Positions 1 through 64,000 of a stretch of 64,000 bases of DNA are shown one piece after another. Each line of letters starts with the position of its first letter. Within the stretch, counting starts at the first letter, position 1. The notes beneath the pieces were generated by a model. That model saw only the letters and a list, made by a program, of their open reading frames with translations, did no database searches and had not been told where the DNA came from. This DNA comes from Stenotrophobium rhamnosiphilum. Its GTDB lineage: Bacteria > Pseudomonadota > Gammaproteobacteria > Nevskiales > Nevskiaceae. The stretch is from the NCBI RefSeq assembly GCF_003052265.1, contig NZ_QANS01000007.1:1-64000 (forward strand). The letters are read 5' to 3'. Made by a program: the position numbers and the translations under genes.

Positions 1-113
1 CGGTGGTGGTTGAGCTGATCAACCCTATTGCTATGGAAGAAGGCGTCCGCTTTGCAATCCGCGAAGGTGGCCGCACTGTCGGCGCCGGCGTGGTTACAAA
101 GATTCTCGCCTAA
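1..113 (+). CDS. tuf: Elongation factor Tu, C-terminal end (partial)
   Basis: Only the last 36 residues are present; the reading frame begins at base 3 and ends in TAA at 111-113. The segment contains the typical EF-Tu domain III ending ([19 protein letters not shown]). EF-Tu is the GTPase that delivers aminoacyl-tRNA to the ribosome. It lies directly upstream of rpsJ, the usual str-S10 junction in gammaproteobacteria, so this copy would be the tuf gene of the str operon (tufA position). Confidence 0.95.
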
Positions 114-118
114 GCCAC

Positions 119-160
119 TTCCCTTACACCACGGGGGCGCGTATAATTCGCGCCCCTTTG
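119..160 (+). promoter_or_regulatory. Candidate S10 operon promoter overlapping a GC-rich hairpin
   Basis: An 8-bp perfect inverted repeat (GGGGCGCG 134-141, CGCGCCCC 149-156) encloses TATAATT and is followed by TTTGTT. It can be read two ways: as a terminator after tuf, or as a promoter whose -10 box TATAAT (142-147) is followed by a GC-rich discriminator, the hallmark of stringently controlled ribosomal promoters. The -35 (about 119-124, TTCCCT) is poor. Both roles may be combined. Only the symmetry and the TATAAT are seen; function is inferred. Confidence 0.5.
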
Positions 161-191
161 TTCCTCCGCTCTTTAAGACCTGAGTAATAGC

Positions 192-509
192 ATGGCCGCG
201 ACTAGCCAATCGATTCGCATCCGGCTTAAGGCCTTCGATCACCGCCTGATTGATAAATCAGCGCGTGAGATCGTAGAGACCGCTAAGCGTACTGGTGCCG
301 TTGTCCGTGGACCGATTCCTTTGCCTACCCGCAAGGAACGATTCACGATCCTCGTATCGCCACATGGCGATAAGGATGCTCGTGACCAGTACGAAATTCG
401 TACACACAAGCGTTTGATGCAGATTGTAGACCCTACCGAGAAGACCGTGGACGCTCTGTCCAAGCTCGATCTTCCGGCTGGCGTCGAAGTCCAAATCAAA
501 GTGAACTAA
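192..509 (+). CDS. rpsJ: Small ribosomal subunit protein uS10
   Basis: 105 residues against the usual 103-105, starting [21 protein letters not shown], with the conserved S10 motif [19 protein letters not shown]. It is a 30S head protein and, as NusE, also takes part in transcription antitermination with NusB. It is the first gene of the S10 operon and is followed 12 bases later by rplC. The extra MAATS before the usual MxxQxIRIRLK start is kept because no better start codon lies downstream. Confidence 0.98.
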
Positions 510-521
510 GGGAGATCGCAA

Positions 522-1157
522 ATGACCTTAGCAATTATTGGCCGCAAGGCTGGCATGACCCGCGTATTCACCGATGCTGGTGAAGCGATTCCGGTCACTG
601 TCATCGAGTGCACGCCTAACCGCGTAACTCAGGTTAAAACTGTAGAAACCGACGGATACAATGCCGTTCAGGTGGCTGTTGGCGAACAAAAGCCAGGCCG
701 CGTGAACAAGGCTCTGACCGGTCACTACAAGAAGGCTGGCGTTGCCGCTGGCCGTGGTCTCTGGGAAATTCGCCTCAACGGCGAAGAGGGCGGCGATCTG
801 CAGCTCGGCTCAGAAATCAAAGTTGACTCGTTCGATGGCGTCAAAGCAGTTGACGTTACCGGCACGAGCATCGGTAAGGGTTTCGCGGGTGTCATGAAGC
901 GTCACAATTTCCGTGGCGGTCGTGCAACTCACGGTAACTCACTGTCCCACCGTGTACCTGGTTCTATCGGTCAACGTCAGAGCCCGGGCAAGGTTTGGAA
1001 AAACAAAAAGATGGCGGGCCACATGGGTAATGAGCGCGTTACTACGCTCAACCTCGTGCTCGTTAAAGTGGACGCGGAACGCAACCTGCTCTTGATCAAG
1101 GGTGCTGTCCCTGGCGCGCCTAATGGCGACGTCATCGTCCGCCCTACGGTTAAGTGA
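522..1157 (+). CDS. rplC: Large ribosomal subunit protein uL3
   Basis: 211 residues, the family length. It starts [16 protein letters not shown], a typical L3 N-terminus, and carries the central loop [14 protein letters not shown] that reaches toward the peptidyl-transferase centre, plus the Gln of GQRQSPG that PrmB methylates in E. coli. L3 is a primary 23S rRNA binding protein. A GGGAG ribosome binding site precedes ATG, and rplD follows 16 bases later. Confidence 0.98.
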
Positions 1158-1173
1158 CCGGGGAAGAACGGCA

Positions 1174-1779
1174 ATGGATATTCAATTACAACTTAGCAGC
1201 GCCAAGCTCGCCGTCTCAGACAGCGTCTTCGGTGCCGATTACAACGAAGCCCTGATTCATCAGGTCGTCACGGCATACATGAATGCCGGACGCGCTGGTA
1301 CCAAGGCTCAGAAAAGCAAAGCCATGGTTCGCGGCGGCGGTAAGAAGCCGTGGAAACAGAAAGGCACGGGTAATGCACGTGCTGGCTCGATCCGCTCGCC
1401 TCTGTGGCGTGGTGGTGGTAAGACCTTTGCTGCTGTTCCTCGTGATTTCAGCCAGAAGGTCAACAAGAAAATGTATCGCGGCGCTATCCGCTCGATCGTT
1501 TCCGAACTGACCCGTCAGGGCCATCTCTTGATCGCAGAAACCTTCACGGTTGATGCAGTTAAGACGAAGAGCCTGATCGAGAAACTCGGCCAGATCGGTG
1601 CGAACGACATTCTGTTGGTAACTGGTGAAGTCGATAAGAACCTGTTCTTGTCAGCTCGCAACATTCCGCACGTCGCCATTTGCGATGTCGAAGCGTTGAA
1701 CCCAGTTGCTCTGCTCCGTCACAAGAAAGTTTTGATGACCGCTGATGCGGTGAAGAAGTTGGAGGCTTGGCTGTCATGA
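1174..1779 (+). CDS. rplD: Large ribosomal subunit protein uL4
   Basis: 201 residues, normal for L4. The start MDIQLQ at 1174 is chosen over an upstream in-frame codon inside rplC because it gives the family N-terminus and follows GGGGAAGAACG. The tentacle loop is visible ([15 protein letters not shown]), which lines the exit tunnel. In E. coli L4 also represses its own S10 operon; whether that control exists here cannot be seen. The end overlaps the rplW start by 4 bases, suggesting translational coupling. Confidence 0.97.
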
Positions 1780-2078
1780 ACTTCGAGCGTTTACATCAGA
1801 TCATTCTCGCTCCGGTGATTTCGGAGAAAGCGACCCGCGTTGCTGAAAAGCGCAACCAGGCCGTTTTCAAGGTTCTGCCAGATGCACGCAAGCCTGAAAT
1901 CAAAGAGGCAGTTGAGAAGCTCTTCAACGTAAAAGTGAAGAACGTCGCAACCCTCAACGTGAAGGGCAAAACCAAGCGATTCGGCCAGACCGTGGGCAAA
2001 CGCTCCGACTGGAAGAAGGCCTACGTCACCCTGGCTGAAGGTCAAGAAATTGACTTCGCCGGCGGCGCCGCCAACTAA
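1776..2078 (+). CDS. rplW: Large ribosomal subunit protein uL23
   Basis: 100 residues beginning [19 protein letters not shown], with the typical VISEKAT and GKTKRFG motifs. L23 sits at the tunnel exit and is the docking site for trigger factor and SRP. ATG 1776 is preferred to TTG 1767 because GGAGG at 1761-1765 lies 10 bases upstream of it and the family starts near MxxERL. It overlaps rplD by 4 bases (ATGA). Confidence 0.97.
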
Positions 2079-2089
2079 GGATCAAGGTC

Positions 2090-2920
2090 ATGGCACTTAT
2101 TCAGATGAAGCCCACCTCGCCGGGCCGTCGCCACCAAGTTAAGGTGACGACTCCAGGCTTGCACAAGGGCGACCCGTATTTCCCGCTGGTCGAAAGCCAG
2201 CACGCAAGCGGTGGCCGTAACAACAACGGCCACATGACCACCCGCCACAAAGGCGGCGGTCATAAGCACAACTATCGTTTGGTTGATTTCAAGCGCAACA
2301 AGGACGGCGTGCCGGCCAAAGTTGAACGCATTGAATATGATCCTAACCGTAGCGCGCACATCGCTCTCGTGCTGTTTGCAGACGGCGAACGCCGTTATGT
2401 CATCGCAGCTCGCGGCGTTGCAGTAGGCGACACCATCCAGAACGGCGCTGACGCGGCGATCAAGGCTGGTAACTGTCTGCCACTGCGTAACATTCCGGTC
2501 GGCTCGACGATTCACTGTCTCGAAATGCGTCCTGGCAAGGGTGCGCAGATTGCACGCTCGGCTGGTGCAGGCGTTCAGCTGGTGGCTCGCGATGGCGATT
2601 ATGTAACGGTGCGTTTGCGCTCCGGCGAAATGCGCAAGCTGCTCGCTGACTGCCGCGCTACCGTTGGCGAAGTAAGCAACGCAGACCACAACTTGCGTCA
2701 ATACGGTAAAGCCGGTGCCAAGCGTTGGAAGGGTATTCGCCCAACCACCCGCGGCGTCGTGATGAACCCAGTTGATCACCCGCATGGTGGTGGTGAAGGC
2801 CGTTCTGGTCAAGGTAACCCTCACCCGGTTACGCCTTGGGGCCAGCAGACGAAGGGTCTCAAGACTCGTAACAACAAGCGCACGCAGAGCATGATCGTGC
2901 GTAGCCGTCACAAGAAATAA
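2090..2920 (+). CDS. rplB: Large ribosomal subunit protein uL2
   Basis: 276 residues, against about 273-276 in the family. It contains [16 protein letters not shown] near the N-terminus and the C-terminal [16 protein letters not shown] motif, whose His in HPHGGG is important for peptidyl-transferase activity. L2 is a core 50S assembly protein. Gaps to rplW (11 bases) and rpsS (12 bases) fit a single operon. Confidence 0.98.
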
Positions 2921-2932
2921 CGAGGTCTAGCC

Positions 2933-3229
2933 GTGCCACGTTCAGTCAAGAAAGGCCCTTTCGTTGATCACCACCTTGCAAAGAAGGTTGGCGACATGTC
3001 AGGTGCCCGCGTTAAGAAGCCGATCAAAACCTGGTCGCGCCGTTCCATGATCGTGCCCGATATGGTGGGTCTCACCATTCAGGTACATAACGGTCGCCAG
3101 CATGTTCCGGTGTTTGTCACCGAGCACATGGTTGGACACAAGCTTGGTGAATTTGCGCCTACGCGCACGTTCAAAGGTCATTCTGCTGATAAGAAGACCG
3201 ACGCCAAGCCTGCTGCTAAGGCTGCGTAA
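2933..3229 (+). CDS. rpsS: Small ribosomal subunit protein uS19
   Basis: 98 residues starting from GTG, with [15 protein letters not shown] and the conserved [23 protein letters not shown] block. The C-terminal tail is rich in Lys and Ala ([12 protein letters not shown]), slightly longer than the 92-residue E. coli protein. S19 forms a complex with S13 in the 30S head near the A-site tRNA. GAGG lies upstream of the GTG. Confidence 0.97.
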
Positions 3230-3239
3230 GGAGCTCATC

Positions 3240-3569
3240 ATGCTAACGCAAGCAGTTCTAAAGTTTGTACGTCTTTCCCCGCAGAAGGCCCGCCTCGTGG
3301 CAGACCTAGTGCGCGGCCAGAAAGTCGGTGACGCTGTCAACACGCTGAAGTTTTCGAATCAGCGCGCTGCCGGCATCATCAAAAAAGTGCTCGAGTCCGC
3401 CATCGCTAACGCCGAAAATAATAACGGCGCTGACGTTGACGAACTCAAGGTCGCAGAGATCTTCGTTGATGAAGGTCCAGTGATGAAGCGTATCAGCCCA
3501 CGTGCCAAAGGCCGTGCAGATCGCATCAGCAAGCGCACCAGCCACATCACCATCCGTGTTGGCGAGTAA
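3240..3569 (+). CDS. rplV: Large ribosomal subunit protein uL22
   Basis: 109 residues, starting [19 protein letters not shown] at ATG 3240 after AAGGAG. An in-frame extension into rpsS is not used because L22 proteins are about 110 residues long. It contains the tunnel beta-hairpin with [14 protein letters not shown], the site where macrolide-resistance changes occur in other bacteria. It binds 23S rRNA and lines the exit tunnel. Confidence 0.97.
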
Positions 3570-3581
3570 GAGTAAGAGACT

Positions 3582-4274
3582 ATGGGTCACAAAGTTAATC
3601 CAAACGGTTTCCGCCTCGGCATCACGACCACGTGGACGTCGAACTGGTACGCAGAACGTAGCGCCTACGGCGATAACCTGAATAAGGACATCGCAGTTCG
3701 CAAGTTCCTGCGTGAGAAGCTGGCTCAGGCCAACGTTTCTCGCATCCAGATCGACCGCCCTGCAAAGAGCGCTCGCGTGACGATCCATTCGGCTCGTCCT
3801 GGCATCGTCATCGGTAAGAAAGGCGAAGACATCGAGAAGCTGAAGCAGGATGTTGCCAAGATCATGGGCCTCAAGCCTGATGTTGTGCACGTCTCGGTTG
3901 AAGAAATCCGCAAGCCGGAACTCGACGCCAAGCTGATCGCTGAAAGCGTTGCTCAGCAGCTCGAGCGCCGCATCATGTTCCGTCGCGCGATGAAGCGTGC
4001 GGTGCAGAACGCGATGCGCGTCGGTGCAGGCGGCATCAAGATTCAAGTTGGCGGCCGTTTGAATGGCGCTGAAATTGCTCGCGTTGAGTGGTATCGCGAA
4101 GGTCGCGTTCCACTTCACACCCTTCGTGCACTGGTGGACTACAACACCGCCGAAGCCAAGACCCAATACGGAATTATCGGTATTAAGGTCTGGGTATTCA
4201 CCGGCGAACAGTTTGAAGCCGCCAAGGGCGCCGATAAGAAAGAAGAAGTAGCTGCTGAGGCCCACGCGGCCTAA
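3582..4274 (+). CDS. rpsC: Small ribosomal subunit protein uS3
   Basis: 230 residues. Starts [14 protein letters not shown]; the type-II KH domain shows [10 protein letters not shown], and the C-terminal half carries [27 protein letters not shown]3 lies at the mRNA entry channel and contributes to helicase activity. The C-terminal tail is short and acidic/Ala-rich ([12 protein letters not shown]). Gaps of 12 and 16 bases to neighbours. Confidence 0.98.
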
Positions 4275-4290
4275 GCCTGGAGTTGTCACC

Positions 4291-4704
4291 ATGATGCAAC
4301 CTAAGCGAACCAAATTTCGCAAGCAGATGAAGGGGACCAATAAAGGTCTCGCCTTCAACGGCAACAAAGTCAGCTTCGGCGAATTTGGCCTGAAGTCGAC
4401 CGAGCACGGCCGTATCACTGCTCGCCAGATCGAAGCGGCCCGCCGCGTGATCACCCGTTACGTAAAGCGTGGCGGCAAACTGTGGATCCGTATTTTCCCC
4501 GACGTTCCTGTTACCAAGAAGCCACTCGAAGTTCGAATGGGTTCGGGTAAGGGCAACGTTGAATACTGGGTTGCCAAAGTGCAGCCTGGAAAGATGCTTT
4601 ATGAAATGGAAGGCGTAACCGAAGAAGAAGCGCGCAAGGCATTCCGCCTCGCTGCCGCCAAGCTTTCGGTGAAGACTTCATTTGCAAACCGGACGATTCT
4701 GTAA
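4291..4704 (+). CDS. rplP: Large ribosomal subunit protein uL16
   Basis: 137 residues with [14 protein letters not shown] at the N-terminus and the conserved [18 protein letters not shown] and [18 protein letters not shown] segments. L16 organises the A-tRNA site of the 50S subunit. Two adjacent ATG codons (4291, 4294) are possible starts; GGAG at 4279-4282 lies 8 and 11 bases upstream, so 4291 is given. Its TAA overlaps the rpmC ATG (TAATG). Confidence 0.97.
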
Positions 4705-4913
4705 TGAAGACCACCGACTATGTGAAAGCACTGCGCGGCAAGAACGCTCAGGAGCTGAACGCTGAACTTGAAGCCCTGCGTAAAGAGCAGTTCAACCTGC
4801 GTATGCAGAAGGCCATTGGCCAGCAGAACAAGGGCAGTCTGACGCGCGATGCGCGCAAAAAGATTGCACGCACGAAGACAGTACAGCGTCAGCAGCAGGT
4901 GAAGGCGTCATGA
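4704..4913 (+). CDS. rpmC: Large ribosomal subunit protein uL29
   Basis: 69 residues, a helical hairpin protein with the typical [16 protein letters not shown] and [11 protein letters not shown] segments. L29 sits near the tunnel exit beside L23. It overlaps rplP by one base and rpsQ by four (ATGA), suggesting translational coupling. Confidence 0.95.
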
Positions 4914-5191
4914 CCGAAGCAAGCGTACCTAGCGTTAAAAAGAACCCCGGCAACCATGTGGTTGGCGTGGTCGTAAGCAACAAGGCAGACAAGACCATCA
5001 CGGTTCTGGTCGAGCGCAAAGAGCGTCACCCGCTTTACGGCAAATTTGTCCGTAAATCGACCAAGCTCTATGCCCACGACGAAGCGAACCAGTGCAAAGA
5101 AGGCGACACCGTTTCGATTGTTGAAACGCGTCCGCTCTCCAAGCAAAAGCGCTTCCGCTTGGTGGAAGTGATCAAGTCAGCCCACGCATAA
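4910..5191 (+). CDS. rpsQ: Small ribosomal subunit protein uS17
   Basis: 93 residues. The OB-fold core is clear: [38 protein letters not shown] and [20 protein letters not shown]. It is a primary 16S rRNA binder in the 30S body. The N-terminus has about eight residues more than E. coli S17 before the conserved core. It is the last gene of the classical S10 operon; rplN follows after 15 bases, so transcription probably continues into the spc genes. Confidence 0.97.
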
Positions 5192-5206
5192 GTCGGAGAA
5201 GCAGAC

Positions 5207-5572
5207 ATGATCCAACAAGAATCTTTCCTGGTTGCCGCTGATAACAGCGGCGCCAAGCTGGTCCAAGTGATTCAGGTTAAGGGCAGCACCCAGCGTCGTT
5301 ACGCTGGCGTGGGCGACTTGATCAAAGTCACCGTTAAAGACGCGATCCCTCGCGGCAAGGTCAAGAAGGGCGAAGTGCACGATGCAGTTGTCGTTCGCAC
5401 GCGCTTCCCGATCCGCCGTCCTGATGGCTCAGCTATTCGCTTTGACACCAACGCCGCTGTACTCCTGACCAACAAGCAGGAACCACTGGGCACCCGTATC
5501 TTTGGGCCAGTGACCCGCGAGCTGCGTGAGCGCTTCATGCGCATCATCTCGCTTGCTCCCGAAGTTCTGTAA
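5207..5572 (+). CDS. rplN: Large ribosomal subunit protein uL14
   Basis: 121 residues, one or two fewer than usual. Starts [19 protein letters not shown] and contains [20 protein letters not shown] and the C-terminal [20 protein letters not shown]14 forms intersubunit bridges and is the binding site for RsfS. First gene of the classical spc operon; the start is preceded by GGAG. Confidence 0.97.
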
Positions 5573-5588
5573 GAAGTCGAGCTAGGAC

Positions 5589-5915
5589 ATGAACAAAATT
5601 AAGAAAGGCGACGAAGTCGTCGTCATCACCGGCAAAGATAAGGGCCGTCGTGGCAAGGTCACCCAGGTGATCGCTACCGGACATCTGGTCGTTGAAGGCG
5701 TGAATGTTGCTAAGAAGCACCAGAAGGGCAACCCGAATGCGGGTGTCGCTGGCGGCATCGTTGAGCAAGAAATGCCGATTCAATTTTCGAACGTGCTGGT
5801 GTGGAACCCGAAGGCTAACAAGGGTGACCGCGTCGGCTTCAAATTTGAAGGCGAAGGCGAAAAGCGCCAGAAAGTTCGTTACTTCAAGTCCAATCAAGAA
5901 GCAGTGGACGGCTAA
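5589..5915 (+). CDS. rplX: Large ribosomal subunit protein uL24
   Basis: 108 residues with the KOW motif [21 protein letters not shown] near the N-terminus and [12 protein letters not shown]24 is one of the two assembly-initiator proteins of the 50S subunit. ATG is preceded by TAGGA, and rplE follows after 11 bases. Confidence 0.97.
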
Positions 5916-5926
5916 GAGAAGCAGTC

Positions 5927-6463
5927 ATGGCGAATTTACAAAAAGTTTATCGCGAAACCTTGGCTGCACAGCTCCAGCAGAAGCTGGCTGTTGGCGCCAT
6001 GGAAGTTCCGCGCATCACTAAAATCACCCTCAACATGGGCGTTGGCGAAACCACGACCGACAAGAAGGTCATCGAGCACGCCGTTGCTGACATGACCGCG
6101 ATTGCTGGCCAGAAGCCAGTTGTCACCAAGTCACGTCTGTCCATCGCCGGTTTCAAGGTTCGCGAGAACTTCCCGGTCGGTGTGAAGGTGACGCTGCGTT
6201 CTGAGCGTATGTATGAATTCTTGGAGCGCTTGATCGTTATCTCGTTGCCACGTATCCGCGACTTCCGCGGAATCAGTGCACGCGGTTTTGACGGTCGTGG
6301 CAACTTCAACTTCGGTATTACGGAACAGATCATCTTTCCAGAAATCGAATACGACAAAATCGACGCGCTGCGTGGTATGAACATCACCATCACCACGACC
6401 GCGAAAGACGACGAACAGGGCAAGGCTCTGCTCGACGCGTTCAATTTCCCGTTCCGCAAGTAA
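5927..6463 (+). CDS. rplE: Large ribosomal subunit protein uL5
   Basis: 178 residues, the family length, with [29 protein letters not shown] and the C-terminal [23 protein letters not shown] motif. L5 binds 5S rRNA and contacts the P-site tRNA and the 30S head. It lies between rplX and rpsN, as expected for the spc operon. Confidence 0.98.
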
Positions 6464-6475
6464 GGGTTTAAGAGC

Positions 6476-6781
6476 ATGGCTAAGAGAAACATGATCGAGC
6501 GCGAGAAAAAACGCGCTGCATTGGTCGCCAAGCTGGGCAAGAAGCGCGAAGCGCTGAAGGCAACCATTGCTGACCCGAACGCTGATTTTGATGCAAAGCA
6601 GGTTGCTGTTACCGCGCTGCAGAAAATGCCGCGTGACTCAAGCTACACGCGTAAGCGTAACCGCTGCGCAATCACGGGTCGTACCCGTGGCGTTTACAAG
6701 AAATTTGGCCTCGCGCGTCACAAGTTGCGCGAAGCTGCGATGAAGGGCGAAGTGCCCGGATTGAAGAAGGCGAGCTGGTAA
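6476..6781 (+). CDS. rpsN: Small ribosomal subunit protein uS14, zinc-free form
   Basis: 101 residues, the long form of S14. It has [26 protein letters not shown] but lacks the paired CxxC motifs of the short zinc-binding form, so it should not need zinc. S14 is a late-binding 30S head protein. The other zinc-related paralogue (rpmJ) in this window is the zinc-binding type. Confidence 0.97.
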
Positions 6782-6793
6782 GAGGATACAGAT

Positions 6794-7189
6794 ATGAGCA
6801 TGCACGATCCTATTTCAGATTTCCTGACCCGCATCCGCAACGGCCAGATGGCTGCCAAGAAGCAGATCACCTCGCCTTCGTCGAAGGTTAAAGAAGCAAT
6901 CGCCGCCGTTCTTAAAGACGAAGGCTACATCACCGATTTCTCCGTTGTTGCCGAAGGCAGCAAGAAGACCATCGCTCTGACCCTGAAGTATTTCCAGGGC
7001 AAGCCGGTCATCGAGCGCATTGAACGCATCAGCAAGCCGAGCCTGCGCGTTTTCAAGCCGCAGGATGAACTGCCGAAAGTACTTGGCGGCCTCGGTATCG
7101 CGATCATTTCCACCTCCTCTGGCTTGGTGAGCGACCGCAAGGCGCGCGCTGCTGGCCACGGTGGTGAAGTCATCTGCATCGTCGCATAA
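6794..7189 (+). CDS. rpsH: Small ribosomal subunit protein uS8
   Basis: 131 residues, starting [18 protein letters not shown], with the C-terminal motif [33 protein letters not shown] (partly quoted here as landmarks at residues 96-131). S8 is a primary 16S binder and in E. coli represses the spc operon by binding near the rplE start. Whether that site exists here was not established. Confidence 0.97.
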
Positions 7190-7207
7190 GTCAGACAGAG
7201 CACAGTC

Positions 7208-7741
7208 ATGTCACGAGTCGCAAAAATGCCGGTGAAAATCCCGGCCGGTGTTACGGTCGCCATCGAAGGCGGCAATCTCATCGTTAAAGGCCCTAAAGCC
7301 AGCTTGTCGCTGCCATTGCCAGCTAACGTCGGTATCGACGTTAAAGATGGTGTGGCTACGATCAACGAACAGACGCTGAAAACCAACACCACCATCGGCG
7401 GCACGATTCGCGCCCTGATGAACAATATGGTTGACGGCGTGACCAAAGGCTTCGAGCGCAAGCTTCAGCTGGTCGGCGTCGGTTACCGCGCTTCGGTTGT
7501 TGGTGGTAAGCACGTCAACCTTCAGGTTGGCCTGTCGCACCCAGTTGAGCATCCGATTCCAGCCGGCGTGAGCGTTGAATGCCCTACGCAGACGGACATC
7601 GTGATCAAAGGCGCAGACAAGCACATGGTCGGCCAGCTCGCTGCACAGCTGCGTTCGTATCGTCCACCAGAGCCTTACAAAGGCAAGGGCGTACGTTATT
7701 CCGATGAGAAGGTTGTTCTCAAGGAAGCTAAGAAGAAGTAA
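7208..7741 (+). CDS. rplF: Large ribosomal subunit protein uL6
   Basis: 177 residues, normal for L6. N-terminal SRVAKMPVKIPAGV and C-terminal signature PEPYKGKGVRYSDE are clear, as is the central LQLVGVGYRAS. L6 lies near the GTPase-associated region of the 50S subunit. It is followed by an unusually long 80-base spacer before rplR. Confidence 0.98.
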   Translation: MSRVAKMPVKIPAGVTVAIEGGNLIVKGPKASLSLPLPANVGIDVKDGVATINEQTLKTNTTIGGTIRALMNNMVDGVTKGFERKLQLVGVGYRASVVGGKHVNLQVGLSHPVEHPIPAGVSVECPTQTDIVIKGADKHMVGQLAAQLRSYRPPEPYKGKGVRYSDEKVVLKEAKKK

Positions 7742-7821
7742 ACCGGGTTTCGCACGGCTCGTAGCGTCCGCAAGGATTCGAGACCGTCGAGATGGGTTCA
7801 AGCAATCGAGATTGAAGGCAT
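7742..7821 (+). promoter_or_regulatory. 80-base spacer between rplF and rplR with a possible stem
   Basis: Most genes in this ribosomal block are 0-20 bases apart, but here 80 bases separate L6 from L18. A possible stem pairs GGTTTCG (7746-7752) with CGAGACC (7779-7785), with one G-U pair, enclosing 26 bases. There is no T-run, so it is not a standard terminator. It could be an RNA leader, a processing site or simple divergence. No reading frame of note is present. Confidence 0.3.
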
Positions 7822-8172
7822 ATGAAAAGTAAAAATGAGACCCGGGTACGCCGCGCACGCCGCACGCGCGCTCACATCCGCGTACTGGGCGTGCCACGCC
7901 TTTCCGTGCATCGCACGGGCCAGCACATTTATGTTCAGCTGTTTGCAGCTGAAGCAGGCAAGACCATTGCCGCTGCGTCCACCGTCGAGAAAATCGATGG
8001 TCTGACGGGCACCAGCAATGTTGATGCTGCCAAGCGCGTAGGCGCCTTGATCGCTGAGCGCGCTAAAGCCGCCGGCGTGACCAAGGTTGCATTTGATCGT
8101 TCTGGCTTTAAGTACCATGGCCGCGTCAAAGCGCTGGCTGACGCAGCACGCGAAGCGGGTCTGGAGTTTTAA
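7822..8172 (+). CDS. rplR: Large ribosomal subunit protein uL18
   Basis: 116 residues: the basic N-terminus [17 protein letters not shown], then [16 protein letters not shown], and the C-terminal [29 protein letters not shown]18 binds 5S rRNA together with L5 and L25. The start at 7822 gives normal family length. rpsE begins two bases after its stop. Confidence 0.97.
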
Positions 8173-8174
8173 TC

Positions 8175-8690
8175 ATGGCGAATCAGTACAACATTGAAGA
8201 CAACCAGTCCGGCAGCGACCTTAAGGAAAAGCTGGTTGCAGTTAACCGCGTTTCCAAGACTGTTAAGGGCGGTAAGCAGTTCACGTTCACGGCGCTGACG
8301 GTTGTTGGCGACGGCGCTGGTCGCGTTGGCTTCGGCTACGGCAAGGCTCGCGAAGTTCCAGCCGCTATCGCTAAGGCGATGGAACAGGCTAAGCGCAGCA
8401 TGATCACCGTGCCTCTCAAGGCCGGCACGCTGCAGCATGAAATTTGGGGTGTACACGGCGCTACTCGCGTGTTCATGCGCCCAGCTTCGGAAGGTACCGG
8501 CGTTATTGCTGGCGGCGCTATGCGCGCTGTGTTCGAAGTTGCTGGTGTACAGAACGTGCTGGCTAAATCGCTGGGTTCACGTAACTCGATCAACATGGTT
8601 CGCGCCACGCTGAACGCTCTGTCGAAGATGAATCTTCCTTCAGACGTTGCTGCTAAGCGCGGCAAGACTCTCGCTGAGATCCTGGCATGA
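8175..8690 (+). CDS. rpsE: Small ribosomal subunit protein uS5
   Basis: 171 residues. It shows the S5 double-stranded RNA-binding domain ([38 protein letters not shown]) and the C-terminal domain with [23 protein letters not shown]5 affects translational accuracy at the decoding region. The stop overlaps the rpmD start by four bases. Confidence 0.98.
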
Positions 8691-8872
8691 GCAACAAGCA
8701 AGTTAAATTGACGCTGATTCGTAGCTTGGCCAAGCGCCTGCCGAATCACCAAGCCTGCGTTCGCGGCCTCGGCCTCAAGCGTATGCACCAGACGGTAACC
8801 GTTGCCGCCACGCCCGAGAACATGGGTATGGTGAACAAGGTTTCGTTCATGCTCAAGATTGAAGAGGTTTGA
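8687..8872 (+). CDS. rpmD: Large ribosomal subunit protein uL30
   Basis: 61 residues, normal for bacterial L30, with [20 protein letters not shown] and [21 protein letters not shown]. The short protein binds 23S rRNA. It overlaps rpsE by four bases and its stop is one base from the rplO start. Confidence 0.96.
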
Positions 8873-8873
8873 G

Positions 8874-9308
8874 ATGAAACTGAACACCATCAAGCCTGCT
8901 AAAGGCGCCAAGACGGCCCGCTTCCGCGTTGCTCGCGGTATCGGTTCCGGCATGGGCAAGACCGCAGGTCGCGGTCACAAAGGTCAGCGCGCTCGTAAGG
9001 GCGGCCGCGGCAAGGTTGGTTTTGAAGGCGGCCAGATGCCGATTCAACGCCGTCTGCCTAAGCGCGGCTTTAACTCAGCAATTGCTCGCGCAACTGCCGA
9101 GATCAACTTGTCAGATCTGAACAAGATGAAAGCAACGGAAATCGATCTCGTCGCCTTGAAGGCAGAGAACGTAATCCGTCACGACATGCTGTCAGTGAAG
9201 CTCGTTAAGAGCGGCAAGCTGGAACGTGCAGTCACGCTGAAAGGTATCGGCGCAACCAAGGGTGCGCGCGAAGCAGTCGCTGCAGCCGGCGGCACCATCT
9301 CCGAGTAA
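8874..9308 (+). CDS. rplO: Large ribosomal subunit protein uL15
   Basis: 144 residues starting [22 protein letters not shown] at ATG 8874; the in-frame extension back into rpmD is not used. The glycine-rich [21 protein letters not shown] and [18 protein letters not shown] motifs are diagnostic. L15 is a late assembly protein of the 50S subunit and here precedes secY, as in other spc operons. Confidence 0.97.
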
Positions 9309-9316
9309 TAGCAGAC

Positions 9317-10651
9317 ATGGCAAAGACTCCAGCAGCAGCGGGCGGTATGGTTCCTGACGTCTCCAAACTTGGAGAGGTCCGCGGCCGTCTGTTCTTCTTG
9401 CTCGCTGCAATCGTTGTCTTCCGTATTGGCAGCTATATCCCGGTTCCGGGTATTGACTCTGCTCAGTTGGCTGCGTTGTTTGATCAGCAGAAGGGCACCA
9501 TCCTGGACATGTTCAACATGTTCTCTGGTGGCGCACTTCACCGCTTCTCACTCTTTGCACTGGGCGTTATGCCCTACATTTCAGCATCGATCATCATTCA
9601 GCTGCTCACCGCAGTTGTGCCGTCGCTGAAAGAACTACGTAAAGAAGGCGAAGCAGGCCGTCGCACGATCACCAAGTACACGCGTTACAGCACGTTAGCA
9701 TTGGCTACGTTCCAGTCAGTTGCAGCTGCTTATGCATTGCAGCAGAGCGGCGTGGCTTACAGCCCGGGCTTCGCATTTATCTTTACTGCCGCTGTGAGCT
9801 TGGTTACTGGCACGATGTTCCTGATGTGGTTGGGTGAGCAGATCACCGAACGCGGCATCGGTAACGGTATGTCGATGATCATCTTCGCCGGTATCGTTGC
9901 AGACATGCCGCGCGCTTTGGCTTCAACCGCGCAGTTGGTCAGCGAAGGTTCGATGAACGGCTTGCAGGTGCTGATCATCTTCGCACTTGCAGTGCTCGTG
10001 ACTTGGGGTGTTGTGTTTGTTGAGCGCGCTCAGCGCCGCATTCCAGTGCACCACGCTCGTCGTCAGCAGGGTCGTAAATTGTTTGCTGCTCAGACTCAGC
10101 ATTTGCCGCTGAAGCTGAACATGGCTGGTGTTATCCCGCCAATCTTTGCTTCAAGCATTATTTTGTTCCCAGCGTCGATGGTTCGTTTCTTCGGCGAAGG
10201 TCAGAGCGGTTTCCTGCAGCAGATTGCTAACGCACTGTCGCCGGGTCAGGTGCTGTACACCGTTCTGTACGCATTCATGATTATTTTCTTCTGCTTCTTC
10301 TACACCGCGTTGGTGTTTGATTCTCGCGAAACCGCTGAGAATCTGAAGAAGTCTGGCGCATTTATCCCGGGCGTTCGTCCAGGTGCAATGACTGCCAAGT
10401 ACATTGATCAAGTATTGACTCGTTTGACGGTTATCGGCGCTCTGTACATCACGGTGGTGTGCTTGGTTCCTGAGTTCCTGACAACGACTTGGAATGTTCC
10501 GTTCTACTTCGGCGGCACCTCGCTGCTGATTACGGTTGTGGTGGTGATGGACTTTATGGCGCAGCTGCAAGCGCACTTGATGTCACACCAGTACGAGGGC
10601 CTGATGAAAAAGGCCAATCTGAAATCGCTGGGCCCGAACGCTGCGAATTAA
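9317..10651 (+). CDS. secY: Preprotein translocase subunit SecY
   Basis: 444 residues, the usual size. It is the ten-helix channel of the Sec translocon in the inner membrane. Seen: the first transmembrane segment ([21 protein letters not shown]), the plug region after it ([20 protein letters not shown]), the signature [16 protein letters not shown], and the cytoplasmic loop residues [19 protein letters not shown]. It sits in the spc operon between rplO and rpmJ, coupling ribosome and translocon synthesis. Confidence 0.98.
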
Positions 10652-10686
10652 TCGCGGCATAGATATACGAAAGTAGAGGTTTCCCC

Positions 10687-10800
10687 ATGAAAGTCCGCAC
10701 TTCGGTCAAGAAAATCTGCCGGAATTGCAAAGTGATCCGCCGTAGTGGCGTGGTCCGTGTTATTTGCACCGACCTGCGTCACAAGCAGCGTCAGGGTTAA
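10687..10800 (+). CDS. rpmJ: Large ribosomal subunit protein bL36, zinc-binding form
   Basis: 37 residues, [19 protein letters not shown] then a 16-residue C-terminal half ending RHKQRQG. The zinc ligands Cys-x2-Cys, a third Cys and a His are present, so it is the C+ type. It is too short for common ORF cut-offs but has a good upstream AGAGG and lies at the conserved position between secY and rpsM. Confidence 0.95.
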
Positions 10801-10818
10801 TGCTGGCTGAGCCTTAGC

Positions 10819-10848
10819 TTGTATAGGGCTTGGTAGTTCAGTTAAACT
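10819..10848 (+). promoter_or_regulatory. Candidate alpha-operon promoter upstream of rpsM
   Basis: TTGTAT at 10819-10824 and TAAACT at 10843-10848 are separated by 18 bases and followed by a GC-rich stretch (GCGCGG). This discriminator resembles that upstream of rpsJ. The GC-rich stretch is also part of a small palindrome (GCGCG...CGCGC). The 81-base gap between rpmJ and rpsM is longer than most here, consistent with a separate start for rpsM-rpsK-rpsD-rpoA-rplQ. Confidence 0.35.
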
Positions 10849-10881
10849 GCGCGGCTTCGCGCGAGAATTTGAGGTTTTACC

Positions 10882-11244
10882 ATGGCACGTATCGCGGGCG
10901 TTAACATCCCGGATAAGAAACACACCGTCATTGCACTCCGTGCAATCTACGGCGTTGGCGCTACCCGCGCCAAGAAGATCTGTGCAGGCTCGGGCATTGC
11001 TCCGACGGCGCAAATTCGTACTTTGACTGAAGCGGAGCTGGATAAGCTGCGTGCAGAAGTCGCTAAGTTCATCGTGGAAGGCGATTTGCGTCGCGAAGTT
11101 TCCATGAGCATCAAGCGCCTGATGGATTTGGGCTGCTATCGCGGCACGCGTCATCGCCGTGGTCTCCCAGTGCGCGGTCAGCGCACGCGTACCAACGCAC
11201 GCACCCGCAAGGGCCCGCGCCGCGCCGTTAAGAAGACTGGTTAA
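10882..11244 (+). CDS. rpsM: Small ribosomal subunit protein uS13
   Basis: 120 residues, starting [21 protein letters not shown] and ending in the basic tail [21 protein letters not shown]. The helix-two-turn-helix region and [18 protein letters not shown] motif are present. S13 bridges the 30S head to the 50S subunit. First gene of the alpha operon. Confidence 0.97.
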
Positions 11245-11250
11245 TAGAAC

Positions 11251-11655
11251 ATGGCAAACGCACCTAGTGCCGCCGCTGCAGCTGCAAAGCGCAAGCGCGT
11301 CAAAAAGAATGTTACCGACGCCGTGGCTCATATCCACGCTTCGTTTAACAACACGATCATTCTGATCACCGACCGTCAGGGCAACACCCTGTCGTGGTCG
11401 ACTGCTGGCGCTGCCGGTTTCAAAGGCTCGCGCAAAAGCACGCCGTTCGCTGCACAGGTTGCTGCTGAAAAAGCTGCTAACGCTGCTGCTGAGCATGGCG
11501 TGAAGAACCTCGAAGTTCGCGTCAAGGGCCCTGGCCCAGGTCGTGAATCAGCTGTTCGTTCGTTGAACGCAGCTGGCTTCAAAGTCATCAACATCACTGA
11601 CGTTACCCCGATCCCGCACAACGGCTGCCGTCCGCCTAAGCGCCGTCGCGTCTAA
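11251..11655 (+). CDS. rpsK: Small ribosomal subunit protein uS11
   Basis: 134 residues with an Ala/Lys-rich N-terminus ([21 protein letters not shown]), then [20 protein letters not shown] and the C-terminal [21 protein letters not shown]11 lies on the 30S platform near the mRNA Shine-Dalgarno pairing site. Six bases separate it from rpsM. Confidence 0.97.
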
Positions 11656-11669
11656 GGGAGAGAGAAAAC

Positions 11670-12290
11670 ATGGCACGTTATATTGGCCCCAAGTGCAAAC
11701 TGTCGCGTCGCGTCGGTACCGATCTTCTTCTGAAGAGCCGTGCTCGTTCGCTTGATAGCAAGTGCAAACTCGATACACCTCCTGGTCAGCACGGCGCTCG
11801 TAAGCCGCGTCTGTCGGACTACGCTGGTCAGCTCCGCGAAAAGCAGAAGCTGAAGCAGATGTACGGTGTGCTGGAACGTCAGTTCCACAACTACTACGTG
11901 AAGGCGACCACCCAGAAGGGTGCAACCGGCTTCAACCTGCTCCTGATGCTGGAACAGCGTCTGGACAACGTGATCTATCGCATGGGCTTCGGCCGCACGC
12001 GTTCAGAAGCACGTCAGATGGTCAGCCACGGCGCCATCGAAGTGAACGGCAAGCGCGTCAACATCGCGTCCTACCAGGTTAAGGTTGGTGACGTTGTTTC
12101 GGTTCGCGAAAAATCGCGTAACCAGACCCGTATTGCTGAATCGTTCTCGATCGCCACGCAGGCTGGCATGCCGGATTGGATCGACGTTGATGAAAAGGGC
12201 CTGAAGGGCACTTTCAAAGCGTTGCCGACCCGCGACCAGATTCTGCCGGACATCAACGAAAGCTTGGTAGTCGAGTTGTACTCCAAGTAA
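11670..12290 (+). CDS. rpsD: Small ribosomal subunit protein uS4
   Basis: 206 residues. It starts [19 protein letters not shown], has [18 protein letters not shown], and shows the S4 RNA-binding domain ([20 protein letters not shown]). In E. coli S4 nucleates 30S assembly and represses the alpha operon by binding the rpsM leader. Ends LVVELYSK, the family C-terminus. Confidence 0.98.
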
Positions 12291-12333
12291 TTAGCTGGCT
12301 TCGGGTTTTTATACGCTTTAGAGGTAATTGTTC

Positions 12334-13314
12334 ATGCAGAATTTTGTCGCCGATTTGCTGAAGCCCCGTTTGGTAGAAGTAGAAGCTGTTTCCGAGCACC
12401 GCTCACGCGTTGTGTTGGAACCAATGGAGCGCGGCTTTGGCCACACGCTGGGCAACGCTCTGCGCCGTATCCTGCTGTCCTCGATCCCTGGCGCGGCTAT
12501 TACCGAAGTTCAGATCGACGGCGTTGTGCATGAATACAGCGCAATCGAAGGCGTACAGGAAGATGTCATCGACATCCTGCTGAACATCAAGAACATCGCT
12601 ATCCGTATGCACTCGCGTGAAGAAGCTACCCTGCGTTTGGAGAAATCCGGCAAGGGCGTAGTTAAAGCTAGCGACATCAAGCTCGATCACGACGTTGAAA
12701 TTGTTAACCCTGATCTGGTGCTCGCGCATCTGACTGGCGGCAAAATCAACATGACCCTCAAGGTCACCCGTGGCCGTGGTTACGTGCCGGCTGCAAGCCT
12801 GGCTCGTGAAGACGAAAGCCATGCTGTTGGCGCGCTCCGTTTGGACGCTTCTTACAGCCCGGTCCGTCGCGTTAGCTACGCCGTTGAACGCGCTCGCGTT
12901 GAACAGCGCACCGACCTCGACAAACTCGTTCTCGACGTTGACACCAACGGCGGCATCGATTCAGCTGAAGCAGTTCGTTTGGCCGCACGCATTTTGCGCG
13001 ACCAGCTCGCTGTGTTCGTTGATCTGGAAGCTGAAGCCGCAACCACCGTTGCAGCTTCTGGCAAGAAGGAACTGGCTCAAATCCTGTTCCGTCCAATCGA
13101 CGATCTGGAACTCACCGTTCGTTCGGCTAACTGCCTCAAAGCAGAAAACGTTTATTACATCGGCGACCTCGTGCAGCGCACAGAGATGGAACTGATGAAG
13201 ACGCCAAACCTGGGCAAAAAATCGCTCAACGAAATCAAAGAAGCACTCAAGGCGCACGATCTTGAGCTGGGTATGAAGCTAGAAAACTGGTCTTCACCCA
13301 AAGCTGCCGCCTAA
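12334..13314 (+). CDS. rpoA: DNA-directed RNA polymerase subunit alpha
   Basis: 326 residues, standard size. ATG 12334 is preferred over TTG 12328 because it follows AGAGG and gives [12 protein letters not shown]. The N-terminal dimerisation domain contains [17 protein letters not shown]. The C-terminal domain (roughly residues 240-326), which contacts UP elements and activators, contains [20 protein letters not shown] and [14 protein letters not shown]. Confidence 0.98.
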
Positions 13315-13333
13315 AGACTGAAGGAATAAAATC

Positions 13334-13723
13334 ATGCGTCACGGAATGTCAGGCCGCGCTTTCGGCCGTAGCCCTAGCCACCGCAAAGCCACCATGCAGG
13401 CAGTCACCGTTGCGTTGTTCACGCACGAACTGATCCGCACCACGGTGCCTAAAGCGAAAGAATTGCGTCGTATTGCTGAGCCGCTTATCACGCGCGCTAA
13501 GAACGATACGCTCGCTAACCGCCGCCTCGTTTTCGCACGTCTGCGCGATCGCGATGCAGTGACCAAACTGTTCAACGATATCGGCCCTCGCTTCAACGCA
13601 CGTCCGGGTGGTTACACCCGCATTCTGCGCTGCGGCTTCCGCCCTGGCGACAACGCACCGATGGCATACGTCGAGTTGGTTGATCGTTCTGGCGCGGCTC
13701 CGGCTGATGCTAAAGCTGAGTAA
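13334..13723 (+). CDS. rplQ: Large ribosomal subunit protein bL17
   Basis: 129 residues, with [19 protein letters not shown] and the central [21 protein letters not shown] motif, and [24 protein letters not shown] at the C-terminal end. L17 lies near the tunnel exit. It is the last gene of the alpha operon and is followed by a strong terminator. Confidence 0.97.
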
Positions 13724-13742
13724 TCTCGCTTTATAAGATGTA

Positions 13743-13771
13743 AAAAAAGGGCGCTTCTGGCGCCCTTTTTT
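13743..13771 (+). terminator. Rho-independent terminator after rplQ
   Basis: GGGCGC (13749-13754) pairs with GCGCCC (13760-13765) around TTCTG, flanked by six A on the left and six T on the right that extend the stem. It lies 19 bases after the rplQ stop and closes the ribosomal block. The flanking A and T runs could also serve the convergent gene downstream. Confidence 0.9.
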
Positions 13772-13793
13772 ATTTCCGAAAGATTTGTGTTTG

Positions 13794-13853
13794 GTAGGAG
13801 CGACTCTCTGGCGCGATTGCGTCTACACAATCGCGTCAGAGAAGCGCTCCTAC
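13794..13853. repeat. REP-like palindromic repeat
   Basis: A long imperfect palindrome: GTAGGAGCG at the left end pairs with CGCTCCTAC at the right end, with inner arms around GCGATTGCG/CAATCGCG. The GTAGGAGCG(a/g)C end is typical of repeated extragenic palindromes in pseudomonads and Xanthomonadales. It lies between convergent genes, the usual REP position. The genome copy number cannot be seen in this window. Confidence 0.7.
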
Positions 13854-13861
13854 ATACGGCA

Positions 13862-14818
13862 TCAAGCAGCTTTGAGTTGCTTATCCAGCCAAATGCCAAG
13901 CCCCTGCGCATTGAGCTCCATGTCCGCTTCCAACAACATGCGGCAGCGCAGCTCGGGCAAATCACAATCGCGAGCAGCCAACTCATGCAGTGCCTGCTTC
14001 ATCAGCGTTTCTTTGATCATCAAATGACGATGTGGCGAGCGCGCTAGTTTCTCAGCGATATGCACATATTGGCGGATGCCTTTGCGAAGGCCTTCGGCTA
14101 ATTGCGCGACGTTGTCGACCACGCCGTAGTGCGTGAGATACATGCGCTGTGGCGCGAACGATAAGTAGCGGTCGATCGTTTTATCCCAAGCCTGCGGATC
14201 AAACTGGACGGGTGTCGTTGTAGGGAACAACCACGGGCCATCCGGACCATCAAACTCGCGATACGACAGGCCAAAGGTGTCGCCGGTGAAGAAGCCGCGG
14301 CTCAACGAATCCCAAATGCTGTAGTGATGTCCCGCATGACCTGGCGTGTGAATGAACTCCAACTCGCGACCATTCAGATCGAGTTTGAAACCATCTTCCG
14401 CCACAATCACGCGCGACTCAGGCACCGGCACCATATCGCCATACATTTTCTGCACAGCGGCAGCGCCGTAAACAGCAGTCGCACCTGCGAGTAGCTTGGT
14501 GGGATCAATCATGTGTGGCGCGCCGCGTGGATGCATCACCAGCTTCGCATTCGGCAGTGCTTGCATCAGCGCGCCAGCACCACCCGCGTGATCAAGATGC
14601 ACATGTGTGGGCATCACATAAGCCACTTGATCGCGAGGAATGCTTTTCTTGTCCAGCAGCGCCAGCAGAGAGGGAACGCTGTGCGCGGTGCCGCATTCAA
14701 TAATCGCCGCTATGCCTTCATGGCGAATCAGGTAACAGGCGGCCATGCCTTGGCGTTGCTGCTCGGTGTCGATGCAGGTAATGCCATGCGGCAGGTTTTT
14801 GTAGGCCGGCAGTTTCAT
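13862..14818 (-). CDS. MBL-fold metallohydrolase
   Basis: 318 residues. The metal-binding motif THVHLDHAGG (residues 71-80) gives His72, His74, Asp76 and His77. A further His in TPGHAGHHYS and the C-terminal LTHYG complete a two-metal site as in glyoxalase II-like hydrolases and lactonases. Substrate is unknown. The N-terminus (LPHGITCIDTEQQRQGMAACYLI) has no signal peptide, so it is cytoplasmic. It lies 15 bases downstream of the crotonase gene on the same strand and the two are likely co-transcribed. Confidence 0.85.
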   Translation of the reverse strand: MKLPAYKNLPHGITCIDTEQQRQGMAACYLIRHEGIAAIIECGTAHSVPSLLALLDKKSIPRDQVAYVMPTHVHLDHAGGAGALMQALPNAKLVMHPRGAPHMIDPTKLLAGATAVYGAAAVQKMYGDMVPVPESRVIVAEDGFKLDLNGRELEFIHTPGHAGHHYSIWDSLSRGFFTGDTFGLSYREFDGPDGPWLFPTTTPVQFDPQAWDKTIDRYLSFAPQRMYLTHYGVVDNVAQLAEGLRKGIRQYVHIAEKLARSPHRHLMIKETLMKQALHELAARDCDLPELRCRMLLEADMELNAQGLGIWLDKQLKAA

Positions 14819-14833
14819 CTCAACTCCTAGTGT

Positions 14834-15616
14834 TCAGTCCTTGAACGTTCCGTGGCGGCCCGTGCCGCTAGTGAATCGGGTTGCGCCCTGAACCGTTTCA
14901 CCGGACTGCAGGGTTTGTCGGCCCAGGCCAAATTCATGGCGCAGGGCTGCGTTTTCATCCAGACCCCACTGGTCAAAAGCCGAGCGGCGGTCGTTGCGCA
15001 TACATAATTGGGGGAAGGTCGCGATTTCCAAGGCCAACTTTTCTGCTGAGGCCAATAAAGACCCGGAATCGGTCAGGCGGTTCACCAAGCCGAAGGATAG
15101 CGCCTCAGGCGCAGCCACGGCTCGGCCCGTCAGAATCATATCCATCGCCCGACTCATACCGATAGCGCGCGGTAGACGCACCGTGCCGCCATCAATCAGC
15201 GGCACGCCAAAGCGGCGACAGAACACGCCGAACTGCGCCGTTTCATCCGCTACACGCAGATCGCACCACAAAGCCAATTCCAGTCCGCCCGCGACACAGA
15301 AGCCTGACACCGCCGCAATCACCGGCTTGGACAATTGCATGCGCGACGGCCCCATCGGTCCATCACCTTCAGCGTCGATGCGATTGCCGCGTGCTGGATC
15401 GCCAGAGGCCACGGCCTTGAGATCTGCGCCCGCGCAAAAGTGTTCGCCGGCGCCATGAAGAATGGCGACCTTGAGGCTGTCGTCCGCATCAAAAGTGCGG
15501 AAGGCTTCAGCCAATGCCTCGGCCGTCGGACGATCAACCGCATTGCGTGCTTCGGGACGATTGATCGTCACGAAGAACACCGGGCCAGCCTTGCGAGTGA
15601 GAACGTTGAGAGCCAT
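14834..15616 (-). CDS. Crotonase (enoyl-CoA hydratase/isomerase) family protein
   Basis: 260 residues with the crotonase core. The oxyanion-hole segments are GEHFCAGADLKA and GFCVAGGLELALWCDLRVA. The first catalytic Glu of the hydratase pair seems kept (GGLEL). The position of the second Glu, normally in a QPExxxG motif, reads CRRFGVPLIDGG, so hydratase activity as such is doubtful. It may be an isomerase, hydrolase or other crotonase. It probably forms an operon with the downstream MBL-fold enzyme. Confidence 0.85.
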   Translation of the reverse strand: MALNVLTRKAGPVFFVTINRPEARNAVDRPTAEALAEAFRTFDADDSLKVAILHGAGEHFCAGADLKAVASGDPARGNRIDAEGDGPMGPSRMQLSKPVIAAVSGFCVAGGLELALWCDLRVADETAQFGVFCRRFGVPLIDGGTVRLPRAIGMSRAMDMILTGRAVAAPEALSFGLVNRLTDSGSLLASAEKLALEIATFPQLCMRNDRRSAFDQWGLDENAALRHEFGLGRQTLQSGETVQGATRFTSGTGRHGTFKD

Positions 15617-15681
15617 GAGAGATCAGCCAAGGAGCGTTAAATTCGATGGTAAGCTGCACGCCCACTTTTTGTCTGCACACC

Positions 15682-17028
15682 ATGCAAAACTCGCCCGATC
15701 AGAGCCTGCCAAAACCCGCCGAACTGTCGCCGCAATTAATGCAGGCGCTGGAGTCGGCCAAACGCGCAGGCGCTACCCAAGCTGAAGCCAGCATCTCCAT
15801 CAGCCGCGGCCTTACGGTCGGCGTGCGTAAAGGCGAAGTCGAGAGTGTTGAGTTTCAACACGACCGCGACATGGGCATCACTGTCTATTTCGGTCAGCGC
15901 AAAGGCAACGCCAGCACCGGCGATCTTTCTGCTGACGGCATCGCGCAAGCTGTAGCTGCCGCGTGCGCTATCGCAAAGGTAACGGGCGAAGATCCATGCA
16001 ACGGACTCGCAGATGCTTCCTTGATGGCGACCCTCTTTCCGGATCTGGATCTTGATCACCCATGGGACATCAACGCCGAAAGCGCAGTTGATCTCGCACG
16101 CGAATGTGAAGCTGCAGCGCTAGCGGTCGATGCGCGCATCACGCAGAGCGAAGGCGCGAGCGTCAACACGCATCGCGGCGTTTCGATGATGGCCAACACG
16201 CACGGATTCTTCGGCGGCCGCAGCGGCACACAACACAGCTTGAGCTGTGCGGTGATTGCAACGCAGGCTGAAGAAATGCAGCGCGACTACTGGTACTCCA
16301 ATGCACGTCGCGCGAGCGATCTGATGAGTGCGCAGGAGATTGGGCGCAAAGCTGGCGAGCGTACTGTCGCGCGCCTCGGCGCACGCAAAATTGAAACACA
16401 GCAAGCGCCGGTGTTGTTTGTGCCAGAGCTCGCACGTGGATTGTTTGGACATTTCGCCGGAGCAATTTCTGGCGGCTCGCTGTATCGCAAAGCTACTTTC
16501 TTGCTGGATAAACTGGGCCAGCCAGTATTCTCGCCACTCGTCACGCTCACGCAGCAGCCACTAATTCTGCGTGGCGCAGGCAGCAGCGCTTACGACAACG
16601 AAGGCGTCGCAACGAGCGAACGCGTGCTGGTCGATCAAGGTGTGTTGCAAGGCTGGCTGCTCGGAAGCTACTCCGCACGCAAGCTGGGTTTACAGACCAC
16701 CGGCAACGCCGGAGGCATCTTCAATCTCATTGCGAAAACCGGCGATAAAGATTTCAAGCAACTCGTCAGCGATATGGGCACAGGCCTGATCGTGACGGAG
16801 TTGATGGGGCAGGGCGTCAATGGCGTCACCGGCGATTACTCGCGTGGCGCTGCAGGTTTCTGGGTAGAGAACGGCGAGATCGCATATCCCGTGCAAGAGC
16901 TCACCATCGCAGGAAACCTGCTCGAAATCTTTATGGGCATTCAAGCGATTGGTAACGACATCGATCCCTTCAGCAATACTCGCACGGGTTCAATCCTGAT
17001 TGATCGCATGACCATTGCAGGCAGCTAA
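15682..17028 (+). CDS. pmbA: Metalloprotease PmbA/TldE
   Basis: 448 residues from ATG 15682, matching the 450-residue family; an earlier in-frame ATG at 15646 would add 12 residues. PmbA (TldE) partners with the protease TldD to process small peptides such as microcin B17 and to degrade CcdA antitoxin. Family features include VRKGEVESVEFQHDRDMGITVYFGQRKG (start of the first domain) and the C-terminal SRGAAGFWVENGEIAYPVQE and IGNDID. PmbA lacks the zinc motif itself. tldD is not in this window. Confidence 0.93.
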   Translation: MQNSPDQSLPKPAELSPQLMQALESAKRAGATQAEASISISRGLTVGVRKGEVESVEFQHDRDMGITVYFGQRKGNASTGDLSADGIAQAVAAACAIAKVTGEDPCNGLADASLMATLFPDLDLDHPWDINAESAVDLARECEAAALAVDARITQSEGASVNTHRGVSMMANTHGFFGGRSGTQHSLSCAVIATQAEEMQRDYWYSNARRASDLMSAQEIGRKAGERTVARLGARKIETQQAPVLFVPELARGLFGHFAGAISGGSLYRKATFLLDKLGQPVFSPLVTLTQQPLILRGAGSSAYDNEGVATSERVLVDQGVLQGWLLGSYSARKLGLQTTGNAGGIFNLIAKTGDKDFKQLVSDMGTGLIVTELMGQGVNGVTGDYSRGAAGFWVENGEIAYPVQELTIAGNLLEIFMGIQAIGNDIDPFSNTRTGSILIDRMTIAGS

Positions 17029-17043
17029 AGCGAGCGTTCAAGC

Positions 17044-17859
17044 ATGACGAAAACATTGCCGTTGTTCATCGTTGATGTTTTTGCTGAGCAGAAGTTTGCA
17101 GGCAACCCTGCAGGCGTGTGTCCCTTGAACGAGTGGCTTCCTGACTCTGTCATGCAGTCAATTGCTGCTGAAAATAATCAGCCGGAGACTGCGTTTTTCG
17201 TGCGCGATGAAACTGGCGCGGCGGATTATCTGTTGCGTTGGTTCACGCCGACGCAAGAGATCGAACTCTGCGGTCACGCGACGCTGGCGAGTGGCTACGT
17301 GCTGTTCAATGAACTGGCGCATCAATCAAACACCATTCGTTTTCGCACAATGCGAGCAGGCATTCTTCCCTTAGAGCGACGAGGTGATGCGCTGTGGTTG
17401 GCGTTGCCGACGCGCATGCCAGAGCCTTTAGAAAATGTGCCGAATGCCTTGTTAAAAGGACTGGGCCTGTTGCCAGATGATTTGCAGATCGTCGGCAATA
17501 AATATTTTGCCATCTACGAAAGCGCCGAAGTCATTGCGGAGCTTTCGCCTGATATGCGTGAGTTGCGAAAGCTCACTGAGATGGGCGTGGTGGTGACTGC
17601 GCCTGGGCGTGATGCCGATGAAGATTTTGTTTCGCGATTCTTTGCGCCGGGCATGGGCATCGATGAAGATCCTGCCACGGGTTCGGCGCACTGTTTGTTG
17701 GTGCCTTACTGGGCCAAACGCCTAGGCAAAACGCAGTTCAATGCCATGCAGCTGTCTGCACGTGGCGCGCGCTTTACGTGTGAGCTCGACGGTGAGCGTG
17801 TGTGGATGTCTGGCAAGGTGCAGCCTTATCTCAAGGGCGAGATCACGGTCGCTTTGTAG
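17044..17859 (+). CDS. PhzF family isomerase/epimerase
   Basis: 271 residues. The fold starts LPLFIVDVFAEQKFAGNPAGV. The catalytic Glu equivalent lies in NNQPETAFFV (Glu48), and LCGHATLAS and DPATGSAHC are the two other signatures of the diaminopimelate-epimerase-like PhzF family. The real substrate is unknown; no phenazine genes lie near it. Start codon 15 bases after pmbA suggests co-transcription. Its stop codon lies within a repeat element. Confidence 0.9.
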   Translation: MTKTLPLFIVDVFAEQKFAGNPAGVCPLNEWLPDSVMQSIAAENNQPETAFFVRDETGAADYLLRWFTPTQEIELCGHATLASGYVLFNELAHQSNTIRFRTMRAGILPLERRGDALWLALPTRMPEPLENVPNALLKGLGLLPDDLQIVGNKYFAIYESAEVIAELSPDMRELRKLTEMGVVVTAPGRDADEDFVSRFFAPGMGIDEDPATGSAHCLLVPYWAKRLGKTQFNAMQLSARGARFTCELDGERVWMSGKVQPYLKGEITVAL

Positions 17860-17930
17860 GGTGCGCCGTGCGCACGCGCTCTATTTCGTCGAGATGAATG
17901 TAGGGTGGGTAGAGCGTAGCGAAACCCACC
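17856..17930. repeat. Two short hairpin repeats after phzF-like gene
   Basis: First hairpin GTGCGC-CGT-GCGCAC (17861-17875) preceded by GTAGG; second GTAGGGTGGGT with ACCCACC arms (17904-17910, 17924-17930). Both begin with GTAGGGTG, a start shared with the hairpin at 29491-29515, so they look like one family of intergenic palindromes found in many gammaproteobacteria. The rest of 17931-18185 contains no convincing gene. Confidence 0.6.
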
Positions 17931-17999
17931 GCTGTTTACGCGCTTCGCGAGGCTACTGCCTGTTCTGATTGAGATGGCGTGTTCCGCACTGTGGTGCGG

Positions 18000-18031
18000 G
18001 TTACTTTCTTTGCTGGTGCAAAGAAAGTAAC
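18000..18031. repeat. Perfect 13-bp inverted repeat (GTTACTTTCTTTG type)
   Basis: GTTACTTTCTTTG (18000-18012), loop CTGGTG, CAAAGAAAGTAAC (18019-18031), followed by CAAAGAAAG. This palindrome with its trailing partial repeat is a known dispersed element of Xanthomonadales and related genomes. It occurs once in this window. Role unknown; it could act as a weak bidirectional terminator between the PhzF-like gene and the opposing small membrane gene. Confidence 0.7.
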
Positions 18032-18185
18032 CAAAGAAAGCACCTCAATCCACTTGTGCTGTGATGCGGAATAGGCCTGATACGTTCGCTAGTTGAGTTC
18101 TCGATGATATAAAAAGTGTCGACGTCAGCTTTTGTGCAGCAGATTACTGCGTGCGGCACATTCGCCCCCAAGCTAACGTGAGTGT

Positions 18186-18431
18186 TTATCGTGATTTCGT
18201 TGGGAGATTCAGGAGCCGATTCCGGCGATCCTTAATGAAGACTTCCCACATCGCAAGACCCCAGATAAGCCCACCAGCTGGAGCGACGACGAGCCAAAGA
18301 AAGAAAGCCGCGAGGTCGTGCCCGAAGAAAAAATAAAATCCTAAGGGCATGCCAATACCAAAGACAAAAGCCGAGAAGACTAGAACATGAGTCTTAGACC
18401 GGATAAGGAGAGGCAGCTCGCTTTCGGTCAT
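18186..18431 (-). CDS. Small hypothetical membrane protein
   Basis: 81 residues with two hydrophobic segments, roughly residues 15-35 (VLVFSAFVFGIGMPLGFYFFF) and 39-62 (LAAFFLWLVVAPAGGLIWGLAMWEV), and a basic C-terminal tail. No family recognised. It lies 24 bases downstream of ptsI on the same strand, so it could be read through from the PTS operon. Its function cannot be told. Confidence 0.5.
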   Translation of the reverse strand: MTESELPLLIRSKTHVLVFSAFVFGIGMPLGFYFFFGHDLAAFFLWLVVAPAGGLIWGLAMWEVFIKDRRNRLLNLPTKSR

Positions 18432-18455
18432 TTGTGGTGTCGTATAGAACTTGAG

Positions 18456-20186
18456 CTAAGCATCCAATCCATCAATCAAATCCCGCATCTCAACCGGATC
18501 AAGCGAAGTCAGCAGCTGCTTCACCTTGCGCTTTAGCTCGCCAATATTCGATTCGATGATGATGCGCTTGATCTCCAGCACGTTGGCTGGGTGCATCGAG
18601 AATTCCGTGAGCCCTAAGCCCAGTAGCAATCGCGTGTAGCGTGGGTCGCCTGCCATTTCGCCGCACATGGCGACGGGGATTCCAGCTTGGATTCCGGCTT
18701 CAATGGTCATGTGAATCAGACGCAGTACAGCCGGATGCAGCGGGTCGTAGAGGTAGTTGACCTCGTCGTCCACGCGATCGATGGCTAGCGTGTACTGAAT
18801 CAAATCGTTGGTGCCGATCGAGAAGAAGCGCGAATGGCGGGCGAGCATGGGCGCTGCGATCGCTGCGGCGGGCACTTCGATCATCGTGCCGATAGGCACT
18901 TCGTCGGCGACTTTGTAGCCTTCGTTACGCAACTCTTCGCGTGAGCTTTCGATGATTTGCTGCGATTGGCGGAGTTCCTGCAGATTCGAAATCATCGGCA
19001 ACATGATTTGGACTTTGCCGTGTGCGGAGGCGCGCAGCAGTGCGCGGACTTGTACGCGGAACAGTTCGGGTTCTTTCAGGCAGAGGCGAATTGCGCGCAA
19101 GCCCAATGCTGGATTGTTCGGCGTGGGGCCGTTGCTGCGACCGCTGTCGACTTGTTTGTCGGCGCCGAGGTCGAGCGTACGAATTGTGATGGGGCCTTGC
19201 ACCGCAGCGACGATGCGTGAGTAAGCCTCGTACTGTTCCTCTTCGCTCGGCAAGCCTTTGCGATTCATGTAGAGGAATTCGGTGCGGTACAGGCCGATAC
19301 CTTCAGCGCCATTGGCGACGGCTTCGGCAGCGTCTTCTAGCAACTCGATGTTGGCGAGTAGATGAATCTTGATGCCGTCTTGCGAAATCGCAGCCTTGCC
19401 TTTGAGCTTGACCAGATCGCGACGATATTGAGCTTGGTGTTCTTGCTTGCGCAGATAGAAATCGAGCGCCTTCGCATCAGGATCGGCAAGTACATGACCG
19501 GCTTCGCCATCGACGATAACGGTTTCGTTTTCACGCAACAGTTTTCGCGCGTCACGCAAACCAACAATTGCGGGAATGCCAAGGCTGCGCGCAAGAATAG
19601 CGGTGTGCGAAAGCGGGCCGCCGTATTCAGTGATGAACGCGGCGACGTTTTGCTGCGACAGCAAAATGATGTCGGCGGGCGTGATGTCATCCGAGACCAT
19701 GATGAAGGGCTCGGCGCCTTCGGTTTTCGGCGCAATCTGGCGTTCGCTCTTGAGCAGAATGCGCTGAATACGCGCGACCACATGATCGACGTCGTCTTTG
19801 CGTGTGCGCAGATACGGATCATCCATCTGCTCAAACACGGCAACCAGTGCATCGCGTTGACGGCGCAGCGCGGCTTCGGCGTTGATGCTGTGTTCGCGAA
19901 TCAGTGCAACGACCGCTTCAGTCAGTGAGCGGTCTTCCATCATCAACAAGTGCGTGTCGATGAATGCGGCAATTTCACCCGGCGTGCCGCCCGGAATTTG
20001 CTGCCGTACTGCACGCAACTGATCGCGTGCTTTGCGCTGTGCGCCGTAGAAGCGCGAGACTTCTTGTTCTATTTCGACTTCAGGCAGCGTGTACTCGGGC
20101 ACTTCGAGATCGCCGCCGTGCATTTTTTGCACGCGGGCAATCGCGATGCCGCGAGAGACGCCAATGCCGGAGAGCCAGAGACTCAT
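18456..20186 (-). CDS. ptsI: PTS enzyme I (phosphoenolpyruvate-protein phosphotransferase)
   Basis: 576 residues, standard EI length. It autophosphorylates from phosphoenolpyruvate and passes the phosphate to HPr. The active-site His lies in GGPLSHTAILARSLGIPAIVG, and the PEP-binding barrel shows GIGLYRTEFLYMNR and the C-terminal IPVAMCGEMAGDP. It lacks the N-terminal GAF domain of EI-Ntr (PtsP), so it is a classical EI. It follows ptsH by 31 bases. No sugar-transport EIIB or EIIC gene is nearby, pointing to a regulatory role. Confidence 0.96.
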   Translation of the reverse strand: MSLWLSGIGVSRGIAIARVQKMHGGDLEVPEYTLPEVEIEQEVSRFYGAQRKARDQLRAVRQQIPGGTPGEIAAFIDTHLLMMEDRSLTEAVVALIREHSINAEAALRRQRDALVAVFEQMDDPYLRTRKDDVDHVVARIQRILLKSERQIAPKTEGAEPFIMVSDDITPADIILLSQQNVAAFITEYGGPLSHTAILARSLGIPAIVGLRDARKLLRENETVIVDGEAGHVLADPDAKALDFYLRKQEHQAQYRRDLVKLKGKAAISQDGIKIHLLANIELLEDAAEAVANGAEGIGLYRTEFLYMNRKGLPSEEEQYEAYSRIVAAVQGPITIRTLDLGADKQVDSGRSNGPTPNNPALGLRAIRLCLKEPELFRVQVRALLRASAHGKVQIMLPMISNLQELRQSQQIIESSREELRNEGYKVADEVPIGTMIEVPAAAIAAPMLARHSRFFSIGTNDLIQYTLAIDRVDDEVNYLYDPLHPAVLRLIHMTIEAGIQAGIPVAMCGEMAGDPRYTRLLLGLGLTEFSMHPANVLEIKRIIIESNIGELKRKVKQLLTSLDPVEMRDLIDGLDA

Positions 20187-20217
20187 GCCTGCAAGCTCCG
20201 TGCGGGCAGTGACAGCA

Positions 20218-20484
20218 TTAGCCTTCTTCGCCGAAACGATCAGCGATCAACGCTTCCAATTCATCTAGCGCTTGTTGTGCATCGTCGCCTTCAGCAATCA
20301 GTGTGATCGTGCTGCCTTTGGCGGCAGCGAGCATCATCACGCCCATGATGCTTTTGCCGCTGACTTCACGGCTCTCTTTGCGTACACGAATGTCGGCGGA
20401 GAATTTGCTGGCCAGCGTGACGAGCTTGGCCGCAGCGCGAGCATGCAAGCCAAGTTTGTTAATAATTTCGACGGATTTTTCCAC
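20218..20484 (-). CDS. ptsH: Phosphocarrier protein HPr
   Basis: 88 residues. Phosphorylation site His14 in NKLGLHARAAAKLV and the regulatory serine Ser45 in SGKSIMGVMML, equivalent to Ser46 of Gram-positive HPr, are both present. HPr relays phosphate from EI to EIIA proteins; the Ser is the target of HPr kinase, whose gene is four cistrons upstream. Located between the EIIA-Man-like gene and ptsI. Confidence 0.96.
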   Translation of the reverse strand: MEKSVEIINKLGLHARAAAKLVTLASKFSADIRVRKESREVSGKSIMGVMMLAAAKGSTITLIAEGDDAQQALDELEALIADRFGEEG

Positions 20485-20497
20485 GTTCTTATCCCTT

Positions 20498-20902
20498 TTA
20501 TTGTTCGTTATGACGCGGGCACATCACGATGCCGCGTTGTCCACCTTCGACGGCGATTTTCGCCAGTTCGTCGAGGCTGAGTTTTGGGTAATTGAAGATG
20601 CGCACCAGCATCGGTAGATTCACGCCAGCAACCACGCGCGCATTAATGTCTGCGGCCAATATGTTGGCGATGTTGCTTGGCGTGGAGCCAAATGCGTCGG
20701 TGAGAATCAAAACGCCAGCGCCGCCATTCAGGCGCTCGATGGTTTTGCTGCCTTGGGCAATCATCGCTTCAGGCGATTGCACGCGGCGTACTTCTAGTGT
20801 GTCGTGCAGCAAAGGCAGCGTGCCGCTCATCATCTCGGTCATGGTGTCGAGTAGATGGCGGCCCAGCTTGCCGTGCGTGACTAGCAACAGCCCTACGGTC
20901 AT
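20498..20902 (-). CDS. PTS EIIA component, mannose/fructose family
   Basis: 134 residues of the EIIA-Man fold. The phosphorylatable His is His10 in LLLVTHGKLGRHLL; DAFGSTPSNIA is the other family landmark. It receives phosphate from HPr. Normally it works with EIIB, EIIC and EIID-Man, none of which are here, so it is probably a regulator, as proposed for similar clusters in beta- and gammaproteobacteria. The start overlaps the rapZ stop by four bases. Confidence 0.93.
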   Translation of the reverse strand: MTVGLLLVTHGKLGRHLLDTMTEMMSGTLPLLHDTLEVRRVQSPEAMIAQGSKTIERLNGGAGVLILTDAFGSTPSNIANILAADINARVVAGVNLPMLVRIFNYPKLSLDELAKIAVEGGQRGIVMCPRHNEQ

Positions 20903-21792
20903 TTCTTTTCCTCAGCATCGCGCAGGCCTTGGTTTTCCCAGCTTTCACGATGTTTGATGATGATGTGATCAAAGCGTTTGCCGAAATGTTTAGCTAGTTT
21001 TTCGACGAGATAGACGCTGCGATGTTTGCCGCCGGTGCAACCGATGGCGATGGTGAGATAGGCGCGATCCTGCTTCTGGTATTCCGGCATCCAGCTCTCA
21101 AGGAAGCTGCGGATATCGCTGGTCATCTTTTGTACTTGTGGATGCTGCTCCAGCCATTTGGCGACCGCTTCATCGCGGCCCGTCATGCTGCGTAGCGTGG
21201 GCTCCCAATGTGGATTGGGCAGGCAACGCACATCAAACACAAAGTCAGCTTCAGCAGGTGCGCCGTGTTTGAAGCCGAAAGACATCAGCTGTACAGACAA
21301 CTTTCCAGCGCCGCCGCCATGCGATTGCTCCAATACTTTTTCGCGCAACTCGTGCAGATTGAGTCGCGAAGTGTCGATGATGGAATCGGCCGCATTGGAG
21401 ATAGGTTCTAGCAGCTTCACTTCTTTGCGAATTGCTTCGAGTAGCGATGTTTTGTCGTCAGACAGCGGATGCTTGCGACGCGTATCGGAGTAACGGTGCA
21501 GCAGCACCTGTTCATCTGCATTGAGAAACACAACGCGAATGTCCACGTCGCGTTCACGCAAGCTGTCGAGATATTTGGGGAACAGCGCAATCTCGCCTGG
21601 GCTCTCTCGCGCATCAATGCCCACTGCGAGAAGCTCGTAGCGCTTCTCCATGGTGTGCAGTGTGCGCTCGGTCATATTTGCGACCAGCGCCAGCGGAAGA
21701 TTATCGATGCAGTAATAACCGAGATCTTCGTATTGTTTCAGCGCCACCGTTTTACCGGCGCCTGAGAGGCCGCTGATGATGACGAGTTGCAT
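20899..21792 (-). CDS. rapZ: RNase adapter protein RapZ
   Basis: 297 residues, starting MQLVIISGLSGAGKTVALK with the Walker A motif GLSGAGKT (residues 8-15). The C-terminal domain shows AIGCTGGKHRSVYLVEKLAKHF, the RNA-binding part that in E. coli targets GlmZ for RNase E cleavage and so controls glucosamine-6-phosphate synthesis. It lies three bases after hprK. A GlmZ-like RNA was not found in this window. Confidence 0.95.
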   Translation of the reverse strand: MQLVIISGLSGAGKTVALKQYEDLGYYCIDNLPLALVANMTERTLHTMEKRYELLAVGIDARESPGEIALFPKYLDSLRERDVDIRVVFLNADEQVLLHRYSDTRRKHPLSDDKTSLLEAIRKEVKLLEPISNAADSIIDTSRLNLHELREKVLEQSHGGGAGKLSVQLMSFGFKHGAPAEADFVFDVRCLPNPHWEPTLRSMTGRDEAVAKWLEQHPQVQKMTSDIRSFLESWMPEYQKQDRAYLTIAIGCTGGKHRSVYLVEKLAKHFGKRFDHIIIKHRESWENQGLRDAEEKK

Positions 21793-21795
21793 GGC

Positions 21796-22368
21796 TTAGG
21801 TCGTGTTGCCCTGGCTATCTGATTCGTGAATGGCTTGTAGCTGGCGCGCCGAAAAATCTTCGTCGGCGCGATAACCCGTTTGTCTCAATTTAAGATCGCG
21901 ACAAGCGGCTTCGACCAGCACCGCTAGATTATGCCCGAGGCGAATCGGAATGGAGATTTCCGGTACGTCGATGTCGAATAAACGCACAGTGCCACGGCGA
22001 CCTTCAAGACGTTCTAGCGGCGCCAACATTTCGTGGTGAAATTCCAAACGAATCACCAGATCCAATCGATGTTTATTGAGCACGCTTGCCGCGCCAAACA
22101 TTTTTTCGACGTTCAGAATGCCGAGGCTGCGGGCTTCCAGAAAGCCGCTGAGTAGCGGTGGGCAATGGCCTTGCAGCGCACCCTTGTCATCGCGATTGAA
22201 ATCGGTGGCATCGTCGGCGACCAAGCGATGACCGCGCGTCAACAGCTCAAGTGCCAGTTCGCTTTTGCCAACGCCGCTGGGGCCCGACAGCAAAACGCCG
22301 AGTCCATACATCTCCATGAACACGCCATGCAGCGTGGTGGAGCTTGTGGTGGTGGCGATGGTGCTCAA
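21796..22368 (-). CDS. hprK: HPr kinase/phosphorylase, catalytic domain only
   Basis: 190 residues. It holds the whole C-terminal catalytic domain: Walker A GPSGVGKS (29-36), GHRLVADDAT (47-56) and the C-terminal VPEISIPIRLGHNLAVLVEAA. The N-terminal domain of about 130 residues of usual HprK is missing. Upstream an in-frame TGA at 22438-22440 and only 166 bases to ptsN leave no room for it. Short HprK of this kind is known in alphaproteobacteria. The start is TTG 22368; GTG and ATG codons lie further in. It would phosphorylate HPr at Ser45. The reading frame is intact, so it is likely functional. Confidence 0.88.
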   Translation of the reverse strand: MSTIATTTSSTTLHGVFMEMYGLGVLLSGPSGVGKSELALELLTRGHRLVADDATDFNRDDKGALQGHCPPLLSGFLEARSLGILNVEKMFGAASVLNKHRLDLVIRLEFHHEMLAPLERLEGRRGTVRLFDIDVPEISIPIRLGHNLAVLVEAACRDLKLRQTGYRADEDFSARQLQAIHESDSQGNTT

Positions 22369-22440
22369 GGTTGCGCGTCGCTCGGTAGATGGGAGACGGC
22401 GGCCCCAAGCGGGCAGCCCGCTATGGCCGTTTGTATTTCA

Positions 22441-22500
22441 AGATTGTTATTAAATATCGATTAATAATTTATTAATCGTATTTTTATAACGAACTTCGAA
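22441..22500 (-). promoter_or_regulatory. AT-rich spacer between ptsN and hprK
   Basis: The centre of the 166-base gap is markedly AT-rich (runs of TTAATAATTTATTAATCG on the plus strand), unlike the flanking coding DNA. Such a stretch could hold the promoter for hprK-rapZ-EIIA-ptsH-ptsI. No consensus -35/-10 pair was convincing. Confidence 0.3.
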
Positions 22501-22534
22501 CCTTGATTGCGGGCAGTCGCGCTTGCGCGCCGAC

Positions 22535-22996
22535 TTAGTTGCCCGGCTTAAAGCTGTTCAGTAGCGCGAACAGCGAGGCATCGTCGCCTGCTTCGCGGAG
22601 TTTCTTGCAGAACACTTCGTCGGAGAACATTTCGGCGATCGCTGCGAGGTGCTTCAAATGCGCTTCGGTCGCGTTCTGTGGAACGAGCAGGCCGAATACG
22701 AGATCAACGCCGAGGCCGTCGTGTGCTTCGTAGTCGAGTGGATGCTTGAGGCGCATGAACGCGCCAACGCTGCCTTCTACGCCGCCCATGCGGCCGTGAG
22801 GAATTGCGACGCCATGACCGAGACCGGTGCTGCCGAGTTTTTCACGTGAGGAGAGGCTGGTGAGAATATCGTTAGCGTCAACGCCAGATGCGCCTTTGTT
22901 GAGCAGGCGCGCGAGGTCTTCGAGGACCTTCTTTTTGCTGGTGTAGGTGCCGCCGGAAACAACACGGTCGGCGCCCAGAATTTCGTTGAGCTTCAT
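22535..22996 (-). CDS. ptsN: PTS IIA-like nitrogen-regulatory protein PtsN (EIIA-Ntr)
   Basis: 153 residues. The phosphorylation site is His67 in GLGHGVAIPHGRM, with the fructose-type EIIA fold. It links phosphate flux to nitrogen and potassium control in other proteobacteria. It lies downstream of rpoN and hpf, but a terminator sits between hpf and ptsN, so it may have its own promoter. After it comes a 166-base AT-rich gap before hprK. Confidence 0.94.
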   Translation of the reverse strand: MKLNEILGADRVVSGGTYTSKKKVLEDLARLLNKGASGVDANDILTSLSSREKLGSTGLGHGVAIPHGRMGGVEGSVGAFMRLKHPLDYEAHDGLGVDLVFGLLVPQNATEAHLKHLAAIAEMFSDEVFCKKLREAGDDASLFALLNSFKPGN

Positions 22997-23043
22997 CTAA
23001 AAACACTCCTCACAAACTTTGATTTTGGTGAAGCAAATTAAAT

Positions 23044-23072
23044 AAAAAAGGCCCGGCCTTGCGACCGGGCCC
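23044..23072 (-). terminator. Rho-independent terminator after hpf (minus strand)
   Basis: On the minus strand GGCCCGG and CCGGGCC (23065-23071 and 23050-23056) form a 7-bp GC stem with an 8-base loop, followed by TTTTTT (23049-23044). It lies 15 bases after the hpf stop and about 50 bases before ptsN, so rpoN-hpf transcription should mostly end here. Confidence 0.85.
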
Positions 23073-23086
23073 TTGAGACCTACATC

Positions 23087-23410
23087 TTACTGTACAGCCA
23101 TGCGCTTGTGCGCCTCATGATTGTGGTGATCACGCAGCTTTTCCTTGTGCTTGCGTGTTTGTTGATCGAGCTTGTCGCTGAGCATGTCGATGGCCGCGTA
23201 CATGTCTTCTGCCACTGCTGCTGCATGAAGATTGGCGCCACTGGCGTGGATTGTGGCTTCCGCCTTTTGCTGCAGCTTCTCGACCGTCAGAATGATTTCT
23301 GCACTGATCAGGTGATCGAAGTGTCGCTCTACGCGCTTGAGTTTTTCTTTGACGTACTCGCGCAGTGGCGGGGTTAAGTCGAGATGATGGCCGGAGATGT
23401 TGAGATTCAT
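23087..23410 (-). CDS. hpf: Ribosome hibernation promoting factor (short HPF)
   Basis: 107 residues from ATG 23410, starting MNLNISGHHLDLTPPLREYV, a typical short HPF/YfiA family protein that binds the 30S subunit and supports 100S dimer formation in stationary phase. The upstream in-frame extension overlaps rpoN and is not used; GGAGG precedes 23410. It is 28 bases after the rpoN stop. Confidence 0.95.
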   Translation of the reverse strand: MNLNISGHHLDLTPPLREYVKEKLKRVERHFDHLISAEIILTVEKLQQKAEATIHASGANLHAAAVAEDMYAAIDMLSDKLDQQTRKHKEKLRDHHNHEAHKRMAVQ

Positions 23411-23438
23411 CGATGCCTCCTTCTGTGATTCGCCGGCC

Positions 23439-24899
23439 TTATGCCAGCGAGGGTTTACGCTCGTGTGAGGGTGGGATGTGTAGGCCCTCCCTGTATTTAG
23501 CGACCGTGCGACGCGCAACTTGAATGCCTTCTTTCAAAAGCATGTCTGCGATGGTCGAGTCGGAAAGGGGGCTGGTGACATCTTCCCCCGCGATCAGGCG
23601 TTTGATCATGGCCTGAATCGCTGTAGCTGAGCACACGCCACCTTGAGTGGTTTGGACGTGGCTGGAAAAGAAATACTTGAGTTCGTACAGCCCACGTGGC
23701 GTGAGCATGAACTTATTGGCGGTAGCTCTTGAAACAGTGGACTCATGAATCCCCAACTGCTCGGACACGTCTCGCAACACCAGCGGACGCATTGCCTCGT
23801 CTCCATAATCTAGGAAAGCGCGCTGTTCTTCAACTATGCACTGTGCAACGCGTAAAAGCGTTTCGTTGCGCGCTTCTAAGCTATTGATAAAGTAGCGAGC
23901 TTCTTGCAAATGTTGCTTCAGCATAAGCTGGTCACGAGAGGTATCTGCCCTCTTAATGAAGCCTTGGTAGTAACTATTGACCCGCAGTTTTGGCGAATGT
24001 TCCGGGTTTAACGAAACCCGCCAGCGGCCGTTGTGCTTGCTGACATGTACATCTGGCGCAATGTAGTTGCTCTCATGCGGCTGAAACGGGCGGCCAGGAT
24101 GTGGTTGCAACGTGCGGATCAGTGCCAGTGCTTCAATGATGATGTCGTGCTTCAGGCCAGTGGCTTTCGCAATCACTTGCACATCGCGCCGACCCAAAAC
24201 CGCGAGATGTTTGGTGATCAATTGCAGCGCGGCTTCGAGCCCCGGTGTGTCGGGCGCCAACTGTTGCAACTGCAAGTGCAAACACTCGCCGAGATCACGT
24301 GCAGCAATGCCGGGCGGATCAAAGTTTTGTACCAGCGCCAACACCGCTTCAATGTGCGCGCGTTTGACCTTGAGCTCTGCGCAAAGGCGCTCGCTGATAT
24401 CAGTCCAATCCTCTAGGTAACCGTCGTCATTGACGGCGTCTACGAGATTGGCAGCGATTTGTAGATCGACATCATTCAGCGGAGCCAGATCCAACTGCTC
24501 CATCAAGTGTTCGCGCAGGCTCGTCGCGTTGTGTTGATTGGCGCGCTGATAGTCCTGCAGATCATCGTCGTCGCTATTGCTTTTGCTGCTCGGCGAAAAG
24601 TCGTCGTAGACCTCGCTCCAGTCGGCATCGACCGGCATCTCTTCAGAGATTTCAGCGGCACCATCCACTTCCTTAAGCATTGGCTCATCAGAGGAAGATT
24701 CGCCGACAGGTTCGCCAAGGGCTTGTTCGTCTGAGGGAAGATCGTCCTCGTCGCGCTCCAGCATCACGTTAGCGTCCAGTGCCTGCTGGATCTCCTGCTG
24801 GAGATCGAGACTCGACAGCTGCAACAGGCGAATGGCCTGCTGCAAGGCTGGTGTCATCGCGAGGCTTTGGCCAATCCGTAGGCCGAGGGACTGCTTCAT
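23439..24899 (-). CDS. rpoN: RNA polymerase sigma-54 factor
   Basis: 486 residues. Region I is Gln/Leu-rich (RIGQSLAMTPALQQAIRLLQL), followed by an acidic region II, the core-binding domain, a helix-turn-helix (LGIHESTVSRATANKF) and the RpoN box ARRTVAKYRE near the C-terminus. It directs transcription from -24/-12 promoters with AAA+ activators. lptA/lptB, usual upstream neighbours, are absent; instead a divergent yheT-like gene lies upstream. Confidence 0.97.
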   Translation of the reverse strand: MKQSLGLRIGQSLAMTPALQQAIRLLQLSSLDLQQEIQQALDANVMLERDEDDLPSDEQALGEPVGESSSDEPMLKEVDGAAEISEEMPVDADWSEVYDDFSPSSKSNSDDDDLQDYQRANQHNATSLREHLMEQLDLAPLNDVDLQIAANLVDAVNDDGYLEDWTDISERLCAELKVKRAHIEAVLALVQNFDPPGIAARDLGECLHLQLQQLAPDTPGLEAALQLITKHLAVLGRRDVQVIAKATGLKHDIIIEALALIRTLQPHPGRPFQPHESNYIAPDVHVSKHNGRWRVSLNPEHSPKLRVNSYYQGFIKRADTSRDQLMLKQHLQEARYFINSLEARNETLLRVAQCIVEEQRAFLDYGDEAMRPLVLRDVSEQLGIHESTVSRATANKFMLTPRGLYELKYFFSSHVQTTQGGVCSATAIQAMIKRLIAGEDVTSPLSDSTIADMLLKEGIQVARRTVAKYREGLHIPPSHERKPSLA

Positions 24900-25218
24900 T
24901 GGGCTGCTAATAGGGGGTGGGTGAAGAACGCCTCGATTCTATGCTGGCACGAATTTTGATAACAACTCTAAAGAACGTAGGACAAAAGCTCTTTATCGAT
25001 CAATCTGCTTTCAATATTTTGTAAACGCTGAATTTTTTGTTTGAGAAAATTTTGAAAAATTAAATTCAAAATATCTTCATTGTTATGTTGCGGTGCGATA
25101 AAGGCTGTTGTTTACACAGCTTGCGGGCGACTATGGGTAAACAATAGTTGCAGTGAATCTCAATGGCTCTTAGGTTTCGCGACCAGCCATTTCAAATTCC
25201 AACCAAACCTTCGCCTGA
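24900..25218. promoter_or_regulatory. AT-rich intergenic region between rpoN and a YheT-like gene
   Basis: 319 bases between divergent genes. The centre (about 24955-25095) is strongly AT-rich, with A/T runs such as GAATTTTTTGTTTGAG, as expected for promoter DNA. No gene or RNA could be recognised. It probably carries the promoters of rpoN (minus) and the hydrolase (plus). Confidence 0.4.
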
Positions 25219-26199
25219 ATGACTAAGAAAGCTACTTTCAAGGCCCACGCGCTTTTGCAGAATTCGCATCTGCAGACGTTGTGGCCGGCATTGCTGCGTC
25301 CCTTGCCGATATTAGAAATTCGCCGCGAACGCTTAGAGCTGCCAGACGGGGATTTTGTTGATCTGGGTTGGAGCGGTGCTGTTGCGACAGGTGCGCCGCT
25401 TGCCGTATTGGTGCATGGCTTGACCGGCAGCTTCGATTCCAAATACCTGCGCGGCACAGCACAGAAGTTGGTCGCGCTAGGTTGGCGCACGGTGATGCTG
25501 CAATTGCGCGGTGCAGGGCCTGAGCCTAATCGTCTGCGCAAGTCGTATCACCAAGGTGATACGGCGGATCTGCGATATTTGCTGCAACTGTTGCGTGCAC
25601 GCGAGCCGGATACTTTTTTGGCTGTGGTCGGCTGGTCGTTAGGCGGCAACATCACGCTCAAAGCGATGGGTGAAGAAGGTGATCGAGCGCCGGTGAATTG
25701 TGCGGCGGCATCGAGTGTGCCGTTTCGTTTGCGGCCTTGCGTTGATGTTTTGCGCCAAGGCTTTGCACGCAACTATCAAAACAAAATGTTGCGCGAACTC
25801 AAGGTGCAAATGTGGCGCAAGCACGCAGTAGTTGCGGCGCCAGCAGAAATTAATTTACAGCTTGCGGATGCTGCGCAAGATTTTATCGAGTGGGACAACG
25901 CCTACACCGCGCCACTGAATGGTTTTGCCGATGCGGAGGATTACTACGCACGCAGCGAGTGCGCGCCGTTCATTCCGGAGATTCGGCGCCCAACGCTGAT
26001 CGTGCATTCGGTTGATGATCCGTTCATGGATCCCACCATCACTCCAAACGCTGAAGCACTTGCGCCGCAAGTTGCATTGGAACTAACGCCACGTGGCGGA
26101 CACGTTGGGTTTGTTGCAAGTGGACGCTGGGGCCAGCCGGTGTATTGGCTGGAACATCGCCTCGTCGATTTTTTGCAGAGCGAACTACAAAAGCGTTAG
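25219..26199 (+). CDS. YheT family alpha/beta hydrolase
   Basis: 326 residues. N-terminal [20 protein letters not shown] and [15 protein letters not shown] are typical of YheT. The oxyanion segment is VLVHGLTGS, the nucleophile elbow is GWSLGGN, and a C-terminal His lies in GGHVGFV. A cytoplasmic hydrolase of unknown substrate. The last four bases overlap the convergent gloA stop. Confidence 0.9.
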
Positions 26200-26582
26200 T
26201 GCTTTTTCTGGATGAACTCGATTTTGTAACCGTCGGGATCTTCCACAAACGCAATCACCGTGCTGCCGTGTTTCATCGGGCCAGCTTCACGCGTGACTTT
26301 GCCGCCACGTTGTTTGACGCGCTCACACGCGGCATAGGCGTCATCCACTTCAATCGCGATGTGGCCATAGCCAGTGCCGATTTCGTAGTGATCAACGCCC
26401 CAGTTGTGTGTGAGTTCCAGCACGGCGCCGTCGTCTTCGCTTTGATGGCCGAGGAAGGCAAGCGTGAATTTTCCTTCTGGATAATCTTTGCGGCGCAGCA
26501 ACTTCATGTCGAGCACGTTGTTATAAAACCCGATCGCGCGATCCATATCGCCGACGCGCAGCATCGTGTGCATGATTCTCAT
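26196..26582 (-). CDS. gloA: Lactoylglutathione lyase (glyoxalase I)
   Basis: 128 residues. It converts the methylglyoxal-glutathione hemithioacetal to S-lactoylglutathione. The four metal ligands match E. coli GloA in number and position: His5, Glu56, His74, Glu122. The length and the motifs GHIAIEV and [10 protein letters not shown] support the nickel-type enzyme. It probably stands alone or follows the dehydrogenase gene 12 bases upstream. Confidence 0.95.
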
Positions 26583-26594
26583 GGTGACTCCGTA

Positions 26595-27644
26595 TTAGTT
26601 GATTGTTACAGCGCTGGAGCCGGGCAGCTGCGTAATCAAATCTGCGCCGAGTAATTTAGACGGCGTGTAAGCGCCGCCGGGCACATTGTTCTTGAGCAAA
26701 TATTCGGTGATAGCCAGCGAGCCGGTGATGGTCAGGCTGTAGCCATTCGCGGTTTTGATCCGCGCGGTTTTCTTCTCGCCTTTAGCGTTGCTGACTTCGC
26801 CCCAGACATATGTCGTGAGTTTGTCGCGTGTTGCGCTGTCGGGACCTTTCACAGTTTTGCCAATGCGGTTCTTGAGGAAAGCTTGCACAGGCGCAAAGCC
26901 GAGCAGCCAGCGAATATGGTTGGCGCGCTTGGCGTTGGCGATCAGTTTTGGTGAGCCCGGAATAAAGACTTCGACATTCGGAATGCCGGTGCTGTGATAC
27001 GCCGTGGAGACGTCGCCCCATGGAATCGTCATCGCCAGTTTTTCGCCATTACCAAAATCAATTTTGCGAACTTCGTAGGCGAGTGGCACCGAAACAATTT
27101 TGCCGTTGCGACGAATCTTGCCGCCTTGTGCCAGACCTTCAACGGAAGTTTTAGCGGTGCCTGGCGAAAAGCCAGAGCGAGAGTCAAAACCCAGCGTCAG
27201 CTTGGTCGCGTCAGGCAGCGCGTGCTTGAGCATGGCGGCGATGCAATCGGTCGGGATCACGTCAAAGCCGACGCCCGGGCAAATCACCACGCCAGCTTGG
27301 CGCGCCGGCACGTTTTGCGCCTGCGCGTGTTCAAACACACTGATCTCGCCAGCGATATCGAGGTAATGCGCCTTGGCCTGAATGCAGGCTGCGATCATTG
27401 GTGCGCTGGTCGCCGAGAAGGGGCCTGCGCAGTGCAGAACCAACCCAACGCCGCCCAGATGGCTGCTGATTTCGGTGGGGGTGCCGAGGTCGAACACGCG
27501 ATGTTCCAGGCCAAGCTCTTTGCCTAGGGCCGCGATTTTGGCGGCATTACGACCCGCAAGAATAGGTGTCAGGCCGCGGGACTTGGCCTCGCGGGCGATA
27601 AGTTCGCCGGTGTAGCCGTTGGCGCCATAGATCAGCCAATTCAT
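26595..27644 (-). CDS. Saccharopine dehydrogenase-like / trans-acting enoyl reductase family protein
   Basis: 349 residues from ATG 27644 (MNWLIYGANGYTGELIAREAK). The N-terminal Rossmann motif YGANGYTG binds NAD(P). GVGFDVIPTDCIAAML and the following VEGLAQGG segment are family landmarks, shared with mycobacterial trans-acting enoyl reductases. The substrate is unknown. An in-frame upstream extension of 30 residues lacks Rossmann character. The gene lies 12 bases upstream of gloA. Confidence 0.8.
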   Translation of the reverse strand: MNWLIYGANGYTGELIAREAKSRGLTPILAGRNAAKIAALGKELGLEHRVFDLGTPTEISSHLGGVGLVLHCAGPFSATSAPMIAACIQAKAHYLDIAGEISVFEHAQAQNVPARQAGVVICPGVGFDVIPTDCIAAMLKHALPDATKLTLGFDSRSGFSPGTAKTSVEGLAQGGKIRRNGKIVSVPLAYEVRKIDFGNGEKLAMTIPWGDVSTAYHSTGIPNVEVFIPGSPKLIANAKRANHIRWLLGFAPVQAFLKNRIGKTVKGPDSATRDKLTTYVWGEVSNAKGEKKTARIKTANGYSLTITGSLAITEYLLKNNVPGGAYTPSKLLGADLITQLPGSSAVTIN

Positions 27645-27748
27645 GGAATTCTCGAGGTCTTTAAAGTGGAGGGCGCCAAAGGTAGGGGCGGGCACCATTT
27701 GGGTCAAGATTGGCCGCGCTAAATTCGACGGCAACGTCGCTCAGTGTT

Positions 27749-27902
27749 ACTATCGCCCGGCAATTGTTTCAAGCAGTTCTTTCACCGCGGTTTATCTGTG
27801 CCCGTCCTCGTGACGGTGCTGTTTTCAGTCCCGGCTAACTTTCTTGATCGCTTGCATCCCAGCGGGTGCTTTGCCCGTAACTTTTTGAAAGGATGTCGTT
27901 AT
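27749..27902 (+). promoter_or_regulatory. Long 5' leader of the cold-shock gene
   Basis: About 150 bases precede the cold-shock start codon. A possible -10 (TACTAT, 27749-27754) is followed by a GC-rich stretch; the -35 is weak. A small hairpin near CGGGTGCTTTGCCCG lies about 35 bases before the start. Long structured leaders are common in csp mRNAs and control cold-dependent translation; this is inference. Confidence 0.35.
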
Positions 27903-28115
27903 ATGTCAGCAGTAGCAACCGGTACGGTTAAGTGGTTCAACGAAGCTAAAGGCTTCGGTTTCATCACTCCAGAAGCAGGCGGTGAAGATCTTTTCGCGCA
28001 TTTCCGCGAAATCCAGTCTTCCGGCTTCAAGACCTTGAAAGAAGGTCAGCGCGTTGAGTTCGTCGCCGCGCGCGGCCCTAAGGGCATGCAGGCCAGCCAG
28101 ATTCGCCCTCTCTAA
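27903..28115 (+). CDS. CspA family cold-shock protein
   Basis: 70 residues from ATG 27903, preceded by AAGGATG. RNP1 is KGFGFI and RNP2 is DLFAHF, with [11 protein letters not shown] at the start. A single-stranded nucleic acid-binding protein acting as RNA chaperone or antiterminator. Followed by a perfect terminator. Confidence 0.95.
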
Positions 28116-28140
28116 GATTTAGTTCTTAGTTGGTGAGTCA

Positions 28141-28174
28141 AACAAGAAACCCAGCTTCGGCTGGGTTTCTTGTT
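28141..28174. terminator. Bidirectional terminator between csp and ydfG
   Basis: A perfect 15-bp stem (AACAAGAAACCCAGC, loop TTCG, and its complement) at 28141-28174. The UUCG tetraloop and T-rich right arm suit termination of the csp gene. The left arm gives a T-rich end on the minus strand for ydfG. Confidence 0.85.
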
Positions 28175-28183
28175 TGTAGCGCC

Positions 28184-28951
28184 TTACTTCTTGGCGCCCC
28201 GATGTACCGCCATCGGCCCTGGTGCCTGACAGACCGGCATCAACGTAATTTCATTGATGTTGACGTGAGCCGGACGCGTTGCCGCCCAATGCACAGAGTC
28301 AGCAATGTCATCGGCGGAGAGTGGCTGCGTGTCTTGATACACCGACGCCGCTTTAGCCTCATCGCCTTTCAAGCGCACCTGCGAAAACTCAGTGCCGCCT
28401 GATAAGCCGGGCGCGACATACGTCACACGCACTGGCGTGCCGATCAGATCAGCGCGCAGATTTTTGCTGAACTGACGCACAAAAGCTTTGCTGCCGCCGT
28501 AAGCGTTACCGCCGGGATAAGCGAATTCTCCTGCGACGGAGCCCATGTTCACGATATGCCCACGGCCGCGCGCGATCATGCCGGGCAGAATCGTGTGCGT
28601 GCAGTACATCAAGCCTTTGATGTTGGTATCGACCATCACATCCCAGTCATCGACCTCGGCATGTGCTGCGCTCAAGGTGCCTAGCGCGAGGCCCGCGTTG
28701 TTCACGAGGATGTCGATATCTGAAAACGCGGGTGGTAGCGAGGCGATAGCGCCTTCAACGTCTTCGCGATCGCGCACATCCAATGGAATTGCATGCACTA
28801 AATCGCCCAGCTCTTTTTGCAGAGCATCGAGACGATCCACGCGACGTCCGCAGATCACGATGCGGCAGCCGTCAGCAAGAAAGCGACGCGTAATGGCCAG
28901 ACCAAATCCGGCGGTGGCGCCAGTCACAAAAACCACAGGTGGTGTTTGCAT
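28184..28951 (-). CDS. ydfG: NADP-dependent 3-hydroxy acid dehydrogenase YdfG-like SDR
   Basis: 255 residues from ATG 28951 (MQTPPVVFVTGATAGFGLAI). Classical short-chain dehydrogenase: cofactor motif TGATAGFG, NNAG, and the catalytic Tyr-x3-Lys in YGGSK. The sequence tracks E. coli YdfG closely, including DILVNNAGLALG, GGTEFSQVRLKGD and PAHVNINEITLMPV. YdfG oxidises L-allo-threonine and reduces malonic semialdehyde in E. coli. Confidence 0.9.
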   Translation of the reverse strand: MQTPPVVFVTGATAGFGLAITRRFLADGCRIVICGRRVDRLDALQKELGDLVHAIPLDVRDREDVEGAIASLPPAFSDIDILVNNAGLALGTLSAAHAEVDDWDVMVDTNIKGLMYCTHTILPGMIARGRGHIVNMGSVAGEFAYPGGNAYGGSKAFVRQFSKNLRADLIGTPVRVTYVAPGLSGGTEFSQVRLKGDEAKAASVYQDTQPLSADDIADSVHWAATRPAHVNINEITLMPVCQAPGPMAVHRGAKK

Positions 28952-29061
28952 AGAAAACTCCGCAGAACAATTCGACGTTGTAATGGTCACATCAATACAG
29001 ACAGTTTAGCGCCGCATGGGCACATGCGGCTAAACTCGGGCATCAAGAATCGGAGAGCGTA

Positions 29062-29478
29062 ATGACGTCGGCAAAAATGCAGGGTTGGGTGCGTGTTGTG
29101 GCATTTGTGGATCTGCTGGCGACAGCGCCGCTGGCGATTCCTGAAATCTCAAACGCATACGCTGCTTTGCTGCTGTCTGGGTTCGGCTTGTTGGGTGATG
29201 CTTCGGCTTATGTGCCTTTGCCACTCACGACTTCGGTGTTCTGCGTGCTCACCGGCATTCTTGGCATCCTGTGGAACGGCTGCCGTTTGATGCGTCCGGA
29301 TTCTTTCTTGGTGCGCGCCGATATCTGGGGCCGACTGGGTGTGGCCTCAGCGCTGATTTATTTCTTGGTCGTACACCAAGCACCTGTAGTGCTTTGGGTG
29401 TTTGTCGCCACCGAACTGATTGGCGCGGTGGTTGAAAAGCGTGCCTTGTCTAGCCTGCGTGCTGGCGGCTGGGCTTAA
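29062..29478 (+). CDS. Hypothetical four-helix membrane protein
   Basis: 138 residues with about four hydrophobic segments: near residues 10-30, 55-75, 88-105 and 107-125. No family recognised. It is bounded by the divergent ydfG upstream and a hairpin downstream. The frame has normal codon use, so it is likely real. Confidence 0.6.
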   Translation: MTSAKMQGWVRVVAFVDLLATAPLAIPEISNAYAALLLSGFGLLGDASAYVPLPLTTSVFCVLTGILGILWNGCRLMRPDSFLVRADIWGRLGVASALIYFLVVHQAPVVLWVFVATELIGAVVEKRALSSLRAGGWA

Positions 29479-29490
29479 GATTAAAAACTA

Positions 29491-29515
29491 TAGGGTGCGC
29501 GTCGCGCGCACCCTA
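29491..29515. repeat. Perfect 11-bp inverted repeat, GTAGGGTGCG family
   Basis: TAGGGTGCGCG (29491-29501), loop TCG, CGCGCACCCTA (29505-29515), between convergent genes. It shares TAGGGTGCGC with the repeat at 17857-17875 and probably belongs to the same dispersed family. It may act as a bidirectional terminator. Confidence 0.7.
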
Positions 29516-29522
29516 GTACTGA

Positions 29523-30029
29523 TTATTTAGCGGCGCCGCGTTTAGGCTTCAGCATCGTGCCGCTGCATTTAGGTTTGCCGCAACGGCATTCCCAGATTTT
29601 CTTCAAACGCGGCGTGTGGCGTTCTTCCAGCTTGATGCCGTAGTCATAAGTCAGTTCTTCACCGGCTTTGATTGGGCGAAGCGATTCAATGACAACGCGA
29701 TCTTTGACCAGATTGCCACCTTCATCTTCGATCATGAAAGGCTGGCAGTTGGGCGTGCAGCTGTGATTGATCCAGCGTGCGTCATTCCCTTCGTTATCGC
29801 CGTCGATTACGTATTTATCATTCAGCGTAAACAGAAACGTGTGGCCGCTTTCTGGGCTGCCAGCGCCGTGCTTGTCTGCCTGCTTGTGAGTGATTCTGCG
29901 ACCGCGGTACTCGATGAGTTCTTCACCTTTAGGCAGGTTGCGAGCGGCGAATACGCCGTTGCCGTGAATGGCGGAGCGGCGGACGATAATGGACTTGGGC
30001 ATAGGCTTACGACTCTTGGGGGCGCACAT
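29523..30029 (-). CDS. SET-domain protein lysine methyltransferase-like protein
   Basis: 168 residues. SET-domain landmarks: IHGNGVFAARNLPKGEELIEY (start), RWINHSCTPNC (pseudoknot NHSC) and GEELTYDYG. A post-SET zinc motif follows: CRCGKPKCSG. SET domains transfer methyl groups from S-adenosylmethionine to lysine. Bacterial targets are mostly unknown. ATG 30029 or an internal ATG at 30002 (MPKSIIV) could be the start; neither has a strong ribosome binding site. Confidence 0.88.
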   Translation of the reverse strand: MCAPKSRKPMPKSIIVRRSAIHGNGVFAARNLPKGEELIEYRGRRITHKQADKHGAGSPESGHTFLFTLNDKYVIDGDNEGNDARWINHSCTPNCQPFMIEDEGGNLVKDRVVIESLRPIKAGEELTYDYGIKLEERHTPRLKKIWECRCGKPKCSGTMLKPKRGAAK

Positions 30030-30137
30030 TGTCGCTAAGTAGCGCTGGGAAGCAATGGTTTATTCAGCTAATCGTGTTTGTTCATCTTCCTAATCGGTCA
30101 TGCAACAATCACGCCCAGTTCAATTGGGGGTTTTACG

Positions 30138-31025
30138 ATGCCGCGAATCAGTGCCAACGGGCTTGAGTTTGAATACGAAACTTTTGGTAATGCCAAAGAT
30201 CCTGTGCTGTTGTTGATCATGGGTTTGGGTGGCCAGTTAACGCAGTGGCCCGACGACTTTTGCACTGCGTTGGCGCAGGGCGGCTACTACGTTATTCGCT
30301 ACGACAATCGCGATGTCGGCCTTTCAACGCGCTTGGGTCATCTTGGCAAAGCCAAGTTGATGAGTGCGGGCATTTTGTCGACGTTGAGGCTGCCGGTGAA
30401 AGCGCCATACAAGCTCGACGACATGGCGGCAGATGCCGTCGGCTTGCTCGATGCCTTGTCGATTCCGTCTGCACATATCGTTGGCATTTCGATGGGCGGC
30501 ATGATTGGACAGATTGTTGCGGCCAAGCACGCAGCGCGCGTGCGCAGTTTTGTTTCGATCATGTCGAGCAGCGGTCATAAGAACCTGCCGGGCCCGAGCC
30601 TGCGCATTCAGAAGCGCTTGGTGAAACGCCCCAAGACCTTGGATCGTGAATCTTTGATTGCCCATGGCATGGAGACTTGGCGCTTGATTGGCAGCCCGGC
30701 TTATCCAACGTCGACCGAAGCGCTGCGCGCGAAAGTAGAAGGCGCATTTAATCGCGCGAGCTATCCGCAGGGCTTGGGGCGGCAGACGCTGGCGATCCTC
30801 GCATCAGGTAGTCGCATGCCGCTGTTGCCGAAGATCACGGCGCCGACCTTGGTGATTCACGGCGACAAGGATCCGCTGGTGCCCGTGGCGGCGGCGTATA
30901 ACCTCGCGCGATTCATCCCTGGCGCTAAGTTGGAAATCATTCAAGGCATGGGTCACGACTTGCCGCCGCAGTTATTGCCAAAGTTGCAGGGCATGATTTT
31001 GTCGCATGTAAAAAGTGCCGCCTAA
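30138..31025 (+). CDS. Alpha/beta hydrolase
   Basis: 295 residues from ATG 30138, after GGGGG. The N-terminus MPRISANGLEFEYETFG resembles esterases of the RdmC type. The oxyanion region is IMGLGGQLTQWP, the nucleophile GISMGGMIGQ, the acid near HGDKDPLVP and His in MGHDLPPQ. A cytosolic esterase or lactonase of unknown substrate. Confidence 0.88.
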   Translation: MPRISANGLEFEYETFGNAKDPVLLLIMGLGGQLTQWPDDFCTALAQGGYYVIRYDNRDVGLSTRLGHLGKAKLMSAGILSTLRLPVKAPYKLDDMAADAVGLLDALSIPSAHIVGISMGGMIGQIVAAKHAARVRSFVSIMSSSGHKNLPGPSLRIQKRLVKRPKTLDRESLIAHGMETWRLIGSPAYPTSTEALRAKVEGAFNRASYPQGLGRQTLAILASGSRMPLLPKITAPTLVIHGDKDPLVPVAAAYNLARFIPGAKLEIIQGMGHDLPPQLLPKLQGMILSHVKSAA

Positions 31026-31121
31026 GCCCGACACGCTAGGGCAACACAAAATCTGTGGCTAAGGGAACGGGCAGCAGATTGAGATGTCATTCATAACTCG
31101 TTTCATGTTGGGGCTGACCTG

Positions 31122-31991
31122 ATGAACCCATCCACCGTGCTGATCAAACTAACTGCGCTTGCCGCACTGACGCTCAGCGCCGCGGCCTGTACCGGCAGCG
31201 TTAATCTGGATGTCACCGACGCGCCAGTCGATGGCGCCAGCAAGGTGGTAGTGGAAGTCAGTGGCGTCACTTTTCAGCCGACCGGCGCGGATGCGTTTAC
31301 CGTCGACTTTGATACGCCGCTCAGCATTGATCTGTTAGCGCTCCGAGATGGAGATACAGAGCCCCTGATCAGCGGCAAGAAAATGCGTGACGGCAGCTAC
31401 GATTCAATAAAGCTGTTGGTGAATGCGAGCGGCGATGGATCAGATTCATACATCACGTTAACGAGCGATCCAACGACCAAAATTCCTTTGGTCTTGGCGT
31501 CTGAAGATGAAGATGGCTTAACGATTACGGGTGGCTTCTCGGTAGAAAAAGACGAGACGCAGAACTACGTGATTGATTTTGATCTGCGTAAATCCGTGCG
31601 TGATCCGGCAACTGGCGAAACCGACTATCAGCTCAAGCCTGCTTTGCGCTTAGTGAATGCCGATAAGAGCGGCAGCATTGTCGGAACGGTGACAGGAGCA
31701 GGCGCTAGCGGCTGTGCGCCAGCGGTGTATGTCTATAAGGGCAGTAATGCCACGGCGGGCGATGAAGGCAGCGCCAATCCACCATATGCCAGTACGCGGA
31801 TTTATCTCGACAGCGCCGATAGCAAGTACAAGTACTTTGTATCGTTCTTGCCGCCTGGCAATTACACCGTTGCTGCGACCTGTTCAGCAGATGAGGATAG
31901 CGCTGATGACAGCGGAGATATCACGCTGACGGGTGCGGTGAACAAGAGCGTGCAGACCGGTGTGCAGGCAGAAATCGACTTCACGCTTTAA
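31122..31991 (+). CDS. DUF4382 domain lipoprotein
   Basis: 289 residues. N-terminal signal with lipobox SAAAC at Cys23, then VTDAPVDGASKVVVEVSGV, the DUF4382 signature. Next comes a C-terminal part with a carboxypeptidase-regulatory-like domain (SIVGTVTGAG, SFLPPGNYTVAAT). Likely anchored in the outer membrane; function unknown. It converges on the DUF1631 gene with a four-base overlap (31988-31991). Confidence 0.85.
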   Translation: MNPSTVLIKLTALAALTLSAAACTGSVNLDVTDAPVDGASKVVVEVSGVTFQPTGADAFTVDFDTPLSIDLLALRDGDTEPLISGKKMRDGSYDSIKLLVNASGDGSDSYITLTSDPTTKIPLVLASEDEDGLTITGGFSVEKDETQNYVIDFDLRKSVRDPATGETDYQLKPALRLVNADKSGSIVGTVTGAGASGCAPAVYVYKGSNATAGDEGSANPPYASTRIYLDSADSKYKYFVSFLPPGNYTVAATCSADEDSADDSGDITLTGAVNKSVQTGVQAEIDFTL

Positions 31992-34387
31992 ACAGCGCGC
32001 GGAGCTTCTTCAGTCTGAGACTCGATTTTGTCTTTAGCCGCCTGAATCGCATCGGTCGCTACATCAGTAATCTTGCGACGATGTGCGTTCAGTGCCGTCT
32101 CGAAAGCGGGCGGCGGATCCAATGGCTCTGAGCGGCCATTGATCAAATCTTCTTCGAATTCCAAAGGTGGAATCAGCAGTTTGTTGTCGGCATCAAAGCC
32201 GCCGAAGACGATGAAGTCGACGTCGCGCTCATGCTCAAGCAGGCGCATCCAATGCGTTTCATCGTTCTTGCGGTTATAGATGCGGAACCACGCACCCAGC
32301 GTTAAGTAATCACGCAGGGGCTTATTGCGCGCAGTTTCGCGCTGCGGATTCGGAGCAACTTTTTGCGGTGCCGGTGCTTTCTGTTCGAGATAAGCTTCGA
32401 TCTCATCATGCAGCGCACGCAAGCTGGAAACGGCTTCTTCATTGCGTTCGCGCGGCATGCGCTCAAGCACCAGCGCGTCTTCCAGATCGTCACGCACTTG
32501 CGATCGATCGGTGTTGGAAAGCTCTGCTGCGCGAATCAAATCAACGCTGCGAATCACGCGCTCAGCAAGATTCAGTGACTGTGCCCACAGCGGGCTGGCG
32601 ATGCTATGACGTAGCAGCGTTAAGCCGAGGAACGGGCGCAGCGCACGGTCAATCAACAACTCAGCCGTCGCGAGCAACTCACGTGCTTCCGTGACGCGCT
32701 GTAGTTCTTCATCAACGCGCTGCATGCCGCGCTGAACAATGGTTTTGCGACGCGTAGCTGCCTCTTCGTCCATGTGTCCGAGGAAGGCTTGAACATCGTC
32801 TTCGGATACAGGCGTAGGCTTTTCGATGTTTGCACGAACGACAGGCGCATCTGGCGTCAACAGTGGCGCCATGGCTTCCGAGAGCGCATTCAAGCTCGCG
32901 GTTGGATCATGCGGCGAAGTGCGTGCACTGCTGGCGGTTGTGGCCAAATCGTGCAGCAAGGTGCGCAGCGGATGATGCGTGTTGCTAATAAAGCTTGGAT
33001 CAGACAATGCTGCTTTCAGTACAGGAAAGCGCAGCGTCTCCAGCGTCGGCTTGATCGAATCAGGCAGCGCGGCATCATTCTGGAAACCATCAAACATGCG
33101 GCCAATCAAATCGGCGCGCTGTGCAATCGGTTCTTGGAGTTGGTTGGCTTGTGGCTTCTGCACCCAAGCAGACAGACGCTCAGACAGTTCAGACGCCAAG
33201 CTCGCATCGGTGTAACCCGCATACGAGGCATAGCCAGCGGGGAGCGGTAGACCATAGGCGCCAATTGGCGCACGCATTGGCATTGGGCCGCCGGGGTACG
33301 CGCCCGGTGGAACGCTGCCGTAATGATCTGGGCCCATGCCGGCATTCATGCCTATGTTGCCGCCGTATGCAGCGCCGACGTTACCACCGAAACCTGCACC
33401 GGGTGCGCCAAAGCCTGCGCCCGGAGGTGCAAAGCCGGCACCAGGAGGCGCGAAGCCAGCGCCCTGAGGCGGCGCAAAACCTGCGTGATTGCCAGCGCCC
33501 ATTGCGCCACCGACGCCATTGGCCCCATTAGCGCCAGCATGGCCATTCGGCGTTGCGAAATAACCACTTGATGCATTGCCGTTTGCGCCGCTGACGCCCG
33601 AGAAGGGTGATCCCTGCGGATGCGCAACCGCGCCGAGCGCACTGAGCATGCTGCTCATCTGCGATGACTGAAAAGCGTTTTCTTTCGTTGGCTCTTCGCC
33701 AGCGGCCGGCCCCTGCATGGTCGACGCAGCTTGGATGCCGTTTTCGTCTAGCGCGCTGAGCAGGCGGTTGTAGAGTTCGCCGAGTTGAATCATCACGGTG
33801 CGCTCAAACAGCTTGAGCACAACAAGGCGAGATTCAATTTCCATTTCAATGGTGCGCGAGGCCTCAAGGAAGGCTTCGCTAATCGCCAGTGGTTCCATCA
33901 CAAAACAAGGAACGTGCTCGTGGCGGTGGTCAGAGGCCCATTCGAGGCGGCGGCTCAGTTCAAACAACTGATCGCGGAACAGGCCTTCGGCGCGTGCCGT
34001 CATATTGGTCAGCGCGATGGACTCTTCCAGCTCTTCCGTCGGCTGCATCGACAGCTCGCCGTCGAATTTGTATTTGCTGGGTTTTTTGCGCTTGCTGGGC
34101 TGATCAAACTGCGCAGCAAACGCTTTGAAGAAGTGCTCGACAACATCGGGTTTGCGTACGCGCAAAACGCGCATCAGGCTCATGCAGCGATGCTGTTCCT
34201 CGCCAATGGCGCGACGTGCCCAGTCAAACAGGGTGTCGTCGGCGCAGTCGAACATGGCCTTGATCTGCACATGGAGGACGTCGGTGGTCTGTTGCTTCAA
34301 AAGCTTGGCTAGCGGGCCCGGCGCAGACTGCGCTTGGGCCGCAGCTGCCGGCTGCTTCTGAAATAACGAGGTCACACTACCTAACAT
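31988..34387 (-). CDS. DUF1631 family protein
   Basis: 799 residues. The N-terminal region to about residue 215 and the C-terminal region from about 400 resemble DUF1631 (sometimes mislabelled thymidine phosphorylase). Between them (about 258-395) is a Gly/Ala/Pro-rich linker with repeats of the type GAGFAPP and GFGAPG. The C-terminus contains TLGAWFRIYNRKNDETHWMRLLEHERDVDFIVFGG, as in the PilZ-like end of this family. Probably cytoplasmic; function unknown. Confidence 0.85.
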   Translation of the reverse strand: MLGSVTSLFQKQPAAAAQAQSAPGPLAKLLKQQTTDVLHVQIKAMFDCADDTLFDWARRAIGEEQHRCMSLMRVLRVRKPDVVEHFFKAFAAQFDQPSKRKKPSKYKFDGELSMQPTEELEESIALTNMTARAEGLFRDQLFELSRRLEWASDHRHEHVPCFVMEPLAISEAFLEASRTIEMEIESRLVVLKLFERTVMIQLGELYNRLLSALDENGIQAASTMQGPAAGEEPTKENAFQSSQMSSMLSALGAVAHPQGSPFSGVSGANGNASSGYFATPNGHAGANGANGVGGAMGAGNHAGFAPPQGAGFAPPGAGFAPPGAGFGAPGAGFGGNVGAAYGGNIGMNAGMGPDHYGSVPPGAYPGGPMPMRAPIGAYGLPLPAGYASYAGYTDASLASELSERLSAWVQKPQANQLQEPIAQRADLIGRMFDGFQNDAALPDSIKPTLETLRFPVLKAALSDPSFISNTHHPLRTLLHDLATTASSARTSPHDPTASLNALSEAMAPLLTPDAPVVRANIEKPTPVSEDDVQAFLGHMDEEAATRRKTIVQRGMQRVDEELQRVTEARELLATAELLIDRALRPFLGLTLLRHSIASPLWAQSLNLAERVIRSVDLIRAAELSNTDRSQVRDDLEDALVLERMPRERNEEAVSSLRALHDEIEAYLEQKAPAPQKVAPNPQRETARNKPLRDYLTLGAWFRIYNRKNDETHWMRLLEHERDVDFIVFGGFDADNKLLIPPLEFEEDLINGRSEPLDPPPAFETALNAHRRKITDVATDAIQAAKDKIESQTEEAPRAV

Positions 34388-34855
34388 TGGCGTCCCTGCT
34401 CCATCTACCGTTTTTCCGCATGCGCATTGCTGCGTTTGAAGCTGCCTGAGCTGCTTCCATTCCCAAGTCGTCTGGTCCGTGCAGCTTGTGCCGCCGGCCG
34501 GGTGTTTTTTGGCCTTCTAAAAGTGTGAGGTAAGTCACAGAAGTCATTGATAGGAAAGATAGCGATCTGATAGGTCCTTGGCAATGTAAATGATCAACTC
34601 GTCATTTATTAGACAAAAACGATCTACGGGCGATACAGCCAGCTATGTGGCAGAGCCTTATAACTACAGGCTTTGAAGCCAATTCCTACATTTTATTTAC
34701 AGCTGATTGGTAGCATCAGAACAACAGGTATTTCCGACCTTTTGGGGCGATCTGCGCAAAGCAGCGCACATTAAGTTCGATAATTAAAAACAAGCATGGA
34801 GAGCCAGCGCGATTGCGTTAGCCGACTTCAGCGATTTTTTGTGCCCGTGATGAAT
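34388..34855. other. 468-base stretch without a recognised gene
   Basis: Between the DUF1631 start and the flavodoxin-like gene stop on the same strand. The right half is AT-rich (for example 34590-34640 and 34690-34790), as expected for regulatory DNA of the DUF1631 gene. No tRNA, RNA gene, repeat or convincing coding frame was seen. Confidence 0.4.
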
Positions 34856-35314
34856 TCAAAACACGCCGCACGCTAGTCCCGCCGCCAGTGTTTGTCCTAG
34901 CTCAATGCAACGCTTGCGAGTTGCATCATCCAGTGCGCCTTTAACAATGATGGCGTCAGCGACTTTGCTCCAGCCGTAACCAATGGCAATGCGCTCAATC
35001 GCACTCACGGCACCCGTGCCGTCGTTTTCAGCGTTGACGAATACGGCGTAGGGCAGGCCGGTAACTTTGCCTTGGGCAGGGTAATAAGTGCGATCCAAAA
35101 AATCTTTGACGGCACCAGACATGTAACCAAAATTTTCTGGTGTGCCGATCAATAAGCCTTGTGCCCACAACAAATCATCAAGGCCCGCGTCGAGTGCGCG
35201 TAAGCAGCGCAATTCAATGTCTTCAGAAAATTCTGCAACGCCATCGCGCACCGCTTGCATCATCGCTTCGGTGTGCCCTGTTTGGCTGCTGTAAATCAGC
35301 AAGAGATTTTTCAT
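34856..35314 (-). CDS. Flavodoxin/NAD(P)H:quinone oxidoreductase-like flavoprotein
   Basis: 152 residues from ATG 35314 (MKNLLLIYSSQTGHTEAM). SSQTGHTE is the FMN phosphate-binding loop and the GTPENFGYMSGAVKDFLDRTYY stretch is the second FMN contact (cited as a landmark around residues 60-81). Flavodoxin-like NADPH-dependent FMN reductase or quinone reductase fold. Its electron partner is unknown. It lies apart from neighbours. Confidence 0.85.
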   Translation of the reverse strand: MKNLLLIYSSQTGHTEAMMQAVRDGVAEFSEDIELRCLRALDAGLDDLLWAQGLLIGTPENFGYMSGAVKDFLDRTYYPAQGKVTGLPYAVFVNAENDGTGAVSAIERIAIGYGWSKVADAIIVKGALDDATRKRCIELGQTLAAGLACGVF

Positions 35315-35487
35315 GCGCAAAGTGTAGTGCAGACGCGTTGTTCAGTTGAGGTTCAGTTCTAGACGTGCAAAGTCTGCTCACGTTGAGGCATGCCGGATCC
35401 GATTTGGTCCTGCCGCGATGCATCACTTAGGTGGCGGTTCATGCAAATGGCCCGTTGCAAGATTTATCTTATTAAAGAGGATTCAAA

Positions 35488-36024
35488 ATGAAACCCAAGC
35501 ATCTCCGTGTCGCCCTGGTCGCTGCTGCAGCAATGTCTTTCATGCCGTTTGTTGCTTCGGCTTTTGATTACAACTATGTCGAGGGTGGTTACTTGCATCG
35601 CGACAATGATTTGTCCGATGAAGGCGGTTTCCGTCTCGCAGGTGCATTTGATATCGCACCGAACATTGGTGTGTTCGGCGAATATGACAACGTAAGTTCA
35701 TATGACCAGTTCACTGCTGGCTTGCAGTATCACGCCCCAATCAACAACGACTTGGACTTCACCGCTGGCGCATCCGTTGAGCACTTCACCGGTGCCGGCG
35801 ACAGCAACACGGGCTTAGGCCTGCGCGCTGGCGTGCGTTGGGACATCGTGCCTGGCCAATGGGAATTGAATCCTGAACTGCGTTACATCCGCATCGATGG
35901 CGAGAACCTGACCTCGGCACGCGTCGGCGGTCTGTATCACATCAACAAGAACTTCGCGGTTAACGCTGCGCTGCAGGGTGGTGATGACGATCGCGTTGAA
36001 GCGGGTCTGCGTTACAGCTTCTAA
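35488..36024 (+). CDS. Outer-membrane beta-barrel protein, Ax21/YfaZ-like
   Basis: 178 residues with a clear Sec signal peptide ending ASA-FDYNY near residue 25. The mature part is made of alternating amphipathic strands (NYVEGGYL, FRLAGAFDIAPNIGVFGEYD, GLQYHAP) and ends in Phe after RYS, the outer-membrane barrel C-terminal signature. It resembles the Ax21 protein of Xanthomonas. Strong upstream AGAGG. A terminator follows. Confidence 0.75.
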   Translation: MKPKHLRVALVAAAAMSFMPFVASAFDYNYVEGGYLHRDNDLSDEGGFRLAGAFDIAPNIGVFGEYDNVSSYDQFTAGLQYHAPINNDLDFTAGASVEHFTGAGDSNTGLGLRAGVRWDIVPGQWELNPELRYIRIDGENLTSARVGGLYHINKNFAVNAALQGGDDDRVEAGLRYSF

Positions 36025-36042
36025 CGTTTCTGTTGTTTGATT

Positions 36043-36074
36043 CGGGCCAGTCGCGTTATGCGGCTGGCCCTTTC
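36043..36074 (+). terminator. Probable terminator after the beta-barrel gene
   Basis: GGGCCAG (36044-36050) pairs with CTGGCCC (36064-36070), with inner CGC/GCG pairs and then TTTCC. A short T-run makes it moderately convincing. It lies 20 bases after the stop. Confidence 0.6.
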
Positions 36075-36118
36075 CATTGGGTCCAGCATATCGCTGTGCT
36101 ACATGCGAAAATCTGCGC

Positions 36119-37312
36119 ATGACCTCTTCCAACAATCCTGCCCCTCAGCCTTCGCGTGCTCGCGTGGTGACGGCGGTCGGTTTTGGACAGATGTTGGCTT
36201 GGGGCTCCAGCTATTACTTGCTGGCAATTATTGCTCGGCCGATGGCGGCGGGACTTGGTCTTAACCCTGTTTGGATTTACGCCGCATTTTCAGCGGCACT
36301 ACTCGTTGCTGCACTACTCGGCCCTTGGGTCGGCGCACGCATCGATCGTCATGGCGGCGGCAAAGTATTGCTGTTCTCCAACGCGGTGTTCGCCGCAGGT
36401 TTAACCACCTTGGCGGTATCGCAAGGGCCGGTGAGCATGATCGCTGGTTGGTTATTGATCGGCGCTGCGATGCCGATGGGTTTATATGATGCGGCGTTCT
36501 CAACGCTGGTCAGTCTTTATCGTTTGGAAGCGCGCCGTTCCATTGTCGGCGTTACCTTGATCGGCGGTTTTGCGAGCTCTGTGAGTTGGCCGCTGACTGC
36601 CGCACTCGACGCGCATTTTGGCTGGCGTGTGGCTTGTGCTGTTTGGGCTGTATTGCATCTCACGGTCGGCATGGGCATCCATGCTTTTCTGGTGCCTCGC
36701 GTTAAGCCGGTGGCGATACATCCTGATGCGACCGAAACAGTTCAGCCTGTCGCTGCGCCCTCAAACACAACGCTGTGGATTCTCGCGGCGACGTTCACCT
36801 GCAACGGTTTTATCTTCGCAGCGATGGCCGCGCATCTGCCACGGGTGTTGCAAGCTGCTGGCTGCACGCCGACCGCGGCGGTGGCTGCTGCTGCATTGCT
36901 AGGCGTCTCACAGGTGGTGGCGCGATTGGCTGACGCGGGATTTTTGCATCGTGTACATCCGCTGATTGCAGGACGCATTGCAGTGTCGCTCCATCCCCTT
37001 GGCGCTTTTTTACTGTTTGTATTTGGTGCGCCAGTTGCCGTTGTCTTTACTGCGCTGCATGGCGCCAGTGTTGGGCTGATGACGATTGTGAAAGGAACAT
37101 TGCCGCTGGCTTTGTTCGGATCAGCAGGCTTTGGCCGTCGTGCAGGTTTGTTGGAAGCACCGTCACGCGTCGTTCAAGCGCTCGCGCCGATTGCCTTCGG
37201 ACTCATGCTCGATTCCTGGGGCGCGCACGTGTTGTGGATATCGGGCGCGATTGGTTGCGTGGGTTTCTGCGGCCTGATGATCCTGCGCACTAAAAACGCG
37301 CGCCCGGTATAA
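36119..37312 (+). CDS. Major facilitator superfamily transporter
   Basis: 397 residues from ATG 36119 (MTSSNNPAPQPSRARV), with about twelve hydrophobic segments in two halves. GPWVGARIDRHGGG between helices 2 and 3 matches the MFS loop signature. The substrate is unknown. An earlier in-frame ATG (36077) would add an implausible N-terminus. Its TAA lies inside a GC-rich hairpin. Confidence 0.85.
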   Translation: MTSSNNPAPQPSRARVVTAVGFGQMLAWGSSYYLLAIIARPMAAGLGLNPVWIYAAFSAALLVAALLGPWVGARIDRHGGGKVLLFSNAVFAAGLTTLAVSQGPVSMIAGWLLIGAAMPMGLYDAAFSTLVSLYRLEARRSIVGVTLIGGFASSVSWPLTAALDAHFGWRVACAVWAVLHLTVGMGIHAFLVPRVKPVAIHPDATETVQPVAAPSNTTLWILAATFTCNGFIFAAMAAHLPRVLQAAGCTPTAAVAAAALLGVSQVVARLADAGFLHRVHPLIAGRIAVSLHPLGAFLLFVFGAPVAVVFTALHGASVGLMTIVKGTLPLALFGSAGFGRRAGLLEAPSRVVQALAPIAFGLMLDSWGAHVLWISGAIGCVGFCGLMILRTKNARPV

Positions 37313-37321
37313 GCCGGGCGC
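37300..37321. terminator. GC-rich hairpin spanning the MFS stop codon
   Basis: GCGCCCGG (37300-37307) and CCGGGCGC (37314-37321) flank TATAAG, which contains the stop codon of the MFS gene. No clear T-run follows on either strand, so termination is unproven. It separates two convergent genes. Confidence 0.45.
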
Positions 37322-37336
37322 GATCATGCGGGTGTT

Positions 37337-37687
37337 TTAGCGGCGACGCGCAGTCTTTTTGACCGCTTTCTTCACGGCTTTTTTAGCGGCAACTTTTTTC
37401 TTCGGCGCGGCCTTTTTCTTGGCGGCCGGTTTGCGACGTGCAGCGGGTTTTGAGCTGTTTTTCTTCAGCACATCAATCAGCGCGTCGAGCGCTTTGGCAA
37501 CCGGTGTGCCTTTGACGGATGAGCGGAATGCATCGATGCGATCTTCATGCGAGATCACCCAATTCAAAGCAGCGTCAGCAGCTTTTGCGCGCAGCAAAGC
37601 GACTTGTTTCTTGCTTTTGTTGGTCTGGGCGGTGAGGCGTTTGCGGACATTCTTGATCTGCGATTCAAGCTTGGTGCGAGTGCTCAT
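37337..37687 (-). CDS. Lysine-alanine-rich histone H1-like DNA-binding protein
   Basis: 116 residues from ATG 37687 (MSTRTKLESQIKNVRKRL). The first 75 residues are mixed-charge and probably helical (coiled). The last 40 are repeats of Lys-Lys with Ala and Pro, similar to the AlgP-like histone H1-type tails of pseudomonads, and end in KKTARRR. Likely binds DNA non-specifically. It faces the MFS gene tail to tail. Confidence 0.8.
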   Translation of the reverse strand: MSTRTKLESQIKNVRKRLTAQTNKSKKQVALLRAKAADAALNWVISHEDRIDAFRSSVKGTPVAKALDALIDVLKKNSSKPAARRKPAAKKKAAPKKKVAAKKAVKKAVKKTARRR

Positions 37688-37763
37688 GCGTGACTCCACG
37701 TGGCAAATGAGATTTGAGAATAGCACTAACGCTGTACGGCGCTAGTGCCTAGCAGCAGTCGAT

Positions 37764-38017
37764 TTAAATACCCATGCTACTGAGGCTTGTTGCGATTTGC
37801 CCCAAAGTGCTGGCGAGTGTTGGATGTTCACTCTCAAATTGAGTGATCACACCTGAGATCTCGTTGCGCACTGAGGCGTTGCCATCAGCGTCGTCGGCGT
37901 TTTCGATCTGGCGCTCAATCGCTGCACGCGGTCGCGAGATTGCGGCTCGTGGAACTTCAAGCTGTCGAGGTCGCTGCGCAGACTCTCCAGTGTTTCACGT
38001 AGCTCTACCTTGTTCAT
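37764..38017 (-). pseudogene. DUF4404 family gene with a single-base frameshift
   Basis: MNKVELRETLESLRSDLDSL (start ATG 38017) reads in one frame, and IERQIENADDADGNASV followed by QFESEHPTLASTLGQIATSLSSMGI (stop 37764) reads in another. Joined, they give a normal 84-residue DUF4404 protein ending SSMGI, so the two pieces are one gene with one base missing near 37915-37930 (after GTGCAGCG). The total length, 254 bases, is 1 short of a multiple of 3. This is either a real inactivation or a sequence error. No function is known for DUF4404. Confidence 0.85.
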
Positions 38018-38143
38018 GATTAATCTCCGGTGGGCTGACCTCATGCTAGCTCACGCAGACATTCTGTGCAGCAGCCCGTAGCAGTCACATCCAAGTTCGC
38101 AACTACGGCGTATGGTTGAAAGTGAATTGATCAGAAGGTCAGC

Positions 38144-39040
38144 ATGCGCTTGCGAATTTTTCTCCTTGTAACGCTATTGAGTGCTGCGCTCTGTCATGTC
38201 CCGGCTGGAGCATCGGTACTGTCATGGAGCGATGTCGAGCAGATGCCACTGCCATCTGCTGGAGAGCAAATGGCCTATGGATCACTGCCACTGCAGTTCG
38301 GTGAATTGCGGATGCCAAGTGGACAGGGGCCATTTCCAGTCGCTGTATTGATTCATGGTGGATGCTGGCTGTCGGACTTTGATCGCGGCTATATGACGCA
38401 TATGGCGGCTGCTCTGACAAAGATGGGTATCGCGACTTGGACCATCGAATATCGGCGTGTGGACGACGAAGGCGGCGGCTGGCCCGGCACCTTTCAGGAC
38501 GTCGCAAAAGCGTTGGACTATTTGCCAGTGCTGGCCAAAACGAAATCTCTCGATCTCAAACGTGTGATTGCAGTGGGCCACTCTTCCGGAGGGCAACTCG
38601 CGCTTTGGCTGGCCGCGCGACATAAATTGCCCCGCAGCAGCACGCTCTATACGCCGCATCCATTCGCGCTATCCGGTGTGATTGGGCTTTCCCCGATCAC
38701 TGATCTGGAGACTTATCGGATCGGCATGCCTGGTAGTTGTAATGCTGCCGTGGACGATTTGTTGAACGGGTCGGCCAAAGAGGTTCCGCTGCGGTATGCG
38801 CAAACCTCACCGCGGGCATTGCTACCTTTGGGTGTGCCGCAGCGATTGATTCAAGGTGAGCAGGATTCAGTGGTATCCATTGGTTCGACTTCCATCTATG
38901 CGGCAGCGGCAAAAGCGGCAGGTGATTCTGTCGTTTTAACGGAGCTTCCCGGCGTCGGTCATTTTGAGCCGGCGTTGCCGTTGAAGCCTGTGTGGCCAAA
39001 AGTACAGACGGCGGTACGCGGGTTGCTGAATATTCGATAG
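38144..39040 (+). CDS. Secreted alpha/beta hydrolase (carboxylesterase-like)
   Basis: 298 residues. Signal peptide in the first 25 residues (cleavage near AGAS). The oxyanion motif is LIHGGCW, the nucleophile elbow GHSSGGQLALW and a C-terminal His follows LPGVGHFEP. This matches the BD-FAE/feruloyl-esterase-like hydrolase family. Probably periplasmic. Substrate unknown. Confidence 0.88.
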   Translation: MRLRIFLLVTLLSAALCHVPAGASVLSWSDVEQMPLPSAGEQMAYGSLPLQFGELRMPSGQGPFPVAVLIHGGCWLSDFDRGYMTHMAAALTKMGIATWTIEYRRVDDEGGGWPGTFQDVAKALDYLPVLAKTKSLDLKRVIAVGHSSGGQLALWLAARHKLPRSSTLYTPHPFALSGVIGLSPITDLETYRIGMPGSCNAAVDDLLNGSAKEVPLRYAQTSPRALLPLGVPQRLIQGEQDSVVSIGSTSIYAAAAKAAGDSVVLTELPGVGHFEPALPLKPVWPKVQTAVRGLLNIR

Positions 39041-39142
39041 CCACCGTACTTTGGCTGAGCCGCCAATTGATGTTGAATTACGGTCAATGCGTTGCGCGTA
39101 CATTCGCGTAATGTGGAGACATAACTGACGCAGGATTAAACC

Positions 39143-40171
39143 GTGACCGCATCCAAGACTTCCGTTGCCGACGCATTACTCGATGCGCATGTTCATTTCA
39201 TTCTTGACCAAATCAGTGGCGAGGCTTTACAGCCGCTGATTGAAGGTGAGCTCGATGCTTTGCTGGTCAATGCTAAAAAGTTGAAGCTCAATGATTGCGT
39301 GACGCGCAAGATGATCAAGGATGTTGCGCTGGCTTATGCAGCAGACCTTGAGCTGGGTGCTGGTATTCCTGAATTGGTTGGTGATGTTGCACGCGCTTTG
39401 TATGCGCACGATGCGCATGAGAAAACCAGTTTTGGTGATTTGTTGAGCGACGAGCATTTCAGCGACATCGCCGACAAGGTGCTGGAGCTCAAATCTCTGC
39501 GCGAAAAAATTGTGCACGAGGCAGTCGCAAGCCCGCTCTACGTCAGCTTCGCGTCAGATCTTCTGTACAACGGCATCAAGGGCTATCTCGCGCAGAACGC
39601 CGTCACCCGCAATATTCCCGGCGCTGGCTCGATGATGAAGCTGGGCAAGGCCGTGATGAGCAAGGCCACGCCAAATCTCGAAGCGTCAATCGAAGATGGT
39701 CTCAAGAAATATATTGGTCAGAGCGTTAAAGCGACTTCAAAAGGCAGCGCTGGCTTGCTGCTCAAATATGCCGACGACGAAACGCTGCGCGATTTGGCCC
39801 ATGAATTCTGGTTGCGCATCAAACCGCTGAAAATCGCATCGCTACGCGAAGACATCAGCAGTCTTGATGTCGAAGAAGGCTTTGTCACCGCCTACGAGTT
39901 CTGGCGCACGTTGCGTGGCACCAGCTTCTATCGCGTGATGATTGGCGCAGGCATTGATGCGTTCTTTGACAAGTATGGCGACGCCAGCTTGTCTGAGCTG
40001 CTGGATGATCTTGGCATTGATCGCAGCATGATGATGCGTGAAGCGATGCGCTTTGCGCCGCCGGTGATCAAGGCACTCAACAAGAAGAAAATGATTGAGC
40101 CGGTGATTCGCCGCAATCTGGCGCGCTTCTATCAGTCGGATGCAGCGCGCGCCGTTTTAGACGCGCGCTGA
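39143..40171 (+). CDS. Conserved hypothetical protein
   Basis: 342 residues from GTG 39143, helical throughout. No family recognised. Features: no signal peptide, no obvious membrane segment, few Cys, and several acidic/hydrophobic helices (LDAHVHFILDQISGEALQPL, DDLGIDRSMMMREAM). Length and codon use suggest a real gene. It ends 6 bases before the convergent thioesterase gene. Confidence 0.6.
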   Translation: MTASKTSVADALLDAHVHFILDQISGEALQPLIEGELDALLVNAKKLKLNDCVTRKMIKDVALAYAADLELGAGIPELVGDVARALYAHDAHEKTSFGDLLSDEHFSDIADKVLELKSLREKIVHEAVASPLYVSFASDLLYNGIKGYLAQNAVTRNIPGAGSMMKLGKAVMSKATPNLEASIEDGLKKYIGQSVKATSKGSAGLLLKYADDETLRDLAHEFWLRIKPLKIASLREDISSLDVEEGFVTAYEFWRTLRGTSFYRVMIGAGIDAFFDKYGDASLSELLDDLGIDRSMMMREAMRFAPPVIKALNKKKMIEPVIRRNLARFYQSDAARAVLDAR

Positions 40172-40177
40172 TCTCGA

Positions 40178-40984
40178 TTAAGCGAAAACCGTCACGGTCT
40201 GACGACTGAGCGCGACAGGGCGTCGCTGTGCATCCCACAGCAGCGCGGTCTGGCTCAAGTAGCCGCCTTCGCCGCGCGTAACTTCCGCATCCATCAGCCA
40301 CCAGCCCGGTTCGGCGCTGGTCTCGTTGTAATCGTTGCGCAGCAATTCCAGCGTCCACGTCAGTGAGCTGGCCGGTGCTGGTCTCTTCAGCATCGACAGT
40401 GCAGGCGTAGGGATGATGTCGCACAGCGCGACCATATGCGCTTCGCTGCTTACCGGTTCATCCAATCGAATGTAGATGCCGGTATGTGCTTCGCTGGCGC
40501 CGCTGAAGGGCGGTGTGCCGCGAGCCCAACGCAGTGCGCAATGTTCAAGAAAGCGCGGCGTGATGCCAGGAAATAAAGGCATGTTCTTCAGGCTTTCTGC
40601 GGACGGCAGTTCTGGATAGACGGTGTTGTCGACTTTAAGACTCGACTCACGTTCGCTGCCGAAAACACCAACGACGAGGCAACCGGTTTCGCCGCCAGAA
40701 ATCAGGCGCGCTTCTGCATGCGTCACCGACTTGCCGGTGCGCAGCACGCGAGCTTGCACGGTGACATCGCCGACGAGAACGGGACCAATAAACGTGACCT
40801 GCAAAACGCGCAGCGGAATATGTGCAGGCACGAGTTTGCGCATCGCCGTCAGCGCCATTGCAGCCTGCAATCCGCCAAAAGCGGTGCGGCCCTGTGTCCA
40901 GTCTTCGCTAACGTTAAAAACGAGTGAATCGCCATCGACGCGCGACTGCGTTAGCAGTGGCGTAAATCCAGTGGTGTTGCTCAT
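40178..40984 (-). CDS. TesB-like acyl-CoA thioesterase family protein
   Basis: 268 residues from ATG 40984 (MSNTTGFTPLLTQSR). Two hot-dog repeats: the first shows TAFGGLQAAMALTAMRKLV and VLQVTFIGPVLVGDVTV, the second is around RLDEPVSSEAHMVALCDI. This is the 4HBT_3 (acyl-CoA thioesterase) architecture. The upstream in-frame extension is not supported. Substrate unknown. Confidence 0.82.
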   Translation of the reverse strand: MSNTTGFTPLLTQSRVDGDSLVFNVSEDWTQGRTAFGGLQAAMALTAMRKLVPAHIPLRVLQVTFIGPVLVGDVTVQARVLRTGKSVTHAEARLISGGETGCLVVGVFGSERESSLKVDNTVYPELPSAESLKNMPLFPGITPRFLEHCALRWARGTPPFSGASEAHTGIYIRLDEPVSSEAHMVALCDIIPTPALSMLKRPAPASSLTWTLELLRNDYNETSAEPGWWLMDAEVTRGEGGYLSQTALLWDAQRRPVALSRQTVTVFA

Positions 40985-41166
40985 GGGGAGGGACATCCAA
41001 GTAGTAAGAACTATGCGGCACTCAAAGCCGACGATACTGAATCGTCGACAAAGTGAGCACTGCAAGGCAAATGTACGGCGTATGGGGTGACGGTTTTGTG
41101 TTGTTATTAAACATTTACATATAAATCTAAGTTTGTTTATTAAAAACAATCTTTGTAGTGTGTGGA

Positions 41167-41580
41167 TCAATCCCCAAGATCACGTCGACTTGCTTTAAGT
41201 GCGCCGCGTTTGGTCTTGCCATCAAGCCGCTTCATCTTGGAAGCGCGTGTCGGTTTGGTCACTTTGCGTTTGCGTGGCACAACCGCTGCGCGTGCAATCA
41301 ATTCTTGCAGACGCTCTAGTGCATCATTGCGGTTCTGTTCAAGGCTGCGCGAGGCCTGCGCTTTGATCACGATCACGCCATCGTTGTTGATGCGCTGATC
41401 GCGCTGAGTCAGCAGCCGCTCTTTGCAATCGTCCGGCAGCGACGACGCGCGGATATCGAAGCGCAAATGCGCAGCCGTCGAGGTCTTGTTGACGTTTTGG
41501 CCGCCTGCGCCTTGTGAGCGCACGGCAGTGAACTCAACTTCGTCCAAGGAAATGCTGAGGCGGGGTGTGATGACCAACAT
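41167..41580 (-). CDS. arfB: Alternative ribosome-rescue peptidyl-tRNA hydrolase ArfB
   Basis: 137 residues. The GGQ motif (residues 26-28, in GAGGQNVNKTSTAAHL) is the catalytic site that hydrolyses peptidyl-tRNA. The basic C-terminal tail (KRKVTKPTRASKMKRLDGKTKRG) reaches into the mRNA channel of stalled ribosomes. This matches ArfB (YaeJ) in length and sequence. Confidence 0.95.
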   Translation of the reverse strand: MLVITPRLSISLDEVEFTAVRSQGAGGQNVNKTSTAAHLRFDIRASSLPDDCKERLLTQRDQRINNDGVIVIKAQASRSLEQNRNDALERLQELIARAAVVPRKRKVTKPTRASKMKRLDGKTKRGALKASRRDLGD

Positions 41581-41655
41581 GGAAACACGATGCGAGAAGT
41601 GATTTTGCGGAATACTACGCCCCTAGCCGGTTGAGGCTGAAATGGAAGAGCCCCG

Positions 41656-41865
41656 ATGATTGAATCCCGACTAATGGAATGCGAAACCAAAATCGCATAT
41701 CAAGAAGAAACACTGCGCGTGCTGAATGAAGTGGTGACGCGACAGCAGAATGAAATTGACCAGCTCAAGATGGCTTGCCGCCAGCTCGCCGAACGCATCG
41801 CGCGTGGCAGTGCTGAAGGCGCTGTCAAAGGCTCGTTCGCAGATGAAGTGCCGCCACATTATTAA
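41656..41865 (+). CDS. slyX: SlyX family protein
   Basis: 69 residues: a coiled coil (ECETKIAYQEETLRVLNEVV, then RQQNEIDQLKMACRQLAERI) and the C-terminal DEVPPHY typical of SlyX. Function unknown. It lies 69 bases upstream of fabH on the same strand. Confidence 0.88.
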   Translation: MIESRLMECETKIAYQEETLRVLNEVVTRQQNEIDQLKMACRQLAERIARGSAEGAVKGSFADEVPPHY

Positions 41866-41934
41866 GCGCGCGGCTTGTGTCTAACGCATACGGCTGATTC
41901 AGCGTCAGGACGACGGGAATAAGCTGGAGGGACT

Positions 41935-42894
41935 ATGAAATATTCAAAAATTATTGGCACCGGCAGTTATCTGCCAGATCGAGTAGTTACCAACCAAGAG
42001 TTGCAGACTCGCATCGAAACCACCGACGAGTGGATCGTGTCGCGTACGGGTATCGAAGCACGTCATGTGGCGGCTGACGATGAACTGACCAGCGATCTCG
42101 CGTTGCAGGCGGGACGTCGCGCGATGGAGTCAGCGGGCGTCACTGCCGATGACATCGATCTGATTGTTGTCGCAACCACTACGCCAGACATGGTGTTCCC
42201 GTCGACCGCTTGCTTGCTGCAAGCCAAGCTCGGCGTGAAGAAAGGCGCAGCGTTTGATGTGCAGGCCGTTTGCACCGGCTTCATCTACGCGCTCGCCACT
42301 GCCGATAAATTCATCGCCAGCGGCGCACACAAATGCGCGCTGGTGGTTGGTGCCGAAGTGTTCTCGCGCTTGCTCGATTGGAATGATCGTCGCACCTGCG
42401 TGTTGTTTGGTGATGGTGCGGGCGCGGTGGTGATCAAGGCATCTGACGAGCCCGGAATTTATTCCAGCCATCTGCACTCCGATGGCAGTCACGGTCATAT
42501 CCTGCGCGTTGCAGGCGGAATCGCCGAAGGCAAAGTGCGCGGCAATCCATTTTTGGAAATGGATGGTGCCGCAGTGTTCAAGCTGGCGGTGCGCGTGCTT
42601 GATGAGTGCGCGCGCGAAGCGCTCACACACAACAACGTTGAGGCCTCGCAACTGGATTGGTACATCCCACACCAAGCTAATCTGCGCATCATCAATTCCA
42701 TCGCCAATAAGCTGGGCTTGCCGCCGGAGCGCGTGGTGACGACGGTTGCGCGCCATGGCAATACCTCAGCGGCATCAGTGCCACTTGCGCTCGACACGGC
42801 CGTTCGCGACGGGCGTATCAAAGATGGCCAATTAGTCATGCTGCAAGGTGTGGGTGGCGGTATGACTTGGGGTTCTGTGTTGTTGCGTTGGTAA
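41935..42894 (+). CDS. fabH: 3-oxoacyl-ACP synthase III
   Basis: 319 residues, starts fatty-acid synthesis by condensing acetyl-CoA (or another acyl-CoA) with malonyl-ACP. Active-site Cys113 in [13 protein letters not shown], His in [11 protein letters not shown] and Asn in [10 protein letters not shown] complete the Cys-His-Asn triad. The start is preceded by GGAGG. It stands alone here, away from the usual plsX-fabH-fabD cluster, so it may be an extra copy with a special acyl preference. Confidence 0.93.
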
Positions 42895-42916
42895 GAATTG
42901 GTTACAGGAGTAAGAC

Positions 42917-43543
42917 ATGGTCGGCTCACTGTTTGGCGGTAGCTTAAAAATTAGCCCGCGGGATTTTCCTGATGCAGTGAATGATGCTGCGCTCGCTCCC
43001 GCATCTGGCAAGGCTTTGGCTGTGCTTGCAGGCGGTTGCTTCTGGTGTGTGGAAGTCGTCTACCGCGAATTGGAAGGCGTGCTGGAAGTGGTCTCCGGCT
43101 ATTCCGGTGGCACCGCAGCGACCGCAGATTACGAGATGGTTTGCACGGGCCGCACCGAGCACGCTGAAGTGATTCAGATTGCTTACGACCCGTCTAAAAT
43201 TACTTTCGGTCGTTTGCTGAAAATATTCTTCTCAGTTGCGCATGATCCGACACAACTCAATCGTCAGGGCAACGATATCGGCCCACAATATCGTTCTGCG
43301 ATTTTCTATTCCGATGACGAGCAGAAGCGTGTGGCGGAAGCTTATATCCAGCAGCTTGATGCAGCAGGTGTTTTCAAATCACCCATCGTCACGCGCTTGG
43401 AGTCTTTGAGCGAATTTTTTGAGGCTGAGGCTTATCACCAAAATTATGCAGCCTTGCATCCGCAGCAGGGTTACATCGCAGCGGTTGCGATGCCCAAATT
43501 GGAAAAGCTGCGCGCGTATTTTGGTGAGCAACTCAAACGCTAG
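42917..43543 (+). CDS. msrA: Peptide methionine sulfoxide reductase MsrA
   Basis: 208 residues with the catalytic motif GGCFWCVE (first Cys nucleophile). The N-terminal 35 residues precede the core, and HPLHPQQGY-type residues near the C-terminus (HPQQGYIA) fit. It repairs oxidised methionine (S-sulfoxide). The start is preceded by AGGAG. Confidence 0.94.
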   Translation: MVGSLFGGSLKISPRDFPDAVNDAALAPASGKALAVLAGGCFWCVEVVYRELEGVLEVVSGYSGGTAATADYEMVCTGRTEHAEVIQIAYDPSKITFGRLLKIFFSVAHDPTQLNRQGNDIGPQYRSAIFYSDDEQKRVAEAYIQQLDAAGVFKSPIVTRLESLSEFFEAEAYHQNYAALHPQQGYIAAVAMPKLEKLRAYFGEQLKR

Positions 43544-43821
43544 ATGCGGTAGAGTTTGACCAGAACAAACAGTACGAGCTGAATCAGCGGAAGCACAGCT
43601 GAAACCAAAAACATTCGCAGGCGATAAGGCCGCTCTGGATGCTTGCGATTCTCGTACATGAAAATAAAATTCAGGAATGCCGTTGTGGGGATTCCCATGA
43701 TGGCGAATAGCATTGCGCCCAAGCCAACAAATGATCCGTTGCCTGTACCGGCCAGCATGGTGCCGTAGGAAACGAGAGCTTGAAAGAGCGCTACACCGCC
43801 GACGCCAATAAGGTAGTTCAA
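43540..43821 (-). CDS. Small hypothetical membrane protein
   Basis: 93 residues with about three hydrophobic segments (residues 1-20, 32-52, 68-92). A polar loop YENRKHPERPYRLRM links the last two. No family recognised. It overlaps the msrA stop by four bases in the convergent direction. Confidence 0.6.
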   Translation of the reverse strand: MNYLIGVGGVALFQALVSYGTMLAGTGNGSFVGLGAMLFAIMGIPTTAFLNFIFMYENRKHPERPYRLRMFLVSAVLPLIQLVLFVLVKLYRI

Positions 43822-43838
43822 TTGCTATTCCCGAAGCG

Positions 43839-43875
43839 CGAGTACTGCCTGAGTGTTCTGCTCAGACAGTACTCG
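43839..43875. terminator. Imperfect palindrome after the DUF1329 gene
   Basis: CGAGTACTG (43839-43847) pairs with CAGTACTCG (43867-43875) with inner CTGAG/CTCAG (43849-43853, 43861-43865). A 14-bp stem overall, with no T-run. It lies in the 81-base gap after the DUF1329 stop and may mark the end of that transcript. Confidence 0.5.
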
Positions 43876-43902
43876 ACTCGGTATGCGGTCTACAACTTTG
43901 GA

Positions 43903-45267
43903 TCAATGACCTGCTTGTTGTGCGGCGGCTGGCGAGAACTGCGCCGGATTCATTGGCGTGTTGAGGCGCCACCAGCTTGTACTCTCGTTGACCAGATAGC
44001 CTGCTTCATACGCGCCTGAAGTCAGATCGTGATAAACCGATGCGCCACGATTCCAGCTCTTTGATTCCTGCGAGTAGAAATAAGTGATCAGCGAGATGCG
44101 CCACAGCTTGCCGCGGCCATCGTAGTTGTCGGCCATTAGAGCAAGCCAGCTATCTTCATCCGCGTACATCACGCGCTTGGCGTAGATGTGACGAACGCCG
44201 GATTTCAGCGTGCCTTCCAGAACCCATACGCGGCGCAGTTCATAGCGCACGTAATCGGGGTTGATGGTGCCGGGCTTGATCAAATCCTTGTACTTCACAG
44301 CTGGATCGTTGGTGCGGAAGTTGTTGTACGGCAGATAAAGTTCTTTCTTGCCGACGAGTTTCCAGGTGTAGCGCTCTGGAGAGCCGTTGAAGCCGTAGTC
44401 ATCATCCACCGTGCGCAAGCCTGCAGGTGGCACCGGATAATCAAAGCCTACTTCTGGTGCTTGGCGCACGCGACGAGTGCCCGGCAAATATTGCCAAGAC
44501 ATCGTGCCTTCTTTGGCAAAGTTGTTCGGCTGATAACCGACAGCGATAAAACCTTTGTCACGTTCTGGCAGCAGATAGCCTGAGTAGAAGTGCGAGTTGA
44601 TGCGATCGGTGTACTGCGCGGGCTTCTTCAAATCATTCGTGGCTGTGAGCACTTGGAATTTGTTGCGACCCCAAGCGATGGTGCCGTTGCCGTAGACATC
44701 GGCAATGTCGCAGATTGCAGATTGCGTCCACGTACGACCAGCGTTGGCTACGTTCCAGATTGCTTCAAGGCCGCTCTGCGGAAACGGAAAAGGAATGCCG
44801 CCGCCGGTGCCGGTGACGCCACGACCATCGTCAATGACTTCGGAAGTCACCGCGTTTTTCTTGGTGCGATCGCAGATGACGTCGTAATCCTTGAAGTCGC
44901 GATGCGATGGATAGACATCCATGCGATAGCCTTTCGGATATTTGATGAAAAGCGCTTTCTGTCCGTCCGTGAGTTTGCTCGCGTACTTCGACATGTTCTC
45001 TGCGGTGATCGAGAACAGTGGCTTTTCAGCAGCGTAAGGACCGGGGTCATAGCCGTAAGGGTTCTTCACGCCCGGCCAAGTGCCAACATATTTTCCGGTG
45101 TATTCCGGAATGCCGGTGGCTGAGCCTGCGCGTTCGGCGCCGATGCAGGTGTACTTGGGGCCATCAAGTTCTGCGGCTTTTTCAGCCGAGACTTTGGCGC
45201 TGGCCTGATGGCTGACAAGTAAGACGGCAAGTGCTGCAGTGCCGGTGAGTAGCGAGCTGAATTTCAT
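43903..45267 (-). CDS. DUF1329 domain periplasmic protein
   Basis: 454 residues with a Sec signal peptide (cleavage near SHQASAKVS). The body contains the DUF1329 landmarks PSHRDFKDYDVICDRT, GGIPFPFPQSGLEAIWN, WQYLPGTRRVRQAPEVGFD and ELRRVWVLEGTLKSGVRH. These proteins have a LolB-like beta-barrel half-shell fold and usually pair with DUF1302. Here it is the last gene of a TetR-DUF1302-DUF1329 arm. Probably carries a hydrophobic ligand across the periplasm. Confidence 0.88.
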   Translation of the reverse strand: MKFSSLLTGTAALAVLLVSHQASAKVSAEKAAELDGPKYTCIGAERAGSATGIPEYTGKYVGTWPGVKNPYGYDPGPYAAEKPLFSITAENMSKYASKLTDGQKALFIKYPKGYRMDVYPSHRDFKDYDVICDRTKKNAVTSEVIDDGRGVTGTGGGIPFPFPQSGLEAIWNVANAGRTWTQSAICDIADVYGNGTIAWGRNKFQVLTATNDLKKPAQYTDRINSHFYSGYLLPERDKGFIAVGYQPNNFAKEGTMSWQYLPGTRRVRQAPEVGFDYPVPPAGLRTVDDDYGFNGSPERYTWKLVGKKELYLPYNNFRTNDPAVKYKDLIKPGTINPDYVRYELRRVWVLEGTLKSGVRHIYAKRVMYADEDSWLALMADNYDGRGKLWRISLITYFYSQESKSWNRGASVYHDLTSGAYEAGYLVNESTSWWRLNTPMNPAQFSPAAAQQAGH

Positions 45268-45345
45268 TACTTCATTCTCCTCATTCGCGCTGCGTCAGAA
45301 AACGCAGCGGCTGGTGTTCCAGATGTTGTTCGCAGTTCTTGCGGC

Positions 45346-47193
45346 TTAGATCGAATACTTGATGTTGATCGCAATGTTGTCGCGATCTGCATAAGGATTT
45401 TGTTTCAGGAAACTATCGCCAATATTCTTTCCGGGGTCGCCGAAGAATTTGTTATAGCCAACGCCGATCTGCAGATTCTGCAGATACTGGAAGTTGGCCA
45501 TCACGCTCAGACGCATATCACCTTCGCCATAGAGCGCACCAAAGGCGCCCGGGATTGAAGGATTGCCTTTGACCAGCCAGCCGAATGTGATCGGCGTGGA
45601 CATGTCCCAGCCACCGACGATGTTGCGCTTGGTGGGAATGGCGAGCAGTTGAAATGCGTAGGCGGTGCGGTCGTAGAACAAGGTGTTGCCTTCGCCAACC
45701 GGAACGATGCCCGGCTGCGCGCCAAACTTTTCTGCGCTGAGTACACGCAGATAACCTGCTTCGCCGACCAGTGCCAGATCATCAAACCAGAGATGTGGGT
45801 TGGCGGCGTAGATCGCCGATGTCTGCGCGGATATCGTATTGCCGCGCGAGAACACCGGATTGACCGTGCCCAGTTCCAGCGCCTGCACGGCAATCGCTGC
45901 GCCATTGCGATAGCTGACTTCACCCGCGACGTTGAACGGACCCAAGACGGTGGAGAAGCTTGTCGACAACATCCTGATGCCGTCGAAGTGTTTCACCTGA
46001 TAGTAGTCCGGTGTCGGTTCATTGAAGACTTGCGTCGTCAGCGGAACGCCGGCCAGATCACCAATCACTGGGAAACCGGAGTGCTGTTTAACCGATGGAT
46101 TTGGGTCGTGATAACGCAAGGCGTAGAAGCCCAGCGTTGTCGATGGTGTGACTTGATACTTGAGGCCGAGGCCGTATTGGCCGAAGCGGCTGGTCGGCAG
46201 CTTGCCTTTGTATGGAATGTTGATGGTGCGTGGCGCGTTGAAGATCGGTCCGCCAAGGCCAAAGCCTAGCTGACATAGATCAACAGGGCCGAGTAGTCCC
46301 GGGCAGCTTTTTAACTCCAGTGGATTGAGTGAGCCGTAGGAGAATTCTGCGCCCGGGCCAACGCTGTCGGTAGGCGAAAGAAAATCGCCGACTGGAAAGA
46401 TTTCATTGGGCTTGAACGCAAACTTGTAATAGCCCATCACGCTCCAATCTGTGCCGATGGCCAGATTGAACGAGACCTGCGGTGTTGGCAGCAAAATCTG
46501 TTTGATCTCGACGCCGGGCGTGAATGCCTTGGTGGCATCGGCCGTTGACTGTGCGCTGGACACGCCGGGGAAGAACAGACTTTCACCCCAAGCCACCATC
46601 TGATTGCCGGCACGCACATCTAGCAGTAGATCATCGTTAATGGTCCAGTTGCCGTAGAGATAAGCGTCGAGCAAGCGTGCGCGACCGCCGTCGTAACGAC
46701 GCGCGCCAGCGCTGAACTCGTTGTGTGGGCCGGTCTTGTTGACGGTGTCCGGTGAGTCGTTGGCATTTCCGCGGTGATAGACAAAGTCGTAGAAGCCATC
46801 GCCAGCAATCACGGCACCATAGTTTTCATAGCTGAAGTGCAATTCAGCCAGCGTGCTTAGGCGATTATTGGTGAGATCGTATTTTCTGAAGTTGCGATTG
46901 CCGTCGTCTTGATTGACGGTGGTGGAGAGGCCGGTGTGCGTGAAACCAGCACCAGCTGCAGCCTGTTCCAGATGCAATTCAAAAGGATCGAGCGGGCCAT
47001 TGATCAGACGTTCGTCTGGATCTTTCAATCGCATGCCAAGACCGTAGTTCAAGGTTAGCTTGAATTCAGTCTTGAGATCACCGAGCTCCATCGAGCCGGC
47101 GTGTGCTGCGCAAGGTAGTACAACTGCCCCGATTGCCATTGCACACCCAAGAATCTGATGCGCAAAATCCCTTCTGCGAATACGCGTTCTCAT
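45346..47193 (-). CDS. DUF1302 family outer-membrane protein
   Basis: 615 residues from ATG 47193, preceded by GGAGAG. Signal peptide ends near AAHAGS. The rest is a likely outer-membrane barrel, with alternating strands and a short C-terminal strand ending NIAINIKYSI. DUF1302 proteins work with DUF1329 and are found beside hydrocarbon and steroid catabolic genes; they are thought to help hydrophobic substrates cross the outer membrane. Gene order places it 78 bases upstream of the DUF1329 gene. Confidence 0.85.
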   Translation of the reverse strand: MRTRIRRRDFAHQILGCAMAIGAVVLPCAAHAGSMELGDLKTEFKLTLNYGLGMRLKDPDERLINGPLDPFELHLEQAAAGAGFTHTGLSTTVNQDDGNRNFRKYDLTNNRLSTLAELHFSYENYGAVIAGDGFYDFVYHRGNANDSPDTVNKTGPHNEFSAGARRYDGGRARLLDAYLYGNWTINDDLLLDVRAGNQMVAWGESLFFPGVSSAQSTADATKAFTPGVEIKQILLPTPQVSFNLAIGTDWSVMGYYKFAFKPNEIFPVGDFLSPTDSVGPGAEFSYGSLNPLELKSCPGLLGPVDLCQLGFGLGGPIFNAPRTINIPYKGKLPTSRFGQYGLGLKYQVTPSTTLGFYALRYHDPNPSVKQHSGFPVIGDLAGVPLTTQVFNEPTPDYYQVKHFDGIRMLSTSFSTVLGPFNVAGEVSYRNGAAIAVQALELGTVNPVFSRGNTISAQTSAIYAANPHLWFDDLALVGEAGYLRVLSAEKFGAQPGIVPVGEGNTLFYDRTAYAFQLLAIPTKRNIVGGWDMSTPITFGWLVKGNPSIPGAFGALYGEGDMRLSVMANFQYLQNLQIGVGYNKFFGDPGKNIGDSFLKQNPYADRDNIAINIKYSI

Positions 47194-47312
47194 CTTCTCT
47201 CTCCTTTGCTGCATGTGCACTTTGTCGTGCTTATATAGCCCTCTTTTCGAGGTGCCCTTTTACTTCACAGCAGCAGCTTTCGCTGCTCCCCACATATTTT
47301 GTTTGGTAAAGA

Positions 47313-48104
47313 TCAGCTTGGTTTCTTATCCAGTGCTCTGATGCGTTTAATTGTTTTATCGCTCAAGCCAGCGCCATCAGGCGACAGCAACTTCGCAGCC
47401 ATTTCTGGTTTGCAGAACAGGCGAATGAAATCAGCTTGTATGCCGAGGACGACGGATTCGTGTGTGGCCTTCATGCCGTCCATCACCCAGTTGGCGAGTC
47501 GTGTTTGTTGCAGTGCGAGCAACATGCGGCCTTGATGCTCTACAGGCGCGGGACTGAAAAAGCCTTGGCTGATGCCCCAGGTAAACAATGTTTTGAGCAC
47601 GAGCAAACCGCGGTCCCACATCACCTGCTCTTCGCGCGTGGGTTGCGCGGCTTGGTGATACCAAGCATGGCCTTCCTGCAGTTGCATACGCAGATAGTTG
47701 GGATGTTGTAATAAGAAGTGTAAGTGCGTTTCATTGAAGAAAAGTACTTCTTCTATAGTAGACGGCGCCTGCAGCGAATCCTGCCCTTTGGCGAGGACGG
47801 CATTGAGCATCTGGCTGTCGCGTGCGATCAAAAGGCTGCGATGTAAATCAGACTTACCTGGATAGGAAAGGTACAGGCGGCCCAGCGAAATTCCGGCTTC
47901 CGACGCGATGTCCTGCATCTTGGCGTTGTTGAAGCCCTGCTCAGCAAAAATGCGTTCAGCCACTTCCATGATGTGCTCTTTATAGAGCGCGTCTTTTGCG
48001 TCTTGAAGCGTCTTGGCGCGTGGGGCGCGGCCGCGTCCCAGCTTGACCGCTGAGAGCGGTTTGCTGTCGATGATGCCGCGCTTCTTTGTTACTGCTTTAT
48101 TCAT
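47313..48104 (-). CDS. TetR family transcriptional regulator
   Basis: 263 residues, somewhat long. The N-terminal helix-turn-helix is VAERIFAEQGFNNAKMQDIASEAGISLGRLYLSYPGKSDL (about residues 47-86). An N-terminal basic extension precedes it (KKRGIIDSKPLSAVKLGRGR). The ligand-binding part is helical. It is divergent from the sterol-type operon and upstream of DUF1302/1329, so it may control both arms, probably as a repressor released by a sterol-like ligand. Confidence 0.9.
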   Translation of the reverse strand: MNKAVTKKRGIIDSKPLSAVKLGRGRAPRAKTLQDAKDALYKEHIMEVAERIFAEQGFNNAKMQDIASEAGISLGRLYLSYPGKSDLHRSLLIARDSQMLNAVLAKGQDSLQAPSTIEEVLFFNETHLHFLLQHPNYLRMQLQEGHAWYHQAAQPTREEQVMWDRGLLVLKTLFTWGISQGFFSPAPVEHQGRMLLALQQTRLANWVMDGMKATHESVVLGIQADFIRLFCKPEMAAKLLSPDGAGLSDKTIKRIRALDKKPS

Positions 48105-48138
48105 TGCGTCGTCTTAAGTGAGGCCTGTTTGCTGCCCA

Positions 48139-48189
48139 TTGACAATAACGTAATTCGTAGTTCTAATAAAGTAATTCTAATTTCTAATT
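48139..48189. promoter_or_regulatory. Divergent promoter with heptamer repeats
   Basis: Between the TetR gene and the GMC gene. A promoter-like -35 TTGACA (48139-48144) and a -10-like TAATAA (48164-48169; spacing 19) point to the plus strand. TTCTAAT is repeated at 48161-48167, 48175-48181 and 48182-48188, and GTAATTC at 48150-48156 and 48171-48177. These direct repeats lie over and just downstream of the -10 region and could be the TetR operator. Confidence 0.45.
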
Positions 48190-48219
48190 AATGCAAGCGA
48201 GGCCGTGAGGGCGGCCAAC

Positions 48220-49827
48220 GTGACCAGCCAACAGAATCAATACGATTACATCGTGGTCGGCGGCGGCTCTGCGGGCAGCATCGTGGCTGCGCGCCTGGCA
48301 GAGGAAGGCGCGGGTTCTGTATTGCTGCTGGAGTGTGGCGATGCTGGGGACAAGCATCCTGAAACGCTGACCGAAGATGGCTTCAAGTACGCCTTTGCCA
48401 ACGATGATCTGATGTTCCATCGCATGAGCGCGCCGCAGGAAGGCTGCGGTGGCCGCAAACTGTTTCTCGGAACTGGCCGTGGCATGGGCGGTAGTGGCGC
48501 AGTCAATGGCATGGTCTACACACGCGGTGATAAGCGTGATTTTGAGCGCTGGCCAAAGGGCTGGCACTACGACGATCTGGTTCCACACTTCGAAGCAGTG
48601 GAGAAGCGCATCGGCATCCGCCCACGCGTGCCGACGCCTTTCGCGCAGCGTTTTATTGATGCATCGGTGTCCGCCGGCTTTACGCGCAAGGACGGCATGA
48701 ACGATGGCGAGCTCGGCGGTGTTGTCGGCTGTAATGACATGAACTATGACGAGAGTGGTCGTCGTAGTTCTTATCGTGCATGGCTGCATGAACGTCAGGT
48801 GCCGAATCTGCAGATTGTCACCAACGCATCGGTGCGTCGTTTAGTTTTTGGCGATAGCCAGCGCGCCGTGGGTGTTGAATGCGAGATTGAAGGACAGATC
48901 AAAACGTTCGACGTCAGCAAGGAAGTTGTGCTGTGCGCAGGCGCGCTGGAAACACCAAAGATCTTGATGCTCTCCGGCGTAGGGCCGCGTCAGGAAATCG
49001 AGGCACAGCGCATTCGTCTGATCAAAGATATTCCTGGCGTTGGCCAACATCTGCATGATCATCCCAATGTCTGCGTGTTCTATCGCGCAGAGCAGCCAGT
49101 GGATTTCAAATATCCGCAACTCTATGGCTTTGATGCAGCGCGTCGCCCAGCGCATGCGCAAACCAATGAGGCCCCGGATACCTGTTTTGTCTGCTTCGCA
49201 GCGCCGGGAACCTTGCATCAGTCGATGCATCGCATGGTGCCGCTGATTGCGTTGCCGGGGCCGTTGTACAAGCTCGGATTCTTGCGCAGCTTCTATCGCG
49301 TGTTGATTGATCTGGCGTTCAAACTGCCGTGGCTGCAACGCTACGTCTCAACGGTGTTTGGCATCGTCGTGATTCTTGGCAAACCGGATTCACGCGGCAG
49401 CATCGGTCTTAACTCGGCAGACCCAGCTGCGCCCGCACGCATCGACCCGGCTTATTTCAAATCGCCGCGTGATCGCGAGACGCTGCTTGCTGGTATTGCC
49501 AAGGCGAGACAGATCGCCGAGCAGCCAGCGCTGGCACAGGCGGGAGCCAAACCACTATCGCTGGGTGGCACGAACGCGTCAGAAGAAAAAATCTGGAAGT
49601 GGGCAACAGCAGCAACGATGACCACGTTCCACTTCTGCGGCAGCTGCCGCATGGGTGATGACGTGGACAGCCCAGTCGATACAAAACTCAGAGTCAAAGG
49701 TCTGCGCAATGTGCGTGTGGCGGATGCGTCAGTGATGCCGGAGATTCCGGTGTCTGCGCTTAACGCTCCCAGCATGATGATTGGTTATCGCGCGGCAAAC
49801 TTTATATTGGAAGGAAAATCTTCATGA
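48220..49827 (+). CDS. GMC family FAD-dependent oxidoreductase
   Basis: 535 residues from GTG 48220, with GAGGG 8 bases upstream (GTG 48205 is an alternative). Rossmann FAD motif VVGGGSAG (12-19), GMC signature LGTGRGMGGSGAVNGMVY, and the C-terminal catalytic pair His471 in TFHFCGSCRMG and Asn515 in SALNAPSMMIGYRAA. GMC enzymes oxidise alcohols to aldehydes or ketones; cholesterol oxidases belong here. First gene of the plus-strand operon; its stop overlaps the ALDH start by four bases. It could oxidise a C-4 hydroxymethyl or a 3-hydroxy group of a sterol. Confidence 0.9.
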   Translation: MTSQQNQYDYIVVGGGSAGSIVAARLAEEGAGSVLLLECGDAGDKHPETLTEDGFKYAFANDDLMFHRMSAPQEGCGGRKLFLGTGRGMGGSGAVNGMVYTRGDKRDFERWPKGWHYDDLVPHFEAVEKRIGIRPRVPTPFAQRFIDASVSAGFTRKDGMNDGELGGVVGCNDMNYDESGRRSSYRAWLHERQVPNLQIVTNASVRRLVFGDSQRAVGVECEIEGQIKTFDVSKEVVLCAGALETPKILMLSGVGPRQEIEAQRIRLIKDIPGVGQHLHDHPNVCVFYRAEQPVDFKYPQLYGFDAARRPAHAQTNEAPDTCFVCFAAPGTLHQSMHRMVPLIALPGPLYKLGFLRSFYRVLIDLAFKLPWLQRYVSTVFGIVVILGKPDSRGSIGLNSADPAAPARIDPAYFKSPRDRETLLAGIAKARQIAEQPALAQAGAKPLSLGGTNASEEKIWKWATAATMTTFHFCGSCRMGDDVDSPVDTKLRVKGLRNVRVADASVMPEIPVSALNAPSMMIGYRAANFILEGKSS

Positions 49828-51410
49828 GCGCATCACTACATATCCACACGCCGCAGCCAACCGAAATCGAATGTCTAAATCCTGCAACGGGCGCGCGCCT
49901 TGGTAGCGTGCACGCATCAAGTCCGGATGAAGTGAAAGCGATTGTCGAACGCGCGCGCATCGCACAGAAAAAGTGGGGGCAGAGCACGTTCGCGCAGCGT
50001 CGTGCAGTGCTGCAGAACATCATTGATCTTACGCTCGCAAACATCGATGAGATTTGCGAAGCCGTCGTGCAAGACAGTGGCAAGACTTACGAGAACGCCA
50101 TCCTTGGCGAAGTCATGCCGGTCTGCAACAAGACCAAATGGGTGATCAAGAACGGCGAGAAGTTTCTCAAGCCTGAGAAGGTTCCGTCAGGCTTGTTGAT
50201 GCACAAGGCAGGTCGCATTGAATATCGTCCGCTTGGCGTCGTCGCTTGCATCGTGCCTTGGAACTATCCATTCCAGAACGTCTTCGGTTCAATTGCTGCG
50301 CCCTTGATGGCAGGCAACGCGGTGCTGGTCAAAGCTTCGGAAGCTGTGGCTTGGTCAACGCAGCTGTTCCAGAACATTATTGATAAGGCGCTGGCTAAAG
50401 AAGGTTTCTCTGCTGATACCGTTCAGATCATCAATGGCTACGGCGACACGGGCGCTGCGCTTGTGCGTAGCGGCGTGCAGAAGATTCTGTTTATTGGTTC
50501 GGTCGGAAATGGTCGTCGCATCATCGAAGGTAGCGCGCAACATCTGACTCCTGTGATCATGGAGCTGGGTGGTAAAGACCCGATGATTGTTTGTGAAGAC
50601 GCCGATTTGCAGCAGGCCGTGCACTCAGCTTTGGGTGGCTGCTTCATCAATCTCGGACAGAACTGCATTGCCTCCGAGCGCATCATTGTTCTTGATGCGG
50701 TCTACGACAAATTTGTCGCTGAAATTTCAAAACTTACCGGCAATCTGCGTCAAGGCGCTCCGACCAAGCCCGGTGATTTTGATGTTGGCGCTGTTTGCTC
50801 GCCATTGCAGATCAAGGTGATCGACACGCTGGTATCGGATGCGCTGGCGAACGGTGCGAAGGCACTCGTCGGTGGCGTGCTGCCAAAAGGTCCGGGCAAC
50901 TTTTATCCACCGACGATTCTCGTCAACGTAACGCCAGATATGCGCATTGCGCGTGAAGAAGTATTTGGCCCAGTGATGTTAATCATGCGCGTGCCGAATG
51001 ATGCGGCTGCGATTGCTCTGGCGAATAACAGTGAATTCGGTTTGCAGTCATCCGTGATGACTAAGGATCGCGCACGTGGCGAGCGCATTGCAGATGCGCT
51101 GGAAGCGGGTGGTACCTGCATCAACGACTTCGGTATGTGCTATCTGAATCAGGATCTGCCTTTTGGCGGTGTGAAGTATTCCGGCTTCGGCCGCATGAAT
51201 GGCCGCGATGGCTTGCGTGCATACACCAACGCGAAGGCCGTGTTGACTGATCGTTTCGGATTCAGCGTTCCACCGAAACTTTATCCAGTCGGCCCGAGTG
51301 TCTACGCCAATGCGCACGCCAGTATTCGCATGCTCTACGCCAGCAGTTGGACTGACAGGCTCGCCAGTCTGTGGACGCTGATCCGACTCTCAATGAAATC
51401 CAAAGGATAG
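49824..51410 (+). CDS. NAD(P)-dependent aldehyde dehydrogenase
   Basis: 528 residues, a full ALDH. The catalytic Cys281 in GQNCIASERIIV, the general base Glu247 in VIMELGGKDPMIV and PWNYPF (145-150) are present. It has a C-terminal extension with hydrophobic residues (VYANAHASIRMLYASSWTDRLASL). Plants and animals have membrane-anchored fatty-aldehyde dehydrogenases with similar tails. Translationally coupled to the GMC gene, so it probably takes the GMC product to an acid. Confidence 0.92.
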   Translation: MSASLHIHTPQPTEIECLNPATGARLGSVHASSPDEVKAIVERARIAQKKWGQSTFAQRRAVLQNIIDLTLANIDEICEAVVQDSGKTYENAILGEVMPVCNKTKWVIKNGEKFLKPEKVPSGLLMHKAGRIEYRPLGVVACIVPWNYPFQNVFGSIAAPLMAGNAVLVKASEAVAWSTQLFQNIIDKALAKEGFSADTVQIINGYGDTGAALVRSGVQKILFIGSVGNGRRIIEGSAQHLTPVIMELGGKDPMIVCEDADLQQAVHSALGGCFINLGQNCIASERIIVLDAVYDKFVAEISKLTGNLRQGAPTKPGDFDVGAVCSPLQIKVIDTLVSDALANGAKALVGGVLPKGPGNFYPPTILVNVTPDMRIAREEVFGPVMLIMRVPNDAAAIALANNSEFGLQSSVMTKDRARGERIADALEAGGTCINDFGMCYLNQDLPFGGVKYSGFGRMNGRDGLRAYTNAKAVLTDRFGFSVPPKLYPVGPSVYANAHASIRMLYASSWTDRLASLWTLIRLSMKSKG

Positions 51411-51414
51411 TTTT

Positions 51415-52077
51415 ATGGACGCCACATTTTTTATTTGCTGGGGTGCAATCCTCGCGTTTGACGGCTTGTTAATGCAGGCATTGGATTGGCCGGCATTTGC
51501 ACGCTACCGCATTCGTACCTCGCCCACGCCGCAAATTCCGCTGATGCGTCGTCGCGTCAATACAGGACTTAATAACGTTCTGTCGCTGCTGATCTTCGCC
51601 TCGTTCTTTTACTTCCTTGGCGAAACGTCAATGGTCGCCGGTTGGCCAGGCTTCACCACCTTCTTTGGCGAAGTGCTGTGCGTGTTGTTGCTGTACGACT
51701 TCATGTATTACTTCTTCCATCGCTTTATGCACATTCGCAAAGTAATGCGTTTTTGCCACGCGGTGCATCATCGCGTGCGTTTCCCAACGGCCAGCGAGAG
51801 CATCTTCTTGCACCCGCTTGAGAACATTGGTGGACTCGGCTTGTTGATTCTGGCTATCGTCATTATTGGGCCGATCAGCACCTTCTCGTTCTTGGCGATC
51901 TTTGCGATTCATTCGTCGATCAACTTGATCGTGCATTCCAATCTGATCATTCCGCACCCGTCGTTCCGTCTGTTCAACTTCTGGGTTGAGAAGCACGACG
52001 TGCATCATCACAAAGCTAGAAATAACTATGCCTCGATCTTCCCGTTCTGGGATCAGGCCTTCGGCACTGCCGAATAA
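51415..52077 (+). CDS. Sterol desaturase/C-4 methyl oxidase family protein (di-iron)
   Basis: 220 residues, membrane-bound (hydrophobic segments about 10-20, 55-70, 85-101, 140-170). Histidine boxes: H102RFMH106, H115AVHH119, H133 in LHPLE and H194DVHHH199. The pattern FHRFMH, HAVHHR..PTA, FLHPLE, KHDVHHHK, FWDQAFGT recalls sterol C-4 methyl oxidase (ERG25/SMO) and related desaturases. It lies four bases after the ALDH gene. Substrate is inferred from context: it would hydroxylate a C-4 methyl group. Confidence 0.85.
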   Translation: MDATFFICWGAILAFDGLLMQALDWPAFARYRIRTSPTPQIPLMRRRVNTGLNNVLSLLIFASFFYFLGETSMVAGWPGFTTFFGEVLCVLLLYDFMYYFFHRFMHIRKVMRFCHAVHHRVRFPTASESIFLHPLENIGGLGLLILAIVIIGPISTFSFLAIFAIHSSINLIVHSNLIIPHPSFRLFNFWVEKHDVHHHKARNNYASIFPFWDQAFGTAE

Positions 52078-52103
52078 AACGAATAAAGAGAGGAGAGCAC
52101 ACA

Positions 52104-53129
52104 ATGAAAAGAAAAATTCTGGTCACTGGCGGATTGGGTTTTGTCGGTCGCGCATTAGTTGATCGCTTTGCTGATGACGGCCATGACGTCACCTGCATGG
52201 ACATGGGCAAGGGCGGTTATCGCAGCGATGTAAAATTTGTACAGATCGACATTCGCAATGCTAAGGCTGTGTATGAAGCGCTCAAGGGCTTCGACAGCGT
52301 TATTCACAACGCCTCGCTCGTTCACACCAAGCAGAACCGTATTGAAGATGTGTGGGCCGTGAATCTGACCGGCACCGAGAACATCATGAAGGCCTGCGGT
52401 GATCTGGGCGTTCAGCGTCTCGTCTACATCAGTTCCGGCAGTGCGGTTTACGAAGGAAAAGATATTGAGAACGGCGATGAAACTTTGCCCTACTGCAGTG
52501 TCTCACAAGCGCCTTATGCGGATAGCAAAATCGCCGCCGAGAAAGCTGTTCTCGCTTTCAATGGCAAAACCAAAACACTCACCTGTGCGATTCGTCCTCA
52601 TGTGATCTTTGGCGCAGGTGACAATCGCTTTATTCCGTCGATCATGCAGAAGGCCAAGGCGGGCAAGTTGACTCGCGCAGTGGGTGATCGTGACAAGTTG
52701 TCTGACTTCACATACATCACCAACTTGATTGATGCTGTGGTTGCTGCAGAAGATCGTCTGGTGCCGGGATCAGCGGTCAATGGTCAGGCTTACTTCGTAA
52801 CCAATGGAGAACCGATCGCCTTCTTCGACTTCATCGAAGATTTCATTGTCGAGATGGGCTATCCAAAGATCACCGGTAAGGTGCCGTATTGGCTTGCATA
52901 CTCTGTCGCCGCGATTGCTGAAGGCATCGACACACTGAAGGGCGGAACGCTGAATGCAGAAGACGGCATGACGCGCTTCGCGATCAAGTACATGGTCACG
53001 CATCATTACTTCAATATTGCCAAAGCCAAACGTGATCTGGATTGGACGCCGAAGGTTTCGCTGAAGGAAGGCATCAAGCTGACGCTTGCTGAACTCGCCA
53101 AGCAATCCAACACTGCAAAAGCGGCGTAG
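52104..53129 (+). CDS. NSDHL/ERG26-like 3-beta-hydroxysteroid dehydrogenase/C-4 decarboxylase
   Basis: 341 residues, extended SDR. NAD-binding motif TGGLGFVG (8-15); catalytic Tyr138 and Lys142 in APYADSK. The segments IRPHVIFGAGD (163-173), DFTYITN (201-207) and GQAYFVTNGEP (227-237) match the eukaryotic 3-beta-HSD/D family (NSDHL, ERG26, plant 3bHSD/D) as recalled. That enzyme oxidises the 3-hydroxyl and decarboxylates the 4-carboxysterol. It follows the methyl-oxidase-like gene by 26 bases, as a C-4 demethylation pair would. Confidence 0.85.
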   Translation: MKRKILVTGGLGFVGRALVDRFADDGHDVTCMDMGKGGYRSDVKFVQIDIRNAKAVYEALKGFDSVIHNASLVHTKQNRIEDVWAVNLTGTENIMKACGDLGVQRLVYISSGSAVYEGKDIENGDETLPYCSVSQAPYADSKIAAEKAVLAFNGKTKTLTCAIRPHVIFGAGDNRFIPSIMQKAKAGKLTRAVGDRDKLSDFTYITNLIDAVVAAEDRLVPGSAVNGQAYFVTNGEPIAFFDFIEDFIVEMGYPKITGKVPYWLAYSVAAIAEGIDTLKGGTLNAEDGMTRFAIKYMVTHHYFNIAKAKRDLDWTPKVSLKEGIKLTLAELAKQSNTAKAA

Positions 53130-53137
53130 GAGAAGAC

Positions 53138-54832
53138 ATGAACGCACCAACTACCATCAAGCCGCAGCAAGGAAGCGCACCGCCGAAGGCGAAGGGCGGC
53201 TTGCCGTGGATTGGGCAGATGTTCAATTTCGCGGCCAACCCCTACAAGTTTATGGAGAAGGTCGCCACGACGACCGGTGAAATTGCTTCCTTCACCATGC
53301 TCGGACAGAACATTGTTCTGTTGACGGGCGATGAAGCCAGCGAAGTGTTCTATCGTTCTACTGATGATCAACTCGACCAGTCAGCGGCATACAAGCTGAT
53401 GACGCCGATTTTCGGGCCAGGCATCATTTTTGATGCGCCAAACGATCGCAAGAACGAACAGCTCAAAATGCTGATGCCGGCGCTGCGCATGGAAGCCATG
53501 CGCGACCACTCGCACAAGATCGTGCAAGAAGTCGAAGACATCATCGCGAATTGGGGTGACAGCGGCGAAATTGAACTGGTCGAGTTCATGAAGCAGCTCA
53601 CCATCAACACCGCTAGTCACTGCTTGCTTGGCCGTGAGTTTCGTTACGAGCTAAGCGAAGAGTTCGCGCACATTTATCACGACCTTGAGCAGGGCGTGAA
53701 TCCACTGGCGTATAACTTTCCTAATCTTCCGATTCCTAAGTTCAAACGCCGCGATCGCGCACGCGTTCGTTTGCAGGAACTAGTCGGCGCTATCGTCAAA
53801 AAGCGTACCGCGCAGACCGAGAAGCCCAGCGATCTTTTCCAGTCGCTGATCGATATGCGTTATGCGGACGGCACCAAGCTCGACGATAACGAAATCACCG
53901 GCATGCTGATCGGGGCGATTTTTGCCGGACACCACACGAGCTCCGGTACGGCAGCGTGGGTGTTGCTGGAGCTGTTGAAGGACCGTTCCTTACTGCGCAA
54001 GACGCAGGCTGAATTGGACGCGATCCTTGGCGAGAACGGCGAAGTCAGCTTCAACAGCGTACGCGAGATGAATATTCTCGAGAACGTGCTGAAGGAAGTG
54101 CTGCGCTTACACCCGCCGCTGATCGTGCTGATGCGCAAGGTTTCGCAAGATCTACAGTTCAAGAATTACACGATCAAGGCTGGCGATATGGTCTGGGCGA
54201 GTCCGCCGGTCACCCATCGCCTGTCGCGTCTGTTCACGAATCCCTTGAAGTTTGATCCGGATCGTTTCTCGCCAGAGCGCAAGGAAGACAAGAACCTGAT
54301 GGCCTACCAGCCTTTTGGTGGCGGTCGTCATAAGTGCTCAGGCAATGCCTTCGCGATGTTCCAGATCAAGGCAATTTTCGCCGTGTTGCTGCGTCGCTAC
54401 GACTTTGAGTTGATGGCGCCGCCAGAAACTTACGTCGACGACTACACGCAGATGATCGTGCAGCCGAAGTCGCCTTCCAAGATTCGTTATCGCATGCGTA
54501 AAGACCATGCGCATCCGATGCGTGGCGCAGGCGCCACCGATGCTGCGTCAGTGGCGGAAGCTATTGCAGGTGGTTGTCCTTTTCATGCGGCCGCGGCTAA
54601 GGCAGCAGCGCCAGCGGAAGCGCCGAAACCAAAAGTTTTCAAGGTGGTGGTGGATCGCGGTCTTTGTCAGGGGCATGCGATGTGCATGGGTGAAGCGCCT
54701 GAGACTTTCCATGTGGATAGCAATAACAATCTGGAAATCCGCAAGCCGGAAATCAAAGCAGAAGAAATGGAGAAGGTTGAACAGGCTGTGAAGTTCTGCC
54801 CCAACTCTGCATTGAAGATCGTGCACGAGTAA
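53138..54832 (+). CDS. cyp51: CYP51-like cytochrome P450 fused to a ferredoxin
   Basis: 564 residues. The P450 part (about 1-455) has the CYP51 B'-region YKLMTPIFGPGIIFD (85-99), I-helix AGHHTSSGT (263-271), ExxR EVLR (320-323) and heme Cys400 in FGGGRHKCSG. A linker follows, Ala/Pro-rich. The C-terminal ferredoxin (about 500-564) has CxxHxxC (Cys510, His513, Cys516) and Cys554-Pro, a [3Fe-4S]-type P450 partner motif. CYP51 with a fused ferredoxin is known from Methylococcus capsulatus and removes the sterol 14-alpha-methyl group. It lies eight bases after the NSDHL-like gene. Confidence 0.93.
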   Translation: MNAPTTIKPQQGSAPPKAKGGLPWIGQMFNFAANPYKFMEKVATTTGEIASFTMLGQNIVLLTGDEASEVFYRSTDDQLDQSAAYKLMTPIFGPGIIFDAPNDRKNEQLKMLMPALRMEAMRDHSHKIVQEVEDIIANWGDSGEIELVEFMKQLTINTASHCLLGREFRYELSEEFAHIYHDLEQGVNPLAYNFPNLPIPKFKRRDRARVRLQELVGAIVKKRTAQTEKPSDLFQSLIDMRYADGTKLDDNEITGMLIGAIFAGHHTSSGTAAWVLLELLKDRSLLRKTQAELDAILGENGEVSFNSVREMNILENVLKEVLRLHPPLIVLMRKVSQDLQFKNYTIKAGDMVWASPPVTHRLSRLFTNPLKFDPDRFSPERKEDKNLMAYQPFGGGRHKCSGNAFAMFQIKAIFAVLLRRYDFELMAPPETYVDDYTQMIVQPKSPSKIRYRMRKDHAHPMRGAGATDAASVAEAIAGGCPFHAAAAKAAAPAEAPKPKVFKVVVDRGLCQGHAMCMGEAPETFHVDSNNNLEIRKPEIKAEEMEKVEQAVKFCPNSALKIVHE

Positions 54833-54839
54833 GGCGCGC

Positions 54840-55868
54840 ATGAAAGTTTTTATTACCGGGGCAACAGGATTCGTTGGCGCGCATACCGCGCTGACCTTGC
54901 TGAAGGCGGGCCATCAAGTGCGTTTGCTGGTGCGTAACGAAGATGCCGCGCGCAAGTACTTTGCGGAACATGGGTTTGTCGTCGATGATTTTTTGGTGGC
55001 GGATATCCGTGACGAAGAAAAGATTCGTCCTGCGATGAAAGGCTGCGATGCCGTGCTGCACGCCGCCGCCATCGTTGCGCTCGATCCTGCGCGCGCGCAG
55101 GAAACATACGACAACAATGTTCAGGGCATGAAGGCCGTGATCGGCAGTGCTTGCGATCTGGGTATTCGCAATATCATTTATGTCTCTAGCCTCAGCGCCT
55201 TGTTCTGGCCTGATCTGCTCACAACCAATGAAGACACTCCGCTAGCGCCCTGCAAGGAGCCTTATTCACGTTCCAAGCGTGATAGCGATGAATATGTGCG
55301 CACGCTGCAAGCTAAAGGCCATCCGGTTCAGATCACTTACCCGAGTGCAGTCGTCGGACCGAATGATCCCAAGCTCAGCGAAGCCAATCACGGCCTGATC
55401 GCCTTTATTACGAAAGGCTTTCCGATGACGACCAGCGGATTCCAAGCGATTGATGTGCGTGATCTGGCAGAGGCGCATCGTTATCTGTTGGAGCATCCGC
55501 CGCAGTCTGATTTTGAAAAGAGCCGTTACATCATCGGCGGCCACTACTACCCGTGGAAAATCTTCCGCGAGAAATTGGAAACCGGCCTTGGCCGTCGCGT
55601 CCTCGCATTCCATTCGCCAGCCGCAGCGCTGCGTGGTATGGGCGCGGCAGTCGACGCGCTACAGAAAGTGATCAAGTTCAAGACGCAGGTTTCTGCAGAG
55701 GCGATGTCGTTTGTCACGCAATGGTCGCCTGCGGATTCCAGCAAGTACCTTAACCATTCCGGCCTCAAATTCCGTGATGGCGCAGAAACATTTGCCGATG
55801 CTTTCAAGTGGATGGCCAAGGCGGGCCATCTGCCGAGTCGCGATAACAAGCGACTCAACAACACATAA
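54840..55868 (+). CDS. NAD(P)-dependent extended SDR (epimerase/dihydroflavonol-reductase-like)
   Basis: 342 residues. Rossmann motif TGATGFVG (6-13), catalytic Tyr142 and Lys146 in PYSRSK, then YPSAVVGPNDP. It is a distant relative of the NSDHL-like enzyme two genes upstream, not a close copy. It could be a 3-ketoreductase or another sterol dehydrogenase. Starts seven bases after the P450 gene. Confidence 0.85.
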   Translation: MKVFITGATGFVGAHTALTLLKAGHQVRLLVRNEDAARKYFAEHGFVVDDFLVADIRDEEKIRPAMKGCDAVLHAAAIVALDPARAQETYDNNVQGMKAVIGSACDLGIRNIIYVSSLSALFWPDLLTTNEDTPLAPCKEPYSRSKRDSDEYVRTLQAKGHPVQITYPSAVVGPNDPKLSEANHGLIAFITKGFPMTTSGFQAIDVRDLAEAHRYLLEHPPQSDFEKSRYIIGGHYYPWKIFREKLETGLGRRVLAFHSPAAALRGMGAAVDALQKVIKFKTQVSAEAMSFVTQWSPADSSKYLNHSGLKFRDGAETFADAFKWMAKAGHLPSRDNKRLNNT

Positions 55869-55902
55869 CCATTTCACAACAATCATAAAAGGGAGAACTC
55901 AC

Positions 55903-56541
55903 ATGCCTGCACGTCGCGCACCTTCGATTGCACCACCGAATCAGTCTTATCCACGCGCTGAGTTGGAAGCGATGGTTGAAAAATGGCTGGAAGCCAATAT
56001 CGCTTCTGAGCGTGAAGGCGATTGGAGTAAGCATCTCAGTGAGATGTATACCGAAGACGCGATTTACTCTTGGAACATTGGGCCTGAACAAGAATTTGTC
56101 GCCAACGGTCGCAAAGAGATTCACGACGTTGCGATTGGCTATCAGATGAAAGGTTTTGAAGGTTGGGAATATCCCTACCACGACATCATCATCGACGAGA
56201 AGCGTGGCACGGTGATTGGCTTCTGGCGTCAGGTGTCACCGGTCAAACGCAAAGATGGTTCATTCATCGCAATTGAAGGCATTGGTGGTTCCTGGTTTGA
56301 ATACGGCGGCAACTATCAGTGGAAATGGCAGCGCGATTTCTTTGATATGGGTAATGCCAAAGACACCTTCTTCCAGCTTGCCGGTGCTGGCGCGTTGTCG
56401 CCAATCGTTAAAGAAAAAATTCATCGCATGGCCAAGGGCGAGATGTTGCCGGGCCACCGCAAGCTGCATCCTGATCTGACGCTCTGGGAAAAAACACGCA
56501 ACGCCTTCGCGATTGTGAAAATCGCGATTGCTGGCAAGTAA
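55903..56541 (+). CDS. NTF2/SnoaL-like fold protein
   Basis: 212 residues from ATG 55903, with GGGAGAA upstream. The centre has the NTF2-like pattern: LEANIASEREGDWSKHLSEMYTEDAIYSW and GRKEIHDVAIGYQ, followed by VIGFWRQVSPVKRKDGS and IGGSWFEYGGNYQWKWQRDFFD. SnoaL-like folds include steroid delta-isomerases and hydratases. No catalytic residues can be assigned. It lies between two enzymes of the operon. Confidence 0.7.
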   Translation: MPARRAPSIAPPNQSYPRAELEAMVEKWLEANIASEREGDWSKHLSEMYTEDAIYSWNIGPEQEFVANGRKEIHDVAIGYQMKGFEGWEYPYHDIIIDEKRGTVIGFWRQVSPVKRKDGSFIAIEGIGGSWFEYGGNYQWKWQRDFFDMGNAKDTFFQLAGAGALSPIVKEKIHRMAKGEMLPGHRKLHPDLTLWEKTRNAFAIVKIAIAGK

Positions 56542-56551
56542 GGCCGCACGC

Positions 56552-57340
56552 ATGAGCAGCAGCCTGTTTTCGAGTAACCCGGATAAAGCCTGGGTCGAGA
56601 AATTCTTCCTGATCTACTCGCCGATCTGGATGGCGTCGATGGGGTTTCAGGTCTTCGTCGATGCGAGCAATCGCTGGAGCGATAGCGCGTTGCTGGCCTA
56701 CAGTTTCACCGTAGCGATTCTGCCGCTCTTGATCCCAATGCTGCTCGCACCGCGCTTCACGACCAAATCTTGGTACGACAGCTACTGGTTCAAAGCCTAT
56801 CTGTATCTGGCGGTGTTCCAGTTTTTCGGCAGCTATTTCGGCAGCGAGTATTTCTTCGATGTGCTGGGCATGGTCTATAGCTATCCGACTGTCACGACTA
56901 CGCTTGATTCGGCGTTGGTGGGCAGCGGTAAGCAAACCGTGCCGCTGATCATGTACCCGTGGGCGCAGGTGTTCTTCTTGACCTATCACGCGACTGCGAA
57001 CATTGCATTGCGCGCGCTGCGACGTCTCGGTGGCGGCTATGTGGTTTTTGCGATCAGCGTTTTCGTGATCGGCTATTTCTGGGCGTGGATGGAAACCAAG
57101 TCGATGGCCAATCCAATGTTGGCGACGACGTTCTATTACCAGAAGCTCGAGATCATGTTGAAGTATGGCTCGGCAATTTACGCAACGTATTTCATTGCTA
57201 GTTTCCCGATCTATTACTTCATCGACGAGACGCGTGAAAAGACGTGGACTTGGTGGCAAGTCGTCGCTGGTGGCTTAAGTGCCAGCATGTTGACGCTTTA
57301 TATGCTCGACATTGCGGCGAAGTGGGTGGGATCGCTGTAA
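56552..57340 (+). CDS. Cycloeucalenol cycloisomerase-like (cyclopropylsterol isomerase) membrane protein
   Basis: 262 residues, about six hydrophobic segments. Recalled plant CPI1 (280 residues) shares NPxKxWxExFFLxYxPxW (here residues 9-26), YWxKAxLxxxVFxxxGxYFxxxYFFxVLGxxYxxP (78-112), YHxxxNIxLRxLR (145-157), ExxxxAN (181-187) and YAxYFIxSFPxxxxxDE (210-226). CPI opens the 9,19-cyclopropane ring of cycloeucalenol to give obtusifoliol, the CYP51 substrate in plants. Last gene of the operon; it ends exactly where the next, opposing gene ends. Few bacterial members are known to me. Confidence 0.8.
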   Translation: MSSSLFSSNPDKAWVEKFFLIYSPIWMASMGFQVFVDASNRWSDSALLAYSFTVAILPLLIPMLLAPRFTTKSWYDSYWFKAYLYLAVFQFFGSYFGSEYFFDVLGMVYSYPTVTTTLDSALVGSGKQTVPLIMYPWAQVFFLTYHATANIALRALRRLGGGYVVFAISVFVIGYFWAWMETKSMANPMLATTFYYQKLEIMLKYGSAIYATYFIASFPIYYFIDETREKTWTWWQVVAGGLSASMLTLYMLDIAAKWVGSL

Positions 57341-57763
57341 CTATTGAGTTCGCTTGTATTCGGAAACCAACTCATCAAGGGATGGGTTGGCTTTTCCCAT
57401 GCCATTGACGAGCGCGATGGGAATTTCTCCTGTCATCACGACATTCAAACGTTTAAAGCTTGCGAGTTTTTCTTCAGTCGGTTGGAAGGCGACCGAGGGA
57501 TAGTGCGATGTTTGAATGTTCTGTATGCCCAGCTCAGTCAGTTTCTTCGCCAGTTCGCGAGCACGCTGTGCGTGTTCACGCGGGCAGTTGAGCGGGGCGA
57601 AAATCAGAACGGTGTTTTGCGGTGTGTCTGCTGGCATCGGTACTGGCAAGAAGCCATTGGGACTTGTCACTGCCGCTAGCGCGCGCTCTTCGCGGTATTC
57701 GGTCCACCAGCGCGCGCCCAAGCCGATGAGCCCCAAAACCAGCAGGACGCGAGCGATCGACAT
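57341..57763 (-). CDS. Hypothetical protein with N-terminal membrane anchor
   Basis: 140 residues from ATG 57763 (MSIARVLLVLGLIGLG), with one N-terminal hydrophobic segment and then a soluble domain (NTVLIFAPLNCPREHAQRARELAKKLTELGIQ). This looks like a small thioredoxin- or ferredoxin-like or DUF-type fold; not recognised. It converges on the CPI gene with no gap and follows the DUF4345 gene by 17 bases. Confidence 0.55.
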   Translation of the reverse strand: MSIARVLLVLGLIGLGARWWTEYREERALAAVTSPNGFLPVPMPADTPQNTVLIFAPLNCPREHAQRARELAKKLTELGIQNIQTSHYPSVAFQPTEEKLASFKRLNVVMTGEIPIALVNGMGKANPSLDELVSEYKRTQ

Positions 57764-57780
57764 CACGCGTGGCGTTCTCC

Positions 57781-58155
57781 TTAGCTCAGATAAAACTGCA
57801 GCCAATACGCGCCGCTGAGAAATCCTAGTAATTCAAAGAAGCCTGAGATCCAAGGCGTGATGCCCGGATTGCCATCGAGCAGCAGGCTGACGACGCGGCC
57901 GAAGACCAAGCCGCCGAGAATTGTCATTGAGATCAGTACGCCAGCGAGTGTGAGGCTGGGAATAAATGCGCTGGCAACCATCACGGCACCAGCAGCGATG
58001 GCGACGCCACCCGCGCCGGAGCGCAGGTAGTTTTTAGCGTCGATGCTTTTGGCGCTTAGAGAGTAGGGAACGGCGATGGCTTCGACTGGCCGAAACAGTG
58101 CGCGCAAGCCGACGATTAAGAACAGTGCCCCAGTAATCACGAGGTAGAAAAACAT
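57781..58155 (-). CDS. DUF4345 family small membrane protein
   Basis: 124 residues, four hydrophobic segments (about 3-25, 45-65, 72-90, 100-123). The LFRPVEAI and GGLVFGRVVSLLLDGNP segments resemble DUF4345 (DoxX-related). Function unknown. Likely in one transcript with the gene downstream. Confidence 0.7.
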   Translation of the reverse strand: MFFYLVITGALFLIVGLRALFRPVEAIAVPYSLSAKSIDAKNYLRSGAGGVAIAAGAVMVASAFIPSLTLAGVLISMTILGGLVFGRVVSLLLDGNPGITPWISGFFELLGFLSGAYWLQFYLS

Positions 58156-58244
58156 CGCTCACTCTCCTTATGTGCGTTGTGTTCAAAGATATCTGGGTCT
58201 TGCGCCCGATACAACGAACAACGGCTTAGGAGCTTCTCAATATT

Positions 58245-58877
58245 TTACTGGGCGCTCGTAACGCAACTAGGCGCACGACCGGTACTGCGTGCGGTGCGAA
58301 TGCTTGCTGCAATCTCTTCCGAGATCTGCGCAATGGCTTTTTGGTGTCCTTGCGCGAGCGAGGCGTAGCCTGCGCCAACGGAGATGTTGGCGCTGCTGCT
58401 GCAAACGGCAGGTGCGGCGTCGTTGTTGCTCAGGCGGACAGACCAGAGCGCGTCAATGCGAGCGTAAGCACCGGGCGCGGAGTCAAAGCGTTGTATGCGC
58501 AGATTGACGCGATAAATCGGCGTGCTGTTGTTTCTGCCAAAGCCTGCTACATCACGTACACCTAAGGTACGTGTGAGATTCCACGACAAAGCGCCATGCA
58601 GCTCATTGCTGAGCGGGGCGATCCAGCGACGTGAGTCAACGGGGACCAATTCACCTGCGCCTGTGCGCACCACGATTTGTGGCACGTCGACTTGCATCGG
58701 CACATCAACTTTCATCACTTCAATTTGATAGCTGCTATCTGTTGCCGTTGCTGCGGCACTGTTGTCAGGCATCAGCGTGTAATAGCTGGTGACGCTTTGT
58801 GGCGTTGCGCAGGCGCTTGCCGATAGTGCGAGCAGTGTTACAAGCGAACGGAGTCGACGAGAGGTGCGGATGATCAT
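58245..58877 (-). CDS. pqiC: PqiC-like ABC-transport auxiliary lipoprotein
   Basis: 210 residues with a lipoprotein signal (lipobox SASAC, Cys23). YYTLMPDNS and VPQIVVRTGAGELVPVDSRRWIAPL are DUF330/PqiC landmarks. PqiC is an outer-membrane lipoprotein that contacts the PqiB tunnel between membranes. Its start overlaps the pqiB stop by four bases. Confidence 0.9.
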   Translation of the reverse strand: MIIRTSRRLRSLVTLLALSASACATPQSVTSYYTLMPDNSAAATATDSSYQIEVMKVDVPMQVDVPQIVVRTGAGELVPVDSRRWIAPLSNELHGALSWNLTRTLGVRDVAGFGRNNSTPIYRVNLRIQRFDSAPGAYARIDALWSVRLSNNDAAPAVCSSSANISVGAGYASLAQGHQKAIAQISEEIAASIRTARSTGRAPSCVTSAQ

Positions 58878-60526
58878 GGTGCAGCTTCCTTAGGAGCGGC
58901 GGGTTCTGCGACGACTGGCTTGCCGCGTAGCAACGACTCCGGATGTTTCTCAAGATAATCCGCCAGTGCGCGCAGCGAGCGCGAAGCAGCGTCGATTTGT
59001 TCCAGCGTGCGGCCTGCGTTCTGCTGCAGCGGCGCATCCGGTGAGACCAGATTCTGATCCAGCGATTGCAGTGTGCGCTGTGCTTCTTCCAGCATCTTCT
59101 TGGCTTGCGGCGCGAGATCCTTATCCAATTGCTTGAACACGCTGTCAGCGCTGCGCAGTGTGTCGTTCAAGTTGTTACCGATCTTGTCGAACGGTACGGC
59201 GTCGAGTTTGCGCGCGATGTTTTGAATCTGTGCTTGCACTTCTTCGAGATTGCCTGGCGTGGTCGGAATGATCAGCGGTCTGGTGTCGGGATCAAACTTC
59301 ACAGGTTTGGCTCTGGCGATGACGTCCAGCGAAACGTAAGACTGTCCGGTGAGCAGATTGCCTGTACGCATTTGTCCGCGCATGCCCTGTCCAACCAACA
59401 GCGCAACCATATCCGTCGGCGCAAGGCCCAATGATTGTTCGGCTTTCAGCAGTGTGTGATAGACCGGGCCCATGCGTTCTGGATAGACCACAGCGTCAAC
59501 ATTGGTGAAGAAGACACGCGTGTTGGGATCGTAGTCAATCTGAATCGACTTAACGACGCCAAGCGTAATGCCGCGGAAATCAACCGGCGAGCCAACCGTG
59601 AGGCCGCGCGTCGATTGACCAAACACCATGCGAATGTCGATGCCAATGCCATCGGGTGGCGCGAGCGCAGTCATCTGATCGCTGAACAGTGTGAATTCGG
59701 CGTTCTCTTTCGCAGGCTCGCCGGGTTTATCTTCGCTATACGCTTGGAAAGCGATGCCGCCGGCAAGCACTGTCGCAACTGATTGAGTGCTGACCTTAAG
59801 GCCTGCCGCATTCAAGGTGAGATCGACGCCGCTGGCATTCCAGAATCGTGTGTTGGTACCAACAAATTTATCGTAAGGCGCATTGATGAAAACTTGTATG
59901 GTCACGCCCTTGCCGTTGGCGTCGAGCTCAGCCGCAGTAATGCGGCCCACCGGCATCTTGCGGAAGTAGGCTGGAGAACCGACCGTGAGTGAGCTGGCGT
60001 CAGTGGTGTGAAGCATGAAGCGACGGCCCTTCAAATCATGTGCAATTGCAGGCGGTTTTTCCAAGCCTACAAATTCGGTTTGTTCGTTGGTTGAATTTCC
60101 GATGTCGACGCCCAAATACGCGCCAGACAATAAGGTGCTGATACCGGAGATGCCGCCCAAGCCCACGCGCGGACGCTCAACCCAGAAGCGCGTGTCGTCG
60201 ACAGCGATGCTGGACGCGTTTTTGCTGAGGTCAACCGTTACGACAACATGCGAGCGATCACTGCTAAGCGCGAGGTTACGAACTTTTCCAATCACCACAT
60301 CTTTGTATTTAACTTCGGTCTTATCTGCTTCCAGACCTTCGGCGCTATCAAAGGTGATGGTGATCGTGGGGCCAGATTGCAAAACGCCGCGCACAACGAG
60401 CACCAAGCCGGCGAGGGCCGCGACCAGTGGCACTAACCAGATTAACGACAGGCTTCCACGGCGCGGGGGTTTTACTTCCGGCGTCGGTAGCTTTCTTGCG
60501 TAGTCTGGAGATTCTGGAGTCGACAT
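58874..60526 (-). CDS. pqiB: Intermembrane transport protein PqiB (MCE family)
   Basis: 550 residues. One N-terminal transmembrane helix (LIWLVPLVAALAGLVLVV), then three MCE domains: about residues 45-130 (FDSAEGLEADKTEVKYKDVVIG), 160-220 (DASSLTVGSPAYFRKMPVG) and 290-400 (GLTVGSPVDFRGITLG). A helical C-terminal tail follows. PqiB forms a hollow lipid-transport bridge across the periplasm. Confidence 0.92.
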   Translation of the reverse strand: MSTPESPDYARKLPTPEVKPPRRGSLSLIWLVPLVAALAGLVLVVRGVLQSGPTITITFDSAEGLEADKTEVKYKDVVIGKVRNLALSSDRSHVVVTVDLSKNASSIAVDDTRFWVERPRVGLGGISGISTLLSGAYLGVDIGNSTNEQTEFVGLEKPPAIAHDLKGRRFMLHTTDASSLTVGSPAYFRKMPVGRITAAELDANGKGVTIQVFINAPYDKFVGTNTRFWNASGVDLTLNAAGLKVSTQSVATVLAGGIAFQAYSEDKPGEPAKENAEFTLFSDQMTALAPPDGIGIDIRMVFGQSTRGLTVGSPVDFRGITLGVVKSIQIDYDPNTRVFFTNVDAVVYPERMGPVYHTLLKAEQSLGLAPTDMVALLVGQGMRGQMRTGNLLTGQSYVSLDVIARAKPVKFDPDTRPLIIPTTPGNLEEVQAQIQNIARKLDAVPFDKIGNNLNDTLRSADSVFKQLDKDLAPQAKKMLEEAQRTLQSLDQNLVSPDAPLQQNAGRTLEQIDAASRSLRALADYLEKHPESLLRGKPVVAEPAAPKEAAP

Positions 60527-60530
60527 CCTG

Positions 60531-61190
60531 TTAACCGTTTGTTTGGCCGTTATCTGGAGGTGTGCTTGATTTGGGTTCGTCCGTATCCCAAATCAGTCGT
60601 GGATCAAAGCTCATTGACGAGAGCATCGTCAGTACAACAACGGCTGCAAATGCGACGATGCCAGGGCCAGCTTGGACCAGTGCAAGTTTATTGAAGTGTA
60701 CCAGCGTTATGAGCAGGGCCACGACGAAAACATCCAGCATCGACCAATGACCGATGTGCTCAATGATGCGGTAAAGCTTCGTACGCTCGCGCTGACGCCA
60801 AGTCGATTTACGTTGCGTGCTGATTAATAAAAAAGTCATCAGGCCAAGTTTCAAAATAGGCACCACTACACTGGCGGTAAAAACGATGATGGCCAAGTCC
60901 CATGCACCGTCTTGCCAAAGGTCGATTACACCAGAGACGATGGTGGACGACAGTGTGTTGTACATCTTAGTGGTCAACATAATCGGCAGCAGATTGGCCG
61001 GTATGTACAGAATTGTCGCCGCAATCAAATAGGCCCAACTACGGGACAGACTGTTGGGTTTGCGCGTATAGACGTGCTCATCGCAGCGCGTACACCGCGA
61101 ATGTCGCAGTTCTTCTTGATTGTCCAGAACCAGTCCGCAGGCATGGCAGCTGATCAGTTTGAGGTCACGCGCTCGCGATGAGTTGTTCAT
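60531..61190 (-). CDS. pqiA: Paraquat-inducible protein A, second copy
   Basis: 219 residues. The N-terminal CHAC and CTRC zinc motifs precede four membrane segments (for example AYLIAATILYIPANLLPIML). PqiA/LetA proteins pair with PqiB. Its start overlaps the stop of the first pqiA gene (61187-61190), so the two half-size PqiA proteins replace the one fused PqiA of E. coli. Confidence 0.9.
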   Translation of the reverse strand: MNNSSRARDLKLISCHACGLVLDNQEELRHSRCTRCDEHVYTRKPNSLSRSWAYLIAATILYIPANLLPIMLTTKMYNTLSSTIVSGVIDLWQDGAWDLAIIVFTASVVVPILKLGLMTFLLISTQRKSTWRQRERTKLYRIIEHIGHWSMLDVFVVALLITLVHFNKLALVQAGPGIVAFAAVVVLTMLSSMSFDPRLIWDTDEPKSSTPPDNGQTNG

Positions 61191-61807
61191 GCGTCAAGCG
61201 CCTCGGATTGATCCCAAAGGTCTTGTAGGTCAAACGAGCTGAGGACGGTCAGCAGCAGCGTGAGCGTGGCGAAACCCCACAAGCCAATTTGCGCCGCGAC
61301 TGCGGCGACTGCGGTCAGTTTGATCACGGAGACAACGGCGCCGAGCATGAACACTTCCACCATGCTCCACGGCTGCATTTCGCGCAGCGCGTGCATCGCT
61401 CCAATAAATGCACGCGGCTTTCGGCCCGCGCGCAGTGGAATCAGCACGTAGGCGAATAACAAAATCTGAATCAGGGGGAAAAAGAATGCAGACGCCGCTG
61501 CAAATACCGCGATCACGCCGACATTTGAATCAAGCGTGAACAGCAGGGTGTCCCACAGCGTTGCACGATTGCTCAGGCCCGACATATTGAGTTCAACAAT
61601 CGGGTAGCAGTTGGCAATCACAAACATGATGGCGCTGGCCAGAGTCAGCGCCAACATCACATCGATATCGACACGCGCATTTCTATACAGCTCGCTGCCG
61701 CATTGCAGACAGTGAGCTTTTTCTCTGCGCTTTAATGGCGTGCGGCTATACACCGCATCGCAGTATTCGCAGATCACCAGACTGGCGGGGTTCAACCGGG
61801 ATTGCAT
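61187..61807 (-). CDS. pqiA: Paraquat-inducible protein A, first copy
   Basis: 206 residues with the Cys motif CEYC and CLQC near the N-terminus, then four membrane segments (LTLASAIMFVIANCYPIVEL is the first). It is the first gene of the pqiA-pqiA-pqiB-pqiC operon. Compare the E. coli pqiA, which encodes both halves in one protein of about 417 residues. Confidence 0.9.
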   Translation of the reverse strand: MQSRLNPASLVICEYCDAVYSRTPLKRREKAHCLQCGSELYRNARVDIDVMLALTLASAIMFVIANCYPIVELNMSGLSNRATLWDTLLFTLDSNVGVIAVFAAASAFFFPLIQILLFAYVLIPLRAGRKPRAFIGAMHALREMQPWSMVEVFMLGAVVSVIKLTAVAAVAAQIGLWGFATLTLLLTVLSSFDLQDLWDQSEALDA

Positions 61808-61944
61808 GGTGCGCCTGAATTTTTCTGGGAGTCAGGTCCGTATTGACCTGATGTGAGCCTAACAAAATTTGAGTGGACGCGATTGCTATTTGGGTTCGAC
61901 GTATTTCCTCTGAGCTAATGCATGGCCTGATGATATTTTTGCAG

Positions 61945-63234
61945 TTAGGGCAGCAAGCTCAAATCAATGTATTGCGGCGTAAAGCTGAGCGTGATCGGCA
62001 ATCCGGCAGCGCCAATTTGAGCAACGCTGCTTGTGCCTAGCATGCTGACTACAGTGGCTCGGACATTGTTGCTTGTCATGTCTGGAAGAATGGACGTCGT
62101 GTAGTTGGCGCCTGTTGTCCAAGCCACGGCTTTTTTCTTTCCTGCTGCGTTGGCGAAGATCAGGATGTAGTCCTGACTGTTCGCAGTCGCTACTCGATTC
62201 ACCAATTTGTAACTGCCCAATTGTTGGCTGAGGGTTTTTAAGGCGTAGTACGCAGGCTTTAGGCCCAGTGTTGCCGTGACAATGCCAAAGTTATGTTCTT
62301 TATTGGACGCATCCGTGCCGTTATTTTTCCAGTCATACCAGATGGAAATGGGGACGTTGTTGAGCAGATTGTTGAGTTGCATGCGCACCGCATAAGCGGC
62401 CTGTAAATCCAGCGGATATGCGTTGGTAAATGTTGGATATCCCCATTCGCCACTGATCAGTGGAATTGGAGTGCTACGTGATGCTGGCGTTAATTGGCCA
62501 ATCACCCACTGCAGATATTGAAATTCCGCGTCTACTGTTTCAGGTACATCCCAGCGGTAAGCGTGAACGCTGACGGCATCAATGCAGTCCAGTACACCAG
62601 CGCCTAAATAAGCGTAGAGATAGTTCCAATCCAAGCCGGCTATGGCACCGCCGACAACGACAGCGTTTGGTGCCACGCTGTGAATTGCATTACATGTTGC
62701 GGTAGTCAAAGTGGTGTAGTCCACAACATTGGGTGTGGGTTTCCAGAATGCGGCCATATTGGGTTCGTTCCAGATTTCCCAGATCACATTTTTGGATTTG
62801 TAACGCAGTGCTGCCGCTTTTGCCCAAGCTGAAAATCCGGCGACGCTACTTGGTGAGTTTGGGGCGTCAATGTATGCGGCATAGGGCACGCCGTTTTGCG
62901 TAAGAATTCGGACTTCTTCGTATAGCGCGTTGGAGTAATCCAAAATGAAGTACGGGCGCATGCCGCGCGCAGTGAGATTGTTGACCAACTCGTCGTAGGG
63001 CGCCCAGTTGTAAACGCCTTTCTGAGATTCGATAGCGTCCCACTTGAAGTCGGCGCGAACAACCTTCACGCCGGCAGCTGCCATCAAGTCGAGGTCTTTG
63101 GTATTGCCTTTGACGAAATGGATGCTCTGACCCGGGCTATTCGCAAGCGCTGGTGCGGGTAGGGTCGCTGCTTGCGCGATCAGTGGCGCAAGCAAGAAAA
63201 GTGCAGCGGCTACTTTTTGTGCTTTCGAAAACAT
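61945..63234 (-). CDS. Secreted clan GH-A glycoside hydrolase (GH39/GH5-like)
   Basis: 429 residues with a Sec signal peptide (cleavage near AQAA). The (beta/alpha)8 barrel carries the acid/base Glu157 in IWEIWNEPN and the nucleophile Glu263 in LISGEWGYPT. The layout resembles PslG-like glycosidases. The C-terminal beta domain (about 330-429) is typical of GH39. Substrate unknown, perhaps an exopolysaccharide. Confidence 0.85.
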   Translation of the reverse strand: MFSKAQKVAAALFLLAPLIAQAATLPAPALANSPGQSIHFVKGNTKDLDLMAAAGVKVVRADFKWDAIESQKGVYNWAPYDELVNNLTARGMRPYFILDYSNALYEEVRILTQNGVPYAAYIDAPNSPSSVAGFSAWAKAAALRYKSKNVIWEIWNEPNMAAFWKPTPNVVDYTTLTTATCNAIHSVAPNAVVVGGAIAGLDWNYLYAYLGAGVLDCIDAVSVHAYRWDVPETVDAEFQYLQWVIGQLTPASRSTPIPLISGEWGYPTFTNAYPLDLQAAYAVRMQLNNLLNNVPISIWYDWKNNGTDASNKEHNFGIVTATLGLKPAYYALKTLSQQLGSYKLVNRVATANSQDYILIFANAAGKKKAVAWTTGANYTTSILPDMTSNNVRATVVSMLGTSSVAQIGAAGLPITLSFTPQYIDLSLLP

Positions 63235-63596
63235 GCGGATTCTTCCTTGATTCCAAGCCGTAAATTTCTACGGCATTGCTCTGTATTTACAATATCGGAC
63301 GCGCACACTTCTTTTTAAAGTGCCAACGTGAGCGTTTATCTATCGTTAGTGCGCCGCTTGTCGGCAGGCATGTTCAGAAGGATGATCTGGCAGTTCGCCG
63401 CTAAGTGTTGTCCGCATTTCACCCGTCGCGTGTGGCAGATTTCCTCAAGCGTGAGAGCTTTTGCCTCGGGATAAGTCAGATATTGCTTTCGTGCAGCATC
63501 ACGGATCTGCAGCGCTATTTTTTTGGGCCATCCCTACCATCGATTGTGGCTGCAAGCGCGCATTCGAAGCGTTTGCCATGTACAGGGAATGGCACC
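63235..63596. other. 362-base stretch without a recognised gene
   Basis: Between the GH start (minus) and the small exported protein (plus). It probably carries divergent promoters. A short palindrome, CCGTA-AATTTC-TACGG (63258-63273), lies 24 bases upstream of the GH start. An open frame extending the small gene upstream to 63405 has no coding features. Confidence 0.35.
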
Positions 63597-63890
63597 ATGA
63601 GATTTTTGTACTTTGTGCGAGTCGCTGTTGTGGGTATGGGGATTTATGGGCTTGCTGCTTCGGCGGCTGAGCCTGGGATTAATCTCAATACGCAGATCGC
63701 AAGCCAGAAGATTGCCGTGCGTGTATCGACAGGGAGCCCCACAGCGGTTGTCGTGAAGGCGAAAGGGCCGGTGCTCAATGCGAATATCAATCTGCAAGGG
63801 CAGGGTAGTGATTGCTCGCAGTTGGTGAGCAGGATTGCGTTGGGACTTTGTGTGCCGGGTGGGCCGGATGGGCCGGTTAGTCCGAATTAA
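63597..63890 (+). CDS. Small exported hypothetical protein
   Basis: 97 residues from ATG 63597 (MRFLYFVRVAVVGMGIYGLA), with a signal peptide ending near AASAAEPG. The mature part is 70 residues, with two Cys (SDCSQLV, GLCVPGG) that may form a disulfide. It ends in GGPDGPVSPN. No family recognised. Confidence 0.5.
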   Translation: MRFLYFVRVAVVGMGIYGLAASAAEPGINLNTQIASQKIAVRVSTGSPTAVVVKAKGPVLNANINLQGQGSDCSQLVSRIALGLCVPGGPDGPVSPN

Positions 63891-64000
63891 AGGTTGTTGT
63901 TTCATCTGGTCCCGCCGCTTTTTGCTAACTCTGCGCGCTCGATTTCAGACGGTATCTAGTTTGCCGACCGCGTCGCTCCTGCGCATCCTTGATGTAAGGG
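63891..64000. other. Window end, nothing recognised
   Basis: The last 110 bases contain no clear gene start, terminator or repeat. Any gene here is cut by the window end. Confidence 0.3.

Follow-up and report, generated by a model that had tools for sequence, protein, structure and literature searches.

What would a bacterium that is apparently unable to make sterols do with a run of sterol-demethylating enzymes? The question is raised by the window analysed here, the first 64,000 nucleotides of contig NZ_QANS01000007.1 of Stenotrophobium rhamnosiphilum. A preliminary description of this DNA had singled out a histidine-box hydroxylase and an NSDHL/ERG26-like short-chain dehydrogenase/reductase (SDR) as a eukaryote-like pair for sterol C-4 demethylation. 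Both open reading frames are present as described, the PF04116 hydroxylase at 51415-52077 (220 aa) and the SDR at 52104-53129 (341 aa), with 26 bases between them. The pair sits in the middle of an eight-gene run (48205-57340), which that account did not describe and whose other members bear on what the pair means. The run and its flanking genes are as follows.

43903-45267, minus strand: DUF1329 protein, partner of the DUF1302 protein (PF07044, 375 bits).
45346-47220, minus strand: DUF1302 protein (PF06980, 440 bits), presumably for outer-membrane uptake of a hydrophobic substrate.
47313-48104, minus strand: TetR-type regulator facing away from the operon (it matches several TetR-family NCBIfam models, none of them above cut-off).
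48205-49827, plus strand, GTG start: GMC-family oxidoreductase (PF00732 and PF05199), predicted to oxidise a 4-hydroxymethyl alcohol.
49824-51410, plus strand: aldehyde dehydrogenase (ALDH; PF00171, 435.5 bits), which from gene order and chemistry would convert the 4-aldehyde to the acid.
51415-52077, plus strand: SMO-like di-iron hydroxylase of the FA_hydroxylase superfamily (PF04116, histidine boxes, best BLAST match MSMO1), proposed C-4 methyl hydroxylase.
52104-53129, plus strand: NSDHL-like SDR (PF01073, human NSDHL in the PDB), proposed 3-beta-hydroxy-4-carboxysterol dehydrogenase (decarboxylating).
53138-54832, plus strand: CYP51 with C-terminal ferredoxin, sterol 14-alpha-demethylase (PDB 6mcw, Fer4 domains).
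54840-55868, plus strand: second extended SDR, HpnA/SdmB-like (NCBIfam, below cut-off), possibly a 3-ketoreductase or another sterol SDR.
55903-56541, plus strand: 8,14-Bsr homologue (six pocket residues; SnoaL_2 weakly, below cut-off).
56552-57340, plus strand: CPI1-like membrane protein (similarity to Arabidopsis CPI1), proposed cyclopropyl-sterol isomerase.

The start codon of the 8,14-Bsr homologue and the ATG of the CPI1-like gene were chosen by us. We read the run, with a probability of roughly 60%, as an operon that prepares imported sterols with methyl groups at C-4 and C-14 for catabolism; cycloartenol-type sterols, with their 9,19-cyclopropyl ring, may be among its substrates. The bacterium probably uses it to strip the extra methyl groups from the sterols of other organisms, which then serve as food.

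The two enzyme types named in the preliminary description were confirmed. The hydroxylase matches PF04116 (FA_hydroxylase) with 86.8 bits at a cut-off of 31, and its three histidine boxes (HX3H, HX2HH and HX2HH) show no variation among the ten aligned rows (the window and nine orthologues). In a panel of ten reference family sequences MSMO1 was the best BLAST match of all 15 cluster orthologues, and identity to the reference SMOs is about 25-34%. A motif after the last histidine box, [NS][YF]AS.F, which was picked post hoc, occurs in all three reference SMOs, in 14 of 15 cluster rows and in L076, and in none of the seven other reference sequences or the 16 other bacterial rows. The structure model of the hydroxylase (pLDDT 87.8) gave no match at E <= 0.001 in a fold search of the PDB, and sequence searches of the PDB with the hydroxylase and CPI1-like families returned nothing or chance-level matches. 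The SDR matches PF01073 (3Beta_HSD) with 191.6 bits at a cut-off of 22, both the tyrosine and the lysine of its YxxxK motif (Y138, K142) are invariant in ten rows, and its closest solved relative is, by a wide margin, human NSDHL (5.3e-43; 1e-51 with the profile). Its best NCBIfam match is OleD with 254.5 bits, far below the cut-off of 580, and true OleD-like proteins form a clade different from that of the cluster SDRs. A grouping of the hydroxylase with carotenoid or fatty-acid hydroxylases, and of the SDR with non-steroid epimerases, had been named as evidence against the pair. This result did not appear: a reference carotenoid hydroxylase scored 0.8 bits against the hydroxylase profile, and NSDHL is the nearest solved SDR.

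The preliminary description had moreover suggested phylogenies with eukaryotic SMO and NSDHL and a gain of the pair from a eukaryote. In our hydroxylase trees, for which the over-extended L007 and L075 ORFs were shortened to the C-terminal 225 and 226 residues, respectively, the cluster hydroxylases and the eukaryotic SMOs fall into different clades. Six long-branched rows were removed for the AU tests. AU tests of their deep placement gave p 0.146 with SMO and 0.464 with C-5 desaturases. A first AU test joining the cluster to SMO (p 9e-47) was discarded as ill-posed, because the constraint also shut out the nearest bacterial rows of the cluster, and was superseded by these fairer tests. Similarly, the cluster SDRs and two eukaryotic NSDHL sequences fall into separate clades whose join is weak (support 81/55; the L007 SDR was entered twice). 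Therefore, a recent gain from a eukaryote is unsupported. We consider it highly improbable: the likeness to SMO and NSDHL and the description of CPI1 from plants and some protists speak for it, but the cluster proteins stand apart from the few eukaryotic reference sequences, and the carriers range across alpha- and gammaproteobacteria, with a single Polyangia MAG besides. A second hydroxylase group, which scores 103-119 bits with MSMO1 or AtSMO1 and is thus nearer to the reference SMOs, was observed in four genomes (G009, G012, G014 and G015); in stretches L102, L103 and L105 it lies without other operon genes alongside, apart from a TetR match in L105 that is weak (41.6 bits).

The distribution of the pair was compared between 19 CYP51-bearing genomes (our own and 18 related ones; 18 of 19 loci were used, as the genome of L008 was left out of the cyclase, KshA, hydroxylase, SdmA and HsaC counts) and 398 genomes evenly sampled from the phylum, and Fisher tests were applied to the hydroxylase and KshA counts. 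A hydroxylase orthologue (E <= 1e-40) was found in 16/19 CYP51-bearing genomes, our own included, against 2/398 in the phylum sample, and in 14/17 against 0/396 when shared genomes were excluded. Therefore, the association of hydroxylase, SDR and CYP51 is more than chance. At the same threshold no hydroxylase orthologue was found in G004, G011 and G013, which do have CYP51. The hydroxylase adjoins an NSDHL-like SDR in 15 of the 16 genomes (divergently in G007), the pair being split by a contig end in G014. Neighbourhood comparisons used matches of at least 100 bits, with CYP51, SnoaL and CPI1 exempt in the main locus comparison. In 14 complete blocks the GMC gene lies upstream of the ALDH and hydroxylase genes, while G458 keeps the pair without GMC and ALDH and G461 keeps it without GMC. 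A TetR homologue divergent from GMC was also found in the Zavarzinia, Stagnimonas and Oceanococcus loci, and the DUF1329/DUF1302 order is repeated in Stagnimonas (L016). Cultured environmental carriers include Zavarzinia marina (L007) and Z. aquatilis (L012 and L094). Searches of plasmids yielded nothing beyond two weak hydroxylase matches and some distant SDRs, the best of them at 35% identity.

These arrangements bear on another function for the block, side-chain oxidation, in which the hydroxylase would attack a terminal methyl group, GMC and ALDH would oxidise the resulting alcohol to an acid, and the role of the SDR would be that of a ring A 3-beta-hydroxysteroid dehydrogenase. GMC and ALDH do form an alcohol-to-acid pair, the AU values leave room for a hydroxylase outside the SMOs, and the gene content of our genome is that of steroid degradation. 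We nevertheless regard this account as unlikely, as the SDR profile favours NSDHL (246 bits) and ERG26 (183 bits) over HSD3B1 (96 bits), the pair persists in G458 in the absence of GMC and ALDH, and the block accompanies CYP51, an enzyme for methylated sterols.

The remaining genes of the run would extend the C-4 demethylation reading to other parts of the sterol. The CYP51-ferredoxin protein aligns with the CYP51 of PDB 6mcw over residues 12-562 of 564 (3.7e-187) and carries Fer4 domains. In the 8,14-Bsr homologue, residues Y49, Y55, Y90, Y92, D145 and D148 are invariant in 15/15 rows (the alignment excludes L014 and L017); matched by numbering, they correspond at a constant offset of +12 to Y37, Y43, Y78, Y80, D133 and D136, the pocket residues of Methylococcus capsulatus 8,14-Bsr named in PMC13277303. 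The CPI1-like protein is similar to an Arabidopsis CPI1 sequence (E 5e-36, 32% identity, 267 aa), and its gene lies downstream of CYP51 in all 17 loci with enough flank. It has no Pfam or NCBIfam match, and a PDB fold search with its model (pLDDT 79.0) gave none at E <= 0.001; L010, L014, L018 and L024 were left out of its alignment. The second SDR (54840-55868) had been put forward as a candidate 3-ketoreductase. It is an extended SDR, and its best NCBIfam matches, HpnA (153 bits) and then SdmB (98 bits), are both below cut-off. A counterpart adjoins CYP51 in 7/19 loci and is absent in 12/19, and it is therefore no obligatory partner.

Whether such an operon builds or degrades sterols can be judged from the rest of the genome. 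In our genome (99.71% complete) a PF13243 search found no squalene or oxidosqualene cyclase, nor did it in 16/18 related genomes; G007 and G011 carry both CYP51 and PF13243 cyclase proteins. Our genome has a KshA (PDB match 1.4e-60), a delta4-5alpha-dehydrogenase match (1.2e-108) and an HsaC-like gene (268 bits, below the curated cut-off of 450), beside which PRK06059, PRK07938 and PRK07801 exceed their cut-offs and mark an HIP-type cluster; CoA-transferase genes were identified by eye. KshA-family matches (E <= 1e-50) were found in 14/19 CYP51-bearing genomes vs 7/398 phylum genomes, and HsaC-like genes in 15/19, every match below the curated cut-off. In two genomes the C-4 block, KshA and the HsaC-like gene share one contig, within about 71 kb (G008) and 64 kb (G018). 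With no cyclase found and steroid-degradation genes present, we therefore read the operon as catabolic.

De novo synthesis with an unrecognised cyclase would fit an enzyme set that resembles the post-cyclase part of the biosynthetic pathway, the PF13243 proteins of G007 and G011, and an SE-family match in our own genome (24.1 bits, cut-off 20.1). That match covers only 78/276 positions, however, and E. coli and Caulobacter give matches in the same search. Because a cyclase was found neither in our genome nor in 16 of the 18 relatives, we set this explanation aside and give it very little credence. It is also improbable that scavenged sterols are demethylated for membrane use instead of as food. 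CYP51 and 8,14-Bsr do serve sterol makers such as Methylococcus (PMC13277303), but KshA, HsaC-like and HIP-type genes occur in our genome and most relatives, and KshA is physically linked to the block in G008 and G018.

In the catabolic pathway that we propose, the CPI1-like protein may open the cyclopropane ring, CYP51-ferredoxin would, judging from strong homology, remove the 14-alpha-methyl group, and the 8,14-Bsr homologue, from its residue match, would reduce and shift the resulting diene. Homology and conserved linkage suggest that a methyl group at C-4 is oxidised by the di-iron enzyme, that GMC and ALDH take the alcohol to the carboxylate, and that the NSDHL-like SDR oxidises the 3-hydroxyl, upon which the beta-keto acid would lose CO2. 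The 3-ketone could then enter ring degradation via enzymes encoded elsewhere in the genome. The preliminary description had contrasted this pair with the Rieske oxygenase on which bacterial C-4 demethylation described so far relies; in PMC10202945 this enzyme is SdmA, of sterol makers. None of the 19 genomes passes the SdmA cut-off of 600 bits (57 bits at best in our genome, 555 in G007, the nearest), and from sequence comparison the hydroxylase/NSDHL-type pair is likely the C-4 demethylase here. This part of the claim held. The hydroxylase is a candidate SMO orthologue, as the AU tests leave room for both SMO and C-5 desaturases as its relatives.

We tentatively extend this, at somewhat less than even odds, to alpha- and gammaproteobacterial sterol degraders: they would possess a dedicated demethylation front end, in which a di-iron hydroxylase/GMC/ALDH/NSDHL-type C-4 demethylase of new composition is coupled with CYP51-ferredoxin, an 8,14-sterol reductase and a cyclopropyl-sterol isomerase of bacterial type. 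Sterols from plants, algae and fungi (cycloartenol-, lanosterol- and 4-methyl-sterols) would thereby become accessible to ring degradation, and the presence of CYP51 in bacteria without sterol synthesis would have an explanation. If true, a hydroxylase/NSDHL-type system in cyclase-free bacteria would be a separate C-4 solution in catabolic use and would explain why some non-sterol-making bacteria keep a sterol demethylase. One would also expect methylated and cyclopropyl sterols to be eaten by some bacteria, a point of relevance to what becomes of sterols in soil and water. The role of CYP51 and 8,14-Bsr in sterol-degrading bacteria, left open in PMC13277303, would become testable.

The literature searched, which covered few subscription papers, yielded no account of C-4 demethylation as a part of sterol catabolism in bacteria. 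The eukaryotic SMO/ERG25-NSDHL/ERG26-ERG27 system likewise combines a three-histidine-box di-iron hydroxylase with an NSDHL-like SDR, here encoded by adjoining genes, whereas the present proteins form bacterial clades of their own, the hydroxylase is short, GMC and ALDH are linked, no ERG27 was identified among the linked genes, and the genome is cyclase-free. SdmA/SdmB with SdmC (PMC10202945) shares the removal of C-4 methyl groups in bacteria with an SDR as decarboxylating partner but employs a Rieske oxygenase, which our genome matches far below cut-off. OleD, a 2-alkyl-3-oxoalkanoate reductase and the top NCBIfam match of the SDR, presumably has a similar beta-hydroxy/beta-keto acid chemistry, yet the SDR stays below its cut-off and outside its clade. 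CYP51-ferredoxin and 8,14-Bsr are described in methanotrophs, Mycobacteriales and myxobacteria, with alpha- and gammaproteobacteria also listed, in PMC13277303. In our window the fusion likewise lies next to an 8,14-Bsr homologue but is accompanied by the C-4 block and the CPI1-like gene, and figures of that paper may show such loci. Finally, the plant cycloeucalenol cycloisomerase CPI1 shares 32% identity over 267 aa (Arabidopsis sequence) with the putative isomerase of the window, which differs in being bacterial and in adjoining CYP51.

The preliminary description had paired a hydroxylase and an SDR in the window as partners in C-4 demethylation. Coordinates, plus strand and the 26-base spacing of both open reading frames were confirmed, and a Pfam search assigned PF04116 to the first and PF01073 to the second. 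The pair belongs to a run of eight consecutive same-strand genes (48205-57340), spaced from a 4-base overlap up to 34 bases with two of the start codons set by choice:

48205-49827, plus strand, GMC gene
49824-51410, plus strand, ALDH
51415-52077, plus strand, hydroxylase
52104-53129, plus strand, NSDHL-like SDR (SDR1)
53138-54832, plus strand, CYP51-ferredoxin
54840-55868, plus strand, second SDR (SDR2)
55903-56541, plus strand, SnoaL/NTF2-like protein (Bsr homologue)
56552-57340, plus strand, CPI1-like membrane protein
Upstream of the run, divergent, minus strand, TetR-type regulator
Beyond the regulator, minus strand, DUF1302 and DUF1329 genes

The match of the P450 to the solved CYP51 6mcw (3.7e-187) spans residues 12-562 of 564 and takes in the ferredoxin. 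In the NTF2-like protein all six 8,14-Bsr pocket residues tested in PMC13277303 are present, uniformly shifted by +12 in numbering; they are invariant in 15/15 aligned rows. The membrane protein had no Pfam or NCBIfam match; it aligned with Arabidopsis CPI1, a comparison sequence not drawn from a database, at E 5e-36 (32% over 267 aa).

With the CYP51 protein as query, a scan of named bacterial genomes yielded 19 loci, from Zavarzinia, Spongiibacter, Ketobacter, Stagnimonas, Oceanococcus and several other gammaproteobacterial MAGs as well as one Methylothermaceae and one Polyangia MAG. The CPI1-like gene lies 3' of CYP51 in all 17 loci with enough flank (two as partial matches), the Bsr homologue in 16/18 (missing in L013 and L023) and SDR2 in 7/19. 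In two MAG loci the CYP51 match is split over two frames (L016 near 11400, L024 near 10470), which may reflect frameshifts or assembly errors.

We searched 18 of these genomes and the own genome for the hydroxylase. An orthologue (E <= 1e-40) was found in 16/19 and not at this threshold in G004, G011 and G013. It is adjoined by an NSDHL-like SDR in 15 of the 16 carriers, a contig end lying between them in G014; the pair of the Polyangia MAG G007 is divergent and sits on a 3.2-kb contig. The order GMC-ALDH-hydroxylase-SDR recurs in 14 genomes, with the GMC gene of one (G012) cut by a contig end. An even phylum sample held the orthologue in 2/398 genomes, namely the own genome and one that agrees with Zavarzinia marina in contig and coordinates. 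With shared genomes removed, 14/17 CYP51 carriers compare with 0/396 (Fisher p 1.8e-23, a guide only, because related genomes are not independent). Within the own family, Nevskiaceae, 5/58 genomes carry it, one of which agrees in contig and coordinates with the Stagnimonas genome behind L016. G416 of this family has the entire gene set. G458 has the hydroxylase, SDR1, CYP51 and CPI1-like gene and no GMC, ALDH or Bsr homologue at >=100 bits, and a 20-kb stretch of G461 has the hydroxylase, SDR1 and ALDH but neither GMC nor CYP51. These reduced sets therefore mark hydroxylase and SDR1 as the core of the block. In Oceanococcus G017 (L096, 11713-16271) a DUF1302 gene and, by eye, a large RND/MMPL-transporter-like gene follow the block; the latter possibly encodes a sterol importer.

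Human NSDHL was the best PDB match of SDR1 (5.3e-43; next chain 1.4e-18), also with SDR1 as profile (1e-51; runner-up 7.7e-23), and among comparison sequences not drawn from a database the profile scored NSDHL at 246, ERG26 at 183 and HSD3B1 at 96 bits. Against this assignment stands the top NCBIfam match, OleD (254.5 bits, short of its 580-bit cut-off); beta-hydroxy/beta-keto acids would be handled by both OleD and NSDHL. Relatives at E <= 1e-45 occur in 17/398 phylum genomes, two at 663-667 bits (own genome, Zavarzinia) and 15 at <=240 bits; in four of these 15 that were scanned OleD-type models were best, over cut-off in two. A tree groups the cluster SDRs with the two eukaryotic NSDHL sequences at low support (81/55) and apart from OleD-like rows.

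The histidine boxes of the hydroxylase are unchanged across 10/10 aligned rows. Among ten family members, likewise not drawn from a database, its profile scored MSMO1 highest (81.5 bits), followed by ERG25 (53.1), SUR2 (51.7), AtSMO1 (46.7), CH25H (41.8), SC5D (34.3), ERG3 (33.5), AGMO (25.7), STE1 (8.5) and CrtZ (0.8), and this MSMO1 was the top BLAST match of 15/15 cluster orthologues. These 15 form a single clade in two trees (91/93 and 93/92) and, together with six other bacterial rows, are split from the eukaryotic sterol oxidases (98/99; 92/88). A gain of the pair from a eukaryote, first raised as a possibility, is not borne out, at least as a recent event, with the few eukaryotic sequences compared. 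AU tests gave the larger clade (15 plus six) p 0.146 with SMO, 0.464 with C-5 desaturases and 0.564 when SMO was joined by CH25H and four further bacterial rows. As these values settle on neither SMO nor C-5 desaturases, we speak of an SMO-like enzyme, not an SMO orthologue; it likely acts like an SMO. A second hydroxylase group, in gene surroundings that differ from the operon (L083 in G009, L084 in G015, L085 in G014, L086 in G012), scored 103-119 bits against these MSMO1 or AtSMO1 sequences, closer to eukaryotic SMOs than the operon's hydroxylase.

Regarding synthesis or degradation, no PF13243 cyclase was found in the own genome (99.71% complete); 2/18 relatives, the Polyangia and Methylothermaceae genomes, have one. 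The single SE-family match of the own genome reaches 24.1 bits (cut-off 20.1) but covers only 78 of 276 positions, and this model also matches E. coli and Caulobacter. A KshA-family match (E <= 1e-50) is present in 14/19 CYP51 genomes versus 7/398 phylum genomes (12/17 versus 5/396 with shared genomes removed, p 8.3e-16). An HsaC-like dioxygenase (E <= 1e-30) was detected in 15/19, every match under the curated cut-off, and not in G003, G007, G011 and G012. On contig C18 of the own genome (L091/L092), KshA has a 3-ketosteroid 9-alpha-hydroxylase as top PDB match (1.4e-60) and lies beside a protein matching 3-ketosteroid delta4-5alpha-dehydrogenase (1.2e-108); by eye, a DUF1329/DUF1302 pair is also near. 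The HsaC-like gene (contig C16, about 447-464 kb, L143) neighbours an FAD-binding protein, acyl-CoA dehydrogenases, a CoA-transferase pair (two genes, by eye), a PRK06059 lipid-transfer protein, a PRK07938 enoyl-CoA hydratase, a PRK07801 thiolase and a FabK-like protein (under cut-off). Gene-by-gene equivalence to the HIP set is in part presumed. Both clusters likely mark the organism as a steroid degrader. Block, KshA and HsaC-like gene share one contig within ~71 kb in Ketobacter sp. G008 and ~64 kb in G018.

The pair itself was a sound finding, and its frame shifts to a bacterial SMO-like/NSDHL-like pair in a catabolic setting: the genes at 48205-57340 probably form a catabolic demethylation operon with a pair of its own, not eukaryote-derived. 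Substrate sterols would be imported from outside the cell; CYP51 would need 14-alpha-methyl sterols, and to judge from the CPI1-like protein these may include cyclopropyl sterols. Oxidation of a C-4 methyl would begin with the hydroxylase, with GMC and ALDH completing an oxidation that eukaryotic SMO carries out alone. SDR1 would then produce the 3-ketone, the carboxyl group being lost in this step. Since degradation wants a 3-ketone, 4-monomethyl sterols would require no ketoreductase; 4,4-dimethyl sterols would require reduction between rounds, for which SDR2 could serve where present. All these catalytic roles are predicted. The ALDH matched NCBIfam aldehy_Rv0768 at 228 bits, under the cut-off of 775. 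As Rv0768 is presumably near CYP51 in mycobacteria, a similar relay may exist there.

Nothing in the literature searched described C-4 demethylation as part of sterol catabolism in bacteria, and the terms CYP51, C-4 methyl and demethyl- were not found in the available text of a bacterial steroid degradation review (PMC6678751). According to the available part of PMC10202945, bacterial C-4 demethylation is performed by SdmA with SdmB or SdmC, and E. salina has no counterpart of any of the three eukaryotic enzymes. That sterol makers can carry ERG25 and ERG26 homologues is already on record, since the accessible part of PMC4919349 describes them in some myxobacteria at loose thresholds. G007 holds cyclases, an SdmA near cut-off (555 bits) and the divergent hydroxylase/NSDHL-like pair (L076, L110, L027), and may combine both C-4 solutions in one sterol maker. 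CPI is ascribed to plants and some protists in the portion of PMC8172173 available. The available text of PMC13277303 describes CYP51-ferredoxin with 8,14-Bsr both in sterol makers and in degraders, names alpha- and gammaproteobacteria, and also raises lanosterol modification by mycobacteria. The HsaC-like cluster of the own genome resembles the HIP gene set as presented in the available part of PMC5380842.
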